A stretch of 53,701 bases of DNA from Desulfurococcales archaeon (GTDB taxonomy: Archaea; Thermoproteota; Thermoprotei_A; Sulfolobales; NBVN01), in the NCBI GenBank assembly GCA_015523295.1, contig WAKQ01000006.1:1-53701 (forward strand). The letters run 5' to 3'. Position 1 is the first letter of the stretch. The number at the start of each line of letters is the position of its first letter. Made by a program: the position numbers and the translations under genes. This document shows positions 1 through 53,701 of the stretch, piece by piece. A model generated the notes under the pieces. The model saw only the letters and a list, made by a program, of their open reading frames with translations. It did not search any database and had not been told where the DNA came from.

Positions 1-255
1 CTTAATACCCAGCACTGGATGTCCCAGTACTCTGAAAGGTCCTGACCTCATAGAATAGACCTCACCGCCTTTTTTCAGAACCACTTCATAGGCATTGTGG
101 TCGAAGTGCTCATGAGTTATGAGGACGGCGTGTGCTGAGGCCTCCGGTCTTTTAAGCCCTATACTCCCTCCGTCATGGGGATCTATGACGATTGACCTGT
201 TTGCTGAGTCTACTATTTCAAAGCAAGAGTGGCCATGCCACTTAAGTAACGGCAT
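1..255 (-). CDS. Metallo-beta-lactamase-fold hydrolase, N-terminal part (runs off the window)
   Basis: The first 85 codons are present, read leftward from an ATG at 255, and the gene leaves the window at base 1. The N-terminus has the pattern of UlaG/UPF0173-like metal-dependent hydrolases: a WHGHSCFEI strand (residues 6-14), an acidic turn IDPHDGG (24-30), and the metal-binding loop THEHFDHN (47-54), which carries the HxHxDH-type ligands. The family uses one or two metal ions to hydrolyse phosphoester or lactone-type bonds; the substrate here is unknown. It lies 70 nt downstream of the endonuclease III gene on the same strand and could be co-transcribed with it. The fold is well supported, the function is not. 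Confidence 0.8.
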   Translation of the reverse strand, partial: MPLLKWHGHSCFEIVDSANRSIVIDPHDGGSIGLKRPEASAHAVLITHEHFDHNAYEVVLKKGGEVYSMRSGPFRVLGHPVLGIK

Positions 256-325
256 AATCAACACCTATAATATAAGACCCTATCAAGGTAATTAAGTGAT
301 GTACAGCGCTTTAAGTGTGTCTGCA

Positions 326-1015
326 TCATAACATGTTTTTAGGGCATAGGTCTCTAAGCGGGCATTTTGAGCATTGAGGGTGCCTCGCCCTGCACACCTG
401 CCGGCCATGAGTTATCAGAATAATGTGAGCTGGGAGGAGCAGTTCAGAGGGAAGGGTCTTTATAACCTTATCCCTTATAACCTCATACTTTTCAGAGGGG
501 TCTACACATCCTAGCCTTCTCAGAACCCTTCTAATGTGAGTGTCTATAGGGAATGTAGGGTAGCCTCTGTAGGTTAAGAGGAATACATCAACAGTCTTAG
601 GCCCGAGCCCCTTAACCCTGAGAAGTCTCTCCCTGAGGAACGAGGGGTCAACAGTGCTTAAAGCATCTAAATCCTCATCTCTGAACTCCTTAAGCATATT
701 AATTATAGTCCTGGCCTTAACGTAGTACATCCCTGAAGGCTTTATCAGTTCTGCAAGCTCTTCAAGCCTCAACTTCCTAAAGCTCCTCGGGTCCAGCTCC
801 CGTCCTAGCCTAGCCTTAAGGTTCTCTAGAGCCTTTAATGCATTCCTATCTGAGGTATTCTGAGTTAGAATTATTGAGACTAGGATCCCGAAGGGGTGAA
901 CTCCCTCTTTTATCGCCTTTATAGCTAAGAACTCCTCCGGAGAAGGTCTAAAGCCATAATGACGGAGCAATATCTCAACAATTTTCCTGAGATCGCATCT
1001 GAGCCTCGAGCCCAA
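326..1015 (-). CDS. nth: Endonuclease III (DNA glycosylase/AP lyase)
   Basis: This base-excision repair enzyme removes oxidised pyrimidines and nicks the abasic site. The helix-hairpin-helix is at residues 131-145 (RVKGLGPKT) and includes the catalytic lysine K140. The partner aspartate D158 lies in the PIDTH motif. The C-terminal 4Fe-4S cluster ligands are C208, C215, C218 and C224 with the canonical C-x6-C-x2-C-x5-C spacing. The 229-residue length is normal for the family, and no key residue is missing. A MutY-type mismatch glycosylase is unlikely because both the lysine and the aspartate are present and there is no MutY C-terminal domain. Confidence 0.93.
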   Translation of the reverse strand: MGSRLRCDLRKIVEILLRHYGFRPSPEEFLAIKAIKEGVHPFGILVSIILTQNTSDRNALKALENLKARLGRELDPRSFRKLRLEELAELIKPSGMYYVKARTIINMLKEFRDEDLDALSTVDPSFLRERLLRVKGLGPKTVDVFLLTYRGYPTFPIDTHIRRVLRRLGCVDPSEKYEVIRDKVIKTLPSELLLPAHIILITHGRQVCRARHPQCSKCPLRDLCPKNML

Positions 1016-1092
1016 CCATCCTTACCCCGACTTAATCTGTTAATGGGTTTAAAGCGTATCACTGAGTAAATACTTGCTTCGAAATTAACGGT

Positions 1093-1100
1093 TTTATAAA
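1093..1100 (+). promoter_or_regulatory. TATA box for the 1126 gene
   Basis: TTTATAAA lies about 29 bp before the GTG at 1126, and no Shine-Dalgarno-like sequence is seen in between. The spacing suggests a leaderless or nearly leaderless mRNA. Confidence 0.4.
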
Positions 1101-1125
1101 GATTGCATGACACAGTTGATTCACG

Positions 1126-1425
1126 GTGTTCGAGGTGAAGTGGGGGAAGGCCTTTGGTCTGGGGTTGAGGTTCTTTATTATGTCAACGGTCTTCACAATA
1201 GTAGGTTTTACCTTTATAGCGTCAGCTATATCTATCAATATGTTGAATGAGGGGCCAGGAAAGTATGCGATAGTTATTGACTTCTCTAACGTATTCGAGA
1301 GTGTGGGGACTCTTACCCTCCTTACACTCGGCTTCATGACGTTGGTAGTAGGCAATACCGCATCCTTCTTTAAACTAATGTCTGAGGTCATGAAGGAAAA
1401 TGGGGCGGACTACCTATGGCAGTAA
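1126..1425 (+). CDS. Small two-span membrane protein, unknown function
   Basis: This 99-residue protein is not recognised. It has a hydrophobic segment at about residues 13-36, a polar loop containing an FSNVFES stretch, a second hydrophobic segment at about 61-80, and a short acidic tail. It starts at GTG with a TATA box about 29 bp upstream, which supports it over the opposite-strand reading frame covering the same bases. It stands alone between the divergent endonuclease III gene and the convergent reductase gene. Nothing in the sequence identifies a substrate or partner. Confidence 0.55.
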   Translation: MFEVKWGKAFGLGLRFFIMSTVFTIVGFTFIASAISINMLNEGPGKYAIVIDFSNVFESVGTLTLLTLGFMTLVVGNTASFFKLMSEVMKENGADYLWQ

Positions 1426-1449
1426 GCTGGAGAAGGTGCCTATATATGG

Positions 1450-2160
1450 CTAAGGTCGAGGCCTTACTCTGTAGATGAGGTGGACCTCCTGACCACAGCC
1501 ACATAGGGTCTGGCTAATAAGTTCCAATCTAACCCAATCGCTGAGGGGGCCAAAGCCCTCACCCTCTACAGGCGTGACAGCCTCATGACCTCCGAGAATA
1601 TAAGGGGATATGGTCACCCTATACTCATCAACTAGCCGCTCCTTAAAAAGCCTCCAGATCAGGTTACCTCCTCCCTCAACAAGAAGGGTTCTAATCCCAT
1701 CCATATAAAGATAATTAAGCACATCACCCATTTTAAGGCCGTATTTTCCTTCAACCGGCTCCAAAGAGATGACCTTGACACCTCGAAGCCGAAGCGATTC
1801 CATCCTCTCAGCAGGCGCATTTACCGATGTGAAAACTGTGGTGGGGGCCTCACCAATGTCAAAAACTCTGGCGTTGGATGGAGACCTGAGAGCACCGTCG
1901 ACAACAACCCTCAAAGGATTAGCCCCATCAATATACCTTACGGTTAGCCTAGGGTCATCTATGATCACTGTATTGGCCCCCACCATGACGGCGTCATGCA
2001 TTGCCCTAAGCCTATGAAGCCTTCTCTTATCATCAGGACAGCTTAGCCTTGACTCTCTGCTACGTGAGGCGATTTTCCCATCAGCCGACATTGTGACGAA
2101 GACTGTAACATAGGGCCTCAGCCTTAATTCCCCTCCTGACATAGACCGGGACACCATCAA
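1450..2160 (-). CDS. RibD C-terminal-type reductase (diaminohydroxypyrimidine ribosyl phosphate reductase)
   Basis: This is the riboflavin-pathway reductase that turns the ribosylamino-pyrimidinone phosphate into the ribitylamino form using NAD(P)H. The family pattern is clear: RPYVTVFVTMSADGKIAS near the N-terminus, VGANTVIIDDPRLTVR, NPLRVVVDG, and the late glycine-rich LLVEGGGNLIWRLF. It is a stand-alone reductase without the N-terminal deaminase domain of bacterial RibD, as usual in archaea (ArfC/Rib7 type). The longest frame opens at a TTG (2160); ATGs at 2157 and 2142 are more likely, the latter with GGTG upstream. In every case the start lies inside the end of the amidohydrolase gene, a 62-80 nt overlap that implies co-expression. 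Confidence 0.88.
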   Translation of the reverse strand: MMVSRSMSGGELRLRPYVTVFVTMSADGKIASRSRESRLSCPDDKRRLHRLRAMHDAVMVGANTVIIDDPRLTVRYIDGANPLRVVVDGALRSPSNARVFDIGEAPTTVFTSVNAPAERMESLRLRGVKVISLEPVEGKYGLKMGDVLNYLYMDGIRTLLVEGGGNLIWRLFKERLVDEYRVTISPYILGGHEAVTPVEGEGFGPLSDWVRLELISQTLCGCGQEVHLIYRVRPRP

Positions 2161-3250
2161 CTACCACGCAGTCCACCAGATCTCTTCCACCACGCTTTAT
2201 TATACCTACAGCCTTATCTTTAGCGACTTCAAGGGATGTACCCCAATACCTCATTAATGTAAAGGAGATCCTCTCGCCTTCTAAGAGAACATTATTAGCA
2301 CCGACAGGCTCTGCGTTAAAAGCAGCCTTAAGTATCCAAGAAGGATCGTTAACCCCGCTCCCTCTGAGCTGATAGAAAAGGACTTCCATGTCCCTCCATA
2401 TGTCGGGCTCTAACCACCCTCCATTATCGGTACCTATAGAGACATGAATGCCTGACTCGTAGATAGCCTTGAGTGGGGGGGTACCTGAGAGGAACCACAT
2501 GTTCGACCTGGGGCATATTATGAGGTGAGTCCCTCTCTCAGCAAGGGTTTCGATCTCCTCATCAGTGAGCCAAACACCGTGTATAACAGCCTTAGGGGTC
2601 CCATAAGCTAGGAGTTTTCCCACATCACCCTCGTCGTGAGTCTCCTTGGTCTCCGATATGTGTGAGAAGACAGGTATATGTAAGGAATCAGCAATTCTGA
2701 AAATTGATCTCAATTCTTCCTCCCTAAAGTATAGCGGTGATGAGATCCCTAAGCCTTCTGCCATACCTGCCAGCTCCCTTAAATACCCCTCGTCATCGGC
2801 CTTCCCCTGTTCAGGCATTGCAAGGACATAATGACCAGGACTTCTCAAACCGTTATCCAGGAAGAGGCCTCGGGCTCCAAGCTCTCTGAACTCGGCCAGA
2901 TACCCTATTCCGTAACTCCTACATAGCTTAACGAATCTATCAATACTTTTCCTTAACTCACTTGTCGGCATCTTCTCCAGTAGGATGTACTTAAGCCCGT
3001 AGGGCTCGCCTACAAGCGTGTCTATATCGAGGTCCCATCCCGCCTCCGCGATCATATAGTCCATTGAATGAACATGCATGTTTGCTATAGGAGGCATTGC
3101 AAGATAGCTCCTTAAATCTAGCTTCCCAGAAGCCCCGTGCTCAACACTCTCAACCCTTAGATCCCCATCAACGTAAATTGTGAGGGGTCCCTCAATGAAT
3201 TCAAGCGACTTACCCATGATTGCAGCGCTTACTGTAAAGGACAATCCCAT
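2081..3250 (-). CDS. Amidohydrolase-superfamily deaminase (ATZ/TRZ/MTA-SAH deaminase-like)
   Basis: The protein is a metal-dependent TIM-barrel hydrolase of the SsnA/AtzA/guanine-deaminase group. The metal ligands are visible: the HxH pair in ANMHVHSMD (about residues 57-64), the histidine of FSHISE, the histidine of VIHGVWLTDEEIE, and the aspartate of GTDNGG. The glutamate in H-x-x-E (SHISE) is the general acid/base of the deaminase branch, so aromatic-base deamination is more likely than simple amide hydrolysis. Known relatives act on 5'-methylthioadenosine, guanine or s-triazines. Its 3' end overlaps the riboflavin reductase gene by up to 80 nt, making a pyrimidine intermediate of that pathway an attractive substrate; that is inference. 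Start is ATG 3250, with an alternative at 3217. Confidence 0.8.
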   Translation of the reverse strand: MGLSFTVSAAIMGKSLEFIEGPLTIYVDGDLRVESVEHGASGKLDLRSYLAMPPIANMHVHSMDYMIAEAGWDLDIDTLVGEPYGLKYILLEKMPTSELRKSIDRFVKLCRSYGIGYLAEFRELGARGLFLDNGLRSPGHYVLAMPEQGKADDEGYLRELAGMAEGLGISSPLYFREEELRSIFRIADSLHIPVFSHISETKETHDEGDVGKLLAYGTPKAVIHGVWLTDEEIETLAERGTHLIICPRSNMWFLSGTPPLKAIYESGIHVSIGTDNGGWLEPDIWRDMEVLFYQLRGSGVNDPSWILKAAFNAEPVGANNVLLEGERISFTLMRYWGTSLEVAKDKAVGIIKRGGRDLVDCVVVDGVPVYVRRGIKAEALCYSLRHNVG

Positions 3251-3372
3251 ACCGCATTCCCATAAACCATAAGCAAGTAGCTAATGATATTTTTAGGTTT
3301 CAGAGAATTAAAACCCCGGTCAAGAAGTCCTACGCCTTTAAGCCCTGGATGATGAGGAGGATGGAATGAGGG

Positions 3373-4398
3373 ATGATTAATAGCGAACCGCCTGACAGGC
3401 ATGTCCTCGATCATGACCTACTAGTCGATTTTAAGGGGAGGGTTTATGTGGTCGTAGGTAACTCCCATCCTCCAGATGGTTTCATCGCTTATCTGAAGTA
3501 CATTCCCACAAGGACTCCAACATTGTGGAGATGGCGGGGAGTGTGGTTGAAGAGGGTTCTAAAGGACTACGGGGTTAGAAATGTTGTGGAAGTTTCTGAA
3601 GCACATTACAAAATGAGATACGACCCCGCATTAAACAGTGAGGTCCCCTTCCTAAGAAGGGGGGAAGTGACGGAATGGCTAAGGCCTGAAGATGCTATGA
3701 AGAGGTTATTGTCCAAGCCTGAAGACGTCCTCGAAGCTAAAGCTTTAGATGCCGTACTAAGGATATCTAAGAACGCTGGTTTAAGCCCTTCATCCATAGG
3801 GGTAGGTGGCTCAATCCTCTTACGCTCCCATAATCCATGCTTCTCCGACATAAACCTCACCGTCTATGGTTGTAGGGAAACTCTGAATGTTGCCCTGGCC
3901 GAAGACATTGGGCTGGATCCTATGCCTAAGCATATTCTAGCAAGGAGAATATTCAATAAGTCCAGAATACACAGCCTCCCCCCAGATATCGTAAGAGAGC
4001 TAATCCCATCATACAGGAAGGTCGCAATTGGGAATACACCAGTAGGGATTACATTCGTGGACAGCATCCCTAGACGGTACGGTGAGGAGGTTCTTAAGCC
4101 CATAACCCGTGTGAAGTGTACAGCACACGTTGAGGGTATGGGCTGTAGGTCTCTCTTCTATCCTTCAAGGACTAAGATAAGCGAATGTGTGTTTAATAGG
4201 CTGGATAGTTTAGTAGATGAGGAATTCAGGCCTGATGAAGTGAGCGAGGTCGTCAGCTATGAGGGTCTCTTCAACTACATTCTTTTCAGAGGAGGTTGCG
4301 TAAGGATTGAAGGGATTCTGGAGAGGAGGTATCCAGATGGTGACATCATTATATTGGTGGGGGGTAAGGAACACCCGGGCTATGTCATTCCTTGCTGA
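3373..4398 (+). CDS. Predicted archaeal nucleotidyltransferase (COG1665-like)
   Basis: The centre of this 341-residue protein carries a nucleotidyltransferase-like signature: SSIGVGGSILLRS followed by CFSDINLTVYG (about residues 142-167), that is G-G-S then acidic-x-N/D, as in the DNA polymerase beta fold. The second acidic position is Asn (D-I-N) instead of Asp, which is unusual for an active site. The N-terminal about 120 residues and the C-terminal about 130 residues have no motif I recognise. The ATG at 3373 has GAGGG close upstream. The 3' end runs 19 nt into the convergent lysyl-tRNA synthetase gene. Family assignment is from memory and moderate; the substrate is unknown. Confidence 0.5.
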   Translation: MINSEPPDRHVLDHDLLVDFKGRVYVVVGNSHPPDGFIAYLKYIPTRTPTLWRWRGVWLKRVLKDYGVRNVVEVSEAHYKMRYDPALNSEVPFLRRGEVTEWLRPEDAMKRLLSKPEDVLEAKALDAVLRISKNAGLSPSSIGVGGSILLRSHNPCFSDINLTVYGCRETLNVALAEDIGLDPMPKHILARRIFNKSRIHSLPPDIVRELIPSYRKVAIGNTPVGITFVDSIPRRYGEEVLKPITRVKCTAHVEGMGCRSLFYPSRTKISECVFNRLDSLVDEEFRPDEVSEVVSYEGLFNYILFRGGCVRIEGILERRYPDGDIIILVGGKEHPGYVIPC

Positions 4399-5855
4399 GA
4401 CTTCTTGAGCATTGGGAAAGGTATTACCTCCTTGATAGATGTTTGCCCCGTCAATATCAACGCAAGCCTATCGATCCCAACTCCTAGGCCTCCGGTAGGC
4501 GGCATACCGTACTCTAGAGCCTCAATAAAATCCCAGTCGAACGGATGTGCCTCCACATCGCCTCTCTTTCTCCTCTCCTCTTCCATTCTAAAGTACTCCT
4601 CCTGTAATACAGGATCATTAAGCTCTGTATAGGCGTTAGCGAGCTCCGTCCCTGCTATGTAAAGCTCGAACCTCTCAGCATACCTTTCATCGCTCCTGTG
4701 CGGCTTAGTGAGAGGTGACGAAGATCTAGGAAAGTCGATTACAAACGTCGGCTGAAGAAGGTGTTCCCTACCAACGAGTTTATCAAATAACTTAACTATC
4801 GCCCTACCCCTGTCGTATCCTCCAGATAACGCTATCTGATTCTCCCTGAGAAGGTCTTTAATGGTGTCATCACTCAAGACCTCAACGTCGATGTTAGCGT
4901 ACTCCCTTAACCCATCCACAAGCCTGACCTTCTTAAAGGGAGGGCTTAAATCGATAATGGTCCCGCTTCCTTCAGGATATTCTATCTTGTTTGTTCCCAC
5001 GACCTTCTTAGCTACTGTATTAACCAGCTCCTCTGTGAGCCTCATGATGGAATTGTAGTCAGCGTATGCCTCATAGGACTCCATCATGGTAAATTCCGGG
5101 TTATGGAGGACGTCTATATCCTCATTCCTGAAGTTCTTACCTATTTCAAACACCTTGTTGAATCCCGCAATTATTAACCTTTTAAGATAGAGCTCGAGAC
5201 TGATCCTCAGATACCAATCCTCATCTAAGGCCCAGATATGGGTCTTAAAGGGTCTGGCCTCAGCACCACCATAAACCGGTTGAAGGACGGGCGTCTCAAC
5301 CTCCAAGTAGCCTTTAGACCACATGAACTTCCTGACCTCCTCTACCAGGCGGAACCTCGTCTCCAGAACCCTCCTAACCTGAGGGGTCATCATCACATCT
5401 AGATATCTTTTTCTATATCTCGTCTCAGGGTCCATCAGCCGGTGTCCCCACTTAACTGGTGGAGACCTCAAAGCCTTGGCAAGGAGGAAGTAGTCCGAGA
5501 CGCCGATCGTGAGTTCCCCTTTCCTCGTGTAGTAAAGCTTGCCATACACGTTGATGAAGTCACCTAAATTCATCACCTTCAAGAACTCCTCAAATCTCTC
5601 CTTCCCAACCTCTCCAGCGTTGATGGAACACTGAATCTTCTCGCCGTCATCCACAATATCAAAGAAGATAAGCTTCCCATGTCTCCTGAAGGACACAATC
5701 CTGCCCGCAGCTGGTACGTAGGAGCCTAAAGAAGGTCTTTCCTTGATCTCCTTGACAGGCATAGGTCTGAACTTCGGCGTGTGAGGGTAGGGATTAATCC
5801 CTGCCTTGAACAGGTCCTCACGCATTTTCCTCCTTTGCTCCCTCTCAACACTCAA
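4380..5855 (-). CDS. lysS: Lysyl-tRNA synthetase, class II
   Basis: This enzyme charges tRNA-Lys. An N-terminal OB-fold anticodon-binding domain (about residues 45-130, GRIVSFRRHGKLIFFDI) precedes the class II catalytic core. Motif 1 lies around FMWSKGYLEVETPVLQP, motif 2 is FRNEDIDVLHNPEFTMME, and motif 3 is GGLGVGIDRLALILTG near the C-terminus. The 491-residue length is normal. The TTG start at 5855 has AGGTG seven bases upstream; ATG 5825 with AGGAGG three bases upstream is the alternative (481 residues). Many archaea instead use the unrelated class I enzyme, so the class II type is informative about lineage. The gene ends inside the convergent nucleotidyltransferase gene. Confidence 0.95.
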   Translation of the reverse strand: MSVEREQRRKMREDLFKAGINPYPHTPKFRPMPVKEIKERPSLGSYVPAAGRIVSFRRHGKLIFFDIVDDGEKIQCSINAGEVGKERFEEFLKVMNLGDFINVYGKLYYTRKGELTIGVSDYFLLAKALRSPPVKWGHRLMDPETRYRKRYLDVMMTPQVRRVLETRFRLVEEVRKFMWSKGYLEVETPVLQPVYGGAEARPFKTHIWALDEDWYLRISLELYLKRLIIAGFNKVFEIGKNFRNEDIDVLHNPEFTMMESYEAYADYNSIMRLTEELVNTVAKKVVGTNKIEYPEGSGTIIDLSPPFKKVRLVDGLREYANIDVEVLSDDTIKDLLRENQIALSGGYDRGRAIVKLFDKLVGREHLLQPTFVIDFPRSSSPLTKPHRSDERYAERFELYIAGTELANAYTELNDPVLQEEYFRMEEERRKRGDVEAHPFDWDFIEALEYGMPPTGGLGVGIDRLALILTGQTSIKEVIPFPMLKKSQQGMT

Positions 5856-5953
5856 CGAAAAGCACCTAGAAAGAATGGCAGAAGGGGGTAAAATAGGATG
5901 TCCTGATTACTCAGCTAGTGTGATGACGGCAATAACTCATTCATCTTTCACTC

Positions 5954-7636
5954 TCAAGGCCTGTAAAGAATTGCCTGCCATATATTCCCAGTAAGTGGAG
6001 TCATGCCAGCCAACACTTCAAGCCCTCTTGCAATAGTAGCAAGAATTACAACTGTTATTACTGCTTTATCCATTCTCTCAATGAAAGGTGAAAGATGTGC
6101 CTCGAGAGGGATATTCAGGAGAAGCCTATGAATTATAACTGATGGAGTGAATAGAAGAAGGGGTGCTGCAACAGCTAATAAAGCTGAGACGGGAGTTATG
6201 ATAGGAGTTAACGAAGAAATAATGTAGACAAGGGAGTTTGATTGCGACCCCCAGGTCCAGAACTCGATCCCTCTAAAGAGGCTTTTAGGCAGGTAAAATC
6301 CTAAAGAGTTTGCTAATGTGGCTGAAGCCGTTGCAGAGGGACTAACATTAGCGGTTATAAGGTCTACCACCTCACTGGCACACAATGCAATAGATAAAAT
6401 TATAGATGGTTCAACCAGTTCCCTAAATCTAAGCTTTTCAATCCTCCAGGCATAGGCTATGTAAGCAACTGAAAACATAATAAATGTCCAAGGATGTATA
6501 AGAGAGACAAGGAGTGAGAGTAAGAGTAGCCTGGCTCGGGACTTGGGGCTTGTTGAAAGCATAAGTATAGCTAAGGGTAACGCCACTGAATTTGCTTGGA
6601 AGCCCCCTGATATGAACGTAACTGCGCTATGACCTAAAGGTGCAAGTAAAGCAGCGATTGAGCCACCGTTCTCACCAGCAAATCTCCTCACAAATAAATA
6701 GGTAGTAATAGTGAGTAGTGTTAAAGCTACGGCAGGATGGATTAAATCTAAAAGAAGGACAGGGTCTATCAACTTGCAAACATAGTAGAGCAGGACAAGG
6801 TAGGCTGGCCTCGCAAATCCTTTAAACTTGAGTAATGCAAAGAAAAGACCATGTGAATTCGCGTACTTCAGGAATTTCATATAATAGAAGGTGTCAACGC
6901 TCACAGGATAGTGTCCGGGATCTACAGTAGGAAGGTGTGGAAGGGTGACGGCAAGTAAGACAAGGCCTACTGACATACTCAAAGCTATCTTGCTGGAGAG
7001 CTTAAACCTTCCATTTCTTAACTCATCCAAAACATTTTCAGCCACTTCCTTCAGAGGGAATTCACGTCCACCTAAGTAGCTATAGGTCCAGAACAGTGCT
7101 GATATGGCTAGTAACGGTATTGAAACCCACTCCATGAATCCCCACATAAACCTCTCCCTAAGTATGATAGCCTTGGAAATCAGGGTCCATGAACCCATAG
7201 CAAAGTAACTCATGGTTGACGTGACTACAGCAACTTCAAATAGTATTATTAGGTAAGCCGACGGTATAATAACCTCTCTTAAACCCAGATGCTTGTAGAG
7301 TGTGTAGAGAGTGATTATTGCTGATGCTGAAAAAAGTGAAAGGATCGGTGGATAACCTAATAGAGCGTATAGCAGGTAGCCAGTGAAGGCTACGACAATG
7401 GATGTAAATGGATACTTCATCCCTAACTTCAGGGCGTATCCTGTAACTAAGGATGATACCACTATAACGATAAAGTCGAAAGGTAAGTAGCCGAGAAATG
7501 GTTGAGTGTTCACAATGTATTTAAGGGTTCGATTTTCAATGAAGCTTACAGGGAGCCATCCAAAACCGGCATAATACATGGCGTAAACTACAAGCAGACC
7601 TGTAATAAATTTGATCGCCGCTGACTTCAAACTCAT
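5954..7636 (-). CDS. Large polytopic membrane protein, possibly GT-C-like
   Basis: The 560-residue protein is almost wholly hydrophobic, with roughly 12-14 membrane spans. The longest polar stretch (about residues 225-270) contains HLPTVDPGHYPVSVDTFYYMK. An acidic, aromatic-rich loop between early spans, followed by many further spans, is the layout of GT-C glycosyltransferases and oligosaccharyl-transferase relatives. I see no decisive motif, so this is inference only. It starts at ATG 7636, and its promoter region (7637-7714) is shared with the divergent small membrane protein at 7715. A surface-glycan role would suit that neighbour, which looks like an exported anchored peptide. Confidence 0.5.
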   Translation of the reverse strand: MSLKSAAIKFITGLLVVYAMYYAGFGWLPVSFIENRTLKYIVNTQPFLGYLPFDFIVIVVSSLVTGYALKLGMKYPFTSIVVAFTGYLLYALLGYPPILSLFSASAIITLYTLYKHLGLREVIIPSAYLIILFEVAVVTSTMSYFAMGSWTLISKAIILRERFMWGFMEWVSIPLLAISALFWTYSYLGGREFPLKEVAENVLDELRNGRFKLSSKIALSMSVGLVLLAVTLPHLPTVDPGHYPVSVDTFYYMKFLKYANSHGLFFALLKFKGFARPAYLVLLYYVCKLIDPVLLLDLIHPAVALTLLTITTYLFVRRFAGENGGSIAALLAPLGHSAVTFISGGFQANSVALPLAILMLSTSPKSRARLLLLSLLVSLIHPWTFIMFSVAYIAYAWRIEKLRFRELVEPSIILSIALCASEVVDLITANVSPSATASATLANSLGFYLPKSLFRGIEFWTWGSQSNSLVYIISSLTPIITPVSALLAVAAPLLLFTPSVIIHRLLLNIPLEAHLSPFIERMDKAVITVVILATIARGLEVLAGMTPLTGNIWQAILYRP

Positions 7637-7668
7637 TTAATCAGCCTTAGAATTGATTAAGGAATATG

Positions 7669-7678
7669 CTTATATACA
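7669..7678. promoter_or_regulatory. Bidirectional TATA element
   Basis: GCTTATATAC reads as GTATATAAGC on the other strand, so it is a usable TATA box both ways. Predicted start sites about 25 bp away fall near 7699 (toward the 7715 gene) and near 7648 (toward the 7636 gene). Confidence 0.45.
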
Positions 7679-7714
7679 TGATTCAATATAATTATAAAAG
7701 GAGGAAGTGGAGCT

Positions 7715-7945
7715 ATGAAGAGGAAGTTTGTATACTTAGGTATTCTGGCACTGCTTGTAGTGATGGCTGTTATGGGTGCTTTAATGACTCCTTCCCCAGT
7801 CACGGCTACATCTCCTTATGTAGTAGGCGGTGAGTTGGAAACACCTCAGCAAAGCGGAGGATCTGATGTAGCTCTATTAGTTGGGGCAGTTGCAGCTGCA
7901 GCAATAGCTGTAGGCGTATTTGTAGCCTATAAAGTAGGTAAGTAA
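7715..7945 (+). CDS. Small exported, membrane-anchored protein, unknown
   Basis: This 76-residue protein has a positively charged start (MKRK), a hydrophobic signal-like segment (about 5-27), a short exposed linker rich in Ser, Thr, Pro and Gly (28-50), and a second hydrophobic helix (about 52-72) ending in YKVGK. It looks like a short surface peptide with both ends in the membrane, or with a cleaved signal and a C-terminal anchor. A good ribosome binding site (GGAGG, 7700-7704) precedes the ATG by 10 nt. A run of six T directly after the stop may terminate transcription. No family is recognised. It is divergent from the large membrane protein. Confidence 0.65.
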   Translation: MKRKFVYLGILALLVVMAVMGALMTPSPVTATSPYVVGGELETPQQSGGSDVALLVGAVAAAAIAVGVFVAYKVGK

Positions 7946-7960
7946 TTTTTTAGTTTTCGA
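7945..7960 (+). terminator. T-rich terminator candidate
   Basis: The stop codon of the 7715 gene is followed at once by AATTTTTTAGTTTTC. Oligo-T tracts without a strong hairpin are typical archaeal termination signals. Confidence 0.4.
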
Positions 7961-8024
7961 GCATGTATTACTAAGTTTTATTATATTTTCCCTCAAAACT
8001 TCAGTAGGTGGGCATATACCTGCC

Positions 8025-8240
8025 ATGCTGGATAAAGTCATCAGTAATTTGGGAATAGCCTTCGTTGTGGCTTTTATTATTATGCTTACTTCGGCAGCTA
8101 TAGCACTAGCATTAGGGAGTGAAGTCCTTGCAAATAAAATGGCTGAAGTAGCCTATTACTTCCTCTTAATTGGTGTTGTGACTCAGCTAATAGAAGTTGT
8201 TAAGGTGGACCTTCGCAAGAGAAATGCTGAGGAAAATTAA
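8025..8240 (+). CDS. Small two-span membrane protein, unknown
   Basis: The 71-residue protein has hydrophobic helices at about residues 8-30 and 39-59, then a charged cytoplasmic-type tail (KVDLRKRNAEEN). The ATG at 8025 follows a 79-nt gap after the preceding small membrane protein gene on the same strand. No family is recognised. Its size and position next to another mini membrane protein and a polytopic protein suggest a membrane-associated accessory role, which is inference only. Confidence 0.55.
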   Translation: MLDKVISNLGIAFVVAFIIMLTSAAIALALGSEVLANKMAEVAYYFLLIGVVTQLIEVVKVDLRKRNAEEN

Positions 8241-8373
8241 CTTTCATGATGCAATTATCTAAGAGGTTCTAGTTTTCAACATCTTAAGAAGTTCATTAAA
8301 GGTTAAAACATATTGATAAAAACACTAAATTTACTGGCATTAAGAGTTGTTGTCAACTTCACACGAGAAATGA

Positions 8374-8384
8374 CTTATAAAAAG
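8374..8384 (+). promoter_or_regulatory. Orphan TATA box
   Basis: CTTATAAAAAG is among the best archaeal TATA matches in the window, yet it points into a stretch with no intact gene. A transcript would start near 8408. Confidence 0.35.
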
Positions 8385-8472
8385 CGGAAAAGCAAAAGCT
8401 TGAATCCTGTCTGTAACCTAATAGCTTAATCAATTTACTTTCAATGTTAAATCTCTTTAAAGGATGGAGAAT

Positions 8473-8637
8473 ATGAATAGAGGCACTGCATTAGTAGTGA
8501 GGAATGTAAAGGAAGCCTTGATCAGATCAGCGTTAATAAGTTGATTGGGAAATGAAACGAATAGGGATCGCCTTCACCTGCTGAATGTTATAGTTGATGT
8601 AGAAAGTACGATAGGAAGGCCAAAGGATCTGGAATAA
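8473..8637 (+). pseudogene. Short frame interrupted by one TGA (possible gene remnant)
   Basis: An ATG at 8473, with GGATGGAG just upstream, opens 23 codons (MNRGTALVVRNVKEALIRSA...). These end in TGA at 8542-8544, after which the same frame stays open for 30 further codons (...LLNVIVDVESTIGRPKDLE) to TAA at 8635-8637. The two halves read like one small soluble protein with a single stop. I do not recognise the family. It could be a decayed gene, or chance openness in AT-rich DNA. Confidence 0.3.
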
Positions 8638-8639
8638 CC

Positions 8640-8804
8640 CTAATATAGCATATAAATTCCTAGGACTAATCGGTTTTCAGGGTAATTGCTTAGGCTGCTT
8701 AAATGAAGACTATCAAGAATGATATCGCCGGGCACCATCATTCTGAAGTCATCAATAAGGACCTCACCATTTTTCTTCAGGGCGTTCTTCAGTGTCTCTT
8801 CCGA
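8640..8804 (-). pseudogene. Possible coding remnant without start codon
   Basis: A 54-codon open stretch on the minus strand has protein-like composition (for example NALKKNGEVLIDDFRMMV and PGDIILDSL) but is closed by TAA directly before the first codon and lacks an ATG, GTG or TTG in the first 20 codons. It may be the tail of a lost gene upstream. No family is recognised. Confidence 0.2.
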
Positions 8805-8874
8805 TTATGCCATTATGGTATTCCATCTCAGTTGCGGGTTTTCTTAGATCTTCGTATTTGATCCTTGCTACTTT

Positions 8875-9327
8875 TTATGGAGTAATTGATTTTTTAGGTA
8901 CTCTTATCTCGATGATGCCTTTCTTTGCCCTGACTTTAGCTTTCTCTGGATTTATCGGTGTAGGCAGCGTTATAGTCTCCTCATACTGTGTGAATGTCGT
9001 TTCACCTCCTCTGCCTGTCCATCCTGTAAGCCTGACTTCCTTCTTTAGCTTGGCCTGTATTATCACTTTATTCTTTTGGAATCCTACGTTCAAACTTCCT
9101 TCGTCTGCTTGTGGTATATCCACATATATTATGTAAGAATCTGGTGTCTCTCTAATGCTGTAAAGGGGTTTTAGGGTTCCGTTGCTTGTCCAGCTGGGCT
9201 CCATCATCGCCTTTAACTCCCTGACTTCCCTCTCAATCTTCTTGAACTCCTCTTCTATGTACTCATCGACCCCTCTCGCGATCTCCCTCCACTTCTTAAG
9301 GATCTTCCTAAACTCCTCCTCAGGCAT
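8875..9327 (-). CDS. hsp20: Small heat-shock protein (Hsp20/alpha-crystallin family)
   Basis: This ATP-independent holdase binds unfolding proteins and forms large oligomers. The 150 residues comprise a charged helical N-terminal arm (1-45), then the alpha-crystallin domain (about 52-146) with the expected end pattern: LPTPINPEKAKVRAKKGIIEIRVPKK. The N-terminal arm is unusually rich in Glu, Lys and Arg and could form a coiled coil. It lies 19 nt downstream of a PAC2-family gene on the same strand, with AGGTGGAGATGA before its ATG, so the two probably form a proteostasis operon. Confidence 0.9.
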   Translation of the reverse strand: MPEEEFRKILKKWREIARGVDEYIEEEFKKIEREVRELKAMMEPSWTSNGTLKPLYSIRETPDSYIIYVDIPQADEGSLNVGFQKNKVIIQAKLKKEVRLTGWTGRGGETTFTQYEETITLPTPINPEKAKVRAKKGIIEIRVPKKSITP

Positions 9328-9346
9328 TCCTGGTCATCTCCACCTC

Positions 9347-10120
9347 TCAGATATTGAGAGGTGTTGATAGCTCGTAGTCCTTCCTCATCTTCGTCAGGTT
9401 GGGAATGGCTGCCTTCATGGCATCCCTGGCCTTAATCCTTATGACCTCCGCCTGTTCTATCAATTCCTTAACATCTATCTCCTTACCTAGAAGCTTGGAT
9501 ATTATTTCAAGGTTCCTTGCAGAGGCTTCAGGATCGGGGAACTCTAGGAAGGACTCGGTGAGGAGGAGCGCCATCTCCACATGATATTTTAGGGCCTCCT
9601 TGAGCATCATGGCATAAGGGCCTACGAGGTATCCATTCTCAAATGGGAGAGCTCCCATCCCCTCAAACACCTTCCTAGCTTCAGAAGAGTTGGTGAGGTA
9701 GTAGGTCCTAAGGTTGCTCAGCTCGAACCTGTTCTGAACTGGCAATCCTGATGCCATGAGGAGGAATCTCACACCTCTTCTCTCCATGAAGTCGAGAACA
9801 GCTCTAGCAAGTAAGGGAATCGCGGGTGCTGAAGGCATAAACTCACTGTATATTGCGAGAATGTTATCTCCTGCGAATACCCTGATAGGGAGCCTCACAT
9901 CCCCTTTACTCACGACAGCTATGGGGGGTAGGTAAGTGTAAGAATCGATACCGCCGACTTCTTTGAGCTGAAGAGACTTCACGAGATGGCCGGCTCCTAT
10001 AACTCCCACTAGCCCTGTGTCAGGTAGAGCTATGAGTCCGTATCCGGGCTCCTTGAGCCTGAAGGCTTCATACTCAACTATCTTGAAGTCCCCGAAGAAC
10101 TCCTCTCTGAACACCATCAT
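9347..10120 (-). CDS. PAC2 family protein (proteasome-assembly-chaperone-like)
   Basis: The 257-residue protein shows the PAC2 pattern: GLIALPDTGLVGVIGAGHLVKSL (about 27-50), then GGIDSYTYLPPIAVV, an AIYSEF strand, and GVRFLLMASGLP at about 115-130. PAC2 proteins are related to eukaryotic proteasome assembly chaperones, but archaeal members are mostly uncharacterised. The tail (about 205-257) is helical and charged. GGTGAT sits just before the paired ATGs at 10120/10117. A second, divergent PAC2 gene is at 18333-19115. The neighbour downstream is a small heat-shock protein. Confidence 0.78.
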   Translation of the reverse strand: MMVFREEFFGDFKIVEYEAFRLKEPGYGLIALPDTGLVGVIGAGHLVKSLQLKEVGGIDSYTYLPPIAVVSKGDVRLPIRVFAGDNILAIYSEFMPSAPAIPLLARAVLDFMERRGVRFLLMASGLPVQNRFELSNLRTYYLTNSSEARKVFEGMGALPFENGYLVGPYAMMLKEALKYHVEMALLLTESFLEFPDPEASARNLEIISKLLGKEIDVKELIEQAEVIRIKARDAMKAAIPNLTKMRKDYELSTPLNI

Positions 10121-10227
10121 ACAATCACCACAATAATTTTATGTTAAATCAGGTTAAAATCATAAGCGCTTCCTAGGCAGCATATATGCATAGCGATGGC
10201 GTCATACTCTAAGAAGATATTAACGGT

Positions 10228-10237
10228 CTTATATATT
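10228..10237 (+). promoter_or_regulatory. TATA box of the membrane-anchored regulator
   Basis: CTTATATATT is centred about 25 bp before the GTG at 10257, the spacing expected for a leaderless transcript beginning at that codon. Confidence 0.45.
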
Positions 10238-10256
10238 CCCGGCCCAATAATAGAAA

Positions 10257-11333
10257 GTGGTGAGATGGATGAAGGTGTTAGGAGTAACCACAGTATCAAT
10301 AGCCTTAATGCTGATTGCTCTCACAGCGGCTGTGTCAGCCTACAGCCCTACTTACGTGGAAACCTATGTCCTCGGTGCGGATGGGAACGCGTCACTAACC
10401 GTAGTCATTAACGGAGTAGCAGGCTTAGACAATATTAATATCTCACTGGAGAAGGGCTATGACCCAAACAGTGTATATGCCTTCACTCCTGAGGGAACGC
10501 CCCTCTATGTGAGGGTGGCAGACACTACAGCAACCATAGAGCTGCTCAACTTATCTAATCAAGTTCTGCTCACGTACACGGCAAGGCTTGGCAATGTAAC
10601 TAACGGGATTATAGTCGTATACAGTATACATCCCATAGCAAGGGCCGTGGTCTACCTACCTAAGGACGCAGCACTTATGGGTGCAACTGGCAACCCCAAC
10701 GTAAGCCTAAGCAATAACACCATAGTCCTCATATACGATAAGCCCGGCACCTACACCATCACGTTCTCGATAGTACCACCTGAAATCAAGACCACAACAA
10801 CCGTCACTCAAGTACCAACGACATCAGCAACTACGTCCTCTCAAACGAGCACAACACAACAAACTATATCACAGCCTACAGCAACAGAGTCAAGTAGCCT
10901 GGCGACATCATCCATGACCACACCTTCAACGAGCATCACCACATCCGCACAGACCACTACACAATATACTAAGCCGGGGACCTCCTATTGGGAGTGGGTC
11001 ATCATCACAATAATTATTATAGCGGTGGTTGCTGGCGTAGGTGCCTACCTATCCAGAAGTAGGGGAGGCAATTCCGAAGACCTCTCTTTAACGGCAGGGC
11101 TAGATGAGAGAGACGTAGCGATCCTTAAAGCACTATCGGCTGGTGAGAAGTCAGTCTCCGAACTATCCAGAGACTTGAACCTCAATAAGTCGGTTGTCTG
11201 GAGGAGGGTTAAGCGATTGAAGGATCTGGGTCTTCTGAGCATGCGTGTTGAGAAAGGGAAGACGCTCTATAGCCTGACGGACTCAGGTATGGAAGCATTA
11301 AGAAGCCACGGTAACCCTTCTAATGAGGGTTGA
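10257..11333 (+). CDS. Membrane-anchored winged-helix transcriptional regulator with secreted sensor domain
   Basis: The order of parts is: signal or anchor helix (about residues 5-29), an external beta-rich domain (30-175, beginning YSPTYVETYVL), a Ser/Thr-rich stalk (about 177-240), one membrane helix (about 248-268), and a cytoplasmic winged helix-turn-helix (about 282-352; LDERDVAILKALSAGEKSVS, NKSVVWRRVKRLKDLGLL). This resembles the COG2512-type archaeal membrane-associated regulators, in which an outside signal may change DNA binding inside; the signal is unknown. The GTG at 10257 fits a leaderless start; ATG 10269, preceded by GGTGAG, is the alternative. The stalk is probably glycosylated. 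It is a single gene with no obvious operon partner. Confidence 0.8.
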   Translation: MVRWMKVLGVTTVSIALMLIALTAAVSAYSPTYVETYVLGADGNASLTVVINGVAGLDNINISLEKGYDPNSVYAFTPEGTPLYVRVADTTATIELLNLSNQVLLTYTARLGNVTNGIIVVYSIHPIARAVVYLPKDAALMGATGNPNVSLSNNTIVLIYDKPGTYTITFSIVPPEIKTTTTVTQVPTTSATTSSQTSTTQQTISQPTATESSSLATSSMTTPSTSITTSAQTTTQYTKPGTSYWEWVIITIIIIAVVAGVGAYLSRSRGGNSEDLSLTAGLDERDVAILKALSAGEKSVSELSRDLNLNKSVVWRRVKRLKDLGLLSMRVEKGKTLYSLTDSGMEALRSHGNPSNEG

Positions 11334-11389
11334 GGGAGTCTCTAGTTTTCCTGACATTTTACGAATTCTATAATGTAATGGCGTGACTA

Positions 11390-11626
11390 TTACCCTAGGA
11401 GTTCAACAATCACCTTCTCCGCCATACCTCTGCCTAAGGCTATGGTGATGTTCATAACCCTCACTGTGACGGGGCCGGCACCTGGGTTATTGATGACCTC
11501 AATTATTGACCCTGGGTAGAGGCCCATTTGATAGAGTCGAGCAGCCATGAGTCTTCCAGCATCAATCTTTAATACCCTTACCTTTGATCCTGGCGGTGCT
11601 CGAGACAGCGGTATCAGCGAGTTCAC
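11390..11626 (-). CDS. feoA: FeoA-domain protein
   Basis: This 78-residue SH3-like protein has the FeoA pattern: PLSRAPPGSKVRVLKI, then RLYQMGLYPGSIIEVINN and ITIALGRGMAEKVIVE. FeoA normally assists the FeoB ferrous-iron transporter or forms the C-terminal domain of DtxR regulators. No feoB is in the window. The GTG start at 11626 is supported by GGAGGTGG (11632-11639). It lies inside the 3' end of the DtxR-type gene, a 65-nt overlap, so the two are translated from one mRNA. It may act with that regulator. Confidence 0.8.
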   Translation of the reverse strand: MNSLIPLSRAPPGSKVRVLKIDAGRLMAARLYQMGLYPGSIIEVINNPGAGPVTVRVMNITIALGRGMAEKVIVELLG

Positions 11627-12269
11627 TACAGTCCACCTCCTTAATAGCTACTGATTTAGACTCGTCTAGACTTAAAATGAGTTTTCCGCCACCCTCAGTC
11701 CTTAAGATGAGGCCCTTACTCCCCTTGCTCTCGACTATGAACTTAGAGCAGACCCAGCACCCAACACTTTGGAGCTTGTTGATGACAGGCTTAAATTCAC
11801 TCAGAAGGCATACTATCTGATAGCACTTCCCAGGCTCAGCCTTATCGAGGGTATACGCCCCCTCAACTCTTTCACTCTCTATCGGGATCCCGAGGACGCA
11901 GGTGTCAGGCTCACCTAACCTCTTGTAGATGGCTTCAATAACTTCATCGGGGAGATGTTCCATTAGGTGAGCATACTCATGAGCCTTATAGACGTCGAAC
12001 CCAAGGAACTGATGAAGAAATATTTCGATAATCCTATGCCTCCTTAAAACTTTAGAAGCCATCTCCCTCCCTTTCCCAGTGAGTTTGGCACCGTGATATC
12101 TACTCACCGTCACGAGCCCCAATTCCTGTAACCTCCTCAAAACCTTAGTTACAGTGGCATCCCTAACCCCTAATTCCTTAGCTATCTGTGAGGTTTTAGC
12201 ATAGCCGTAAACCAGCTGGTACTTATATATCGCTAGGAGGTAGTCCTCCACGTGCTCCTTGTACCGCAT
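11562..12269 (-). CDS. DtxR/MntR-family metal-dependent repressor
   Basis: The protein starts with a winged helix (about residues 1-65; YLLAIYKYQ, KTSQIAKELGVRDATVTKVLRRLQELGLV), followed by the helical metal-binding and dimerisation domain (66-140; RHRIIEIFLHQFLGFDVYKAHEYAHLMEHLPDEV, then LGEPDTCVLGIPI). The remainder (about 150-235) contains an SH3-like start (LDKAEPGKCYQIVCL) and a less regular tail. Fe or Mn binding would activate operator binding. The ATG at 12269 has a TATA-like box (12301-12313) about 35 bp upstream. The gene overlaps feoA, so it probably controls iron or manganese handling. Confidence 0.85.
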   Translation of the reverse strand: MRYKEHVEDYLLAIYKYQLVYGYAKTSQIAKELGVRDATVTKVLRRLQELGLVTVSRYHGAKLTGKGREMASKVLRRHRIIEIFLHQFLGFDVYKAHEYAHLMEHLPDEVIEAIYKRLGEPDTCVLGIPIESERVEGAYTLDKAEPGKCYQIVCLLSEFKPVINKLQSVGCWVCSKFIVESKGSKGLILRTEGGGKLILSLDESKSVAIKEVDCSELADTAVSSTARIKGKGIKD

Positions 12270-12320
12270 CCCCCATACCTCTTAGGAAGAGCTATCTGAC
12301 TATTTAATAATACCTTACCC

Positions 12321-13427
12321 CTATAACCTAGCATCCTTGAAGAATCTGATCACGTTCTCAGCGACGTGAATCACATCCTCGTCGCTTAGCCCTGGATGCA
12401 TGGGGAGGGAGAGCACATGCTTTGATGCGTTAAACGCGTTGGGGCAGCAAGCTCCCTTAACAGCAAACCCCCTTAAAGCCGGTTGCTCATGGAGAGGATG
12501 AGGATAGTGGATACCTGTCTGTATTCCTCTCATGGATAAATACCTTGAGAGCTCATCGCGAAGAGATTCATCATTAACCCATATAGTATATTGATGGTAT
12601 ACATGCTTAGCCCAAGGCTTCTCTATAGGGGTCTTCAAATGATTGTCAACACTCTCAAGCAACTCATTGTAGATCTTAGCTATCTCTCTTCTTCTCTCAT
12701 TCATCCTATCGAGCTTGCCCAGCTGGGAAAGGCCTATCGCTCCCTGAATGTTTGTGATGCGGAAGTTCCAACCTAGGCTAATATGCCAATAGCGCCTCTC
12801 TTGGCCGTGATTCCTTAGGAGTTCAACATAGTTCGCCACCTCCTCTGAGTTAGTGGCTACTGCACCACCTTCACCCATCGTCAGATTTTTGGTTGCGTAG
12901 AAACTGAAAGCGCTCCCAGTTCCTATACCCCCAACTTTCACGCCCTTATAGGTGGCCCCATGCGACTGGGCGCAATCCTCTATAACCAACAATCCATTTT
13001 CTTCTGCCAACCTCATTATAGGATCCATGTCTGCTGGGTGGCCATAGAGATGGACTACGATTAAAGCCTTTGTCCTCCTGCTAACCTTATTTTCAATCTC
13101 CTCGAGTGATAAAGTATAGGTGTCCAGGTCTATGTCAGCGAAGACAGGCCTCCCTCCCGTTAGGGCAACAGCAGATGCTGTAGCTATGAAGGAGAAGTCT
13201 GGGACTATTACCTCATCACCCGGGCCTATGCCCAGAGCCTTAAGTAAAGCGTATAGGGCAACTGTCCCATTGGATAAAGTTTTAACGTACTTTACGTTTA
13301 GGTATTCAGCAAACCTCTCCTCAAACTCCCTCGCCTTAGGCCCATAGGCCAGATACCCATCTCTTAAGACTTGGGAAACAGCCTCTATCTCCTCCTCACC
13401 GATGTAGGGTGCGTTAACCTTAATCAT
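12321..13427 (-). CDS. DegT/DnrJ/EryC1-family PLP aminotransferase
   Basis: Members of this family aminate keto sugars of nucleotide-linked sugars for surface polysaccharides or N-glycans. The fold-type I features are visible: SNGTVALYALLKALGIGPGDEV (52-73), the aspartate region VIEDCAQSHGATY (148-160), and SAFSFYATKNLTMGEGG, where K180 binds PLP. The 368-residue length is typical. Likely products are perosamine-like or 3-amino sugars; the sequence does not decide. The Gfo/Idh/MocA dehydrogenase at 34224-35153 is a plausible partner by chemistry but lies 21 kb away. ATG 13427 is the start, 60 nt from the next gene upstream. Confidence 0.88.
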   Translation of the reverse strand: MIKVNAPYIGEEEIEAVSQVLRDGYLAYGPKAREFEERFAEYLNVKYVKTLSNGTVALYALLKALGIGPGDEVIVPDFSFIATASAVALTGGRPVFADIDLDTYTLSLEEIENKVSRRTKALIVVHLYGHPADMDPIMRLAEENGLLVIEDCAQSHGATYKGVKVGGIGTGSAFSFYATKNLTMGEGGAVATNSEEVANYVELLRNHGQERRYWHISLGWNFRITNIQGAIGLSQLGKLDRMNERRREIAKIYNELLESVDNHLKTPIEKPWAKHVYHQYTIWVNDESLRDELSRYLSMRGIQTGIHYPHPLHEQPALRGFAVKGACCPNAFNASKHVLSLPMHPGLSDEDVIHVAENVIRFFKDARL

Positions 13428-13487
13428 GGCTTTAACTCCACATCAAATATGCCCTAAGCTTTAAAGGCGTCACCTCGTACATTCTCC

Positions 13488-14174
13488 TCAATAAGTGATC
13501 TCGACATTATTACAGTATGCATAGGGGTCGAACCGGAGTAGATCTCTCTCAACGCTTCTGAGGGTCTTAGCCATTAGAGCCTTAGGCACTCCCTTTATGC
13601 TGAATGCAAGTAACACCACCTTCATAGTCTTAGGCGCCGCCTTAAACCCCAAGCCCTCACCATAGGGGATGAGGTAGAGGAGGTTATTACCTCGATCGCT
13701 GATAACGGCCTCACCTCCCTCCAAGACAACCTCCCTCCCTCCAGCATCAAGGAACCTCTCACCTCTGACGGCAGACCTGATCATGAGGGGATCTCTGACA
13801 CTGTCAGCATCTAAGACAGCCATGGGGATCAGGTATTCGAGGATGGCAACCCTAGCTAAGTCTGCAGGACCGTTCTCAGGAGGGAGGTATCCCCTCCTCA
13901 AAGCCTTCCTGATGAGCTTAATGGGTTGAGGCATTAACTTTCTAGGCGACTTCACACATGTCTCGCGGACATAGTCCATCAATGCCTTAATCAGGGGGTG
14001 TCTCCTATACGTGGTAATCCTGAAGATGTCCAGCGCTTCACTGCTTTTCTCGATTAGGTGAAGCATCACGTCGAGCCTATCTGAGAGAGGCTGACTTAGT
14101 TCGCAGTAGATGCCTGAAGTTGCCAACCCTGCTTGGACAACCCTCCTGTCAATGAGGGCCGTGACTCTTCTCAC
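13488..14174 (-). CDS. Stand-alone B3/B4-domain protein
   Basis: The 228 residues match the outline of B3/B4-domain proteins, relatives of the editing domain of phenylalanyl-tRNA synthetase beta: a helical N-terminal half, ILEYLIPMAVLDADSVRDPLMIRSAVRGE (about 118-146), then GGREVVLEGGEAVISDR and NLLYLIP. Free-standing members are proposed to check mischarged tRNA, without proof in archaea that I know of. No signal peptide or membrane helix is present. The gene is divergent from thioredoxin reductase, with about 45 nt between them. Family call moderate; activity unknown. Confidence 0.6.
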   Translation of the reverse strand: MRRVTALIDRRVVQAGLATSGIYCELSQPLSDRLDVMLHLIEKSSEALDIFRITTYRRHPLIKALMDYVRETCVKSPRKLMPQPIKLIRKALRRGYLPPENGPADLARVAILEYLIPMAVLDADSVRDPLMIRSAVRGERFLDAGGREVVLEGGEAVISDRGNNLLYLIPYGEGLGFKAAPKTMKVVLLAFSIKGVPKALMAKTLRSVERDLLRFDPYAYCNNVEITY

Positions 14175-14218
14175 TTCTAACTCCTCGACAAATTCTATAA
14201 GCGTAGGTTTGTAATGTT

Positions 14219-15229
14219 TTGGGATCTGAGATGGGTTTCAGGCTCTCGCTACCTAGGAAGCCGCCTTCCGGCGAGCTCTACGATGTATTCATAATTGGAG
14301 CCGGTCCTGCTGGGTTATCGGCAGCCCTCTACTCGGCTAGGCTAGGGCTGAAGGCAGTCGTCGTAGGTGAGGAGATAGGAGGTGCTCTAACAGATGCTGG
14401 AGAGGTCGACGACTATCCAGCAGTGATGGCTGTGCAGGGCCCTGACCTTGCTAAGCGGTTCGAAGAGCATGTAAGGAAATACGGTGTTCCAATTGTCAGG
14501 GATAAGGTTGTTAAGGTCTTTAAGGAAGGTAATGAGTATAGGGTTAGCTTGCTAGACGGTGTGACTTACAGAGCGAAGACTGTTATAGTGGCTGTAGGTT
14601 CCAGGAGGAGGAAGTTAGGCGTTCCCGGTGAGGATGAGTTCTCCGGGAGGGGCGTCAGTTACTGCGCTCCATGCGATGCCCCTCTCTTTAAGGGGAAAAA
14701 GGTAGCTGTTGTGGGAGGGGGTAATGCAGCGTTGCAAGCGGCTTTATTGCTCACAGTATACTCGCCCAGAGTCTACCTTATTCACAGGAGAGATGAGTTC
14801 AAGGCTTTCCCCATCTACGTGAAGAAGGTTGTATCACATCCAAGGATTGTGAGGATTATGAACTCCGAGATTAAGAGAGTAGGTGGAGGCAAAAGCGTTG
14901 AATGGGTCGAGATCCTAGATAAGAGAAGCAACTCTCTAAGGAGGCTGGATGTCGAGGGCGTGATTGTTGAGATAGGTTCAGAGCCACCTAGAGACTTCCT
15001 GAAGGAGATAGGTTTAAAGCTTGACGAGAAAGGATACGTGATAATTGGGCCAGGGCAGGAGACAAACCTCCCAGGTGTCTACGCAGCCGGTGACTGCACT
15101 GCTGGCCCCCATAAAAAGAAGTTCGACCAAGTAGTTACTGCAGCAGCGGAAGGGGCTATTGCAGCCCTATCAGCATACGAGTACATTACACTAGGTAGAG
15201 AGATCAAGGAGTCGGAAATGCAGTACTAA
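14219..15229 (+). CDS. trxB: Thioredoxin reductase
   Basis: This flavoprotein passes electrons from NAD(P)H to thioredoxin or glutaredoxin-like proteins. The FAD-binding GAGPAGLSAALYSAR lies near residue 27, the redox-active CAPC motif (YCAPCDAP) at about 150, the NAD(P)H-binding GGGNAALQAALLL at about 168, and the C-terminal FAD motif GVYAAGDC near 285. The family usually has CATC; CAPC retains both cysteines. A TTG at 14219 opens the frame, but ATG 14231 (giving MGFRLSLPRK) is equally possible. It ends 4 nt before the convergent rpiA gene. Confidence 0.92.
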   Translation: MGSEMGFRLSLPRKPPSGELYDVFIIGAGPAGLSAALYSARLGLKAVVVGEEIGGALTDAGEVDDYPAVMAVQGPDLAKRFEEHVRKYGVPIVRDKVVKVFKEGNEYRVSLLDGVTYRAKTVIVAVGSRRRKLGVPGEDEFSGRGVSYCAPCDAPLFKGKKVAVVGGGNAALQAALLLTVYSPRVYLIHRRDEFKAFPIYVKKVVSHPRIVRIMNSEIKRVGGGKSVEWVEILDKRSNSLRRLDVEGVIVEIGSEPPRDFLKEIGLKLDEKGYVIIGPGQETNLPGVYAAGDCTAGPHKKKFDQVVTAAAEGAIAALSAYEYITLGREIKESEMQY

Positions 15230-15233
15230 CGGC

Positions 15234-15968
15234 TTAACCAGGCCTCAGCAGCTCCTTAACTGACCCGTTAGGATATCCTATCAGGATAACGTTGTGAAGG
15301 TTGGCAAAGAGGCCTGTCTCAACAACCCCAGGAAGGCACCTAAGCCATGACTCCAGGTCAATCAGCTCATCTCCCTTAACGTAGACGTCTATGATAAAAC
15401 CTCCACTGTCGCTCAAGGTAGGCCCCTTCTTCGACCTTGACTCCCTGAGGACCGCCTTGAAACCTTTATCCTTTAACCTTTTCAGGATCATGGAGGCTGC
15501 CAGGGGCAGGACCTCCACTGGTAACGGATGCTTCTCTCCTATGACGTTAACAAGCTTCAACCAGTCAACGATGTAGACTTTCATCCTAGAATAATATGCT
15601 AAGATTTTTTCTTGTGTTAGTGCTCCCCCACCCCCTTTAATCATTCTCCCAAGCCTATCTACTTCATCTGCTGAGTCGAGATATACGTCAGCTCCTGAAA
15701 CGCTTAACGGGCTTAATACCCTGTACCCATAGTTAGCTAGGTGTAAAGCAGTGTCGTAGGAGGACACGGCTAGGGCCTTATCTCTTAAGAGGCCTCGGCT
15801 ATGGGCTGTCTCGATTAATTGCCTCACAGTGGATCCAGTGCCTAGGGCGACGACCTCAGCTTCCTGAAGGTAGTTAAGGGCTTTCTCAATAGCGTGCTCT
15901 CTGGCCTTAAGGATATCGTCTGCAACCATGGAAGTCCCTAACACCGTGTTATCAGGCAGATTAAGCAA
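15234..15968 (-). CDS. rpiA: Ribose-5-phosphate isomerase A
   Basis: The enzyme interconverts ribose-5-phosphate and ribulose-5-phosphate. The family motifs are present: ALGTGSTVRQLIE (about 41-53), SSYDTALHLAN, the catalytic region DVYLDSADEVD (about 92-102) and MIKGGGGALTQEKILA (about 108-123), then GEKHPLPVEVLP. The longest frame opens at TTG 15968; ATG 15929 gives 231 residues, the usual RpiA length, and is the more likely start. A perfect 13-bp palindrome (15939-15951) lies just upstream of that ATG. The product supplies ribulose-5-phosphate, the substrate of RibB encoded at 22933. Confidence 0.93.
   Translation of the reverse strand: MLNLPDNTVLGTSMVADDILKAREHAIEKALNYLQEAEVVALGTGSTVRQLIETAHSRGLLRDKALAVSSYDTALHLANYGYRVLSPLSVSGADVYLDSADEVDRLGRMIKGGGGALTQEKILAYYSRMKVYIVDWLKLVNVIGEKHPLPVEVLPLAASMILKRLKDKGFKAVLRESRSKKGPTLSDSGGFIIDVYVKGDELIDLESWLRCLPGVVETGLFANLHNVILIGYPNGSVKELLRPG
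15939..15951. promoter_or_regulatory. Palindrome before the likely rpiA start
   Basis: TAACACCGTGTTA is a perfect inverted repeat around a central C, ten bases upstream of ATG 15929. It could be an operator or a small leader hairpin. Confidence 0.3.
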
Positions 15969-16007
15969 ATAAGCGTTACCCGGTTAACAGATATGGTGCC
16001 TCAATGA

Positions 16008-16610
16008 GTGCGGGTTAAGTACTTCAGACGCCATCTCATGATTAAGGGAGAGTATGCTAGTAAGATCTTAACCGGTGAGAAGAGGGCAACCGTAAGGGTA
16101 GGCAAGTACGTGCCGAAGTACCGAGAGATCATAATTCACAGCGGTGGTAGGCCGATATGTATCGCGGAGATAGTTAAGGTCACCTATAAGAAAGTGAGTG
16201 AGCTAACGGACGAGGATGCTATGAAGGACGGTTTTACGAACGTCAAGGAGTTAATTAATGCTCTGAAGAGAATCTACGGCAACATCTCAGATGAGGACTG
16301 CGTTACAGTAATTGAATTTAGGGTTAGGAAAAGGCTTGACGACCTTAAAAGCAGTGATGCTTATATGGGTCTTGACCCGGCTAATATAGCGAGGCTGGCT
16401 CTTAGATATCTTAGGAAGGATCTGGCACCCTCCGAGCTAAGGATTCTCGAGGAACTGGGTAAAGGCCTTTCGATAAGGGCAGTTGCTGGGAAATTAACGG
16501 GTGATCCCACGAAAAGATACCAGGTTAGGAAGGCGGTGAGGAAAGCCTTGAGGAAGCTGGTTGAAAAGGGATACCTGAAGCCGCAAGACCATGATATTGA
16601 TCGAGGGTGA
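16008..16610 (+). CDS. ASCH-domain protein with C-terminal helix-turn-helix
   Basis: The N-terminal about 105 residues form an ASCH domain (PUA-like RNA-binding fold): MIKGEYASKILTGEKRATVRVG, IIIHSGGRPICIAEIVKVTYKKVSEL, then DCVTVIEFRV. The C-terminal region (about 120-195) reads as a helix-turn-helix: LGLDPANIARLALRYL, PSELRILEELGKGLSIRAVAGKL, VRKAVRKALRKLVEKGYL. An RNA-binding domain fused to a probable nucleic-acid-binding HTH suggests post-transcriptional or dual control; this is inference. The GTG start at 16008 is used because the ATG at 16003 is out of frame and stops at once. The C/D box sRNA follows 40 nt after the stop. Confidence 0.72.
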   Translation: MRVKYFRRHLMIKGEYASKILTGEKRATVRVGKYVPKYREIIIHSGGRPICIAEIVKVTYKKVSELTDEDAMKDGFTNVKELINALKRIYGNISDEDCVTVIEFRVRKRLDDLKSSDAYMGLDPANIARLALRYLRKDLAPSELRILEELGKGLSIRAVAGKLTGDPTKRYQVRKAVRKALRKLVEKGYLKPQDHDIDRG

Positions 16611-16617
16611 ATTAACC

Positions 16618-16627
16618 TTAATATAAG
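16618..16627 (+). promoter_or_regulatory. TATA box of the C/D box sRNA
   Basis: TTAATATAAG lies about 25-30 bp before the predicted 5' end of the sRNA, just after the stop of the ASCH gene. Confidence 0.4.
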
Positions 16628-16649
16628 ATCTCCACCCTATTTAGCTGGT

Positions 16650-16716
16650 GGGGCATAGTTGTGATGATGCCCTCGATCTCTGAGGGGTGATGAAAGCTAG
16701 TCCGCACTGAGGACAT
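16650..16716 (+). ncRNA. C/D box small guide RNA (2'-O-methylation guide)
   Basis: All four boxes are present in canonical order. C box GTGATGA is at 16661-16667 and D' box CTGA at 16680-16683. C' box GTGATGA is at 16687-16693, and D box CTGA at 16707-16710. The guide regions are 12 nt (16668-16679) and 13 nt (16694-16706), and the D'-C' spacer is 3 nt, all typical of archaeal sRNAs that direct fibrillarin with L7Ae and Nop5. By the D+5 rule the upstream guide targets a C and the downstream guide a G; I cannot assign the target RNAs without the rRNA and tRNA sequences. It lies between convergent genes. Exact ends are estimates. Confidence 0.88.
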
Positions 16717-16777
16717 TTGCTTAAGCATAACACTTAAAGCGACTTAAAGATGGAGTTATCAAGCGTCTTAAAGCAGT

Positions 16778-17017
16778 TCACTGAACACTAATTTCCTTTT
16801 TCTCTCCCTTAGATGTGAACTCGACTATTTTCCCGCACTTAAGGGATTTAAGGAAGTTGTTAAGCTCCTTTAAATCGATCTTGATGGTGTAGAGGTATTT
16901 TCTGGTTCTTGCCTTAACCTTAGCTATCCCGCGTTTTTCATCACGCACGACCCTGCATTCAAGGGCTTTCTCACTCTTTTCAATGAATTCATCCTTGCTC
17001 GTGATCTCAACCGGCAT
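16778..17017 (-). CDS. rpl38e: Ribosomal protein L38e
   Basis: This 79-residue basic protein matches eukaryotic RPL38: start MPVEITSKDEFIEKS, central GIAKVKARTRKYLYTIKID (compare VKFKVRCSRYLYTLVITD in the human protein), and ELNNFLKSLKCGKIVEF. It belongs to the large ribosomal subunit. L38e is patchily distributed in archaea, mainly in Thermoproteota-related lineages, and is absent from bacteria. The protein extends about 10 residues past the eukaryotic end. It precedes no other ribosomal gene here; the upstream neighbour is an NTPase gene. Confidence 0.82.
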   Translation of the reverse strand: MPVEITSKDEFIEKSEKALECRVVRDEKRGIAKVKARTRKYLYTIKIDLKELNNFLKSLKCGKIVEFTSKGEKKEISVQ

Positions 17018-17063
17018 ACTACATCACTAGTATTACGTTAGGGGTTAGGGTTATAAAAAGTTC

Positions 17064-17615
17064 TCATCTGCTATTTAGGTGATAGAGCTCCGGATTCACC
17101 CATGGCACCAAGGCCATGATGACTGCTAGCCTCGTCAAGTCTTCCCTAAGAACTACATCCCTAGTCAACAGCCTTATGAAACCGCCTTTCTCACCTATGT
17201 TTTCAGTTCCATAGTAGCTGTCTACAAGCACCTCGAGCTCTCTGACTTCACCCTTAAGAAGTTTTTCACCGAAATCCCTTGGCAGGGGGAAGGATGGAGA
17301 GAAACCCAATGACTTCCGGCCTTGAGAATCGATAATGACTGCTGCCTGAACATCCATCACAAAGCCATCTAAGCTAAATATGCCTGCCTCGATACCTACC
17401 CCGTAATCACATCCACTGATAGCCTCCATGGCCTTTAGGGCCCTGTTATGTGCACCCCTAATAATAGTCTCAATACCTATAGGCTGGGGTGGCACGCCAG
17501 AATCAACGCTAACTGAGACTACCTCAACATCACATCCTAGCAGTTCACGAAATCCCGCTTCAACACCCTTAATTTTCGAAGGGTTAACGCTACCCACGCA
17601 TACTCTCATATCCAT
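17064..17615 (-). CDS. yjjX: Inosine/xanthosine triphosphatase (YjjX/DUF84 family)
   Basis: This house-cleaning enzyme removes damaged ITP and XTP. The family pattern is clear: VCVGSVNPSKIKGVEAGF at the start, VSVDSGVPPQPIGIETIIRGAHNRA (about 36-62), CDYGVGIEAGIF (about 69-80), and DVQAAVI. The 183-residue length is normal. ATG 17615 is used, with a second ATG two codons on. It sits in a same-strand series PAC2-HAD-YjjX-L38e with gaps of 34 and 46 nt, a likely operon. Confidence 0.88.
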   Translation of the reverse strand: MDMRVCVGSVNPSKIKGVEAGFRELLGCDVEVVSVSVDSGVPPQPIGIETIIRGAHNRALKAMEAISGCDYGVGIEAGIFSLDGFVMDVQAAVIIDSQGRKSLGFSPSFPLPRDFGEKLLKGEVRELEVLVDSYYGTENIGEKGGFIRLLTRDVVLREDLTRLAVIMALVPWVNPELYHLNSR

Positions 17616-17649
17616 TCACGAATCTAAGGTTTATGAAGGCTTAAAGTGG

Positions 17650-18336
17650 TTAAGTGGAGAAGCCCAAAATCTTCTTTACGAATGATGTGAACTCTTCAAG
17701 GGTCGGATAGCACGCTATGTTAGGAGCTCTGCACAGCTTATCATCGTACTTATTGACCAAGATGGGTAGCGAGCCAATCTCTCTAGCAGGCAGTGCATCA
17801 TAGGGGGTGTCGCCAACGACTGCAGCCCATCTTGCTGACAAACCTAAGGCCTCGATCGCTTTAGAGAAAATCTCCGGGTCAGGCTTACCTCGAGAGACCT
17901 CATCTCCGCAAACTAAAACGTCGAGATAGGAGGCAAGCCCATAATAGTCAATTAGGTGGAGGGCCATATAAATAGGTGTGGATGTAGCCATCCCAATTCC
18001 ATACCCCTTAGCCTTCAGCATTTTCAGGAGTTTCAAAGCTGAGGGGTAGAGGACGGCAACACCCTCCCTGACCTCCTTGAGGAAGGCCCTATCCTTCACA
18101 TACCTTACAGCCCAGTATCTTTTGAGTCCTTCAACGCCGAAGAGCCTTCTAATGATGTCCTTCCCGCTCAACCCTATCAAGTTCTTAATCTCTCTGTAAT
18201 CCACTGAAGTATTAAGCACGTCTTCGAAGGCGATAAGCCAGGACCTTATATGTGCATCTACACTGTCCAGCAACGTTCCGTCCAGGTCGAAGATGAACGC
18301 CCTTACTCTACCTAGAGCTTCTTGCATCCAGCTCAA
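17650..18336 (-). CDS. HAD-superfamily phosphatase (phosphoglycolate phosphatase/beta-phosphoglucomutase-like)
   Basis: Motif I is FIFDLDGTLLDS (nucleophile aspartate near residue 17), motif II includes MATSTPIY, and motif III/IV are KPDPEIF and VVGDTPYDALPAREIGS. An all-helical cap follows motif I (about 25-90). The outline is that of small-molecule HAD phosphatases; the substrate cannot be read from sequence. A TTG at 18336 overlaps the stop of the upstream PAC2 gene by 4 nt (TTGA), and ATG 18327 is the alternative. Coupling to a PAC2 gene is unusual. Confidence 0.85.
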   Translation of the reverse strand: MSWMQEALGRVRAFIFDLDGTLLDSVDAHIRSWLIAFEDVLNTSVDYREIKNLIGLSGKDIIRRLFGVEGLKRYWAVRYVKDRAFLKEVREGVAVLYPSALKLLKMLKAKGYGIGMATSTPIYMALHLIDYYGLASYLDVLVCGDEVSRGKPDPEIFSKAIEALGLSARWAAVVGDTPYDALPAREIGSLPILVNKYDDKLCRAPNIACYPTLEEFTSFVKKILGFST

Positions 18337-19115
18337 AGCACTTCCTTCCTAGGGCCTTTCTCAGTAGATGCTGCTTTTGCAAGCTTGGTTAACGCATTGG
18401 CTATCTTACTCTCAACCTCTATGGCTAGGGCATCTAACTTTGAGACGTCGATCCTAAATCCGAGGTACTTGGTAAGTGTGTTAATAACGGCTTTAGCAGC
18501 TCTGTAATCCGGCTCGTCAAACTCGACAATAGCTGACCATGTCTCACCTAATAGCACAGCTCCCTTAACACCGTAATACTTTGCCCAACCCACGATAGCG
18601 CCGTTTACACCCATTATAACACCCTCGTTAAGGGGTATCCCTCCGGCTTCCTTTAACTCCTTTATCAATGAAGGGTCGTTTCCAGCGACATAGGTGGCTC
18701 TGCTATCGCTCACCTCAGGCACTACAAAGGCAGCAGTAGATATCACGCTTTTCAGCTTACCTCTGTCGATCATCGTTTTAAGGAGCACGTCACATACCTC
18801 ATTCTGCCCCTCAGGGCTCTGAGGTTGCGTGTCAGCAGTGAAGAACAATGCATTACCTGAATCGTATACCTTACCGATGAATAGTTCTGAAATGCCGTCC
18901 TTCCCCACTACGAGGTGCGGGGGAAAGGAAGTCGAGTATATCTCGGCCACAAGGTTTGAATCACTATTAGATCTGAGAAAATTAGTAGCTATGAAGCCAA
19001 CCCTTCCCATACCGGGTAGTCCTACAATTAAGGGCTTATCATCTACATCAAAGTCCTTCAATATCTTTACACGTGTTACCATTAGATCGACCAATTTAGA
19101 TAATTGATGAGGCAA
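18333..19115 (-). CDS. PAC2 family protein, second copy
   Basis: The 260-residue protein has the PAC2 signature PLIVGLPGMGRVGFIATNFL (about 28-47), STSFPPHLVVGKDG, LFFTADTQPQSPEGQNEVCD and GVNGAIVGWAKYYGVKGAVLLGETWS. It is clearly different from the PAC2 protein at 9347-10120 and closer to the COG2047-like archaeal group. The C-terminus is helical. The frame opens at TTG 19115; ATG 19082 is the more likely start. It is the first gene of the probable PAC2-HAD-YjjX-L38e operon. Confidence 0.8.
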   Translation of the reverse strand: MPHQLSKLVDLMVTRVKILKDFDVDDKPLIVGLPGMGRVGFIATNFLRSNSDSNLVAEIYSTSFPPHLVVGKDGISELFIGKVYDSGNALFFTADTQPQSPEGQNEVCDVLLKTMIDRGKLKSVISTAAFVVPEVSDSRATYVAGNDPSLIKELKEAGGIPLNEGVIMGVNGAIVGWAKYYGVKGAVLLGETWSAIVEFDEPDYRAAKAVINTLTKYLGFRIDVSKLDALAIEVESKIANALTKLAKAASTEKGPRKEVL

Positions 19116-19180
19116 TTTAATAGTATACCTATTAAGACCACGGATTTAATTTTAATACTTCCTTTAAACAAAAAATCTTG

Positions 19181-19249
19181 GTGGAACCCGCAGACGCCCC
19201 CGCGATGGGGGAGAATGAAGCGGGGAGCCGGCGGGGTCAGAAATTTCTG
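19181..19249 (+). other. GC-rich structured island: ncRNA or IS200/IS605 right-end-like element
   Basis: A GC-rich block stands out in AT-rich intergenic DNA. Nested inverted repeats are visible: CCCGC (19187-19191) with GCGGG (19220-19224), enclosing CCCCC (19197-19201) and GGGGG (19207-19211) around a GCGAT loop. The perfect palindrome CAGAAATTTCTG (19238-19249) follows. A TTTAAACA TATA-like box lies at 19163-19170. The hairpin next to GAATGAAGC resembles the structured 3' ends of TnpB-type IS200/IS605 elements from memory, but no tnpB is present. Orientation is uncertain. Confidence 0.4.
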
Positions 19250-19256
19250 CTTCTTT

Positions 19257-19799
19257 CTAACTTCTTCTCTCAGAGGCCTCCAGCAACCTGCTTGCCCTGA
19301 GCAGGGGGATGAAGGGAACGCCGTTGAATTTAAACTTTACCCTTTCAAGATCTAGGAGGCAAGTAAACCCGGCTGGACTACCCTCATCGGTAAGGATTTC
19401 CTTAATGAAGTCATAAACCGGTTTCATATCGCTGAAGGTCTCAGCTACAAGTAGGACCTTACGCCCAGCTATTGCCTCCCTAGGGTATTTCCATCCTCTA
19501 TCCGTAGCTTTAGAAGCTGCGAAGGGCTTCTTCAAGATATAACTTATGAGGGCTGCGTGGACAGAACCTGCCAGGTCGACACCTAACGTTGTATTCCAAA
19601 CAAGGCCTGAGAGCTTCCTTACCCATAAGCTCAGAAGAGGGGAGTAGAGACCTGGATAGAGGGGGAGGAGCTCGAATCTATGTGTCAGTGTTCCTTTCTT
19701 ATCATTAACTGTGATGATCCCCAACTTAAGCAGCTCCTTCATAAGGACCTTTATGTCATCTGTCGAGCTAGTTATCCCCACACTCAAGAAGGTCCCCAA
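19257..19799 (-). CDS. Phosphoribosyltransferase-fold protein with degenerate PRPP motif
   Basis: The 180 residues begin with a short helix-rich part (DDIKVLMKELLKLGIITVN, about 14-32) and continue in the order of orotate phosphoribosyltransferase: LVWNTTLGVDLAGSVHAALISYIL (about 66-90), KPFAASKATDRGWKYP, then GRKVLLVAETFSDMKPVYDFI (about 111-131). In active enzymes the last motif reads VLLVDDVxTTG; here the two acids and the TTG are missing (VAETFSD). A regulatory or ligand-binding role, as for PurR-type proteins, is more likely than catalysis. Start is TTG 19799, right after an in-frame stop; GTG 19781 is possible. Confidence 0.6.
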   Translation of the reverse strand: MGTFLSVGITSSTDDIKVLMKELLKLGIITVNDKKGTLTHRFELLPLYPGLYSPLLSLWVRKLSGLVWNTTLGVDLAGSVHAALISYILKKPFAASKATDRGWKYPREAIAGRKVLLVAETFSDMKPVYDFIKEILTDEGSPAGFTCLLDLERVKFKFNGVPFIPLLRASRLLEASERRS

Positions 19800-19839
19800 C
19801 GATTAAACAGCATTGAGAGTATATTGCTCTTACGTTACT

Positions 19840-20178
19840 TCATCGGCTGAAGCACTTGTCTGCCTCGTCAAGAATTTCACTCTCAGCCCTCCCTGACTCC
19901 ACGAGTTGCCATCTCGCAAAGCCAGCTTTCTTCTCCGTCTTAAGCAGTTCTTTAGGTACGAGTTCAGCAGCTTTCCTTACTGGATGAAGGCTTACGTTAA
20001 CGTAAGCCCTTAGCATGCCATCAAGCAGGGCCTGCTGAAGGATAAGCGTCTCTCCTCCCTTAAGTTTCAGGAGGAGGCGAACGTGCTGATGCCCTTTAGG
20101 TATGAACGCTATAACCCTCTCTACGTCCTCAACTCTGACGTGTTTCACATTCTCACAGGTCATATACCCTACACTCAT
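19840..20178 (-). CDS. Hypothetical protein, partner of the 20175 gene
   Basis: This 112-residue protein is not recognised. The first half looks like beta strands (VERVIAFIPKG, VRLLLKLKGGETLILQQALLDG), the second like helices (HPVRKAAELVPKELLKTEKK, ESEILDEADKCF). There is no signal or membrane segment. Its ATG overlaps the stop of the upstream gene by 4 nt, so the two are translationally coupled. A conserved pair of about equal size is reminiscent of toxin-antitoxin or regulator-effector modules, but nothing here proves that. Confidence 0.6.
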   Translation of the reverse strand: MSVGYMTCENVKHVRVEDVERVIAFIPKGHQHVRLLLKLKGGETLILQQALLDGMLRAYVNVSLHPVRKAAELVPKELLKTEKKAGFARWQLVESGRAESEILDEADKCFSR

Positions 20179-20507
20179 ACTCTAACTTTAGAATGCCTAA
20201 GAGGAGAAGTGTTGAGATTCTTCAGAATGTTCTCCCCTTTTTCACTGAGCTTTATGATCGGGCCGTCAGGTCCTTTCTCCTCCTTTATAAGGCCTAATGA
20301 GGAGAGAAGCTTCAGATCCTCCTCAAGCTCCTTGGAGTAGGGCCCGAAGGAGTAATTTATGAACCTGTAACCGAGATGTACGCCTTTCTTGGTTTGAAGA
20401 GCATATACTAACTTATGTAGTTCTATTTTGCCTTTCACGGCTGAGTACTCACTCAATATTGATAAAAGCCTTAAAGGCTCGGGGACTTCCATTACCAACA
20501 CCCTCAC
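20175..20507 (-). CDS. DUF4065/YwgA-like small regulator-type protein
   Basis: The 110 residues follow the pattern of YwgA/SocA-like (Panacea, DUF4065-related) proteins: a helix-rich start, KIELHKLVYALQTKKG, then YRFINYSFGPYSKELEEDLKLLSSLGLI (about 47-75), and a basic wing-like end. The family includes regulators and antitoxins. Start could be GTG 20507 or ATG 20492; GGTGAGG lies about 10 nt before the ATG. It is coupled to the 112-residue downstream gene. Family assignment is by pattern and moderate. Confidence 0.55.
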   Translation of the reverse strand: MRVLVMEVPEPLRLLSILSEYSAVKGKIELHKLVYALQTKKGVHLGYRFINYSFGPYSKELEEDLKLLSSLGLIKEEKGPDGPIIKLSEKGENILKNLNTSPLRHSKVRV

Positions 20508-20700
20508 CTTTTAACTATTGTGGGGATCAATGCATAAAAGATGATTCCCTAATCCTCATAATGTTATTTTAGGATAGTGAAGTAATACTCAAGCTTCACT
20601 CCCCTTCATTAGCTAGGCCGAATAATACCTATGATAGTTTCAAGCACTGAGCCGGATGTAAGCCCCGCACTTCAGGATTAGTGGGTTCTTGAAAATTTGA

Positions 20701-20707
20701 TATATAA
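20701..20707 (+). promoter_or_regulatory. TATA box for the 20779 gene
   Basis: TATATAA lies 72 bp before the ATG at 20779, giving a leader of about 50 nt that contains GGGAGG (20757-20762). The rest of the 271-nt gap 20508-20778 shows no gene. Confidence 0.35.
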
Positions 20708-20778
20708 TGCAAGAGAGCTTCCGCTATATTCATAAGCGCTGAGCTATTTAGTAGCTGGGAGGTTAAGGGGCTGGTAAC

Positions 20779-21528
20779 ATGTCATTTCAGATGAGCCGTA
20801 AGCAATGGGCACTATCCCTGATTTACGGGCAGGGGATAATAATTGTCTTAACGGTGTTGAATGCGTTCTTCCCTCAATACCTCAGTTACTGGTTCATAAT
20901 ATTCATTGTGGTTATGGTCGTGTATATGTACTTTATGATGAGGTCGCAGCTCAAGCACATAACCAGTAAGGAGGCTAAGGAGATTAAAGGTGGAAGACTT
21001 CTCTACAAGCCTAAACCGGATGAAATCAGAGAGCTTCAAGTAAGAGATAAACTCCTCGTGCAAGAACTGAAGCCCATGATGAAGTTTACTTTCCTAAGCT
21101 TCATCATACTCATAGCCACCTTCATCTGGTACCCCATATACTTCGGGTATGCGAACAACATAGCGCATTCAGGAAATGTCGACATGGCTACCAAGATAGC
21201 CCTCTACCTCATAGGGTATGAGACTCCATACGCTGTAGTCATGGGGACCAACCTCCTCAGTAGGAAAGGTATGAGAGAGATGGTTCAAGTTCTCAATAAT
21301 TACGAGATTTACGATAAGGGACTACTTGGAATGGGGTTAACAATAAAGTTCCCTGCATCCGACCTTCCTTATGAGGTCACTGTGAGTAAGTCCCGCAAGT
21401 TCGTTCAGTTCGAGCAGAAGAAGGGTAATGCTGTAGTAAAGTACAGGCTCTACACTAAATCCCCGGAGAGGGTTGTAGAGATACTTAAGAGATACGGTAG
21501 AATCTCCGACGTTAAGGAAATATCTTAA
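20779..21528 (+). CDS. Four-span membrane protein with soluble C-terminal domain (DUF2208-like)
   Basis: The 249 residues carry two N-terminal membrane helices (about 13-29 and 35-53), a charged cytoplasmic loop (55-100), two more helices (about 105-125 and 140-160), and a soluble C-terminal domain (165-249) with basic beta strands and an RVVEILKRYGRI end. It resembles archaeal DUF2208 membrane proteins by layout, a weak call from memory. Function is unknown. Six bases separate it from the next gene, so the two are likely co-transcribed. Confidence 0.55.
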   Translation: MSFQMSRKQWALSLIYGQGIIIVLTVLNAFFPQYLSYWFIIFIVVMVVYMYFMMRSQLKHITSKEAKEIKGGRLLYKPKPDEIRELQVRDKLLVQELKPMMKFTFLSFIILIATFIWYPIYFGYANNIAHSGNVDMATKIALYLIGYETPYAVVMGTNLLSRKGMREMVQVLNNYEIYDKGLLGMGLTIKFPASDLPYEVTVSKSRKFVQFEQKKGNAVVKYRLYTKSPERVVEILKRYGRISDVKEIS

Positions 21529-21534
21529 GATTAA

Positions 21535-22878
21535 ATGATTGAACTCTTAACTCGTTTACCCTCTACACCTGGGAAATGCCAAATGAGGATCCTGCAGATA
21601 CTACCTCTATTGCTGATGCTCGCGCTCTTCTTAAGTAACATAAGCCCTATTACTTCACAGATTCCTTCAAGCCTTGAAGGTAGTGGGTTTTCCTCATTCA
21701 ATAACGGAGTGCTTGCCATAGTAGGTCCTGAGGGGTTGTTAATTACTATTAATAGCTGCATCAACGCGTTGAAGGTGAATCTTTCCAAGCACTTCAATCC
21801 TATTGAAGTGCTCACAGTCAATCGCACAATATTCGTCGCAGGCTCATATATGGGGGAACCAGCAATAGTCCAGCTCACTCTTAAGGGCTGCACATTACCT
21901 AAAACCGCCCACATTATCACACTATCGGGTTTGAAGGGCAAAGTTTTTCATCTAGTATGGAATGGTAGAGAAGTCTACGGGGTAGGTTATGTTGAGTCCT
22001 TAGGTAGGTTTGAAGGTATTCTCATCACATTGCCATTAAACAGAATAAACTCAACCCTCTATGCAACCGCCTACAGTATATCCTGGAGCATGCTAAAAAC
22101 GATGGTCAATCAGTCGATCTACTTCAGGGATGTGATTCCCGTAGCTACTACCACATTAATCTTGGGAGGCATATCCTATAATGGAAGGTACTACCCCCTC
22201 ATAGTCAATGGCTCCCAGGGCTTAGCCTATATACAGTTTATCAACACCATGGGAAGTTACTGGGTTAAGGGGTTCATAACATGTGATGGTAGATCCTCTA
22301 CGTTCTTGGTGAGCAAAGACCATGAGCTCTATATAGCTAATGCTTCGAGTAATAATCTAACGCTCTTGAAGATTATGGAAAAGGTGAAGAATGCGTGGGT
22401 GATCCATGGGTATGATGTGGCATGGCTTGCATTGGCTGAGCTAGATAATAATACGTTTATCATCATTGGCTCAGAAGGTACTTGCATGATTGAGGAAAGC
22501 AGATATGTTATTTTCGTAGATCCCTATGAGGTGCTTGCAGGGACCTCACTTCCTCTACGCAAGGTGAGGTTAGAGTGTTCAGGTTCGATTAAGCCGCTGG
22601 ATATAAATGTTGTAAAGCCTGTGAGGGTGGTTCTGAAGATGGCTAAGTTACGTGAAAGCGTGATCTTCATGAACGTAAGTGGAAGAACTTGGGAAATCTA
22701 CCCTCCCACATCATCCCAGGGGTCAGTTATTAGGTCGCTTCCTAACAACCTAAACGCGAGTGAAGCAGGAGGATATGTTAGGAGTAAGGTTTTCAGGGTT
22801 AACCAGGTTATGTTGCTTACTGGGTTGGCCCTTGTGACTGCCTCCTTAATTGCTGAATGGAAGTTAAAAAGGGGATAA
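21535..22878 (+). CDS. Secreted, C-terminally anchored protein, unknown
   Basis: The 447-residue protein has a signal-like segment (MRILQILPLLLMLALFLS if started at ATG 21583; the frame opens at ATG 21535), a long external part rich in beta strands and in N-x-S/T sites, and a C-terminal membrane helix (about 425-442) with a basic tail (KLKRG). Strand-loop units such as GVLAIVGPEG, TIFVAGSYMG and EVYGVGYVES recall a beta-propeller, which is inference. Four or more cysteines are spread through the external part. It follows the four-span membrane protein by 6 nt. No family recognised. Confidence 0.6.
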   Translation: MIELLTRLPSTPGKCQMRILQILPLLLMLALFLSNISPITSQIPSSLEGSGFSSFNNGVLAIVGPEGLLITINSCINALKVNLSKHFNPIEVLTVNRTIFVAGSYMGEPAIVQLTLKGCTLPKTAHIITLSGLKGKVFHLVWNGREVYGVGYVESLGRFEGILITLPLNRINSTLYATAYSISWSMLKTMVNQSIYFRDVIPVATTTLILGGISYNGRYYPLIVNGSQGLAYIQFINTMGSYWVKGFITCDGRSSTFLVSKDHELYIANASSNNLTLLKIMEKVKNAWVIHGYDVAWLALAELDNNTFIIIGSEGTCMIEESRYVIFVDPYEVLAGTSLPLRKVRLECSGSIKPLDINVVKPVRVVLKMAKLRESVIFMNVSGRTWEIYPPTSSQGSVIRSLPNNLNASEAGGYVRSKVFRVNQVMLLTGLALVTASLIAEWKLKRG

Positions 22879-22932
22879 AGTAGTGCTAGCTTTTAAATGT
22901 AGGTAAGTTAAGATACTTAAGGTGGTTTCAGA

Positions 22933-23607
22933 ATGCTACCGCTGGAGCAGATAAGGTCACTCCTCATGGATGGTAAGCCAGTGCTGATCTTCGACTCCAG
23001 TTCCCGCGAGAATGAGGTTGACATGGTTTTCTACGCACCTAAGATAGACTCACACTCTATTACCACGCTCAGAAAGATTGCAGGTGGGCTAATATGTTAC
23101 TCCATGCCTAGAAAAGTTGGCGAAGCCATAGGCCTTAAGTACATGGACGAGTTATTAAGGGAGCTGGGGTATGGGGACCTTACAGGAAAAGTCCTTGGGT
23201 ATGGGGACCCTCCAAACTTCAGTTTATGGGTTAATCACAAGGACGTCATGACAGGTATAAGGGATGCTGATAGGGCGAAAACGATTAAGGAGCTTGATAA
23301 GGTGGTTGAACTCGTTCTCGATGGTCAGGTTAAGGAAGCCAAGAGTAAATTTTATTCAGAATTTATCTCCCCAGGCCATGTCCCTATACTCCTAGGGAGA
23401 GGCCTGGACGTCAGAAGGGGTCACACCGAGCTATCTCTTAGTCTTGCAGAATTAAGTGGCCTAAGGCCCAGTACCGTAATAGCTGAAATGCTTGATGATT
23501 CAGGCGCTTTAAGCAAGGAGGATGCTCGGAAGGTGGCTGCACGTATCGGTACCATGCTTATTGACGGTAGCTCAATAATAGAAGAGTGGCTTGCAAGGAA
23601 GCAATAA
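22933..23607 (+). CDS. ribB: 3,4-dihydroxy-2-butanone 4-phosphate synthase
   Basis: RibB converts ribulose-5-phosphate to the four-carbon unit of riboflavin plus formate. The active-site segment DSSSRENEVDMVF (about 21-33) keeps the RENE-x-D core, and RGHTELSLSLAELSGL (about 157-172) carries the second conserved region. The 224-residue length fits the stand-alone enzyme; there is no GTP cyclohydrolase II domain. GGTGG sits 8 nt before the ATG, and a TATA-like TTTTAAAT lies at 22891-22898. It is separated by 20 kb from the reductase of the same pathway. Confidence 0.9.
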   Translation: MLPLEQIRSLLMDGKPVLIFDSSSRENEVDMVFYAPKIDSHSITTLRKIAGGLICYSMPRKVGEAIGLKYMDELLRELGYGDLTGKVLGYGDPPNFSLWVNHKDVMTGIRDADRAKTIKELDKVVELVLDGQVKEAKSKFYSEFISPGHVPILLGRGLDVRRGHTELSLSLAELSGLRPSTVIAEMLDDSGALSKEDARKVAARIGTMLIDGSSIIEEWLARKQ

Positions 23608-23668
23608 TTAGTATTTCCTTGAAACTAGCGTTAATAAGGACTCTGCATAAATATTATGGGTATCATAT

Positions 23669-24406
23669 TTGGTTGAAGTCAAGATAGAGATTCCTGATGA
23701 CATTATGGATAAACTCCTAAAGAAATATCCCGGCGAGAACCTAGAGGGAGCTCTAAAGAAGCTTTTAGAGGAAGAGCTTGAAGGGAAGGGAAGCGAGGCA
23801 GAGATGATAGAGAAGGAGATCTTGAGCCTGCAATCCATAGCAAATAACTTGCAGAGGGTTGTGATGGCTGCAGGAGATACTCTAAACTCCTACTCACAGA
23901 TGCTTAGCGACATGAGGTTAAGGCTCGCTGAAATCTGGGAGTTCCTAAAGGAAGTTAACGAGCGTATCTCCCGCCTGGAATCAATGCTTCAAGCACCCTC
24001 CAAGCCACAAGAGGTTGTTCAGGTTCAGCAGCAGAGGCCTGAAGCTAGGGAAATCCGTCATGAGAGGAGTAGGGAAAGAAGAAGCTCGGCCATAGAAATC
24101 CTTAAAAAACAGAGGATTATGTTTGAGTCTGATCTAGCCTCCAAGATAAGGAACAGAGACGCCTTTTTTGAGAGGCTGAGGAAAGACGGCGCTCTAGTCC
24201 TCACATTATCAGATCAGAGAATAGCGATCGACCCAGAGTACTGGAGGGAGTTCCTCTCAACTCTCGAAGCCCTTAGAACGAATGCGGAAAAAGAGTTGAA
24301 GGAGGCTTTAGGACACCAGGGATACCAGCTCCTTATGGCGCTATCTAAGAGCGCCTTGGCCTACTTCGACGCTACAAAGAAGAAGTGGGTGGTGCTCCTC
24401 GAATAA
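23669..24406 (+). CDS. Coiled-coil protein, unknown
   Basis: The 245-residue protein starts with VEVKIEIPDDIMDKLLKKYP and a helix, which may be a small ribbon-helix-helix-like or dimerisation unit. It continues with a long heptad-type helix (about 45-110), a Gln/Arg-rich linker (about 112-140), and a helical C-terminal domain (145-245). The TTG at 23671 area (frame opens at 23669) has a TATA-like ATAAATATT about 20 bp upstream and no ribosome binding site, so a leaderless mRNA is likely. It ends 1 nt before the convergent asparaginase gene. No family recognised. Confidence 0.55.
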   Translation: MVEVKIEIPDDIMDKLLKKYPGENLEGALKKLLEEELEGKGSEAEMIEKEILSLQSIANNLQRVVMAAGDTLNSYSQMLSDMRLRLAEIWEFLKEVNERISRLESMLQAPSKPQEVVQVQQQRPEAREIRHERSRERRSSAIEILKKQRIMFESDLASKIRNRDAFFERLRKDGALVLTLSDQRIAIDPEYWREFLSTLEALRTNAEKELKEALGHQGYQLLMALSKSALAYFDATKKKWVVLLE

Positions 24407-24407
24407 C

Positions 24408-25325
24408 TCACTTTTTAGGCAATCCAGATATCCCTAGCTTACCATCTGATGTTATGTAGCCCCATGGCATAGCATTAGTGTTGAAGAAGGCACCGAAATC
24501 ACCATCGGATGAAACGACGATGACGCCAGCGGTGTCGGGGCCCGATATTGATGTATGCTTCATTATCGACATCTTAGCAGCTGTAGAGGCACTTAATCCC
24601 TCCGCAACTAGGTTGACAGCTGACAATGTCAAGAAGCTCTCAATTATTGTCTCCCCTATGCCTGTTGCGACGGCTGCTGCAGCCCTGTTAGCGTAGAACC
24701 CAGCACCTGGGATTGCAGAGTCTCCCACCCTCCCTGGAAATTTAAGCATCACCCCGCCAGTGCTTACCGCGGCTGCCACCCTTCCTTTAGAGTCTACGGC
24801 TACAGCCCCAACAGTGTCGCCTATACCTAACTTCTTAGCTAGCTCATAGCTCTTCACATAAGGCCCGCTATATCCTTTCATTATATACTCTTTGTATCTC
24901 TTTAACACCTTCTGTGAGGGGCCTGGATGCTTCTCAAGCCCTAGCCTTCTGGCCAGATCATCAGCTGGAGAGCCAGCTATTAGGATATGATCCGTTAGCT
25001 CCATCACTTTCAAGGCAAGGACTACAGGATTTCTAGGATAAGTTACTGAGGCTACAGCACCCGCCCTTCCTGTATAGCCGTCCATCACGCCGGCGTCCAT
25101 GCTCACATGCCCGGAAAGGTCGACAACCGATCCTATGCCAGCGTTGAGAATGCCGGAGTCTTCTAATACCTTCGTAGCCTCAACAGCTCCAGCAATTGCT
25201 GAGCCTTCCCCTGTTAAAGCCCTCAGACCTGTTTCTAAGGCGTTCTCGAGTGTTGCAATTATAGATTCCCGATCTAGGTACTTCCAGGTGCCTGCACCGG
25301 CGTGGACTAATAAAACGCTTCTCAA
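24408..25325 (-). CDS. Isoaspartyl peptidase/L-asparaginase, Ntn-hydrolase type
   Basis: This plant-type asparaginase (type 2/3) precursor cleaves itself before a catalytic threonine. The start VHAGAGTW, the region NAGIGSVVDLSGHVSMDAGVMDG (61-83) and the cleavage motif GIGDTVGAVAVDSKG are present, so T171 would become the new N-terminus. The following STGGVMLKFPGRVGDSAIPGAGFYA is the usual substrate loop. The family splits isoaspartyl dipeptides and asparagine, repairing or recycling heat-damaged peptides, which suits a thermophile. Confidence 0.9.
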   Translation of the reverse strand: MRSVLLVHAGAGTWKYLDRESIIATLENALETGLRALTGEGSAIAGAVEATKVLEDSGILNAGIGSVVDLSGHVSMDAGVMDGYTGRAGAVASVTYPRNPVVLALKVMELTDHILIAGSPADDLARRLGLEKHPGPSQKVLKRYKEYIMKGYSGPYVKSYELAKKLGIGDTVGAVAVDSKGRVAAAVSTGGVMLKFPGRVGDSAIPGAGFYANRAAAAVATGIGETIIESFLTLSAVNLVAEGLSASTAAKMSIMKHTSISGPDTAGVIVVSSDGDFGAFFNTNAMPWGYITSDGKLGISGLPKK

Positions 25326-25372
25326 CTTATAGGCCCGTAAAAGCTTTAAGAAAAAGTAAATAATTTTAACGT

Positions 25373-26515
25373 TTATGCTAGACCTAGCCAGTGAAGAAGT
25401 TGCCTGTATGCGTGGGTCTTGGCAATATTCTTTGAATTCAGAGGTCCAGGCTTCTTCATAAAGAATGCATTAACCTCGTAGACTGTTCCTGAAAGCTTTT
25501 TATCAACCGCAATCTTACCTAGACGTATCAGGTCCACGAGCATGCCGGCAAGGGCTGGAGAGTCATTTATTCTAGCGCTTATGAATAGGGAGTCCCTGAA
25601 GCCATTGAAGCTTATCCACTCCATATGCATAGCAACGTACTTCTTATCTCCTAAAGGCTCTAGATACCCCGTAGGCCTTATGTAGTGAGGTGCGTCATAT
25701 CCAAGGATGTCCTTAACCATACTGCTTTTAGTTGTCTCCTTCATTTTATTCCTCCCTGGATCTGTGAGGGCTAGGAAGTCCGTGTTACCACCAATGTTAA
25801 ACTGCACTACAAACTCAACGAACCTGTTTCTCTCCGCCATATGCTCCAGTAGGTCAGCCGTCAGTGGAGTTGCACCTGTGGCACCGTCATCGCCGAATAC
25901 AACAGCCCCTGACTCCTCAAACAATTGAAGTAGCCCTGGGTTGTTCGCAACAGGTGTAGGTATAGCGTTAACGAAGGTCACCCCTCTACCTGTTCTCTTA
26001 GCATACTCGGCTGCCGCATAGGCGTACACATGTGTTGCTGGAGCATCCCCCCTGAGTATCTTATCCACAGCCTCATCCTTAGAAGAGTAAGCAGTTCCCT
26101 CCTCAGTAGTTATGACATTAACTATCACGTCAGGCTTTAAGTTGATCCATTCCTCAATGAGTTTATCTATAGCTTCCTTGAGTGGGTATTTCTTCTCAAG
26201 GCCGGTGGTTCTAAAGGGCAATCCCTGGGTTGACCCAAGGTTTATGCCCTCCCTCACAACTACCTTCTTTAATGTTTCAGGGACATCGTAATCTTCACCG
26301 AATATATTCCTCCCGAGATCGTAGAGTGATTTACCCACTTTCTCAAGATCTACGTCATAGGCAGCCACAATCTCTATATCCTCCACTCGATAGGGCAAAT
26401 CATATTTGGATAGTGGTATACCATATTTCGCCACAGCACCTTTCTTAATTCTTTCAAGACCTACAGCAAGATATGTTCCAACGTAACCCGAACCTAATAA
26501 TATTGCTCTAACCAT
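25373..26515 (-). CDS. ino1: Myo-inositol-1-phosphate synthase
   Basis: The enzyme converts glucose-6-phosphate to inositol-1-phosphate in an NAD-dependent reaction, for inositol phospholipids and di-myo-inositol phosphate solutes. NAD binding is at LLGSGYVGTYLAVGLE near the start. The catalytic region FGDDGATGATPLTADLLEHM, then FNIGGNTDFLALTDPGRNKMKETTKSSMV, is typical, as is the late SPALAGMLVDLIRL. ATG 26515 is chosen because GAGGTGAT lies 4-12 bases before it; an upstream GTG at 26524 overlaps that site. A dyad in the promoter is listed separately. Confidence 0.92.
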   Translation of the reverse strand: MVRAILLGSGYVGTYLAVGLERIKKGAVAKYGIPLSKYDLPYRVEDIEIVAAYDVDLEKVGKSLYDLGRNIFGEDYDVPETLKKVVVREGINLGSTQGLPFRTTGLEKKYPLKEAIDKLIEEWINLKPDVIVNVITTEEGTAYSSKDEAVDKILRGDAPATHVYAYAAAEYAKRTGRGVTFVNAIPTPVANNPGLLQLFEESGAVVFGDDGATGATPLTADLLEHMAERNRFVEFVVQFNIGGNTDFLALTDPGRNKMKETTKSSMVKDILGYDAPHYIRPTGYLEPLGDKKYVAMHMEWISFNGFRDSLFISARINDSPALAGMLVDLIRLGKIAVDKKLSGTVYEVNAFFMKKPGPLNSKNIAKTHAYRQLLHWLGLA

Positions 26516-26541
26516 ATGCATCACCTCTTGAAGTAATACTT

Positions 26542-26558
26542 ATTTCAACTGCTGAAAT
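26542..26558. promoter_or_regulatory. Dyad in the ino1 promoter
   Basis: ATTTCA and TGAAAT form a perfect inverted repeat with a 5-bp spacer. It lies next to TATA-like sequence (26556-26566) and about 27-43 bp upstream of the chosen ATG, where a repressor would block transcription. Confidence 0.35.
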
Positions 26559-26614
26559 ATATTTATGCAGATAAATATAAGCTTATTCGATTTCGTGAAG
26601 CGGGTTCTTAACCT

Positions 26615-26974
26615 TCAGCACTCGACAGGCTCATCTTTCGCTGTAGGCTTCAACGGTATGACACAGATGAACTCAAAGGGCTGGTTTGAGCTGTTAACGT
26701 ACTCGTGCTCTACGTTGGGAGGGATGAAGATGAATGTCCCCTCGCTCACCTGATACCATCTCCTACCAACCCTTAACTTACCCTCCCCCCTTACAACGAA
26801 GATTTCGTGCTCCCATGGATGATGATGAGGGAATATTCTCCCACCCGGCATTATTTGGAAATACCTCATCGCAGACGCCCTCGCACCGTCAGCTTCCGAA
26901 ATTAACCACCTTATTGTGGACTTCAATCCGAAGTCAGGTTTAAGCTCCTCAGCCTTGACCTCAGTGAATTTCAT
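26615..26974 (-). CDS. Small single-domain cupin
   Basis: The product is a beta-barrel cupin of about 119 residues. Cupin motif 1 is GGRIFPHHHPWEHEIFVVRGEG, with three adjacent histidines plus the later His and Glu as metal ligands, and motif 2 is EGTFIFIPPNVEHEY. The enzyme or binding activity cannot be named. The start at ATG 26974 has GGTGA seven bases upstream; a longer frame from ATG 27067 would touch the P-type ATPase stop (4-nt overlap) and add 31 atypical residues. Confidence 0.8.
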   Translation of the reverse strand: MKFTEVKAEELKPDFGLKSTIRWLISEADGARASAMRYFQIMPGGRIFPHHHPWEHEIFVVRGEGKLRVGRRWYQVSEGTFIFIPPNVEHEYVNSSNQPFEFICVIPLKPTAKDEPVEC

Positions 26975-27063
26975 GATTTTTTCACCGCAGCTCACGTAAG
27001 ACCCTCTTCTAATATCTCGGCAAGTTCTAAATAACGTTAAGTCATATAGAGGGAATATCATAT

Positions 27064-29760
27064 TCATAGCTTTATGTGTAGGGACTTCCTAATCTCATCA
27101 ACTAGGATGACTGGCACTGCCGTTAAGAGTGAGAGCAGGATGTAGATCGGATTTAGTGGCACTGTATCGAAGAGCGTGCTTAAGAATGGTAGGTAAATCG
27201 CTAGCAACTGGATCGCTGCTGAGAGTGCTAAGGCCGGTAGTAGCCATCTATTGAAGGGGCTCCACCAGAAGTGCAGTTCCTCGGATCTTGAAGCTAGGGC
27301 TCTTCCGAACTCGCTAAAGGCTATAGCCGCAAAAACTAAGGTCCTGGCACCATAGAGTCCTATATTATCTAAAGCCGGTATGAAGAGACCTAAATTAACG
27401 AGGCCTATCAACGTGCCCAATAATGTGAAGTAGGCCAATTTCCTGTTCGTTATAAATGTTGAGGACTTCCCCCTCGGTGGCCTTTCCATCAGCCCAGGCT
27501 CTGGAGGCTCTGCACTAAGGGCTAGGGCTGGAAGCGAGTCAGTAGTTATATTAACCCAGAGGAGTTGAGGGGCATTAAGAGGAACTGGCAGCTCTGCCAG
27601 CTGAGCGAAGAGTATTGTAGTGACCTCACCAATGTTTGCGGGAAGAAGATAATTTACAGGCTTCTTGAGGTTCTCATAAATAACTCGCCCCTCTCTCACA
27701 GCCTCAACGATTGTCACGAAGTTATCATCTTTTAGAACAAGTTTCGATACTTCCTTCGCAACATCTGTCCCTCGAATCCCCATCGCTATCCCTATGTCAG
27801 CCTCCTTAAGTGCGGGTGCATCGTTGACTCCATCGCCAGTCATCGCGACTATATGGCCTTTAGACTTCAGGAGATGGACAATCCTCCTCTTATGTTCTGG
27901 CGTTACCCTAGCATATATAACGGCTCTATCTATTGCATTCAGCAATTCATCATCACTCATTCTATCCAGGTCAGCGCCCTCTAGAATAACATCCCCTTCC
28001 CTTAGGAGCCCTATCATGCGTCCAATAGCCTCAGCTGTAAGCCTATGGTCACCTGTAATCATTACTGCCCTAACCCCGGCCTTCCTAAGCATCTCCAACG
28101 CTTCCTTAACCCCCTCCCTAGGAGGGTCTATAATGCCAAACAATGCAATGAAGGTTAAATCTCTCTCCAAGCTTTCAGGGCTTGAGGGTAAGGTAACATT
28201 CCCTGGCAGTTCTTTATAGGCAATGGCGTAGGTTCGGAAGCCACGTGACGCAAACTCCTCCATCTTGTTAAGGATTGAAGCCTTCAGGTCATCATCTAAG
28301 TCTAGGACTCTATCGTTTATCATGACTTTGGAAGAAATCATAAGCAGGTATTCAGGAGCACCGCTTGATATAACTAGGTACCTATCTAAGTACTTGTGAA
28401 CTGTTGTCTTCCTCTTCCTGAACCTGTCGAATGGGTAGACCTTAACAGTTAGATATTCTGGATTCCTGCCAACTCCCACTACTTTATAGGCGAATACTAG
28501 GGCGCTTCCCTCTGTAGGGGAGCCCTTGACCTTCCATCCTCCGTCCTCACGGATGAGTCGCGCATCTTTGCCCACGTGAGTAATAATGTAGTCTGAGAGG
28601 GTTTCAAGAATCTCCTTCTTAAGATCTCCCTTTAATGCTATCTCCCCTTCGGGAGCGTATCCAACACCAGTAACCTCACCCTCGACCCCGGCTATCCAGA
28701 ACTTACGTATAGTCATTTCACCCTTGGTTATAGTGCCGGTCTTATCGCTAGCAACGACGTCGCAGGCCCCCAGCGCTTCAATGGCTCCGAGCTCTCTAAC
28801 AACGGCATTCCTCTTAGCCATCCTGTACGCACCAAGCGCTAAAATCGTTGTAGCAACTGCTGGCAGGCTCTCAGGAACTGCAGCAACCGCTAGGGCTACT
28901 GAAAGAATTAGTGAGTCAATCAAGCTCATTTTCTCTAACGTCACTGAAGCTATGAACACTACGGCACTCACACCTAGGACGACGGCACCTAGCTTACGGC
29001 CAAGCCTGTCCAGGTCTTCTTCAAGTAACGATCTTCTCTCTTTTATGCTTCGTAATGACTTGGCAATCTTTCCCATCTCAGTGCTAAGGCCTGTAGCAAC
29101 AACTACACCTACCCCTTCTCCCTTAACTACGTATGTGCCCATGAAAAGCATGTTTGTCCTGCTGGGCAAGGGCGTCTCCTTAGGTAGCGCAACGTCGGCT
29201 TCCTTCTCAACAGGCATTGACTCTCCAGTAAGGGGTGATTCATCTACTTGAAGATCGCTCGCCTCAATAAGCCTCATATCCGCAGGCACCCTATCCCCAG
29301 GGGAGACGATCACGATGTCCCCCGGCACAAGCTCGGATGCATCCACCTCCTTAATTCTTCCGCCCCTCACCACCTTAGCCCTCGGAGCAGTCATTCTTTT
29401 TAGAGCTTCAATGGCTCTTTCAGCCCTGAATTCCTGGACAAACCCTGCAACCCCCATTAACAGCACAGTGAAGAAGATGGCTTCTGCATCAATGACCTCC
29501 CCTAGGAGACCGGCAATGGCTGCCGCTGAAAGAAGGAGCAAAATCAGGAAATTAGTGAATTGCCTTAAGAACAGTTTTAAGGGATTCCTTCCACGGCCCT
29601 CAACCAAGTTCCTGCCATACTCTTCTAGCCTTGCCTTTGCATCCTTCTCGCTTAACCCTTCGGGTCCTGCCCTTAGGGCTGAGAGCACTTCCTCAAGGCT
29701 CATGGAGTGCCAATTCTTTGCGATGTCACATCCCTCGGCAATAGCTTGATAGTGATTCAT
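27064..29760 (-). CDS. P-type cation-transporting ATPase, P2A (calcium-type)
   Basis: This 898-residue ion pump is complete. Visible parts are the N-terminal cation ATPase domain, actuator loop DESPLTGES (173-181), membrane helix 4 motif VPESLPAV (295-302), phosphorylation site DKTGT with D339, MITGDHRLTAEA, and the hinge MTGDGVNDAPALKEADIGIAMG, followed by the C-terminal membrane helices with NITTDSLPALALSAEPPEP. The PESLP and NITTDSLPA motifs resemble SERCA and PMR1, so Ca2+ (or Mn2+) export is likely. Potassium or plasma-membrane proton types fit less well. It is divergent from the 29810 gene over a 49-nt shared promoter. Confidence 0.9.
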   Translation of the reverse strand: MNHYQAIAEGCDIAKNWHSMSLEEVLSALRAGPEGLSEKDAKARLEEYGRNLVEGRGRNPLKLFLRQFTNFLILLLLSAAAIAGLLGEVIDAEAIFFTVLLMGVAGFVQEFRAERAIEALKRMTAPRAKVVRGGRIKEVDASELVPGDIVIVSPGDRVPADMRLIEASDLQVDESPLTGESMPVEKEADVALPKETPLPSRTNMLFMGTYVVKGEGVGVVVATGLSTEMGKIAKSLRSIKERRSLLEEDLDRLGRKLGAVVLGVSAVVFIASVTLEKMSLIDSLILSVALAVAAVPESLPAVATTILALGAYRMAKRNAVVRELGAIEALGACDVVASDKTGTITKGEMTIRKFWIAGVEGEVTGVGYAPEGEIALKGDLKKEILETLSDYIITHVGKDARLIREDGGWKVKGSPTEGSALVFAYKVVGVGRNPEYLTVKVYPFDRFRKRKTTVHKYLDRYLVISSGAPEYLLMISSKVMINDRVLDLDDDLKASILNKMEEFASRGFRTYAIAYKELPGNVTLPSSPESLERDLTFIALFGIIDPPREGVKEALEMLRKAGVRAVMITGDHRLTAEAIGRMIGLLREGDVILEGADLDRMSDDELLNAIDRAVIYARVTPEHKRRIVHLLKSKGHIVAMTGDGVNDAPALKEADIGIAMGIRGTDVAKEVSKLVLKDDNFVTIVEAVREGRVIYENLKKPVNYLLPANIGEVTTILFAQLAELPVPLNAPQLLWVNITTDSLPALALSAEPPEPGLMERPPRGKSSTFITNRKLAYFTLLGTLIGLVNLGLFIPALDNIGLYGARTLVFAAIAFSEFGRALASRSEELHFWWSPFNRWLLPALALSAAIQLLAIYLPFLSTLFDTVPLNPIYILLSLLTAVPVILVDEIRKSLHIKL

Positions 29761-29780
29761 GATTGCTGTCAGTCACTGCC

Positions 29781-29795
29781 CTATAAACTTTTAAG
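29781..29795. promoter_or_regulatory. Shared TATA region of the ATPase and dehydrogenase genes
   Basis: CTATAAACTTTTAAG gives TATAAA toward the right and TTAAAA toward the left. The start codons at 29810 and 29760 are both about 25-28 bp away, so both mRNAs are predicted to be leaderless. Confidence 0.5.
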
Positions 29796-29809
29796 TCTGT
29801 TCTTTAACA

Positions 29810-31228
29810 ATGTTAAAGATGATCGCCTTGAAGTATCATGCTGTAATAATTGGCGGGGGTCCAGGCGGTTATGTTGCTGCCATAAGATTAAGGAATTACG
29901 GATTGAAGGTTGCCCTTGTGGAGAGAATGTTCCTAGGTGGTGAGTGCACCAACTGGGGTTGTATACCGTCGAAGGCCTTAATAAACTTGGCAAGGCTTAC
30001 AAGGCTCATCAAGTTAGGAAGGAGAGCTGGAGTTGAAGCCGAGGTCAAGGACATTCATTATGATAAGGTGATGAGTTGGGTTCGGAAGTCCGTTATGCGG
30101 TCAAGGAAAGGTGTTGAGTACTTGCTGGGTGACGTTGATGTATTCAAAGGTACGGCACGGATAGTGAATAATCATAGGGTCAAGATTTTTGGAGGTGATG
30201 TAAAGGAAGTTCTCGATGCTGAGAACATTGTGATTGCAACCGGTACCGAGCCTAGGAGTGCACCGGGTCTGGAAATAGATGGGCATTCAGTACTCAGTAA
30301 TAGGGATTTCTTCGAGCTTAAGGAGCTTCCTGAATCAGTTGCGGTGATTGGGGCTGGACCTATAGGTGTTGAGTTGGCTACAGCACTCTCAAGTTTAGGG
30401 ATCACCACGTATCTTGTCGAGGTCAAGGATAGAGTGCTTCCGATGTTCGATAGTGACGTAAGTGCAGTGATCTACAACTACCTTAGGAAGGTGGGTGTGA
30501 GGATTCACTCTTCTTCAAAAGCTAAGATATTAGAAAAGAGTGGTGAAGGCGTTAAGTTGAGGATAATGCGGGGGGATGAGAGAAGTGATGTGGAGGTGGA
30601 TAAGGTTTTAGTTGCTGTAGGACGTAAGTACAACACGCCTGGCCTAGGCCTTGAAAAAGTTGGTGTTAAGCTAAGAGATGATGGTTCAATAGAGGTTAAT
30701 GAAGAGTTAAGAACATCAGTCCCTAACATTTACGCGGTTGGGGATGTCACAGGGCCGCCTCTTTTAGCTCATAAGGCTTTTAGGCAGGCGGTAAACGCTG
30801 CTGATGTAATCGCTATAGGTAAGGCGAAACATCCTCAGGGGCCAATACCTTTAATTATTTACTCCTCCCCGGAGGTGGGGATAGTAGGGCTTTCAGAAAG
30901 TGAGGCTAGGACTAAGGGCTATGCCTTTAAGGTGTTTAAGTATCCCTACTCGGCCGTGCCGAGAGAGTTCACGAAGCTTGAGAGATTCCCAGAGGGCTTC
31001 GCCAAGCTGGTGGTTAGTGAGGATCAAATGATCCTTGGCGCTGAGGTTGTGGGTGATGAGGCATCTGAGCTGATACATATCTTCTCTCTCGCGATAGGTA
31101 ATCGTATTAAGGTTGACGGCCTCTTGAACACCGTATATGCACACCCAACTATGGCTGAGGTTGTTGGAGAGTTAGCTCACGTTGCGCTCAATGAGCCCGT
31201 GCATGCAGAAAAGGGATGGCTGAATTAA
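29810..31228 (+). CDS. lpdA: Dihydrolipoamide dehydrogenase-type flavoprotein
   Basis: This is a class I pyridine nucleotide-disulfide oxidoreductase of 472 residues. The FAD motif IIGGGPGGYVAAIRL (13-27) is followed by the redox disulfide GGECTNWGCIPSK with C46 and C51, the NAD motif IGAGPIGVELATAL (about 182-195), a second FAD motif NIYAVGDVTG, and the C-terminal YAHPTMAEVVGE with the catalytic His-Glu. No 2-oxoacid dehydrogenase genes are nearby, so the partner is unknown; glycine cleavage, lipoate recycling or a related disulfide reduction are options. ATG 29810 fits the TATA box as a leaderless start. Confidence 0.87.
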   Translation: MLKMIALKYHAVIIGGGPGGYVAAIRLRNYGLKVALVERMFLGGECTNWGCIPSKALINLARLTRLIKLGRRAGVEAEVKDIHYDKVMSWVRKSVMRSRKGVEYLLGDVDVFKGTARIVNNHRVKIFGGDVKEVLDAENIVIATGTEPRSAPGLEIDGHSVLSNRDFFELKELPESVAVIGAGPIGVELATALSSLGITTYLVEVKDRVLPMFDSDVSAVIYNYLRKVGVRIHSSSKAKILEKSGEGVKLRIMRGDERSDVEVDKVLVAVGRKYNTPGLGLEKVGVKLRDDGSIEVNEELRTSVPNIYAVGDVTGPPLLAHKAFRQAVNAADVIAIGKAKHPQGPIPLIIYSSPEVGIVGLSESEARTKGYAFKVFKYPYSAVPREFTKLERFPEGFAKLVVSEDQMILGAEVVGDEASELIHIFSLAIGNRIKVDGLLNTVYAHPTMAEVVGELAHVALNEPVHAEKGWLN

Positions 31229-31241
31229 GTGTTTGGAACGT

Positions 31242-31265
31242 GAGCACCTAAACAGCTCGTTTTTC
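31242..31265 (+). terminator. Terminator candidate between convergent genes
   Basis: GAGC and GCTC can pair across a 9-nt loop, and the right arm is followed by GTTTTT. It lies between the stops of the flavoprotein and prolidase genes and extends a few bases into the latter. Confidence 0.3.
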
Positions 31266-32367
31266 AGACTAAATTGGGGAGGCTGTTTAGGACGTCATGG
31301 CCACTCTTAGTCACTAGAACCATATTCTCAATTCGGGCCCCGTACTTTCCGTTTATGTAAACACCCGGCTCTATGGTTATAACATTTCCAGGCTCTAAAA
31401 CTGTGTTGACTCCCTGAGCAACTCTAGGCGGTTCGTGGACCTCAACACCCACACCATGCCCTAGGGAGTGAATGAAATATTTGTCGAGGCCGTGCCGTGC
31501 TAGAACTTTTCGGGCAATGCTGTCAATTTCTGATACGCTAATCCCTGGCGCTACAGCGTCGGTGGCTTCATTGACCGCCTCGTTTAGGGCTTCAATATTG
31601 TTCCTTATTTCCTTGTCCCCTTTACCTAACACTACTGTTCGGGTCATATCCGCGCAGTAACCTCCGAACCTGGCACCCATATCAATAACTATTTCCTCTC
31701 CTTCCATAACCTCCTTACTGGTGGGGAGAGCGTGAGGGAAAGCACCGTTAGGGCCGGAAGCAACTATTGTTTCAAAGGCGTAGCCATCTGCCCCCATAAA
31801 CCTCATAGAGCCTTCAAGCATTGCAGCTATTTCGTACTCTCTAAGACCGGGTTTGAGGTCAAGAAGTGTCTTCCTGAGAGCGCCCTCAGTTATCCTTACT
31901 GCTTCCCTCATGAGGGATATTTCCTCATCATCTTTAACCATCCTTAGCTTAGATATCTCGCCACTCACGTCAGTAACTTGAGCAATGCCTGAGACCTTCT
32001 CCTTTACCTTGATAGCTAAGCTAGTGACATGAGAGAGGTCTATACCGATCCTCCTCACCTCAGCCGACTTAAGTTGGCCCTCGATCCATGAGGCTAGGTT
32101 TTGAGTGATGGGCTTTGCCTCTATACCCGGTATCTCATAGGTGGAGTATGGTAGTACTTCAATCTCCTCATTTTTAACGAAGGATGACACCCTCCAAAAG
32201 TCTAAGGCTGGGACAAGGAGCTTAGGCGTCCACCCCTTAACGAGCAGCAAGTATGAGCCGCCTGGCCTGGGCACTCTGGTGAAGTAGAATACATTCCATT
32301 CATAAGCTACTAGCGAAGCCTCAAGCCCTAAAGACTCCATTATATCTTCAAGCTTCTTAATCCTCAA
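31264..32367 (-). CDS. pepQ: Xaa-Pro dipeptidase/aminopeptidase (M24 family)
   Basis: The N-terminal creatinase-like domain (1-120) precedes the pita-bread catalytic domain. Its metal ligands are visible: the aspartates of VIDMGARFGGYCADMTRT, the histidine of HSLGHGVGVEVHE, and the glutamates of TIEPGVYI and ARIENMVLV. The enzyme removes residues next to proline in the last steps of peptide use, in keeping with the peptidases at 39892-42677. The TTG at 32367 is chosen because GAGGTG (32375-32380) sits 7 nt upstream; a GTG at 32376 also opens the frame. Confidence 0.88.
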   Translation of the reverse strand: MRIKKLEDIMESLGLEASLVAYEWNVFYFTRVPRPGGSYLLLVKGWTPKLLVPALDFWRVSSFVKNEEIEVLPYSTYEIPGIEAKPITQNLASWIEGQLKSAEVRRIGIDLSHVTSLAIKVKEKVSGIAQVTDVSGEISKLRMVKDDEEISLMREAVRITEGALRKTLLDLKPGLREYEIAAMLEGSMRFMGADGYAFETIVASGPNGAFPHALPTSKEVMEGEEIVIDMGARFGGYCADMTRTVVLGKGDKEIRNNIEALNEAVNEATDAVAPGISVSEIDSIARKVLARHGLDKYFIHSLGHGVGVEVHEPPRVAQGVNTVLEPGNVITIEPGVYINGKYGARIENMVLVTKSGHDVLNSLPNLV

Positions 32368-32408
32368 TAACAGCACCTCTTATCTTTACCCGTGAAGAAA
32401 GAAAAACC

Positions 32409-32717
32409 TTAGCTCTCATTAGTATCTAGGTAGTGCTTCTTAATCCCGAATTCAACCATCTTCATCATTACGTCGTAGGGCATGAATTCCTCACCAAGCC
32501 TTATCACGTTCTCAAGGGAGGGGTTCTTCCTGACCTTCTTAGCGATCTTCCTCAGCCTGAAGTACCTCTTCACTGACGGCCTAAGGATCTCCTCTAATAC
32601 TCTCCTGCCGTCGGAGTTAAGCACCCCATCCTTACTGAAGAACTCTGTGTAGTTTAGTAGGAGCTTAGAGAATAGGGAGCGCATCCACTCCCGAAAGCGT
32701 TTCTCATCTATCTCCAT
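32409..32717 (-). CDS. Hypothetical helical protein
   Basis: The 102-residue product is highly charged and predicted largely helical (FREWMRSLFSKLLLNYTEFF, RRVLEEILRPSVKRYFRLRKIAKKV, VIRLGEEFMPYDVMMKMVEFGIKKHYL). There is no membrane segment or cysteine. The ATG at 32717 is preceded by GGTGAT at about 10 nt. It lies between the prolidase and cDPG synthetase-like genes on the same strand, with gaps of 41 and 81 nt. No family recognised. Confidence 0.6.
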   Translation of the reverse strand: MEIDEKRFREWMRSLFSKLLLNYTEFFSKDGVLNSDGRRVLEEILRPSVKRYFRLRKIAKKVRKNPSLENVIRLGEEFMPYDVMMKMVEFGIKKHYLDTNES

Positions 32718-32798
32718 GCAAATTAGGCGATCACCTAAAAGTAGAAGGGACAGGCAACCTAAAAACTATTATTATGTAATGTGTTATGCAAAATCTCG

Positions 32799-34136
32799 TC
32801 AATACCTAGACTTGATTCTACTTAGGAAATCATCGATTAACTCGCCGATCGACGGGCCTTCTAGCACTTTGAGTTCCCAGCTTACTCTGACCACTGGCTT
32901 TTTAATATTTATAAGCCTTGTTACATCTGCCGGGCTTCCCATCACGACGGCATCAACTTCAGCTTTGTTGATGGTCTCTTCTAAATCCCTCAACTGTTCA
33001 GGTGTGTATCCAGTTGAGGGGAGCACTTCCTTCATGTGTGGGTATTTCTTGTAGAGCTCCTTGATGACGCCAACCGCATACTCACGCGGGTCAACGATCT
33101 CTGAAGCTTTGAACTTCTTCGCAGCCACATAACCGGCGCCGTAGGGGAGGCCGCCATGTGTAACTGATGGAGAGTCCTCCATCACTAGGACTCTCTTATT
33201 GGAGATCAGCTCAGGCTTGTCGACCGTTACTTCCATATCGGCTAGTGTTATCTTCGCCTTCGGATTTACCTCTTTTACATTGCTGACTACTTTGCGGACG
33301 TTTTCCTCACCTGCCTGCTCAACTTTATTAACTATTACAGCGTCAGCCATCCTGACATTGACCTCTCCGGGGAACGAGCCTATCTCATGACCGGGTCTCA
33401 TAGCGTCAGCCACAGTTATCATATAGTCGAACTTGTAGAATGGGAAGTCATTATTTCCACCGTCCCAGAGAATTATGTCGCCGAGTTTCTCCGCCTCCCT
33501 AAGAACCTTACCGTAATCAACCCCTGCAAGTACCGGCAGCCCCATCCTTATGTACTGCTCATACTCCTCTCTTTCCTCGATAGTCACTTTCCATCGATCC
33601 AGGTCTTCGTATGTCTTGAATACCTGAACCACCATTTCCTCTAGCTTCCCGTAAGCCATTGGATGCCTGACAGGCACAGGCTTAACGTTCTTAGCCAAGA
33701 GTTCCCTCACGACCGCCCTAGAAACTGTGGATTTCCCGGCCCCTGTTCTTACTGCAGTAACCGCTAGCACAGGCCTGAATGAGGTCAGCATAGTCTCCCT
33801 TGGGGAAAGGATTTTGAAAGAGGCGCCACTGGCAAGCGCGGTGGATATGAGTCTCCCAACATCTCCGTATACCAGGTCGCTGTAGGAGAGCACGACCTCG
33901 TCTACATGGTAATGCCTGATTATGTCTCCCAACATGCTCTCAGGTAGGATGGGTATGCCGTCAGGGTAGAGGGAGCCTGCGAGTGCAGGCGGGTACCTCC
34001 TTCTCTCAACTCCGGGGATCTGAGAAGCTGTGAAGGCCACTACCTCGTATTCTGGCTTATCCCTGTAATATACGTTAAAGTTATGGAAGTCCCTACCACC
34101 GGCTCCTATAATTACAACCCTTGTTCTATGAGACAT
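32799..34136 (-). CDS. cpgS: Cyclic 2,3-diphosphoglycerate synthetase-like P-loop protein (COG2403)
   Basis: The N-terminal Rossmann-like part (VVIIGAGGRDFHNFNVYYRD, 7-26) is followed by a P-loop VTAVRTGAGKSTVSRAV (about 127-143), DIILWDGGNNDFPF (about 217-230), an ADAVIVNKVEQA nucleotide-base region, and PSVTHGGLPYGAGYVAA (about 324-340). The outline matches the archaeal cDPG synthetase family, which makes the thermoprotectant cyclic 2,3-diphosphoglycerate in methanogens. In Thermoproteota the family is often only called a predicted GTPase, so the substrate remains open. ATG 34136 starts the gene. Confidence 0.78.
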   Translation of the reverse strand: MSHRTRVVIIGAGGRDFHNFNVYYRDKPEYEVVAFTASQIPGVERRRYPPALAGSLYPDGIPILPESMLGDIIRHYHVDEVVLSYSDLVYGDVGRLISTALASGASFKILSPRETMLTSFRPVLAVTAVRTGAGKSTVSRAVVRELLAKNVKPVPVRHPMAYGKLEEMVVQVFKTYEDLDRWKVTIEEREEYEQYIRMGLPVLAGVDYGKVLREAEKLGDIILWDGGNNDFPFYKFDYMITVADAMRPGHEIGSFPGEVNVRMADAVIVNKVEQAGEENVRKVVSNVKEVNPKAKITLADMEVTVDKPELISNKRVLVMEDSPSVTHGGLPYGAGYVAAKKFKASEIVDPREYAVGVIKELYKKYPHMKEVLPSTGYTPEQLRDLEETINKAEVDAVVMGSPADVTRLINIKKPVVRVSWELKVLEGPSIGELIDDFLSRIKSRY

Positions 34137-34223
34137 GTGTCAGCACACCAAAATATTTTTCAAGCATGAACTAATAAATTTTAATAAGTTAAACGTAGTT
34201 GTTTGAGAATTTTAGTTGGAAGC

Positions 34224-35153
34224 TCAGTCATTCTCCATCAGATGTATTTGTTCTGCAACCCTGCATGCCTGGAGCGCGTCCTCAAGGGTTGGCGCTATTG
34301 AACTCCTCCTGCCCTTCACTCGGTTTATGAAGTCCCTCAGCTCTGCTCTCAGGGGCTCCTCTCCCCCCGCCTTTAACAAGTTTTCACCGCCTTGGAATGA
34401 CATTAGGACCTTTCCCTCAGTAAAGGATGCTTTTATATATGCGTCATCTGTAATTACTTCAGCCTCCCTAACCTTCACTGGTAGCAGACCATCGGCAATA
34501 AGTTGCGTGTGAACAGATCCGATCTTCATATGTACTGTTACAAGCTGAGGGACGCCTTCAACCTCATCCCCTACCTCCACGGACAGGACCTTGAAGCTCT
34601 GCCCATGGAGGAGAAAGTGGGCCAGGTCTATGTCATGGATCATTAAATCATAAGTAATCGGGAACTTCATCCTGTGGCTAGGTCTTTGCGATAGCCTCTT
34701 GAAGACTACGTAACGTGGACGCCCTCTCTTCCTCAGCTCATCCCTCAGCAGTAAGGTTGTAGGGTCGTACCTAACTATGAATCCGGGCTGGGCAACGACA
34801 TTGGCCTGCCTGACCACCTTTATAAGCTCCTCTATCTCCTCAGGCCTTAATGCAACTGGCTTCTCAACGAAGATATTAACCCCCTGGGAGGCTAGGAACT
34901 TGCCTACGCCCACCAACTTATCTATGGGTACTGCTACAGTTGCTGCCTGTATACCTAACGCAGGGATGGAGGCGATGTCGGTAAGGTATCTTCTAACGTT
35001 ATACTTGCTGGCAACGGCTCTAGCTCTCTTCTCATCTAAGTCGACCACTGCCTCTAGGCTTAAAAGGCCCTCCAGCTCAAGCTCCTTTAAAGCCCTTACT
35101 ATATTACTCCCCCATACCCCAGCACCTACTGCAGCTACGGTTACTCTACTCAA
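34224..35153 (-). CDS. Gfo/Idh/MocA-family oxidoreductase
   Basis: The NAD(P)-binding start VAAVGAGVWGSNIVRAL (6-22), the EKP motif FVEKPVALRPEE (about 94-105) and the HDIDLAHFLL motif (about 152-162) place it in the family that oxidises sugars, inositols or nucleotide-sugars. The 309-residue length is typical. The start is TTG 35153, supported by GAGGTG (35163-35168) nine bases upstream. It lies 38 nt after the TatD gene on the same strand, the last of a possible four-gene operon. Its likely substrate is a nucleotide sugar or inositol. Confidence 0.82.
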   Translation of the reverse strand: MSRVTVAAVGAGVWGSNIVRALKELELEGLLSLEAVVDLDEKRARAVASKYNVRRYLTDIASIPALGIQAATVAVPIDKLVGVGKFLASQGVNIFVEKPVALRPEEIEELIKVVRQANVVAQPGFIVRYDPTTLLLRDELRKRGRPRYVVFKRLSQRPSHRMKFPITYDLMIHDIDLAHFLLHGQSFKVLSVEVGDEVEGVPQLVTVHMKIGSVHTQLIADGLLPVKVREAEVITDDAYIKASFTEGKVLMSFQGGENLLKAGGEEPLRAELRDFINRVKGRRSSIAPTLEDALQACRVAEQIHLMEND

Positions 35154-35190
35154 GTACTAGCACCTCATGATTATATCTAGGGTGCCCTAA

Positions 35191-35958
35191 TTAAGGGTCA
35201 ACTTTTGCGAGCCAGGTGGGTGCAGCCCCAGCCTTCGATAAGAAACCGCTGAAGTTCTTGAGGATAGCTTCACTAAGTTCCTCGATCTTCACACCCTTCA
35301 AATCGCTGATTATTCTCATCGCTGAAGGTATCTCGTCTGGTGTCAGAGTCATCCCCCTATAACTATAGGGGGCGTCTGACTCAGTCAGCAATATACCTAG
35401 GGGGGCCTTCTCCACAATAAGGCGTGCCTTCTTTTGAATCTTCAAAGCCACATTCACCCCTATATAATATCCCCTGTCTGCTATCTCCTTTATCAGGTTA
35501 TAAGGTCCTGTGAACCAGTGGATGGCTACTGCCCTTACCCTGTAGGAGGCCAGTTCGTCGAGCACTACCCTCCAAGCACCAGCCGCATGGATGGAGAGGC
35601 CCATCCCATTTTTCTCAGCTAGGGAGAGGATCTTCCTGAAGAAACAGAGCTGGGTCTTGAATGTGTCTGGCACAAACCTCTTGTCAAGGCCTACCTCACC
35701 TAGAAACCTAACCCTGCCAGCTAATGCTTTCAGTCGCTCGAGCTCATCTGTAGGAATCTCTTCTTTAATGTTCCATGGGTGTATGCCTACTGCTGCAGTC
35801 ACGTTTTTACATTTCCCACTTAAGTCAATAGTTTTCTCTGACGACGGGATGTCATCCGATACAGCTAGCAGGACGAACTTTTCGTTATTGCAGTACCTTG
35901 AGATGATGTGCTGTGGGAGTTCATGAAGGTGGATGTGGGAATCAACAATCATGGCCAT
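35191..35958 (-). CDS. tatD: TatD-family metal-dependent hydrolase (DNase)
   Basis: The amidohydrolase-barrel metal ligands are visible: VDSHIHLHE (5-13), GEVGLDKRF (about 83-91), LSIHAAGAW (about 117-125), HWFTGPYN (about 142-149), and LTESDAPYSYRG (about 194-205). TatD enzymes act as 3'-5' exonucleases on single-stranded or damaged DNA. The 255-residue length is normal. ATG 35958 is 10 nt after the stop of the NucS gene, so it belongs to the DHH-NucS-TatD operon and probably works in DNA repair or turnover. Confidence 0.85.
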   Translation of the reverse strand: MAMIVDSHIHLHELPQHIISRYCNNEKFVLLAVSDDIPSSEKTIDLSGKCKNVTAAVGIHPWNIKEEIPTDELERLKALAGRVRFLGEVGLDKRFVPDTFKTQLCFFRKILSLAEKNGMGLSIHAAGAWRVVLDELASYRVRAVAIHWFTGPYNLIKEIADRGYYIGVNVALKIQKKARLIVEKAPLGILLTESDAPYSYRGMTLTPDEIPSAMRIISDLKGVKIEELSEAILKNFSGFLSKAGAAPTWLAKVDP

Positions 35959-35968
35959 GGCGATAGCC

Positions 35969-36670
35969 TCACACCTTCACGTGCTTGAACCCGAACTTGG
36001 CTAGGAGCTTCAATGCTGAAGGGGAGATCTTCCTCGAGGCGATCACCCCTCTAGCCCTGATCCCAAGTGACTTATAATAATCCACATATCTTTTCAACTG
36101 GTATATCGCGTTAACATCAGCAAGGGATCTCTTCACCTCAACGATTATAAGCCCGCCATCTCTAGACCTTAGTATTAGATCAATTCTTCCATGAGGGGTG
36201 CTGACCTCTCTTGAGACCAGCTCAGCTCCTTCCTCCACAGTCGATGGGTTAAGGGCTAATTCCTTGGAAATGCTTTCCTCACTTCCCTCCAGCACGAATT
36301 TCCCTGACCCCAGCCTAGCAACTGCTATGAATGCATCACCGGTTATGTGTATTTGTAGCATTTCCCTGGGCTTAGACCTGACTGCCTTGATCACCACATT
36401 GCTGTTCCCTTCAATGTATGAAGTGACGAAGGCCTTAGGTTGCCAGTTAATAGGCTCTCTTCCAGCTCTCTCATGAATGAGAACCGTTCCATCCTCTTTA
36501 ATGATTATAAGTCTCCACGCATTCCCCGCCTCGCTTGACGCTCTACCTGAGTAGCTGATAGAGCATTTAGCGAAGATGGTTATGGTTGCAGCCTTAAAGA
36601 ACTTCTTTATTATGTATGGTATTTCTTCACTATTTATGCATCCTACGCTCTCTATCCTCTCTTGACACAA
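35969..36670 (-). CDS. nucS: Mismatch-specific endonuclease NucS/EndoMS
   Basis: NucS cuts both strands at mismatches and stands in for MutS/MutL in many archaea. The N-terminal beta-rich domain (1-120) binds DNA and the C-terminal RecB-like domain carries GRIDLILRSRDGGLIIVEVKR. The catalytic D164, E178 and K180 have the 14- and 2-residue spacing of the Pyrococcus enzyme, and Q191 with Y195 follow as expected. There is no obvious C-terminal PCNA-binding tail. The TTG start at 36670 has AGGTGG (36678-36683) seven nt upstream and lies 41 nt inside the DHH gene. Confidence 0.9.
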   Translation of the reverse strand: MCQERIESVGCINSEEIPYIIKKFFKAATITIFAKCSISYSGRASSEAGNAWRLIIIKEDGTVLIHERAGREPINWQPKAFVTSYIEGNSNVVIKAVRSKPREMLQIHITGDAFIAVARLGSGKFVLEGSEESISKELALNPSTVEEGAELVSREVSTPHGRIDLILRSRDGGLIIVEVKRSLADVNAIYQLKRYVDYYKSLGIRARGVIASRKISPSALKLLAKFGFKHVKV

Positions 36671-37619
36671 TGTTAACCACCTCGCTAACTACCTTCACAG
36701 CCTCATTGAGCTCCATGTCAGGGAGTGTTGCTGAGGCTGCCTCGGCATGGCCTCCGAATCTTCCCCCTGTTCTCGAAGCCAGTTCCTGGCATATGCGGTA
36801 GGCCCTATCATTAATGGTTCTAACAGTCACGACTACCTTCCCTTCTTCCCTCCTCACCAAGATCACGTCCTTTCTAGTCATCCGTGCGAACTCCGTTGTG
36901 GCTATTCCGAGCAGTCCGGCATAGACCCTGGATTCAGGAAGGCTTAGGGCAACGATCTTGGCGTTCCTGACCTCCAAGGATCTCTCGCTCATTAGTTTAA
37001 GCAGTCTCTGGAGGAGGAACTTAGCGATTCTCGCCCTTCCTACAACCTCCTCATCTGTTGCTAGGTTCTTTCCTTCAAGCATAGCCTTAACCAGATATGT
37101 CATGAAGGAGATATCACCGGGGTCCCTAGCTATAGCGAGCTTGATAATGTCTGCAACTTCATTCACGTCCTTATTTTTGGCCTCACTGCCCTCGCATACA
37201 TCTGCAACATCTACTAGGAACTGCTCGTAGGGGTTAATGGCTGGTCTGAGGGCCTCCATCATGAGGCGTGGGCAGGATGGGGCTTTCCTCCAGATGGCTT
37301 TCAGGTTCGAGAGCTTTTCAGACAGGTCCTTTATGAATTCCTCCGAGCTTTTATGGTGGTCTATTATGACTAGCTTCTCGACCTTAGGTGAGAGCTGGAT
37401 CAGGTACTCCATCATTTCCTTATTGATGGCTAAGTCGAGAAAAACAGCTTCACGTAGTCCCTCACCTATCTTACGGGAGTCTATGTGAGCCCTCCACGGC
37501 TGGGTGAAAACTAGGATGATATGACTGGGCCATGAGTCCATGAGATAGTGCTTGATATAGAGATAGGCTGAGATGATCCCATCACAGTCGCCATGACATA
37601 CAACACCCGAGTTCTTCAT
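36630..37619 (-). CDS. DHH/DHHA1-family phosphoesterase
   Basis: The DHH domain has VVCHGDCDGIISAYLY (7-22), FLDLAINKEMME and the name-giving VIIDHHKSSEEF (about 87-98). The C-terminal DHHA1 domain ends with GGRFGGHAEAASATLP (about 287-302). Relatives are RecJ-like exonucleases, GINS-associated nuclease and nanoRNases. At 329 residues it is shorter than GAN and closer to NrnA-type proteins; DNA versus RNA substrate is undecided. Its 3' end overlaps nucS by 41 nt, suggesting a shared role in mismatch or break repair. Confidence 0.82.
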   Translation of the reverse strand: MKNSGVVCHGDCDGIISAYLYIKHYLMDSWPSHIILVFTQPWRAHIDSRKIGEGLREAVFLDLAINKEMMEYLIQLSPKVEKLVIIDHHKSSEEFIKDLSEKLSNLKAIWRKAPSCPRLMMEALRPAINPYEQFLVDVADVCEGSEAKNKDVNEVADIIKLAIARDPGDISFMTYLVKAMLEGKNLATDEEVVGRARIAKFLLQRLLKLMSERSLEVRNAKIVALSLPESRVYAGLLGIATTEFARMTRKDVILVRREEGKVVVTVRTINDRAYRICQELASRTGGRFGGHAEAASATLPDMELNEAVKVVSEVVNIVSREDRERRMHK

Positions 37620-37648
37620 CAGTCATCAGTCAATAGTCGCGTGTTTTG

Positions 37649-37657
37649 TTTATAAGG
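37649..37657 (+). promoter_or_regulatory. TATA box of taw1
   Basis: TTTATAAGG lies about 30 bp before ATG 37683 and 37 bp before TTG 37690. GGAGGT (37667-37672) follows it. Both favour a start near 37680-37683, which is out of frame with the enzyme. Confidence 0.4.
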
Positions 37658-37689
37658 GTTGAATATGGAGGTACATCGGTTGATGACCT

Positions 37690-38772
37690 TTGAGTCAGGC
37701 ATACCCCCAGGCTACAGTGCTGATGAAGTATGGAGATCCTCTCACCCTTTCGTTAAGGAGGCTGGTAAGGCAGAAGTATCACCTTATAGGTACGCATTCG
37801 GCTGTCAAGAAGTGTTTATGGGTTCATAACGCTTTAACTCAGCAGAGATTCTGCTATAAGTGCAAGTTTTACGGGATTGAGTCACATAGATGTATTCAGT
37901 TCAGCCCTTCAATTTTATGGTGCTGGAACGCTTGCCTACATTGCTGGAGAGTTAGACCTCAGGACATGGGGTTCACCTACAATGATTTAACTAGACTGCC
38001 TTACGTCGACGACCCTGAGTTTCTTGTCGATATGGCGATTGTGGAACATAGAAGGACTGTAAGTGGATACAAGGATAAAGCTCCGAGGCTTTTGTGGGAG
38101 GAGGCCATGAACCCCAAACATGTAGCTATATCGTTAACTGGAGAGCCGCTACTGTATCCTAGGTTTGGTGACCTCCTTAAAGAGTTCCATAGAAGAGGGA
38201 TAACCACTTTCGTAGTGACTAGAGGGGTTCGCCCTGAAGTCATCGCCTCATTGGATGAAGAACCGACGCAGCTCTACGTCTCCCTTGAATCATGGAATAA
38301 GGAAATGTATGAATACTTCAATAGGCCATTGACAACTAGGGCATGGGAGAAGACGCTTGAGACGCTGTCGCTATTTCCTTCACTCTCCTCACCTACCGTT
38401 GTCAGGATCACGCTTGTCAAGGGATTTAATATGGGTGAGAAGGATGTGCAAGGGTTTGCCAAGGTGCTGAAGGATGCTGAACCCACATACGTGGAGGTGA
38501 AGGCATACATGTATGTCGGAGGCTCTACAGGGAGGCTCTCGAGGGAGAACATGCCATCTATGTTGGAGGTTATGGATTTCAGCAAGAGGCTAGCCTCCGA
38601 GCTGGGTTATAGAGTTGCTTCCTACTCGAAGCCTTCTAGAGTTGTTCTCCTCACTAAGTTGGAGGGGCCTGTAATCAGATATGGCAAAGGCTGTCCCAAG
38701 GCATGGGAGACCGAGGATGTAGGCGATGAATACTCAGGGGAATACGGCGCCTCTCCTGAAGATGTAGTTTAA
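37690..38772 (+). CDS. taw1: 4-demethylwyosine synthase (TYW1 family, radical SAM)
   Basis: Taw1 builds the tricyclic base of wyosine at position 37 of tRNA-Phe from N1-methylguanosine and pyruvate. The radical-SAM cluster motif is WCWNACLHC with C78, C82 and C85. A second 4Fe-4S cluster is supported by C42, C55 and C68, whose 13-residue spacing equals that of the Pyrococcus enzyme. HVAISLTGEPLLYPRFGDLL and YVSLESW follow in family order, and the conserved KAYMYVGGSTGRL region is present. The start is uncertain: TTG 37690 opens the frame just after a stop, while the best ribosome binding site serves a different frame. Confidence 0.92.
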   Translation: MSQAYPQATVLMKYGDPLTLSLRRLVRQKYHLIGTHSAVKKCLWVHNALTQQRFCYKCKFYGIESHRCIQFSPSILWCWNACLHCWRVRPQDMGFTYNDLTRLPYVDDPEFLVDMAIVEHRRTVSGYKDKAPRLLWEEAMNPKHVAISLTGEPLLYPRFGDLLKEFHRRGITTFVVTRGVRPEVIASLDEEPTQLYVSLESWNKEMYEYFNRPLTTRAWEKTLETLSLFPSLSSPTVVRITLVKGFNMGEKDVQGFAKVLKDAEPTYVEVKAYMYVGGSTGRLSRENMPSMLEVMDFSKRLASELGYRVASYSKPSRVVLLTKLEGPVIRYGKGCPKAWETEDVGDEYSGEYGASPEDVV

Positions 38773-38885
38773 CGTATGCCTATAATTAGTTATAAAAACT
38801 CTGAGCTTTATTTAAAGTTGTTATTAATGTCGGCATCTTATATTAAACATTTTAATCCTGATATCAATTTCGATAACGATGAAAA

Positions 38886-39875
38886 ATGAATAGCTTACGA
38901 TTAGGAAGGTCGATAACTGATTTAATAGGTGGGACACCTGTAGTAAAGCTTTCTAAGGTCATACCGCCTGATGTTAAGGCTGAAATATGGGCTAAGATGG
39001 AATTCCTTAATCCCTCTGGAAGCGTTAAGGATAGAGTGGCTTATTACATGATAAGACGTGCTGAGGAGTCAGGTCGCCTTAGAAAAGGGATGACCATACT
39101 TGTGGCGACCACTGGAAATACAGGAATTGCCTTCGCTGCAGTAGGTGCCGCCTTAGGGTATAAGGTAACTATCATAATCCCGGAGGAGATGAGTGAGGAG
39201 AGATTTCTTTTGATGAAGCTCTATGGGGCAAGCTTCATAACCACTCCAGGTGGCGAGTCAGATGTCATGAAATCCATCGAACTTGCTAGGAAGTTGGAGA
39301 GGGAGAACCCTGAGAAGTATGTTTTCCTCGATCAGTGGGTTGATGAGGCGAACGTGGAAGCCCATTATGAAACTACGGGGAAAGAGATAGTTGAGCAGCT
39401 AGATAATGTGTCAGCCTTCGTAGCACATGTGGGTACGGGAGGTACGTTAATAGGCGTAGCGAAAAGGTTGAAGGAGGTAAACCCCAAGACTCTCATAGTT
39501 GCTTCAGAGCCTGCTGAGTGTCCAGTAGCTCATGGATGGTATCATACGGGTAAGGAAGGAAGATGGGGTCGCCACGAGATCGAGGGAGTGGGAGACGGTT
39601 TAGTGCCTGGGATTATAAAGAAGTACAAATACCTCATAGACGACTTCATAACCGTGACATCTGATGAGGCTATCGAGATGGCGAAAAGACTCGCTAGAGA
39701 GGAGGGCTTAGGCGTCGGTATTTCCTCAGGGGCTAACATTGTTGCAGCGATCAAGGTAGCTAGGAAGTTCGGCCTGGGAGAAGGGGATAAGGTAGCGACC
39801 GTACTGCCTGACTATGCAGCAAGGTATTTCAGCACGAGATTGTTTAGGGAAGAGAGAAAGGTTAGGAAGGGTTGA
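38886..39875 (+). CDS. cysK: Cysteine synthase family PLP enzyme
   Basis: The enzyme replaces the leaving group of an activated serine with sulfide to give cysteine. The PLP lysine is in NPSGSVKDRVAYYM (about 39-52), the substrate loop is ATTGNTGIAFAAVG (about 68-81), and the phosphate-binding glycines are VGTGGTLIGVA (about 178-188). SSGAN lies near 282. The 329 residues show no added CBS domains, so it may use O-acetyl- or O-phosphoserine, or act as a cystathionine synthase. The ATG at 38886 is chosen because the nearby upstream ATG is out of frame. Confidence 0.87.
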   Translation: MNSLRLGRSITDLIGGTPVVKLSKVIPPDVKAEIWAKMEFLNPSGSVKDRVAYYMIRRAEESGRLRKGMTILVATTGNTGIAFAAVGAALGYKVTIIIPEEMSEERFLLMKLYGASFITTPGGESDVMKSIELARKLERENPEKYVFLDQWVDEANVEAHYETTGKEIVEQLDNVSAFVAHVGTGGTLIGVAKRLKEVNPKTLIVASEPAECPVAHGWYHTGKEGRWGRHEIEGVGDGLVPGIIKKYKYLIDDFITVTSDEAIEMAKRLAREEGLGVGISSGANIVAAIKVARKFGLGEGDKVATVLPDYAARYFSTRLFREERKVRKG

Positions 39876-39891
39876 CGCGGTTAAAAACATT

Positions 39892-41226
39892 TCACGCGAA
39901 GGGTTTTGTTATGTTAACATCTCTTATGAGCATGTAAGGTGCCTTGGTTGGGGTCTCCACTTCCCACCATTTAATCTTGTAGAGGGTTTTCCCTAGTGCT
40001 GAAGCATTTTTGAGCAGATTGCCGATCTTATCTGATATTCTTATCCTACCTAGATCACCTACCACTTCTCCATTCTTCACGAGGAGGGTTGCGTCCCTAC
40101 TCACAGTGGAGAAGGCACCCTCCACATAGTTCTGGAGACGGGTGTACCAATTATTGTTTATTATTATGCCGTTCTCGAGTTCTGCAGCCAGATCATCCTC
40201 ACTTAGCGATCCTGTTGAGAGTCTTAAGTTCCAAGGTATAGGGAAGATGAGGCCAGCATTGCCTGTGCTTTTAGTTCCCATCTTGGACGCTGTTCCCGAG
40301 TTATGGAGGATGTTTCTTAGAATGCCTTTCTCGATAATGGGTTTGTCGTAGGTAGGTACTCCCTCATCATCGAATGCCGTGGATGAAGGCAGTTCATGAT
40401 CTCTGGGCACATCGTACATGCTTATGATCTCTGAGGCCACCTTGTCACCTACCTTATACTTCAAGAACATTGAATAACCCATGAGGATTGCTGCAGCAGA
40501 AGCCATAAAGCCTACATAGTTCACGAGATTCCCTACAACTAGAGGTGAAATAATTACATCGTATTTCCCGGGGGTATAATCGGCTTTCCTATCGGTCAGA
40601 GTAGCGTAATAACCCGCTTTATCTCCGACTTCTTCAATACTTTTTAGATCTAGGTGGCGAGCTCCATAGGCCCAATGGCCACTCATCTCATCCTTGAAAG
40701 CTCTGAGATATGCTTCTACCGAGGTCATCTTTTCTTCCCCGCTGAAGCCCTTGCTGGTTACTACTGCTCTTTTCCCATATACGAGGTCTAGCGTCCCAGC
40801 TACTCTATCTACACCCCTATCTAATGCTGAGGCGATCATCGCCTCAGCAACATCCTTGGGATCGTCAAGAGCTTTCGCAATAGCCCTATCCAGCAGCCCT
40901 TCTATAGGTTTCCACTCAGTAGGTTCTGGGAGAGGGGCATATATATCTGAGGCCTCAAGCTTAAGGAGGGCTGGACCTGCTGCCTTAACTCTCTTGATGA
41001 TCTCCGATGGATCGTCGATGGATAGGCTGAGAACTAGTGTTCTTCTATTCTTAGCTATGTAGACTGTAACGCTCGTCTCGATCCACGACTGAACTATTGA
41101 GGGCTCGGTATTCCAGATCTTCACCATTGATTCATCCTTGGAGGTAACTATAGCTGTAACATCGTCGAACTCCGTTTTAAGACCTTTAACTATCTCTTCA
41201 GCTATCTCGATAGATTCCCTCATCAC
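39892..41226 (-). CDS. pmbA: PmbA/TldE-family protein
   Basis: This is the non-catalytic partner of the TldD/TldE metalloprotease. The family pattern is present: VTAIVTSKDESMVKIWNTEPS at the start, RVAGTLDLVYGKRAVV, VIISPLVVGNLVNYVGFMASAAAI (about 228-251), and SSTAFDDEGVPTYDKPII (about 283-300). It lacks the HExxxH of the partner. Its ATG overlaps the tldD stop by 4 nt, so the subunits are co-translated. The heterodimer degrades peptides or matures peptide products. Confidence 0.9.
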   Translation of the reverse strand: MMRESIEIAEEIVKGLKTEFDDVTAIVTSKDESMVKIWNTEPSIVQSWIETSVTVYIAKNRRTLVLSLSIDDPSEIIKRVKAAGPALLKLEASDIYAPLPEPTEWKPIEGLLDRAIAKALDDPKDVAEAMIASALDRGVDRVAGTLDLVYGKRAVVTSKGFSGEEKMTSVEAYLRAFKDEMSGHWAYGARHLDLKSIEEVGDKAGYYATLTDRKADYTPGKYDVIISPLVVGNLVNYVGFMASAAAILMGYSMFLKYKVGDKVASEIISMYDVPRDHELPSSTAFDDEGVPTYDKPIIEKGILRNILHNSGTASKMGTKSTGNAGLIFPIPWNLRLSTGSLSEDDLAAELENGIIINNNWYTRLQNYVEGAFSTVSRDATLLVKNGEVVGDLGRIRISDKIGNLLKNASALGKTLYKIKWWEVETPTKAPYMLIRDVNITKPFA

Positions 41227-42677
41227 GCGCTCACCCCTAGCCCTATCTTTGCTAATCTAAGATCAGGGCCTCCGAACCATACAGGGACTCCTTGGGCTGG
41301 TTCCCCCTTCCCACATGTACCGGGGTAGAAACGAAGTTCCCTCCCTACAGCCTCTACTCTGCTGTAGAACCCCTTTGTTGTGACTTCCAGCACGGGATTC
41401 TTTACGGGGAGATCGAGTTCCCCGTCCTTGATAAGGTATGCCTCAAGCCCTACAAACCTCATGTTCCATCTTCTGTCGTCTATGTTCCACTCCATGTACG
41501 ACTTCATGAACACCCCTAGCCTTATACCATCCAGTAACTCCTCGAATGAATAGTCCCCTGGCTGGAAGTAGGTGTTACTCATCCTAACGATAGGCTCCGA
41601 TGAATAGTTCATAGCCCTTGCAGCTGCATTACTTGACGTACCGAAGAGCAGTGCGGTGTGCCGATTGTGAAGCGCTTCGTAAATCAACCCCTCCTTATAA
41701 AGGTATCTAGGTCTTGCTGGAACACCTTCATCGTCAAACAAGTAATAACCGTAGCTGCCGGGAATTGTCGGATCCTCTATCACCGTTGCTTTATCGCTTC
41801 CTACCCTATAATTTCTCATCATGTCAACCTTAACGAAAGATTCGCCCGCCTGAGCCGCCTCCCTGCCTAGTATTCTATCTGCTTCCATAGGATGCCCAGC
41901 AGATTCATGAACTATTAGCCCGACAACCTCAGACCCCACCACAAGAGGAACCTTCTCCTTCGGGGGTTCAACGCCTTTCAGGAGGACCTTCTCCAATCTC
42001 TTAACCTCATCGCTCACTACCTCCCTAGGACGCCAATCTTCTAAGAGTTCAGCTCCACCACTACCGCCGAATTCCATCATTCTCTGAAGGCTCCCCTTCT
42101 CAGAACTAGTCAGGATGATGTTTAACATGAGGGACACTCGAGGAATGAGGGAGTGAACCTCAGCACCGTCTGAAGTTACAAGGTATTTTTCCTCCTCACT
42201 CGTTGCGAGCTCGAACATCGTTACCGGTACCTTAGCGTCCTTAACGGATTCATTAACTGCCCTAAACAGGTCTTTGCCCAAGTTAACCCTCTCCTCCAGC
42301 CCTAAGTCGCTAAGGCTTTTCCTAAATCTAACAGCGTAGTCAGCCTTCCCCAGCCTCTCTTCGCTAAATCTAATGGGTGTTTTCCTAAGTGGTGAGAGGT
42401 TCTTAGCTCTGATTAAGGCTTTCTTAACAGCTCTTTCGACACCTTCCCTTGATAGGTCATTAGTCGCGCCAAATCCGAGGGACCCATCAACGATAACCCT
42501 TACACCCACACCTTCCTTAACTTCTGTTCCCACACCGGCTATTTTATCGCCTCTCATTAAGACCGAATCACTCACGTTTTTATGATACCTTACCTCTGAG
42601 TAGGAAGCACCGTTCGCCAGTGCAAAATCAACGCCATGTTTGATAATACCTTCATCTAACCTCAGAACATTCACCAC
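41223..42677 (-). CDS. tldD: TldD-family metalloprotease
   Basis: The catalytic subunit carries the zinc motif HESAGHPME with H257, E258 and H262 (HExxxH type). Other family segments are MRGDKIAGVGTEVKEGVGVRVI (about 41-62), EDPTIPGSYGYYLFDDEGVPAR, and HNRHTALLFGTSSNAAARAM. The protein is 484 residues. The start is a GTG at 42677 with a second GTG and GGTGA just before. Its leader contains an inverted repeat (ACTCC/GGAGT, about 42711-42727). It is coupled to pmbA and stands near peptide-fermentation genes. Confidence 0.9.
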   Translation of the reverse strand: MVNVLRLDEGIIKHGVDFALANGASYSEVRYHKNVSDSVLMRGDKIAGVGTEVKEGVGVRVIVDGSLGFGATNDLSREGVERAVKKALIRAKNLSPLRKTPIRFSEERLGKADYAVRFRKSLSDLGLEERVNLGKDLFRAVNESVKDAKVPVTMFELATSEEEKYLVTSDGAEVHSLIPRVSLMLNIILTSSEKGSLQRMMEFGGSGGAELLEDWRPREVVSDEVKRLEKVLLKGVEPPKEKVPLVVGSEVVGLIVHESAGHPMEADRILGREAAQAGESFVKVDMMRNYRVGSDKATVIEDPTIPGSYGYYLFDDEGVPARPRYLYKEGLIYEALHNRHTALLFGTSSNAAARAMNYSSEPIVRMSNTYFQPGDYSFEELLDGIRLGVFMKSYMEWNIDDRRWNMRFVGLEAYLIKDGELDLPVKNPVLEVTTKGFYSRVEAVGRELRFYPGTCGKGEPAQGVPVWFGGPDLRLAKIGLGVSA

Positions 42678-42823
42678 TATATAATCCTCTTACACCTTAA
42701 TTACGTTGAACTCCATGAAACGGAGTCACCCTAAGTTGTGGGAGTATATAGGGGGTCATACCTAATTAATAATCCATTAACACTGGAAAGATGTGGGCTC
42801 TCAAAAAAGGTTAGAGGGGTTGG

Positions 42824-43450
42824 TCACTTACCAGAGATCTCTTCGTCTGCCACCTTATACCCTAGTTCAAATGCCTTAATGTTTGCATCTAACCATCTCT
42901 TGGGAACTCTGCCCTTCATAGCCTCTAGGAGGGTTACCTTATCGAAGGGTGCATCTGCTTCTTCAATCATCCTTGCGTAGGCCCCTAATACGGCTATATT
43001 CATAGCCCTAGTTGTTCCTGCCTCCTCAGCAAGCTTGGTGAAATCATAGGCTACGAGTCTTGCACCCAGCTTCTTTAAGGCGTCAAGTATTTTCTCGACT
43101 TCTGGATAGTCAGCTGCACCGACGTTCACATCTATAGGATATACTTTTCTTGTGTTAACTACTGCGATCCCTCCTGGCTTTAGGTAGATGACACCCCTTC
43201 TAAGACCTTCCAGTGGTTCCAGTGCTAGCAGGGCGTCAGCCTCATCCTCAATCAGGAGAGGCCCGTAGACCTCTTCCCCAATCCTGACATGCGAGTGGAC
43301 GGCTCCCCCTCTCTGGGCTGCACCGAACGTCTCCCCTATCCTCACGGAGAGGCCCTTCATAAGGGCTGCATCCCCTATTATTCTTGAGAGGAGGACGGAA
43401 CCCTGTCCCCCTACACCAGCTATCATTAAGTAGTAGTTTCTTCCAGCCAT
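42824..43450 (-). CDS. iorB: Indolepyruvate:ferredoxin oxidoreductase, beta subunit
   Basis: The gamma-domain fold of 2-oxoacid:ferredoxin oxidoreductases is visible: YYLMIAGVGGQGSVLLSRIIGDAAL (5-29), RIGETFGAAQRGGAVHSHVRIG (about 36-57), LLALEPLEGLR, and AMNIAVLGAYARMIEEADAPF (about 150-170). With IorA it oxidises aryl pyruvates to aryl-acetyl-CoA and reduces ferredoxin. The gene begins 1 nt after the iorA stop, so the pair is one operon. Confidence 0.93.
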   Translation of the reverse strand: MAGRNYYLMIAGVGGQGSVLLSRIIGDAALMKGLSVRIGETFGAAQRGGAVHSHVRIGEEVYGPLLIEDEADALLALEPLEGLRRGVIYLKPGGIAVVNTRKVYPIDVNVGAADYPEVEKILDALKKLGARLVAYDFTKLAEEAGTTRAMNIAVLGAYARMIEEADAPFDKVTLLEAMKGRVPKRWLDANIKAFELGYKVADEEISGK

Positions 43451-43451
43451 C

Positions 43452-45509
43452 TTATTTCACCTCCGTTAGCTTCACCCCCTCCTTCGCGGGTACTATGGCC
43501 TTAACTGGGCAGACCTGTGCACAAAGTCCGCAGGCAACACATAGCACCGGGTCTATGAACGCCTTCTTCTTTTCCTTATCCCACCCAACTGCTGGGCATC
43601 CTAGCTGTACACATAGTGTACAGCCGATGCACTTATCCTGGTTCACGGTATAGTAGGTCAGGTTAACTCCGCTTCTTGACGCTCTCCTAGCAACCTGAAG
43701 GGCACACTCCCTTCTAGCCACAACGACTGTTGGGACTTTTTTCTCTACTGAAGTTAGAATAGCTTTCATAATAGTCTCCTCTGTGGCCTTGATGTCATAG
43801 GGATCTACTGTAAACACGTGTTCAACTCCCAAGGCTTTGGCTACATCCTCTATCTTTATTACTCTTGCAGGCTCCCCCATAGCAGTCCATCCTGATGAGG
43901 GCGATGGTTGATGTCCGGTCATAGCTGTCCAGGAATTATCCATCACTATGAACGTTATTGCTGCTTTGTTGTAGACGGCATTAGCGAGTGCAGGCATGCA
44001 GGCATGGAAGAACGTGGAGTCTCCCGCAACAGCTACTATGGGGCCATCCCTATATCCTGCCTGGTATTGGCCTTGCGCAAGACCTATTCCACCACCCATG
44101 ATGTAGTTTGTATCCAGTATTTCATAGGGATTGTTGAACATATATCTCTTGGACTCCTTCTTTGTGCTTGGGATTATCTCCTTAGCAAATATCCCGTATC
44201 CTCCCTGTTCATAGCAGCCTATGTCACCATTAACTATCCACACACCTTTCCACTTATCCTTGAACTTTGATGCGACTTTTATTAAAGCAAACCTCAAGCC
44301 CCAGTAGGTCCCCAAATGCTGGCATCCAGGGCACAACGCAGAGGATCTTGGCGCTATTATAGCTGATATCTCTTCTTTAAGCTTCTTTCTCGACTCGTCG
44401 ACTTTAGGAGGATTGAGCCCTAGGAACTTCGCAACCGCATTCACCACTTGGGAAAGTCCAAGCTCACCGTACCGCAGTAATACCTGGTTCTTGGTTTTAC
44501 CGTAGATTGGCTTCTCAGGAGCGTACTCCTTCATGAAGGCGTAGAGTTGCTCCTCTATAAATGGATCGCCCTCCTCAACTACGAGGATCTTGTCAACGGA
44601 ATCTATGAACTCTTTAAGGAGTTTCTCAGGTAGGGGGAAAGGTGTTCCGACCTTGAGTATCCATGGTTTTCCTTCAGCGTCTAGCTTGATGAGGGAGTCC
44701 TTAACGTAGGCGTAGCCCATACCTGCTGCTATGATGCCCAGCCTAGTCGAGCCCTTCTCTATTTTATTGAAGGGTACTTCATTGACGAATTCTTTGATCT
44801 TCTCTAGTTGCTCAAGTTGCCACGCATGCTTGGCTGTGGGTCCAGTCTTCCCCTTATATTTAAAGGGACCGTAAACGTTATAGCGGAAAGGCAGTTTGTA
44901 ATGCCTGTCGAAGAATATTGGGTTCCTCTCCTTCCTTATTTCACCGAAGGTGACGTCTCCCGAGGAATGGCTTATTCTAGTGACCGACCTGATGAAGACG
45001 GGAAGCTCGAAGCGTTCTGAGTAGTCGAAGGCCGCCTTCGTCATGTCCTTAGCTTCCTGCTGTGTGCTGGGCTCTAAGATCATGACGCCAACGCCTTTAG
45101 CGAGAAACCTTGTATCTTCTTCAGTGGAGGAGTAGAACGCTTCTGGGTCATCTGCAGACACGATTACGAGCGCCCCGGGTAAGCCGCCATACACTACAGT
45201 GGAGAACATATCCATAACCCAATTGGTGCCGGCGTTCTTCATCGTTGCAATGGTTCTTGCACCGACTGAGGCAGCACCCACTGCAACATCTAGGGCAACC
45301 TTCTCATTTACAGCCCATTCAGCATGAAAGCCTAGGTCTTTCGCGACCATGGATAGCGTCTCCATAATTTCAGAGGATGGTGTTCCAGGATACCCTGCTG
45401 CCACCTGAACCCCAGCTTCTACAGCACCTCTAGCGAAGGCCTCATTCCCTTGGAGGATAACTCTTTTACCTGGTTCATCTAAACCGACTACGTGCTTCAA
45501 TATAATCAC
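43452..45509 (-). CDS. iorA: Indolepyruvate:ferredoxin oxidoreductase, alpha subunit
   Basis: The 685-residue subunit has an N-terminal pyrimidine-binding domain (EAFARGAVEAGVQVAAGYPGTPSSEI, 25-50), a C-terminal thiamine-pyrophosphate domain (ALCPGCQHLGTYWGLR and VAVAGDSTFFHACMPALANAV), and two ferredoxin-type clusters at the end. Cluster ligands are C627, C630, C633, C638 and C657, C660, C663, C667. The first set has an x4 last gap. The enzyme acts in aromatic amino-acid fermentation. GTG 45509 has a TATA box about 26 bp upstream, so the mRNA is likely leaderless. Confidence 0.94.
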   Translation of the reverse strand: MIILKHVVGLDEPGKRVILQGNEAFARGAVEAGVQVAAGYPGTPSSEIMETLSMVAKDLGFHAEWAVNEKVALDVAVGAASVGARTIATMKNAGTNWVMDMFSTVVYGGLPGALVIVSADDPEAFYSSTEEDTRFLAKGVGVMILEPSTQQEAKDMTKAAFDYSERFELPVFIRSVTRISHSSGDVTFGEIRKERNPIFFDRHYKLPFRYNVYGPFKYKGKTGPTAKHAWQLEQLEKIKEFVNEVPFNKIEKGSTRLGIIAAGMGYAYVKDSLIKLDAEGKPWILKVGTPFPLPEKLLKEFIDSVDKILVVEEGDPFIEEQLYAFMKEYAPEKPIYGKTKNQVLLRYGELGLSQVVNAVAKFLGLNPPKVDESRKKLKEEISAIIAPRSSALCPGCQHLGTYWGLRFALIKVASKFKDKWKGVWIVNGDIGCYEQGGYGIFAKEIIPSTKKESKRYMFNNPYEILDTNYIMGGGIGLAQGQYQAGYRDGPIVAVAGDSTFFHACMPALANAVYNKAAITFIVMDNSWTAMTGHQPSPSSGWTAMGEPARVIKIEDVAKALGVEHVFTVDPYDIKATEETIMKAILTSVEKKVPTVVVARRECALQVARRASRSGVNLTYYTVNQDKCIGCTLCVQLGCPAVGWDKEKKKAFIDPVLCVACGLCAQVCPVKAIVPAKEGVKLTEVK

Positions 45510-45530
45510 TGCGTTAAGTGTGTGTCACCC

Positions 45531-45540
45531 TATATATAAG
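45531..45540 (-). promoter_or_regulatory. TATA box of the iorAB operon
   Basis: Read leftward, CTTATATATA is centred about 26 bp before the GTG at 45509, a leaderless arrangement. Confidence 0.5.
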
Positions 45541-45609
45541 TCTCATTTAATACATACCCGCAAATCTGTGATGACGTAAGACTTAATTAGGGAAGGATAG
45601 CAAAACACA

Positions 45610-45616
45610 GGAGGTG
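45610..45616 (+). promoter_or_regulatory. Strong ribosome binding site before cysS
   Basis: GGAGGTG lies 10 nt before the GTG at 45627 and 6 nt before an out-of-frame ATG at 45623, so it decides between the synthetase and a 16-codon leader frame. Confidence 0.6.
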
Positions 45617-45626
45617 TATTGGATGG

Positions 45627-47051
45627 GTGACCGCGTTTGCCGGCCTCCAAATATACAATACGAGGACACGTAAGATAGAAGTATTTAAACCTTTGACAGG
45701 TAAGAGAGTCTTTATGTTTGTGTGCGGGCCGACAGTGTATGACTTCTCACATGTCGGGCATGCGAGGGTCTTTATATTCTTTGACACTGTCGCTAAATGG
45801 CTTAAGTTCTCAGGGTATTCAGTATTTTACATAGTCAATATAACGGACGTGGACGATAAGATAGTAAATAGGGCGTCAGAAGAGGGGGCTCACCCCCTGG
45901 AACTAGCTAGGAGGTATGAGAGGTACTTCATAGAGGATATGCTTAGATTGAATGTAACGGCCCCGAACCTATACCCCAGGGCTTCAGACTATCTTAAAGA
46001 GATTTTCGAGCAGATAGAAGGCCTTTTAAGCAAGGGATACGCGTACGTAACCCCTTCAGGAGTTTACTTTGATATAACGAAGTTTGAGGATTACGGGAAG
46101 TTATCGGGGAGAAGGCCTGAAGAACTCCGCGTTCACAGGATAGAGCCTGATCCTAATAAGAGAAATCCCGGTGACTTTGCTCTTTGGAGGGTTCGGCCCC
46201 AGAATGAGTTCGGATGGGAATCCCCTTGGGGCTACGGGAGGCCTGGATGGCATATAGAAGATACAGCGATAACTATAAAGCACTTCGGTGCTCAATATGA
46301 CATCCATGGAGGAGCTGTGGAGCTTATTTTCCCCCATCACGAAGCTGAAATAGCCCAGGCTGAGTCGCTCACAGGGGTTAAGCCCTTCGTAAATTACTGG
46401 ATGCATGTGGGGCTGTTGACCGTTGATGGGGTGAAGATGAGTAAGTCTCTAGGGAACTACGTCACTATTAGAGATGTTCTAAAGAGGTACAACTCGAACG
46501 CTGTTCGTTTATTCATACTTCAGAACTATTACCGTAGGCCTATGGACTTCTCTTGGGAGGCACTTGACTCAGCAGCGCGGGCGGCATCCAGAGTGGAGAC
46601 CGCGGCACTCAGATTAAAGCAGTTGGATATCGTAGACTCTAAGGTTGAGGGGGAGGCAGCCTTGACCAAGGAAGCTGAGGAGGCTTGGGATGGATTCGTT
46701 GAAGGTATGAACAACGATTTCAATACACCTGTAGCGTTGTCAAATCTTTATAGATTGTCCTCAGCCATTAACGACTATACTAACAGGGAGTCAAGGATCT
46801 CATTGGAGGGTATGAATAGAGTGTCCTCACTCCTTAATAACATGGCCTATGTGTTAGGGCTCCGGCTGGAGGAGGATGAGGGAAGACTTGCACAGGATTT
46901 AATAAGGCTCATCGTTGATGTGAGGGCTGTCTTAAGAAGTAGAAAGTTATGGGATCTGGCTGATAGAATTAGGGAGGAGCTGAAGAGCCTTGGCATAGAG
47001 CTTCAGGACACTCCCACTGGGACTAGGTGGATAATTAGAAATAAGAAGTAG
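45627..47051 (+). CDS. cysS: Cysteinyl-tRNA synthetase
   Basis: The class I synthetase has the HIGH-type motif HVGH (42-45) and KMSKS (270-274). C33 in VCGPTVYD and H237 with E241 in FPHHEAE are zinc ligands, but the second cysteine ligand of the usual GWHIECSAM is Asp here (GWHIEDTAI, D212). The length is normal at 474 residues. The GTG at 45627 gives MTAFAGLQIYNTRTRK, matching the family start. The best-spaced ATG for the ribosome binding site (45623) is out of frame and opens 16 codons only. The gene ends 12 nt before the convergent acyl-CoA synthetase gene. Confidence 0.94.
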   Translation: MTAFAGLQIYNTRTRKIEVFKPLTGKRVFMFVCGPTVYDFSHVGHARVFIFFDTVAKWLKFSGYSVFYIVNITDVDDKIVNRASEEGAHPLELARRYERYFIEDMLRLNVTAPNLYPRASDYLKEIFEQIEGLLSKGYAYVTPSGVYFDITKFEDYGKLSGRRPEELRVHRIEPDPNKRNPGDFALWRVRPQNEFGWESPWGYGRPGWHIEDTAITIKHFGAQYDIHGGAVELIFPHHEAEIAQAESLTGVKPFVNYWMHVGLLTVDGVKMSKSLGNYVTIRDVLKRYNSNAVRLFILQNYYRRPMDFSWEALDSAARAASRVETAALRLKQLDIVDSKVEGEAALTKEAEEAWDGFVEGMNNDFNTPVALSNLYRLSSAINDYTNRESRISLEGMNRVSSLLNNMAYVLGLRLEEDEGRLAQDLIRLIVDVRAVLRSRKLWDLADRIREELKSLGIELQDTPTGTRWIIRNKK

Positions 47052-47063
47052 GTTATTTTTAAT

Positions 47064-48431
47064 CTAGAGACTCATTCGTTTTAGGTATGATGTGTACGTC
47101 CATAGCGCTTTGACGACCTTAACAGCTCTTTCAGGGGTCGGATAGACAGGTATTCCCATAGAATGCATTTTACCTTTCTCGATATCTTCCACCTCCCCTC
47201 CGCCTAGGTACACTGGAACTACGACTTTACCTTTATCAAACCACTTTCTTATGACTTCGGCAGCACCCGGTATCGGGTCCCCGAATATGGTTATGATTAT
47301 ATCTATGTCTTCGTCTTTGAAGAGGTGGTTTAGTGCAGTGTCGTATCTTTCAGCATCGGCATCTCCTGTGAGATCCAAGGGGTTCTTGACTATGCAGTAA
47401 GAGGGGAGTTCCTTTCTGAGGGCCTCTCTAACATCATCACTCATTTTAGCCATTCTTAGTCCTAGGCTCTCAACGTAGTCCGTGGATATGATCCCCGAAC
47501 CGCCGGAGGAGGTGACTATCTGAACGTTTTTCCCCTTGGGTCTCGGCAGAAGAGCTAGTCCTTTAGTGACGTCATATAATTCTTCTATGCTGTCTACGGG
47601 TATAACTCCAGCCTTCATGAATGCAGCTAAGTAGAGCTTGTAAGAGCCAGCTAAGGATCCTGTGTGTGATGCAACTGCCTTAGCTCCGGCTTCAGTTCTC
47701 CCAGATTTAAGCACAACCACCGGCTTGACTTTGGTTACCTCAGACGCTACCTGAATGAACTTTCTTCCATCACTGACTGCCTCTATGTACATCCCGACAG
47801 CCTTAGTGTCTGGGTCCCTCCCTAGGTACTCTAGGAGGTCTATCTCATTGATGTCGGCCTTGTTTCCTAAAGCAGCCATCTTACTGATTCCTATACCCTC
47901 CTTTTCCGCCCATATCTCGAAGGTTGCTGCAACGGTGCCACTCTGGGATATTATGGCGAGAGGGCCTTTAGCTGTTATTTTAGGCCATGAAGCGCATAGG
48001 CCTTTATGGGGATTGTTCACGCCCTGGCAATTTGGTCCTAGGAATCTTAGCCCATATTTTTTCGCTGCTTCTACGAGCTTTCTCTCAAGCTCTCTACCTT
48101 CAGGAGTTCCTGTCTCCCTGAAACCCCCTGAGATAATTACTGCAGCTTTAACGCCTTTCTCTCCAGCCTCCTCAATAACTTGAGGGACAAACCTAGCTGG
48201 AATCACTACCACTGCAAGATCTACTTTATCAGGAACGTCCTTTAGAGATGGGTATGCCTTAATCCCCAATATCTCATCTGCTTTAGGGTTGATAGGGTAG
48301 ATCCTTCCCTTATAACCTGACTCTACGATGTTCTTAAGTATGGCATGGCCTGTCTTGCTGGGATCCCTTGACGCACCTATAACGGCTACCGCATCCGCCT
48401 CAAATAACGCTCTTACCTTATCGACATTCAT
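47064..48431 (-). CDS. acdA: ADP-forming acyl-CoA synthetase, alpha subunit
   Basis: The enzyme converts acyl-CoA, ADP and phosphate to the acid, CoA and ATP, the energy-saving step of archaeal fermentation. The CoA-binding Rossmann domain (AVIGASRDPSKTGHAIL, 16-32) is followed by ligase-CoA domains with ISQSGTVAATFE (about 161-172) and the phospho-histidine motif SHTGSLAGS, H256. The 455-residue size is that of a separate alpha subunit; the ATP-grasp beta subunit must be encoded outside the window. The position next to the aminotransferase and near iorAB suggests aryl- or branched-chain acyl-CoA substrates. Confidence 0.92.
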   Translation of the reverse strand: MNVDKVRALFEADAVAVIGASRDPSKTGHAILKNIVESGYKGRIYPINPKADEILGIKAYPSLKDVPDKVDLAVVVIPARFVPQVIEEAGEKGVKAAVIISGGFRETGTPEGRELERKLVEAAKKYGLRFLGPNCQGVNNPHKGLCASWPKITAKGPLAIISQSGTVAATFEIWAEKEGIGISKMAALGNKADINEIDLLEYLGRDPDTKAVGMYIEAVSDGRKFIQVASEVTKVKPVVVLKSGRTEAGAKAVASHTGSLAGSYKLYLAAFMKAGVIPVDSIEELYDVTKGLALLPRPKGKNVQIVTSSGGSGIISTDYVESLGLRMAKMSDDVREALRKELPSYCIVKNPLDLTGDADAERYDTALNHLFKDEDIDIIITIFGDPIPGAAEVIRKWFDKGKVVVPVYLGGGEVEDIEKGKMHSMGIPVYPTPERAVKVVKALWTYTSYLKRMSL

Positions 48432-48482
48432 GCTAAATCACCTTCTGCATGAGTGGAAAAATAATGTTAAACGGGTTTAAAG

Positions 48483-49835
48483 TTAGGAGGAGCTTTTAGC
48501 GGCTTTTATAGCCTCCTCAAGGATCTCTAAAGCAATATCTATGTGCTCTTTCTTTATCACTAGCGGTGGCTGAATCCTAAGGGATGAAGTTCCTGAGCCA
48601 AGGATGATTAACCCTCTCTTGAACGCCTCCTCAATGACTTTGTTCCTCAGCTCCTTGTTAGGCTCCTTAGTGTCTTTGCTCTTAACGAACTCGACTCCAA
48701 TCATCAATCCCTTCCCTCTAACGTCCCCGATTTCCTCATACCTGTCCTTAAGCTCATTCAACCTCTTCATGAAGTAATCTCCTAACTCCGCAGCTCTCTC
48801 AGGAAGCCTCTCTTCTTCCATGATGTCTAGGACTGCCAAAGCAGCTGAGACCACTATAGGGTTAGCACCTAATGTATTCTCATGAGCATCTGGATCCCAT
48901 TCTAAGAGCTCTGACCTCGCGATACACGGTCCGAAGGGCAGGCCGTTAGCTGCTGCTTTAGAGGTGGTGATAACGTCCGGCTCTATCCCATAATATTCGG
49001 TGGCGAACATCCTGCCAGTCCTTCCGAAGCCTGTCTGAACTTCATCTATTATCATGTAGAAGCCATAATCTCGGCTCATTCTTTTCAACTCTCTCAGGAA
49101 TCTCTCTGGGGCGGGAACGATACCGCCAGCGCCTAATATTGGCTCAATGATCAGACCCGCAACCTCGTCAGGAGGTACTACATGCTTAAAGAGGAAGTCC
49201 TCCATGTATGAGAGGACTGCGTCTACACACTCATCCCCTTCTAACCCCTTGAAGGGGCATCTATAGGTATTAGGGAAGGGGACATGTACTGCACCACCCA
49301 TGAAGGGGAAGAACCTTCTTCTGGCAGTGAGTTTGGTAGTGGTGAAGGCTAGAGAGCCGAACGTCCTCCCATGGAAGCCTGGCACGAAGCCTATAATATA
49401 GGGCTTTCCTGGCGAATGCCATCTTACAGCCTTCAAAGCACACTCAACCGATTCCGTACCTGAGTTCCCAAAGAACACCCTCTTTGGGAAGTTGCCAGGG
49501 GTGATCTTGGTTATTCTTTCAGCATAAATTACTTGGAGATAATTGTAGAAATCGCAGGAGTTGGTGTGGTCGAGGACGTCAGCGGTTTCCTTTATTGCCT
49601 TCACAACTTTCGGATGCCTATGACCTACGTTAACAACTGCTATGCCTGAACCGAAATCAAGGAAGATATTTCCGTCAACGTCCTTTATCCAGACGTAGTC
49701 GGTTTCAGCAGGCACTAGGGGCGCCGTCCTTGTAAGGGATGTCGACAGAAGCTTTTTGTCTCTCTCGATCCACTCCCTAGCCTTAGGTCCTGGAGGCTCG
49801 ACAACTATGTGGGGTCTATTTACGTTTATAGCCAT
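48483..49835 (-). CDS. gabT: Class III aminotransferase (4-aminobutyrate aminotransferase/amino-acid racemase group)
   Basis: The PLP lysine is K293 in TTSKAAANGLPFG, preceded by MIIDEVQTGFGRTG (261-274). GNSGTESVECALKAVR (123-138) binds the cofactor phosphate. The SKAAANGLP form is shared with the Pyrococcus horikoshii group that includes ornithine aminotransferase and broad-specificity racemases, so the name by annotation (GABA) may be wrong. It feeds 2-oxoacids to the ferredoxin oxidoreductase. The ATG at 49835 follows a promoter with three palindromes. The gene is 52 nt upstream of acdA on the same strand. Confidence 0.88.
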   Translation of the reverse strand: MAINVNRPHIVVEPPGPKAREWIERDKKLLSTSLTRTAPLVPAETDYVWIKDVDGNIFLDFGSGIAVVNVGHRHPKVVKAIKETADVLDHTNSCDFYNYLQVIYAERITKITPGNFPKRVFFGNSGTESVECALKAVRWHSPGKPYIIGFVPGFHGRTFGSLAFTTTKLTARRRFFPFMGGAVHVPFPNTYRCPFKGLEGDECVDAVLSYMEDFLFKHVVPPDEVAGLIIEPILGAGGIVPAPERFLRELKRMSRDYGFYMIIDEVQTGFGRTGRMFATEYYGIEPDVITTSKAAANGLPFGPCIARSELLEWDPDAHENTLGANPIVVSAALAVLDIMEEERLPERAAELGDYFMKRLNELKDRYEEIGDVRGKGLMIGVEFVKSKDTKEPNKELRNKVIEEAFKRGLIILGSGTSSLRIQPPLVIKKEHIDIALEILEEAIKAAKSSS

Positions 49836-49845
49836 AATGCAAGCA

Positions 49846-49861
49846 CCGCATACGTAAGCGG
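49846..49861. promoter_or_regulatory. Inverted repeat at the gabT start site
   Basis: CCGCATACGTAAGCGG is palindromic except for one A-A pair. It lies just upstream of the gabT ATG, where transcription should start, and would suit an operator. Confidence 0.35.
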
Positions 49862-49866
49862 CGATT

Positions 49867-49882
49867 AATTATTTAAATAATT
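49867..49882. promoter_or_regulatory. Perfect AT palindrome covering the gabT TATA box
   Basis: AATTATTTAAATAATT is a perfect 16-bp palindrome and contains the TATA-like ATTTAAAT about 25 bp from the expected start site near 49850. Confidence 0.35.
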
Positions 49883-49914
49883 TATTCACAGAGCACAGTT
49901 AAATATAGTATCTA

Positions 49915-49926
49915 ATCTCCGGAGAT
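49915..49926. promoter_or_regulatory. Perfect GC-centred palindrome upstream of gabT
   Basis: ATCTCCGGAGAT is perfect over 12 bp and flanked by CTAAT and ATTAG. No T-run follows on either usable side for the zinc operon, so an activator or repressor site is more likely than a terminator. Confidence 0.3.
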
Positions 49927-49974
49927 GATAATTAGGTTTTTTCCGTTTTGGAATAAATTAACTTCTTAGTAGAT

Positions 49975-50412
49975 TCAGTGGATCTGATGGCGTCCCACAG
50001 GCCTACAGGTGGTGCTCCATTTGGTAATACTATATCCGCATGGGCAGGAGATGGGCTTCCCTAAGGACTCCCAGATCTTCTTAAGAGCTTCTCTAGGAAT
50101 GTAGAGCTCAATCATCCTTGCGACCTTACAAGCCTCATGCGAAGGTAGGCCCGACTTAACGAGCATCCATTCAGTGACTCCATGTCTCCAAAATAGCTCG
50201 CATGCTTCAGCCTTGCCTACTTCAGTAATAATGTAGTGATTCCCTACCTTCTTGACCAGGCCTAGGACGGAGAGTTTCTTAAGCATTAAACAGGCTGTCG
50301 GCCTAGCTACACCTAAGGCTTCAGTAACGTCTCTTAATGTCACCTTTCCCTTGTTGAGAGCAACGACAGTCAGGTAGTCAGCATCTCTAACACTTAAGAT
50401 AGTGTCAGTCAC
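49975..50412 (-). CDS. DtxR-like metal-responsive regulator of the metal uptake operon
   Basis: The 145 residues begin with a winged helix (LTVVALNKGKVTLRDVTEALGVARPTACLMLKKLSVLGLV, about 14-53), followed by a shortened metal-binding helical part (ACELFWRHGVTEWMLVKSGLPSHEACKVARMIELYIP) and GKPISCPCGYSI, the counterpart of the CPHGxPI motif of the family. Extra cysteines near the end (TTCRPVG) may help sense zinc. The GTG overlaps the permease stop by 8 nt, so it is the last gene of the uptake operon and probably regulates it. Confidence 0.78.
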   Translation of the reverse strand: MTDTILSVRDADYLTVVALNKGKVTLRDVTEALGVARPTACLMLKKLSVLGLVKKVGNHYIITEVGKAEACELFWRHGVTEWMLVKSGLPSHEACKVARMIELYIPREALKKIWESLGKPISCPCGYSITKWSTTCRPVGRHQIH

Positions 50413-51220
50413 CTCTCCTCACCAACACGAGGTAAAGTATGGATATTGCTGAGACTATCCCTACTCCCGCAGAGGGAGGCAGAGCTAATGGGGTTGCAAT
50501 TAAGTAGCCGAGGAACACCACTGTTGTGCCTATTAAGTAGGATATTCTATAGGGATAGGTATGTCTCCCCCTTAATGCGAATAGGCCGGGAACAACCATT
50601 ATGATGTGAGTCAGTAGGACGCCAAGAGTCATTGCAAGGGTTGTGGCCGCGATGGATGCCAAGGTATAATAAAGATATCGGTAGAATCGAACTGAGAGGC
50701 CTCTTGCTTCAGCACCTTCGGGGTCGAAGGAGATGAATTTATACTCGTACCAGAACAGATGAGCGAATGGCATGACTATCACGAGGGATATGAAAACTCT
50801 TGCAAGGTCACTTACTGTCACTATAGATGACATGCCAAACACGTAGCCCATGGCCTTACTAACGCCTAGAGGTACGGTAGTAGCGACGAGATAGGTGAAA
50901 AGGAGAGTTATCGACACATATACGCTAACCACTGCTGAAATCGCAGTATCCTCACTAACCCCCCTATTCACAGCCTCAGCAGCAATGATGGATGCTGTCA
51001 CGGCAAAAATCACGGCCATTAAAGGAGGTGTTAGCGGAAGTGTTGTCATGTAGTTGAGATAAACTCCTACAAGGGCTCCTGCAAGAACTGAATGCATCAG
51101 GGTTATACCTAGAAGTATTGACCTGCTGTAGGCTAGTGCAGGGCTAATCGATCCTGCAAGGACTCCACTACCTAACGCGGTAAGATAGAGGATCAGAGTC
51201 ATAACATCAGTGCTTAACAT
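50405..51220 (-). CDS. znuB: ABC-3 type metal permease (ZnuB-like)
   Basis: The permease is a protein of about 271 residues with eight or so membrane spans. GVLAGSISPALAYSRSILLGITLMHSVLAGALVG near the start and LLTHIIMVVPGLFALRG near the end are typical ABC-3 regions. It carries Zn2+, Mn2+ or Fe2+ from the binding protein into the cell. ATG 51220 is preceded by GGTGAG; a GTG at 51229 also opens the frame. It overlaps the ATPase gene by 14-23 nt. Confidence 0.88.
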   Translation of the reverse strand: MLSTDVMTLILYLTALGSGVLAGSISPALAYSRSILLGITLMHSVLAGALVGVYLNYMTTLPLTPPLMAVIFAVTASIIAAEAVNRGVSEDTAISAVVSVYVSITLLFTYLVATTVPLGVSKAMGYVFGMSSIVTVSDLARVFISLVIVMPFAHLFWYEYKFISFDPEGAEARGLSVRFYRYLYYTLASIAATTLAMTLGVLLTHIIMVVPGLFALRGRHTYPYRISYLIGTTVVFLGYLIATPLALPPSAGVGIVSAISILYLVLVRRGD

Positions 51221-51977
51221 GATCCTCACCCAAGATGAGAATCCCTTCGCGTTCGGTCATTCCTGGATAGGCCTTAACTAGCAAATCCCTTCGTAATACT
51301 TCCTTCACTTTCCCTATTCCATGAACCTTTCTATTAATCAGCATTACAATGGGCTCGATCTTCATGCACGAGGGCAGTTCATGTGATGTAACTATGACAT
51401 CGGTACCCCGGCTTAGGTGGATTTTCTCTATTAGCTGATTAAGCTCACACCTTGCTTTAAAGTCCAGCATTGAGCCAGGCTCATCAAGAACTAATGCCCT
51501 TGGCCTCCTAATGAGGGCGCTCGCTATTAGCACCCTCTTCTGCTGCCCACCGGATAACTGGTTAAAGAACTTGCTGCCATAGCCCTTCATGCCGACAAGC
51601 TCTAAAACTTCAGAGACGAGTTCCTTTATCCGAGATGAGATTAACCTGGGGGGAGGCAGCTTTGAAAGCAGCCCCATAGCAACAATCTCTTCTACGGTTA
51701 TCGGTACCTCTTCATGTATGTTCATCAGCTGGGGGACATATCCCACTAAAGCTCTAACGCTTTTCTTATCTTTCCAGGGCTCATATCCATAGACAAGGAT
51801 CTTCCCCTTTAAAGGCTTCAGTAAGCCAACCACACCTCTCAGGAAAGTGGATTTACCGGCCCCGTTCGGCCCCATCACAACGAGAAAGTAGGGTGAGGAG
51901 AGGCGGAGGTTAACGTTCTCGAGGACTGGCCTCCTTCCATAACCCAGATAGAGACCATGAGCTTCTAAGTCAGCCAT
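51207..51977 (-). CDS. znuC: ABC transporter ATPase for metal uptake (ZnuC-like)
   Basis: The 256-residue ATPase is complete. The Walker A motif is GPNGAGKST (about 37-45), the signature is LSGGQQKR (about 142-149), the Walker B motif is ALVLDEPG (about 161-168) and the switch histidine is in VTSHELP (about 193-199). Its start follows the binding-protein stop by 1 nt. It energises the ZnuB-like permease. Confidence 0.92.
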   Translation of the reverse strand: MADLEAHGLYLGYGRRPVLENVNLRLSSPYFLVVMGPNGAGKSTFLRGVVGLLKPLKGKILVYGYEPWKDKKSVRALVGYVPQLMNIHEEVPITVEEIVAMGLLSKLPPPRLISSRIKELVSEVLELVGMKGYGSKFFNQLSGGQQKRVLIASALIRRPRALVLDEPGSMLDFKARCELNQLIEKIHLSRGTDVIVTSHELPSCMKIEPIVMLINRKVHGIGKVKEVLRRDLLVKAYPGMTEREGILILGEDHVKH

Positions 51978-51978
51978 G

Positions 51979-53049
51979 CTAATCCCTCACTCTGAACTCC
52001 TTACATAATGCCTCGATGACCGCCTTTCTCCACTTATAGAGCAGAATTGTCAGTGCGGCTATCACGACGGCCTCCGCTAGTACTCCGGCCAGCAGAATCG
52101 ATGGGGTGAGAGGTGTTGGCTGGGCCACTGACCTCATAACCCTTGTGTGGAGAGCTGTAACAATTTCAGCTGGGATAAGTTCTGGGGAGTCAACAAGGTT
52201 GCTAACAGGTATTATATATATATTGAGCTTGAGTCCGTTAAGTTCGTTAAGGAGTTTTGGGTCGCGATTAGCTATAACATCACTGATCAAGAGAGCGTCA
52301 GCCTCATTTTTGATGATGAGGGATTTAATTGTAGTGATGTCTGACTCTGTAGGCTCGGCGCTAACATCTGGAAGTATAACGTATGTGATGTTAAGCCCTA
52401 AATCATCGGCAGCATATTGTAGGATGGGGGACGCAAGGATCACTCTGGTAGGTGGCAGGGCTGATTTAAGGGTCTTTTCCTCCGAACTTAAGGTGTAGAG
52501 GTAAGCCTTTAATCTAGCGTTGTAATATTCGGCGTCGCGGGGATCGATCTGGGAAAGTGTGTAAGCTATTGCCTTAGCTACGGCGGCTAAGCCGTTAAGG
52601 CTGAAGAGATATCCATGAGGATTGGGAATTCCTGTCTTGGGGTTGGCGAGTAGTTTTAGCCCGAATCTAGCGTAAGTAGTGTAATCTACTACAAAACCCT
52701 GGAAAATGCCCGAGCTCTTTAGCTCCTTTATCCTAGCCTCTAAAGCCAGGTGGGAAGGCCCAGTCATGAATACAACATCAACGCTTTGCAGCGCCTTAAT
52801 TAGCTGGGAATATGGAGGCTCGTAATCATGTGGGTCAACTCCAGGAGGTATCAGTGCTGACACGTTGACTTTATCCCCGCCTACAGCCTTAACTATATGT
52901 GTTAGGTATGGTAGGGTTACGGCGGCCTTCACTGCCGGGCTTTTATCAAGGGAGAAAACCACGTTATTTGGGGTGGAGAAGGATATTAGAATAGATATGA
53001 TCAAAGCAAGGCCGACGAGCCTCATCCCTTTAACCATATTCAGGTTCAT
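51979..53049 (-). CDS. znuA: Metal-binding protein of the ABC uptake system (ZnuA/TroA family), membrane-anchored
   Basis: The 356-residue protein has an N-terminal signal segment (about 9-33), a TroA-type fold with the ligands H74 (GVDPHDYEP) and H145 (PNPHGYLF), an EPT segment at 232-234, and a C-terminal membrane helix (about 319-341) with a charged tail. The third histidine, usually in HDAFGYF, is replaced by Ser-Pro (ILASPILQYAADDLGL, 205-219), so the bound metal or geometry is uncertain. The C-terminal anchor replaces the lipid anchor of bacteria. First gene of the four-gene operon znuA-znuC-znuB-regulator. Confidence 0.85.
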   Translation of the reverse strand: MNLNMVKGMRLVGLALIISILISFSTPNNVVFSLDKSPAVKAAVTLPYLTHIVKAVGGDKVNVSALIPPGVDPHDYEPPYSQLIKALQSVDVVFMTGPSHLALEARIKELKSSGIFQGFVVDYTTYARFGLKLLANPKTGIPNPHGYLFSLNGLAAVAKAIAYTLSQIDPRDAEYYNARLKAYLYTLSSEEKTLKSALPPTRVILASPILQYAADDLGLNITYVILPDVSAEPTESDITTIKSLIIKNEADALLISDVIANRDPKLLNELNGLKLNIYIIPVSNLVDSPELIPAEIVTALHTRVMRSVAQPTPLTPSILLAGVLAEAVVIAALTILLYKWRKAVIEALCKEFRVRD

Positions 53050-53081
53050 CCTTGCTTCACTGTTTTACACCATAAAATGAG

Positions 53082-53099
53082 TGATAATATATTTTATCA
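53082..53099. promoter_or_regulatory. Operator-like dyad in the zinc operon promoter
   Basis: TGATAATATATTTTATCA has perfect 6-bp arms around a 6-bp centre. The centre and right arm also give a TATA-like box for the leftward operon, about 26 bp before a start site near 53062. A regulator bound here would block transcription. Confidence 0.45.
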
Positions 53100-53155
53100 G
53101 TTATCTATGTGGCATGATTTTTATTTCTGGAGAATATTCTTCCTGGTTGTGCAAC

Positions 53156-53683
53156 ATGAAGTATGTTGGTGTAGCGGCCTATTCTGGAAGCCCTCAGGAG
53201 GCTATGGTTAGGGCTGCGAAGGAATTCATTCATGAGTTGTCTAGATTAGTAGATTTAGAGAGGACAATCTTAGTGCTGGGCGGGTATTGGGGGCTGATGA
53301 AGATTGTTGTGGATGAGGCCATCTTACATGGGTTCAAGATATTGTTATTCCCTCCTGAGTCAATGGAGGGCGTTGAGTTTCCCCCTGAGTGCATTGTTGT
53401 AAGGACAGGAACGTCCTACCGGGTTAGAAGTGTCTTTCTTGTGAGGACCTCTGATGTCTTGGTTGCTCTTGGAGGCGAATCGGGCTCCATTCAGGAGGTG
53501 GTGACAGCCTATACTGAAGGTAAGCCCATATTTATACTATGGGGCACTGGTCACTCCACAGACCGGCTTGAGGCATTTGCACCATACATTGATAAGAGGA
53601 AGATTGCAAGGATCGAGCTCGTTAACGAGCCTATAACCCTGGCCAGAAAGGTCGCTGAGGCATTAGGGTTAAGATCTAGGTGA
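53156..53683 (+). CDS. LOG/TIGR00725-family protein (Rossmann fold)
   Basis: The 175-residue product starts YVGVAAYSGSP, then has VLGGYWGLMKIVVDEAI (about 45-61) and VALGGESGSIQEVVTAYTEGKPI (about 102-124). This resembles the nucleotide-binding PGGxGTxxE region of lysine-decarboxylase-like LOG proteins but reads GGESGSIQE. Archaeal members are uncharacterised; some relatives hydrolyse nucleotide monophosphates. ATG 53156 is chosen because it gives the family start; the frame runs open 25 codons further. Divergent from the zinc operon. Confidence 0.72.
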   Translation: MKYVGVAAYSGSPQEAMVRAAKEFIHELSRLVDLERTILVLGGYWGLMKIVVDEAILHGFKILLFPPESMEGVEFPPECIVVRTGTSYRVRSVFLVRTSDVLVALGGESGSIQEVVTAYTEGKPIFILWGTGHSTDRLEAFAPYIDKRKIARIELVNEPITLARKVAEALGLRSR

Positions 53684-53701
53684 GTGCACGGGTGTATTAT
53701 A

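Follow-up and report, generated by a model that had tools for sequence, protein, structure and literature searches.

The window, the whole stretch of 53,701 nucleotides analysed here, is contig C6 of a 932,587-base archaeal genome that is 77% complete and probably belongs to a Sulfolobales-like member of Thermoproteota. Near its start, two genes follow each other on the reverse strand. The upstream one (2081-3250) is an ORF of 389 aa with an ATG start and encodes a metal-dependent amidohydrolase of the ATZ/TRZ type (PF01979, 5e-13), for which we propose the role of 2,5-diamino-6-ribitylamino-4(3H)-pyrimidinone 5'-phosphate deaminase. The downstream one (1450-2160) encodes ArfC, the archaeal 2,5-diamino-6-(ribosylamino)-4(3H)-pyrimidinone 5'-phosphate reductase, which is 236 aa long when read from TTG. 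ArfC contains a RibD_C domain (PF01872, 5e-53) and is identified by TIGR01508, with 223 bits against the NCBIfam cut-off of 186. A deaminase domain is absent from it: the RibD match spans only positions 140-333. An earlier note on this DNA had remarked that archaea use stand-alone reductases without the bacterial deaminase domain, and these matches agree with it.

The same note had placed the overlap between the two genes at 62-80 nt. Both ORFs are indeed present, and the exact length depends on which start is used for ArfC. Four candidates lie 5' of its conserved N-terminus, namely ATG 2142, GTG 2154, ATG 2157 and TTG 2160. The 3' end of the amidohydrolase gene overlaps the 5' end of the ArfC gene by 62 nt from ATG 2142 (2081-2142, reverse strand), by 77 nt from ATG 2157 and by 80 nt from TTG 2160. 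Overlapping ends were also found in relatives of the window genome from the same family, and because the adjacency of the two genes recurs across the phylum as well, the overlap is not a matter of chance. It suggests translational coupling.

Beside the amidohydrolase gene, a divergent ORF of 341 aa (3373-4398, forward strand) matches no Pfam or NCBIfam model; by eye it contains a GGS-type motif that recalls nucleotidyltransferases. Three long ORFs elsewhere in the window (5954-7636, 21535-22878 and 32799-34136; 560, 447 and 445 aa) gave zero Pfam matches at the cut-offs used.

Active site, fold and family of the amidohydrolase

We aligned the amidohydrolase with its family in 80 rows. The metal-binding motif H59-x-H61 (3068-3076), the H197-x-x-E200 motif (2651-2662), whose putative metal ligand and catalytic glutamate are named by analogy with the superfamily, the active-site histidine H224 (2579-2581) and the metal-site aspartate D275 (2423-2428 together with N276), all on the reverse strand, show no variation across the 80 rows. 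The full set of HxH, H, H, D and the H-x-x-E glutamate noticed earlier from the sequence is thus present and invariant, and with a PF01979 match over the cut-off it places the protein among the ATZ/TRZ (COG0402-like) amidohydrolases. A second group of residues is family-specific. D64, E123 and N276 are kept in all 80 rows, and K87 and R248 in 97-99%, the latter as part of a CPRSN motif (R248 at 2507-2509, reverse strand; 79/80 rows). All five differ in both ATZ/TRZ paralogs of the window genome, where N276 is replaced by Gly in both and K87 by a gap in one. R248 is a candidate contact for the substrate or its phosphate.

The AlphaFold model (pLDDT 90.4, pTM 0.91) predicts a TIM-barrel with a composite beta domain, the fold expected of the ATZ/TRZ type. 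A Foldseek search with this model returned adenosine/MTA and guanine deaminases with a probability of 1.00 and a TMq of about 0.8, and the nearest solved folds in the PDB are adenosine/MTA deaminases, the isocytosine deaminase Vcz, guanine deaminase and triazine hydrolases. Guanine, isocytosine and the riboflavin intermediate have a 2-amino-pyrimidin-4-one group in common, which is where deamination takes place in the riboflavin step; the fold therefore suits that step. Guanine deaminase and Vcz (7ww2, 8is4) share the fold and the metal/HxxE catalytic set with the window protein, yet the identity is 15-18%, and the conserved D64, K87, E123, R248 and N276 set the family of the window protein apart from them.

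The best NCBIfam model for the window protein is NF005552/PRK07213, which it matches over its full length with 125 bits, below the equivalog cut-off of 294 bits. Orthologs next to ArfC at four loci of other lineages (L056, L058, L059 and L061) exceed this cut-off, and the model also matches in the control genomes of M. jannaschii, H. volcanii and S. acidocaldarius, among others. By these scores, the window protein is a diverged branch relative to NF005552/PRK07213. The model's label, 'chlorohydrolase', rests on no tested function, and the family is uncharacterised. In the tree, the window protein clusters with Sulfolobales and related rows with a support of 100/99. Since long branches make the root and the positions of the two paralogs unsafe, we relied on family scores rather than on the tree.

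Association with ArfC and the riboflavin pathway

We then surveyed the two genes in 200 genomes across the phylum. A full-length ortholog of the amidohydrolase was found in 78 genomes and ArfC in 88; both genes occur together in 77, the amidohydrolase alone in 1, ArfC alone in 11, and neither in 111. The association is highly significant (Fisher p = 5e-42), although kinship is uncorrected and the genomes are not independent, so that the value is to be read as strong rather than literal. On the same strand and at most 50 nt apart, the two genes were found in families f1, f13 (31/31 genomes), f22, f23, f32, f37 and f43; in f35 they lie equally close in reversed order, which brings the adjacent families to eight. 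The reversed order in f35, together with the number of adjacent families, speaks for selection acting repeatedly and against a single arrangement fixed once. The link between the amidohydrolase and ArfC is far beyond chance. The earlier note had proposed checking whether the adjacency recurs where related genomes have no RibD deaminase domain, and it does: 77 of the 78 gene-bearing genomes have ArfC, and the RibD N-terminal deaminase region was matched in no genome carrying both genes.

The same arrangement was seen at the 80 named loci, where ArfC lies downstream of the amidohydrolase in 78, including the Asgard archaeon L079, and within about 100 nt in 75 of these. In the Methanosarcinaceae L075, L090 and L143, it lies 1.1-2.3 kb downstream. 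The two loci without a downstream ArfC belong to bacterial MAGs (L124 and L126, Gemmatimonadetes and Acidimicrobiales), which contain a close pair of family members and no neighbouring ArfC. These homologs may reflect transfer to bacteria or mis-binned contigs.

Additionally, further genes of the pathway cluster with the amidohydrolase. The order RibH, ArfA (GTP cyclohydrolase III), amidohydrolase, ArfC was found in L148, L072 and L079, and in L072 ArfC is directly followed by a creatininase-family gene with an ArfB/BrbF-like fold. In L074, the amidohydrolase and ArfC are followed by CofG, and in G036 and G040 the amidohydrolase lies away from ArfC, beside RibH/RibC. With RibH, ArfA and CofG as operon partners, the amidohydrolase is linked to the riboflavin pathway. 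Consistent with this, among 41 relatives the amidohydrolase and RibH occur together in 26, the amidohydrolase alone in 2, RibH alone in 3 and neither in 10. RibH is also present in the window genome, together with a second, weaker PF00885 match whose sequence is plausibly that of an archaeal riboflavin synthase.

Other deaminases and ArfC-only genomes

Fungi, like archaea, perform reduction first and deamination second in riboflavin synthesis. The RibD N-terminal deaminase of bacteria and Rib2 of fungi carry out, in the same pathway, the type of reaction that we propose for the amidohydrolase, but they have a cytidine-deaminase (CDA) fold that is unrelated to the amidohydrolase fold. PF00383, which represents the CDA fold, gave zero matches in the window genome (77% complete) and in 24 other sampled members of its family; these 25 genomes are partly incomplete. 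Among the amidohydrolase-bearing relatives of the PF00383 sample, 5 of 28 also have a CDA-fold protein. PF00383 was likewise unmatched in the M. jannaschii control, while ArfC, RibH and NF005552 all match there. We rejected a RibD-type deaminase elsewhere in the window genome, given the lack of any RibD-region or PF00383 match across the 77% that the assembly covers.

Some genomes do not follow the general pattern. Eleven genomes of the phylum have ArfC without an ortholog of the amidohydrolase, two of them (f8) with a weak ArfC, while in G129 the amidohydrolase is present and ArfC was not detected. In the phylum of L143, ArfC occurs in 195 of 197 genomes, and about 36 have it without a clear amidohydrolase ortholog; by an eye count, about 38 genomes have no strong match to the amidohydrolase model (strong meaning an E of about 1e-45). 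We inspected about 6 kb around ArfC in 12 ArfC-only neighbourhoods and found neither a family member by HMM nor a CDA motif. Such genomes have either another enzyme located elsewhere or diverged amidohydrolase copies missed by the search. They leave room for a second solution without overturning the case. L192, from one ArfC-only genome (G197), has by eye a creatininase-like gene near ArfC (4059-4784) and no recognisable deaminase close by, which may be read as a lineage with a different deamination solution. A further locus, L193 (G037:C1:810057-810686), encodes an ArfC-like reductase in a near-complete f8 genome without RibH and amidohydrolase. Since RibH is absent from G037, its ArfC copy may not serve riboflavin and is perhaps a repurposed reductase.

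A predicted deaminase for the archaeal riboflavin step

Taken together, we consider it highly probable (roughly 85%) that the amidohydrolase is the deaminase of the archaeal riboflavin pathway. Gene structure, motifs, predicted fold, co-occurrence, pathway clustering and the missing CDA-fold match in the window genome (77% complete) and the sampled members of its family are observations; which reaction takes place, on which substrate and with which residues in which role we add by inference. The candidate that the earlier note had put forward for this step is thus strengthened by the co-occurrence with ArfC, the adjacency in eight families and the operons with RibH, ArfA and CofG, as a functional prediction. 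ArfC reduces its ribosyl pyrimidine phosphate substrate, which yields 2,5-diamino-6-ribitylamino-4(3H)-pyrimidinone 5'-phosphate, and the amidohydrolase would then exchange the amino group at C2 for oxygen through a metal-bound water. In this putative mechanism, HxH, H197 and D275 would hold the metal, E200 and H224 would transfer protons, and 5-amino-6-ribitylamino-uracil 5'-phosphate and ammonia would be released. Once dephosphorylated, the product would pass to RibH for riboflavin and, where present, to CofG/CofH for F420. The two genes are probably co-transcribed as well as translationally coupled.

We weighed three other explanations. The amidohydrolase could be a housekeeping or salvage deaminase, acting on MTA/SAH, 5'-deoxyadenosine, guanine or 8-oxoguanine, that sits beside ArfC by accident. 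The shared superfamily and fold would fit this, and the top PDB matches include MTA/SAH and guanine deaminases. However, the window protein scores 25-43 bits with the NCBIfam models of the MTA/SAH, 5'-deoxyadenosine and guanine deaminases, against cut-offs of 375-779. Two further ATZ/TRZ paralogs are encoded in the genome, one reaching 400 bits with the 5'-deoxyadenosine deaminase model and the other 355 bits with SsnA; both stay under the cut-offs of these models, but being nearer to them they are better candidates for salvage duties. Moreover, the presence of the gene follows ArfC and RibH, and the pathway clustering is repeated across phyla. We therefore regard a salvage role as very unlikely.

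Less probable again is a role in a different hydrolysis within the pathway, for instance removal of the formyl group from the GTP cyclohydrolase III product (the ArfB role). Amidohydrolases are able to act on formimino and related bonds (HutF is an example), the pathway needs a deformylase too, and ArfA is present in the operons. Against this, the creatininase-family gene after ArfC in L072 accompanies an amidohydrolase, so that the place of the deformylase looks taken there, and the nearest folds are base deaminases. We give the least credence to a damage-control enzyme that clears reactive diaminopyrimidines as side products while another enzyme is the true deaminase. The ArfC-only genomes do indicate that some lineages manage without the amidohydrolase, but where it is present the co-occurrence is near-perfect, the RibD-type deaminase region was not found in those genomes, and one would expect more frequent losses of an enzyme that only cleans up side products.

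Beyond the window, it is quite likely that this family of TIM-barrel metal-dependent deaminases, ranging over Thermoproteota (ammonia oxidisers included), Asgard archaea and methanogens/haloarchaea, is how archaea in general solve riboflavin/F420 deamination, as a non-orthologous replacement of RibD/Rib2. The suggestion that the step has an unrelated-fold solution gains weight from a predicted TIM-barrel that folds like base deaminases and from the lack of a CDA-fold match in the 77% complete window genome, with the function itself a prediction. If true, one pathway step is carried out by two unrelated folds in separate domains of life.

The idea probably has a precedent in part. PMC8305020 states that three gaps remained in the archaeal riboflavin pathway and that Rodionova et al. 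2017 had supplied candidates for two of them. In its Table 6, the row between ArfC and the phosphatase gap carries HVO_2483/MJ0699 as a 'prediction' credited to Rodionova et al. 2017. Because M. jannaschii and H. volcanii both match NF005552, these proteins probably belong to the same family as the window amidohydrolase. They are predicted for the same pathway; the window protein comes from another lineage and is adjacent to ArfC. The passages considered from a 2026 review describe the archaeal pathway as conserved with bacteria from the third step onwards and name no archaeal deaminase. The earlier remark that archaea lack a firmly assigned deaminase holds as far as biochemical proof is concerned, since no experimentally characterised archaeal riboflavin deaminase was found in the literature searched; it needs amending in that a predicted candidate exists. 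Within the literature covered, which includes PMC8305020, the place of the deaminase is vacant or at best filled by a predicted gene. For methanogens, ammonia oxidisers and crenarchaea, a strong, operon-backed candidate would help complete the route by which FMN, FAD and F420 are made, and the assignment would replace the misleading database name 'chlorohydrolase'.

Finally, two Methanosarcina-like loci (L143, 1834-2685; L159, 149-997) encode a four-CBS-domain protein between the amidohydrolase and ArfC, or near the amidohydrolase, which is a possible nucleotide-sensing partner of the pathway.
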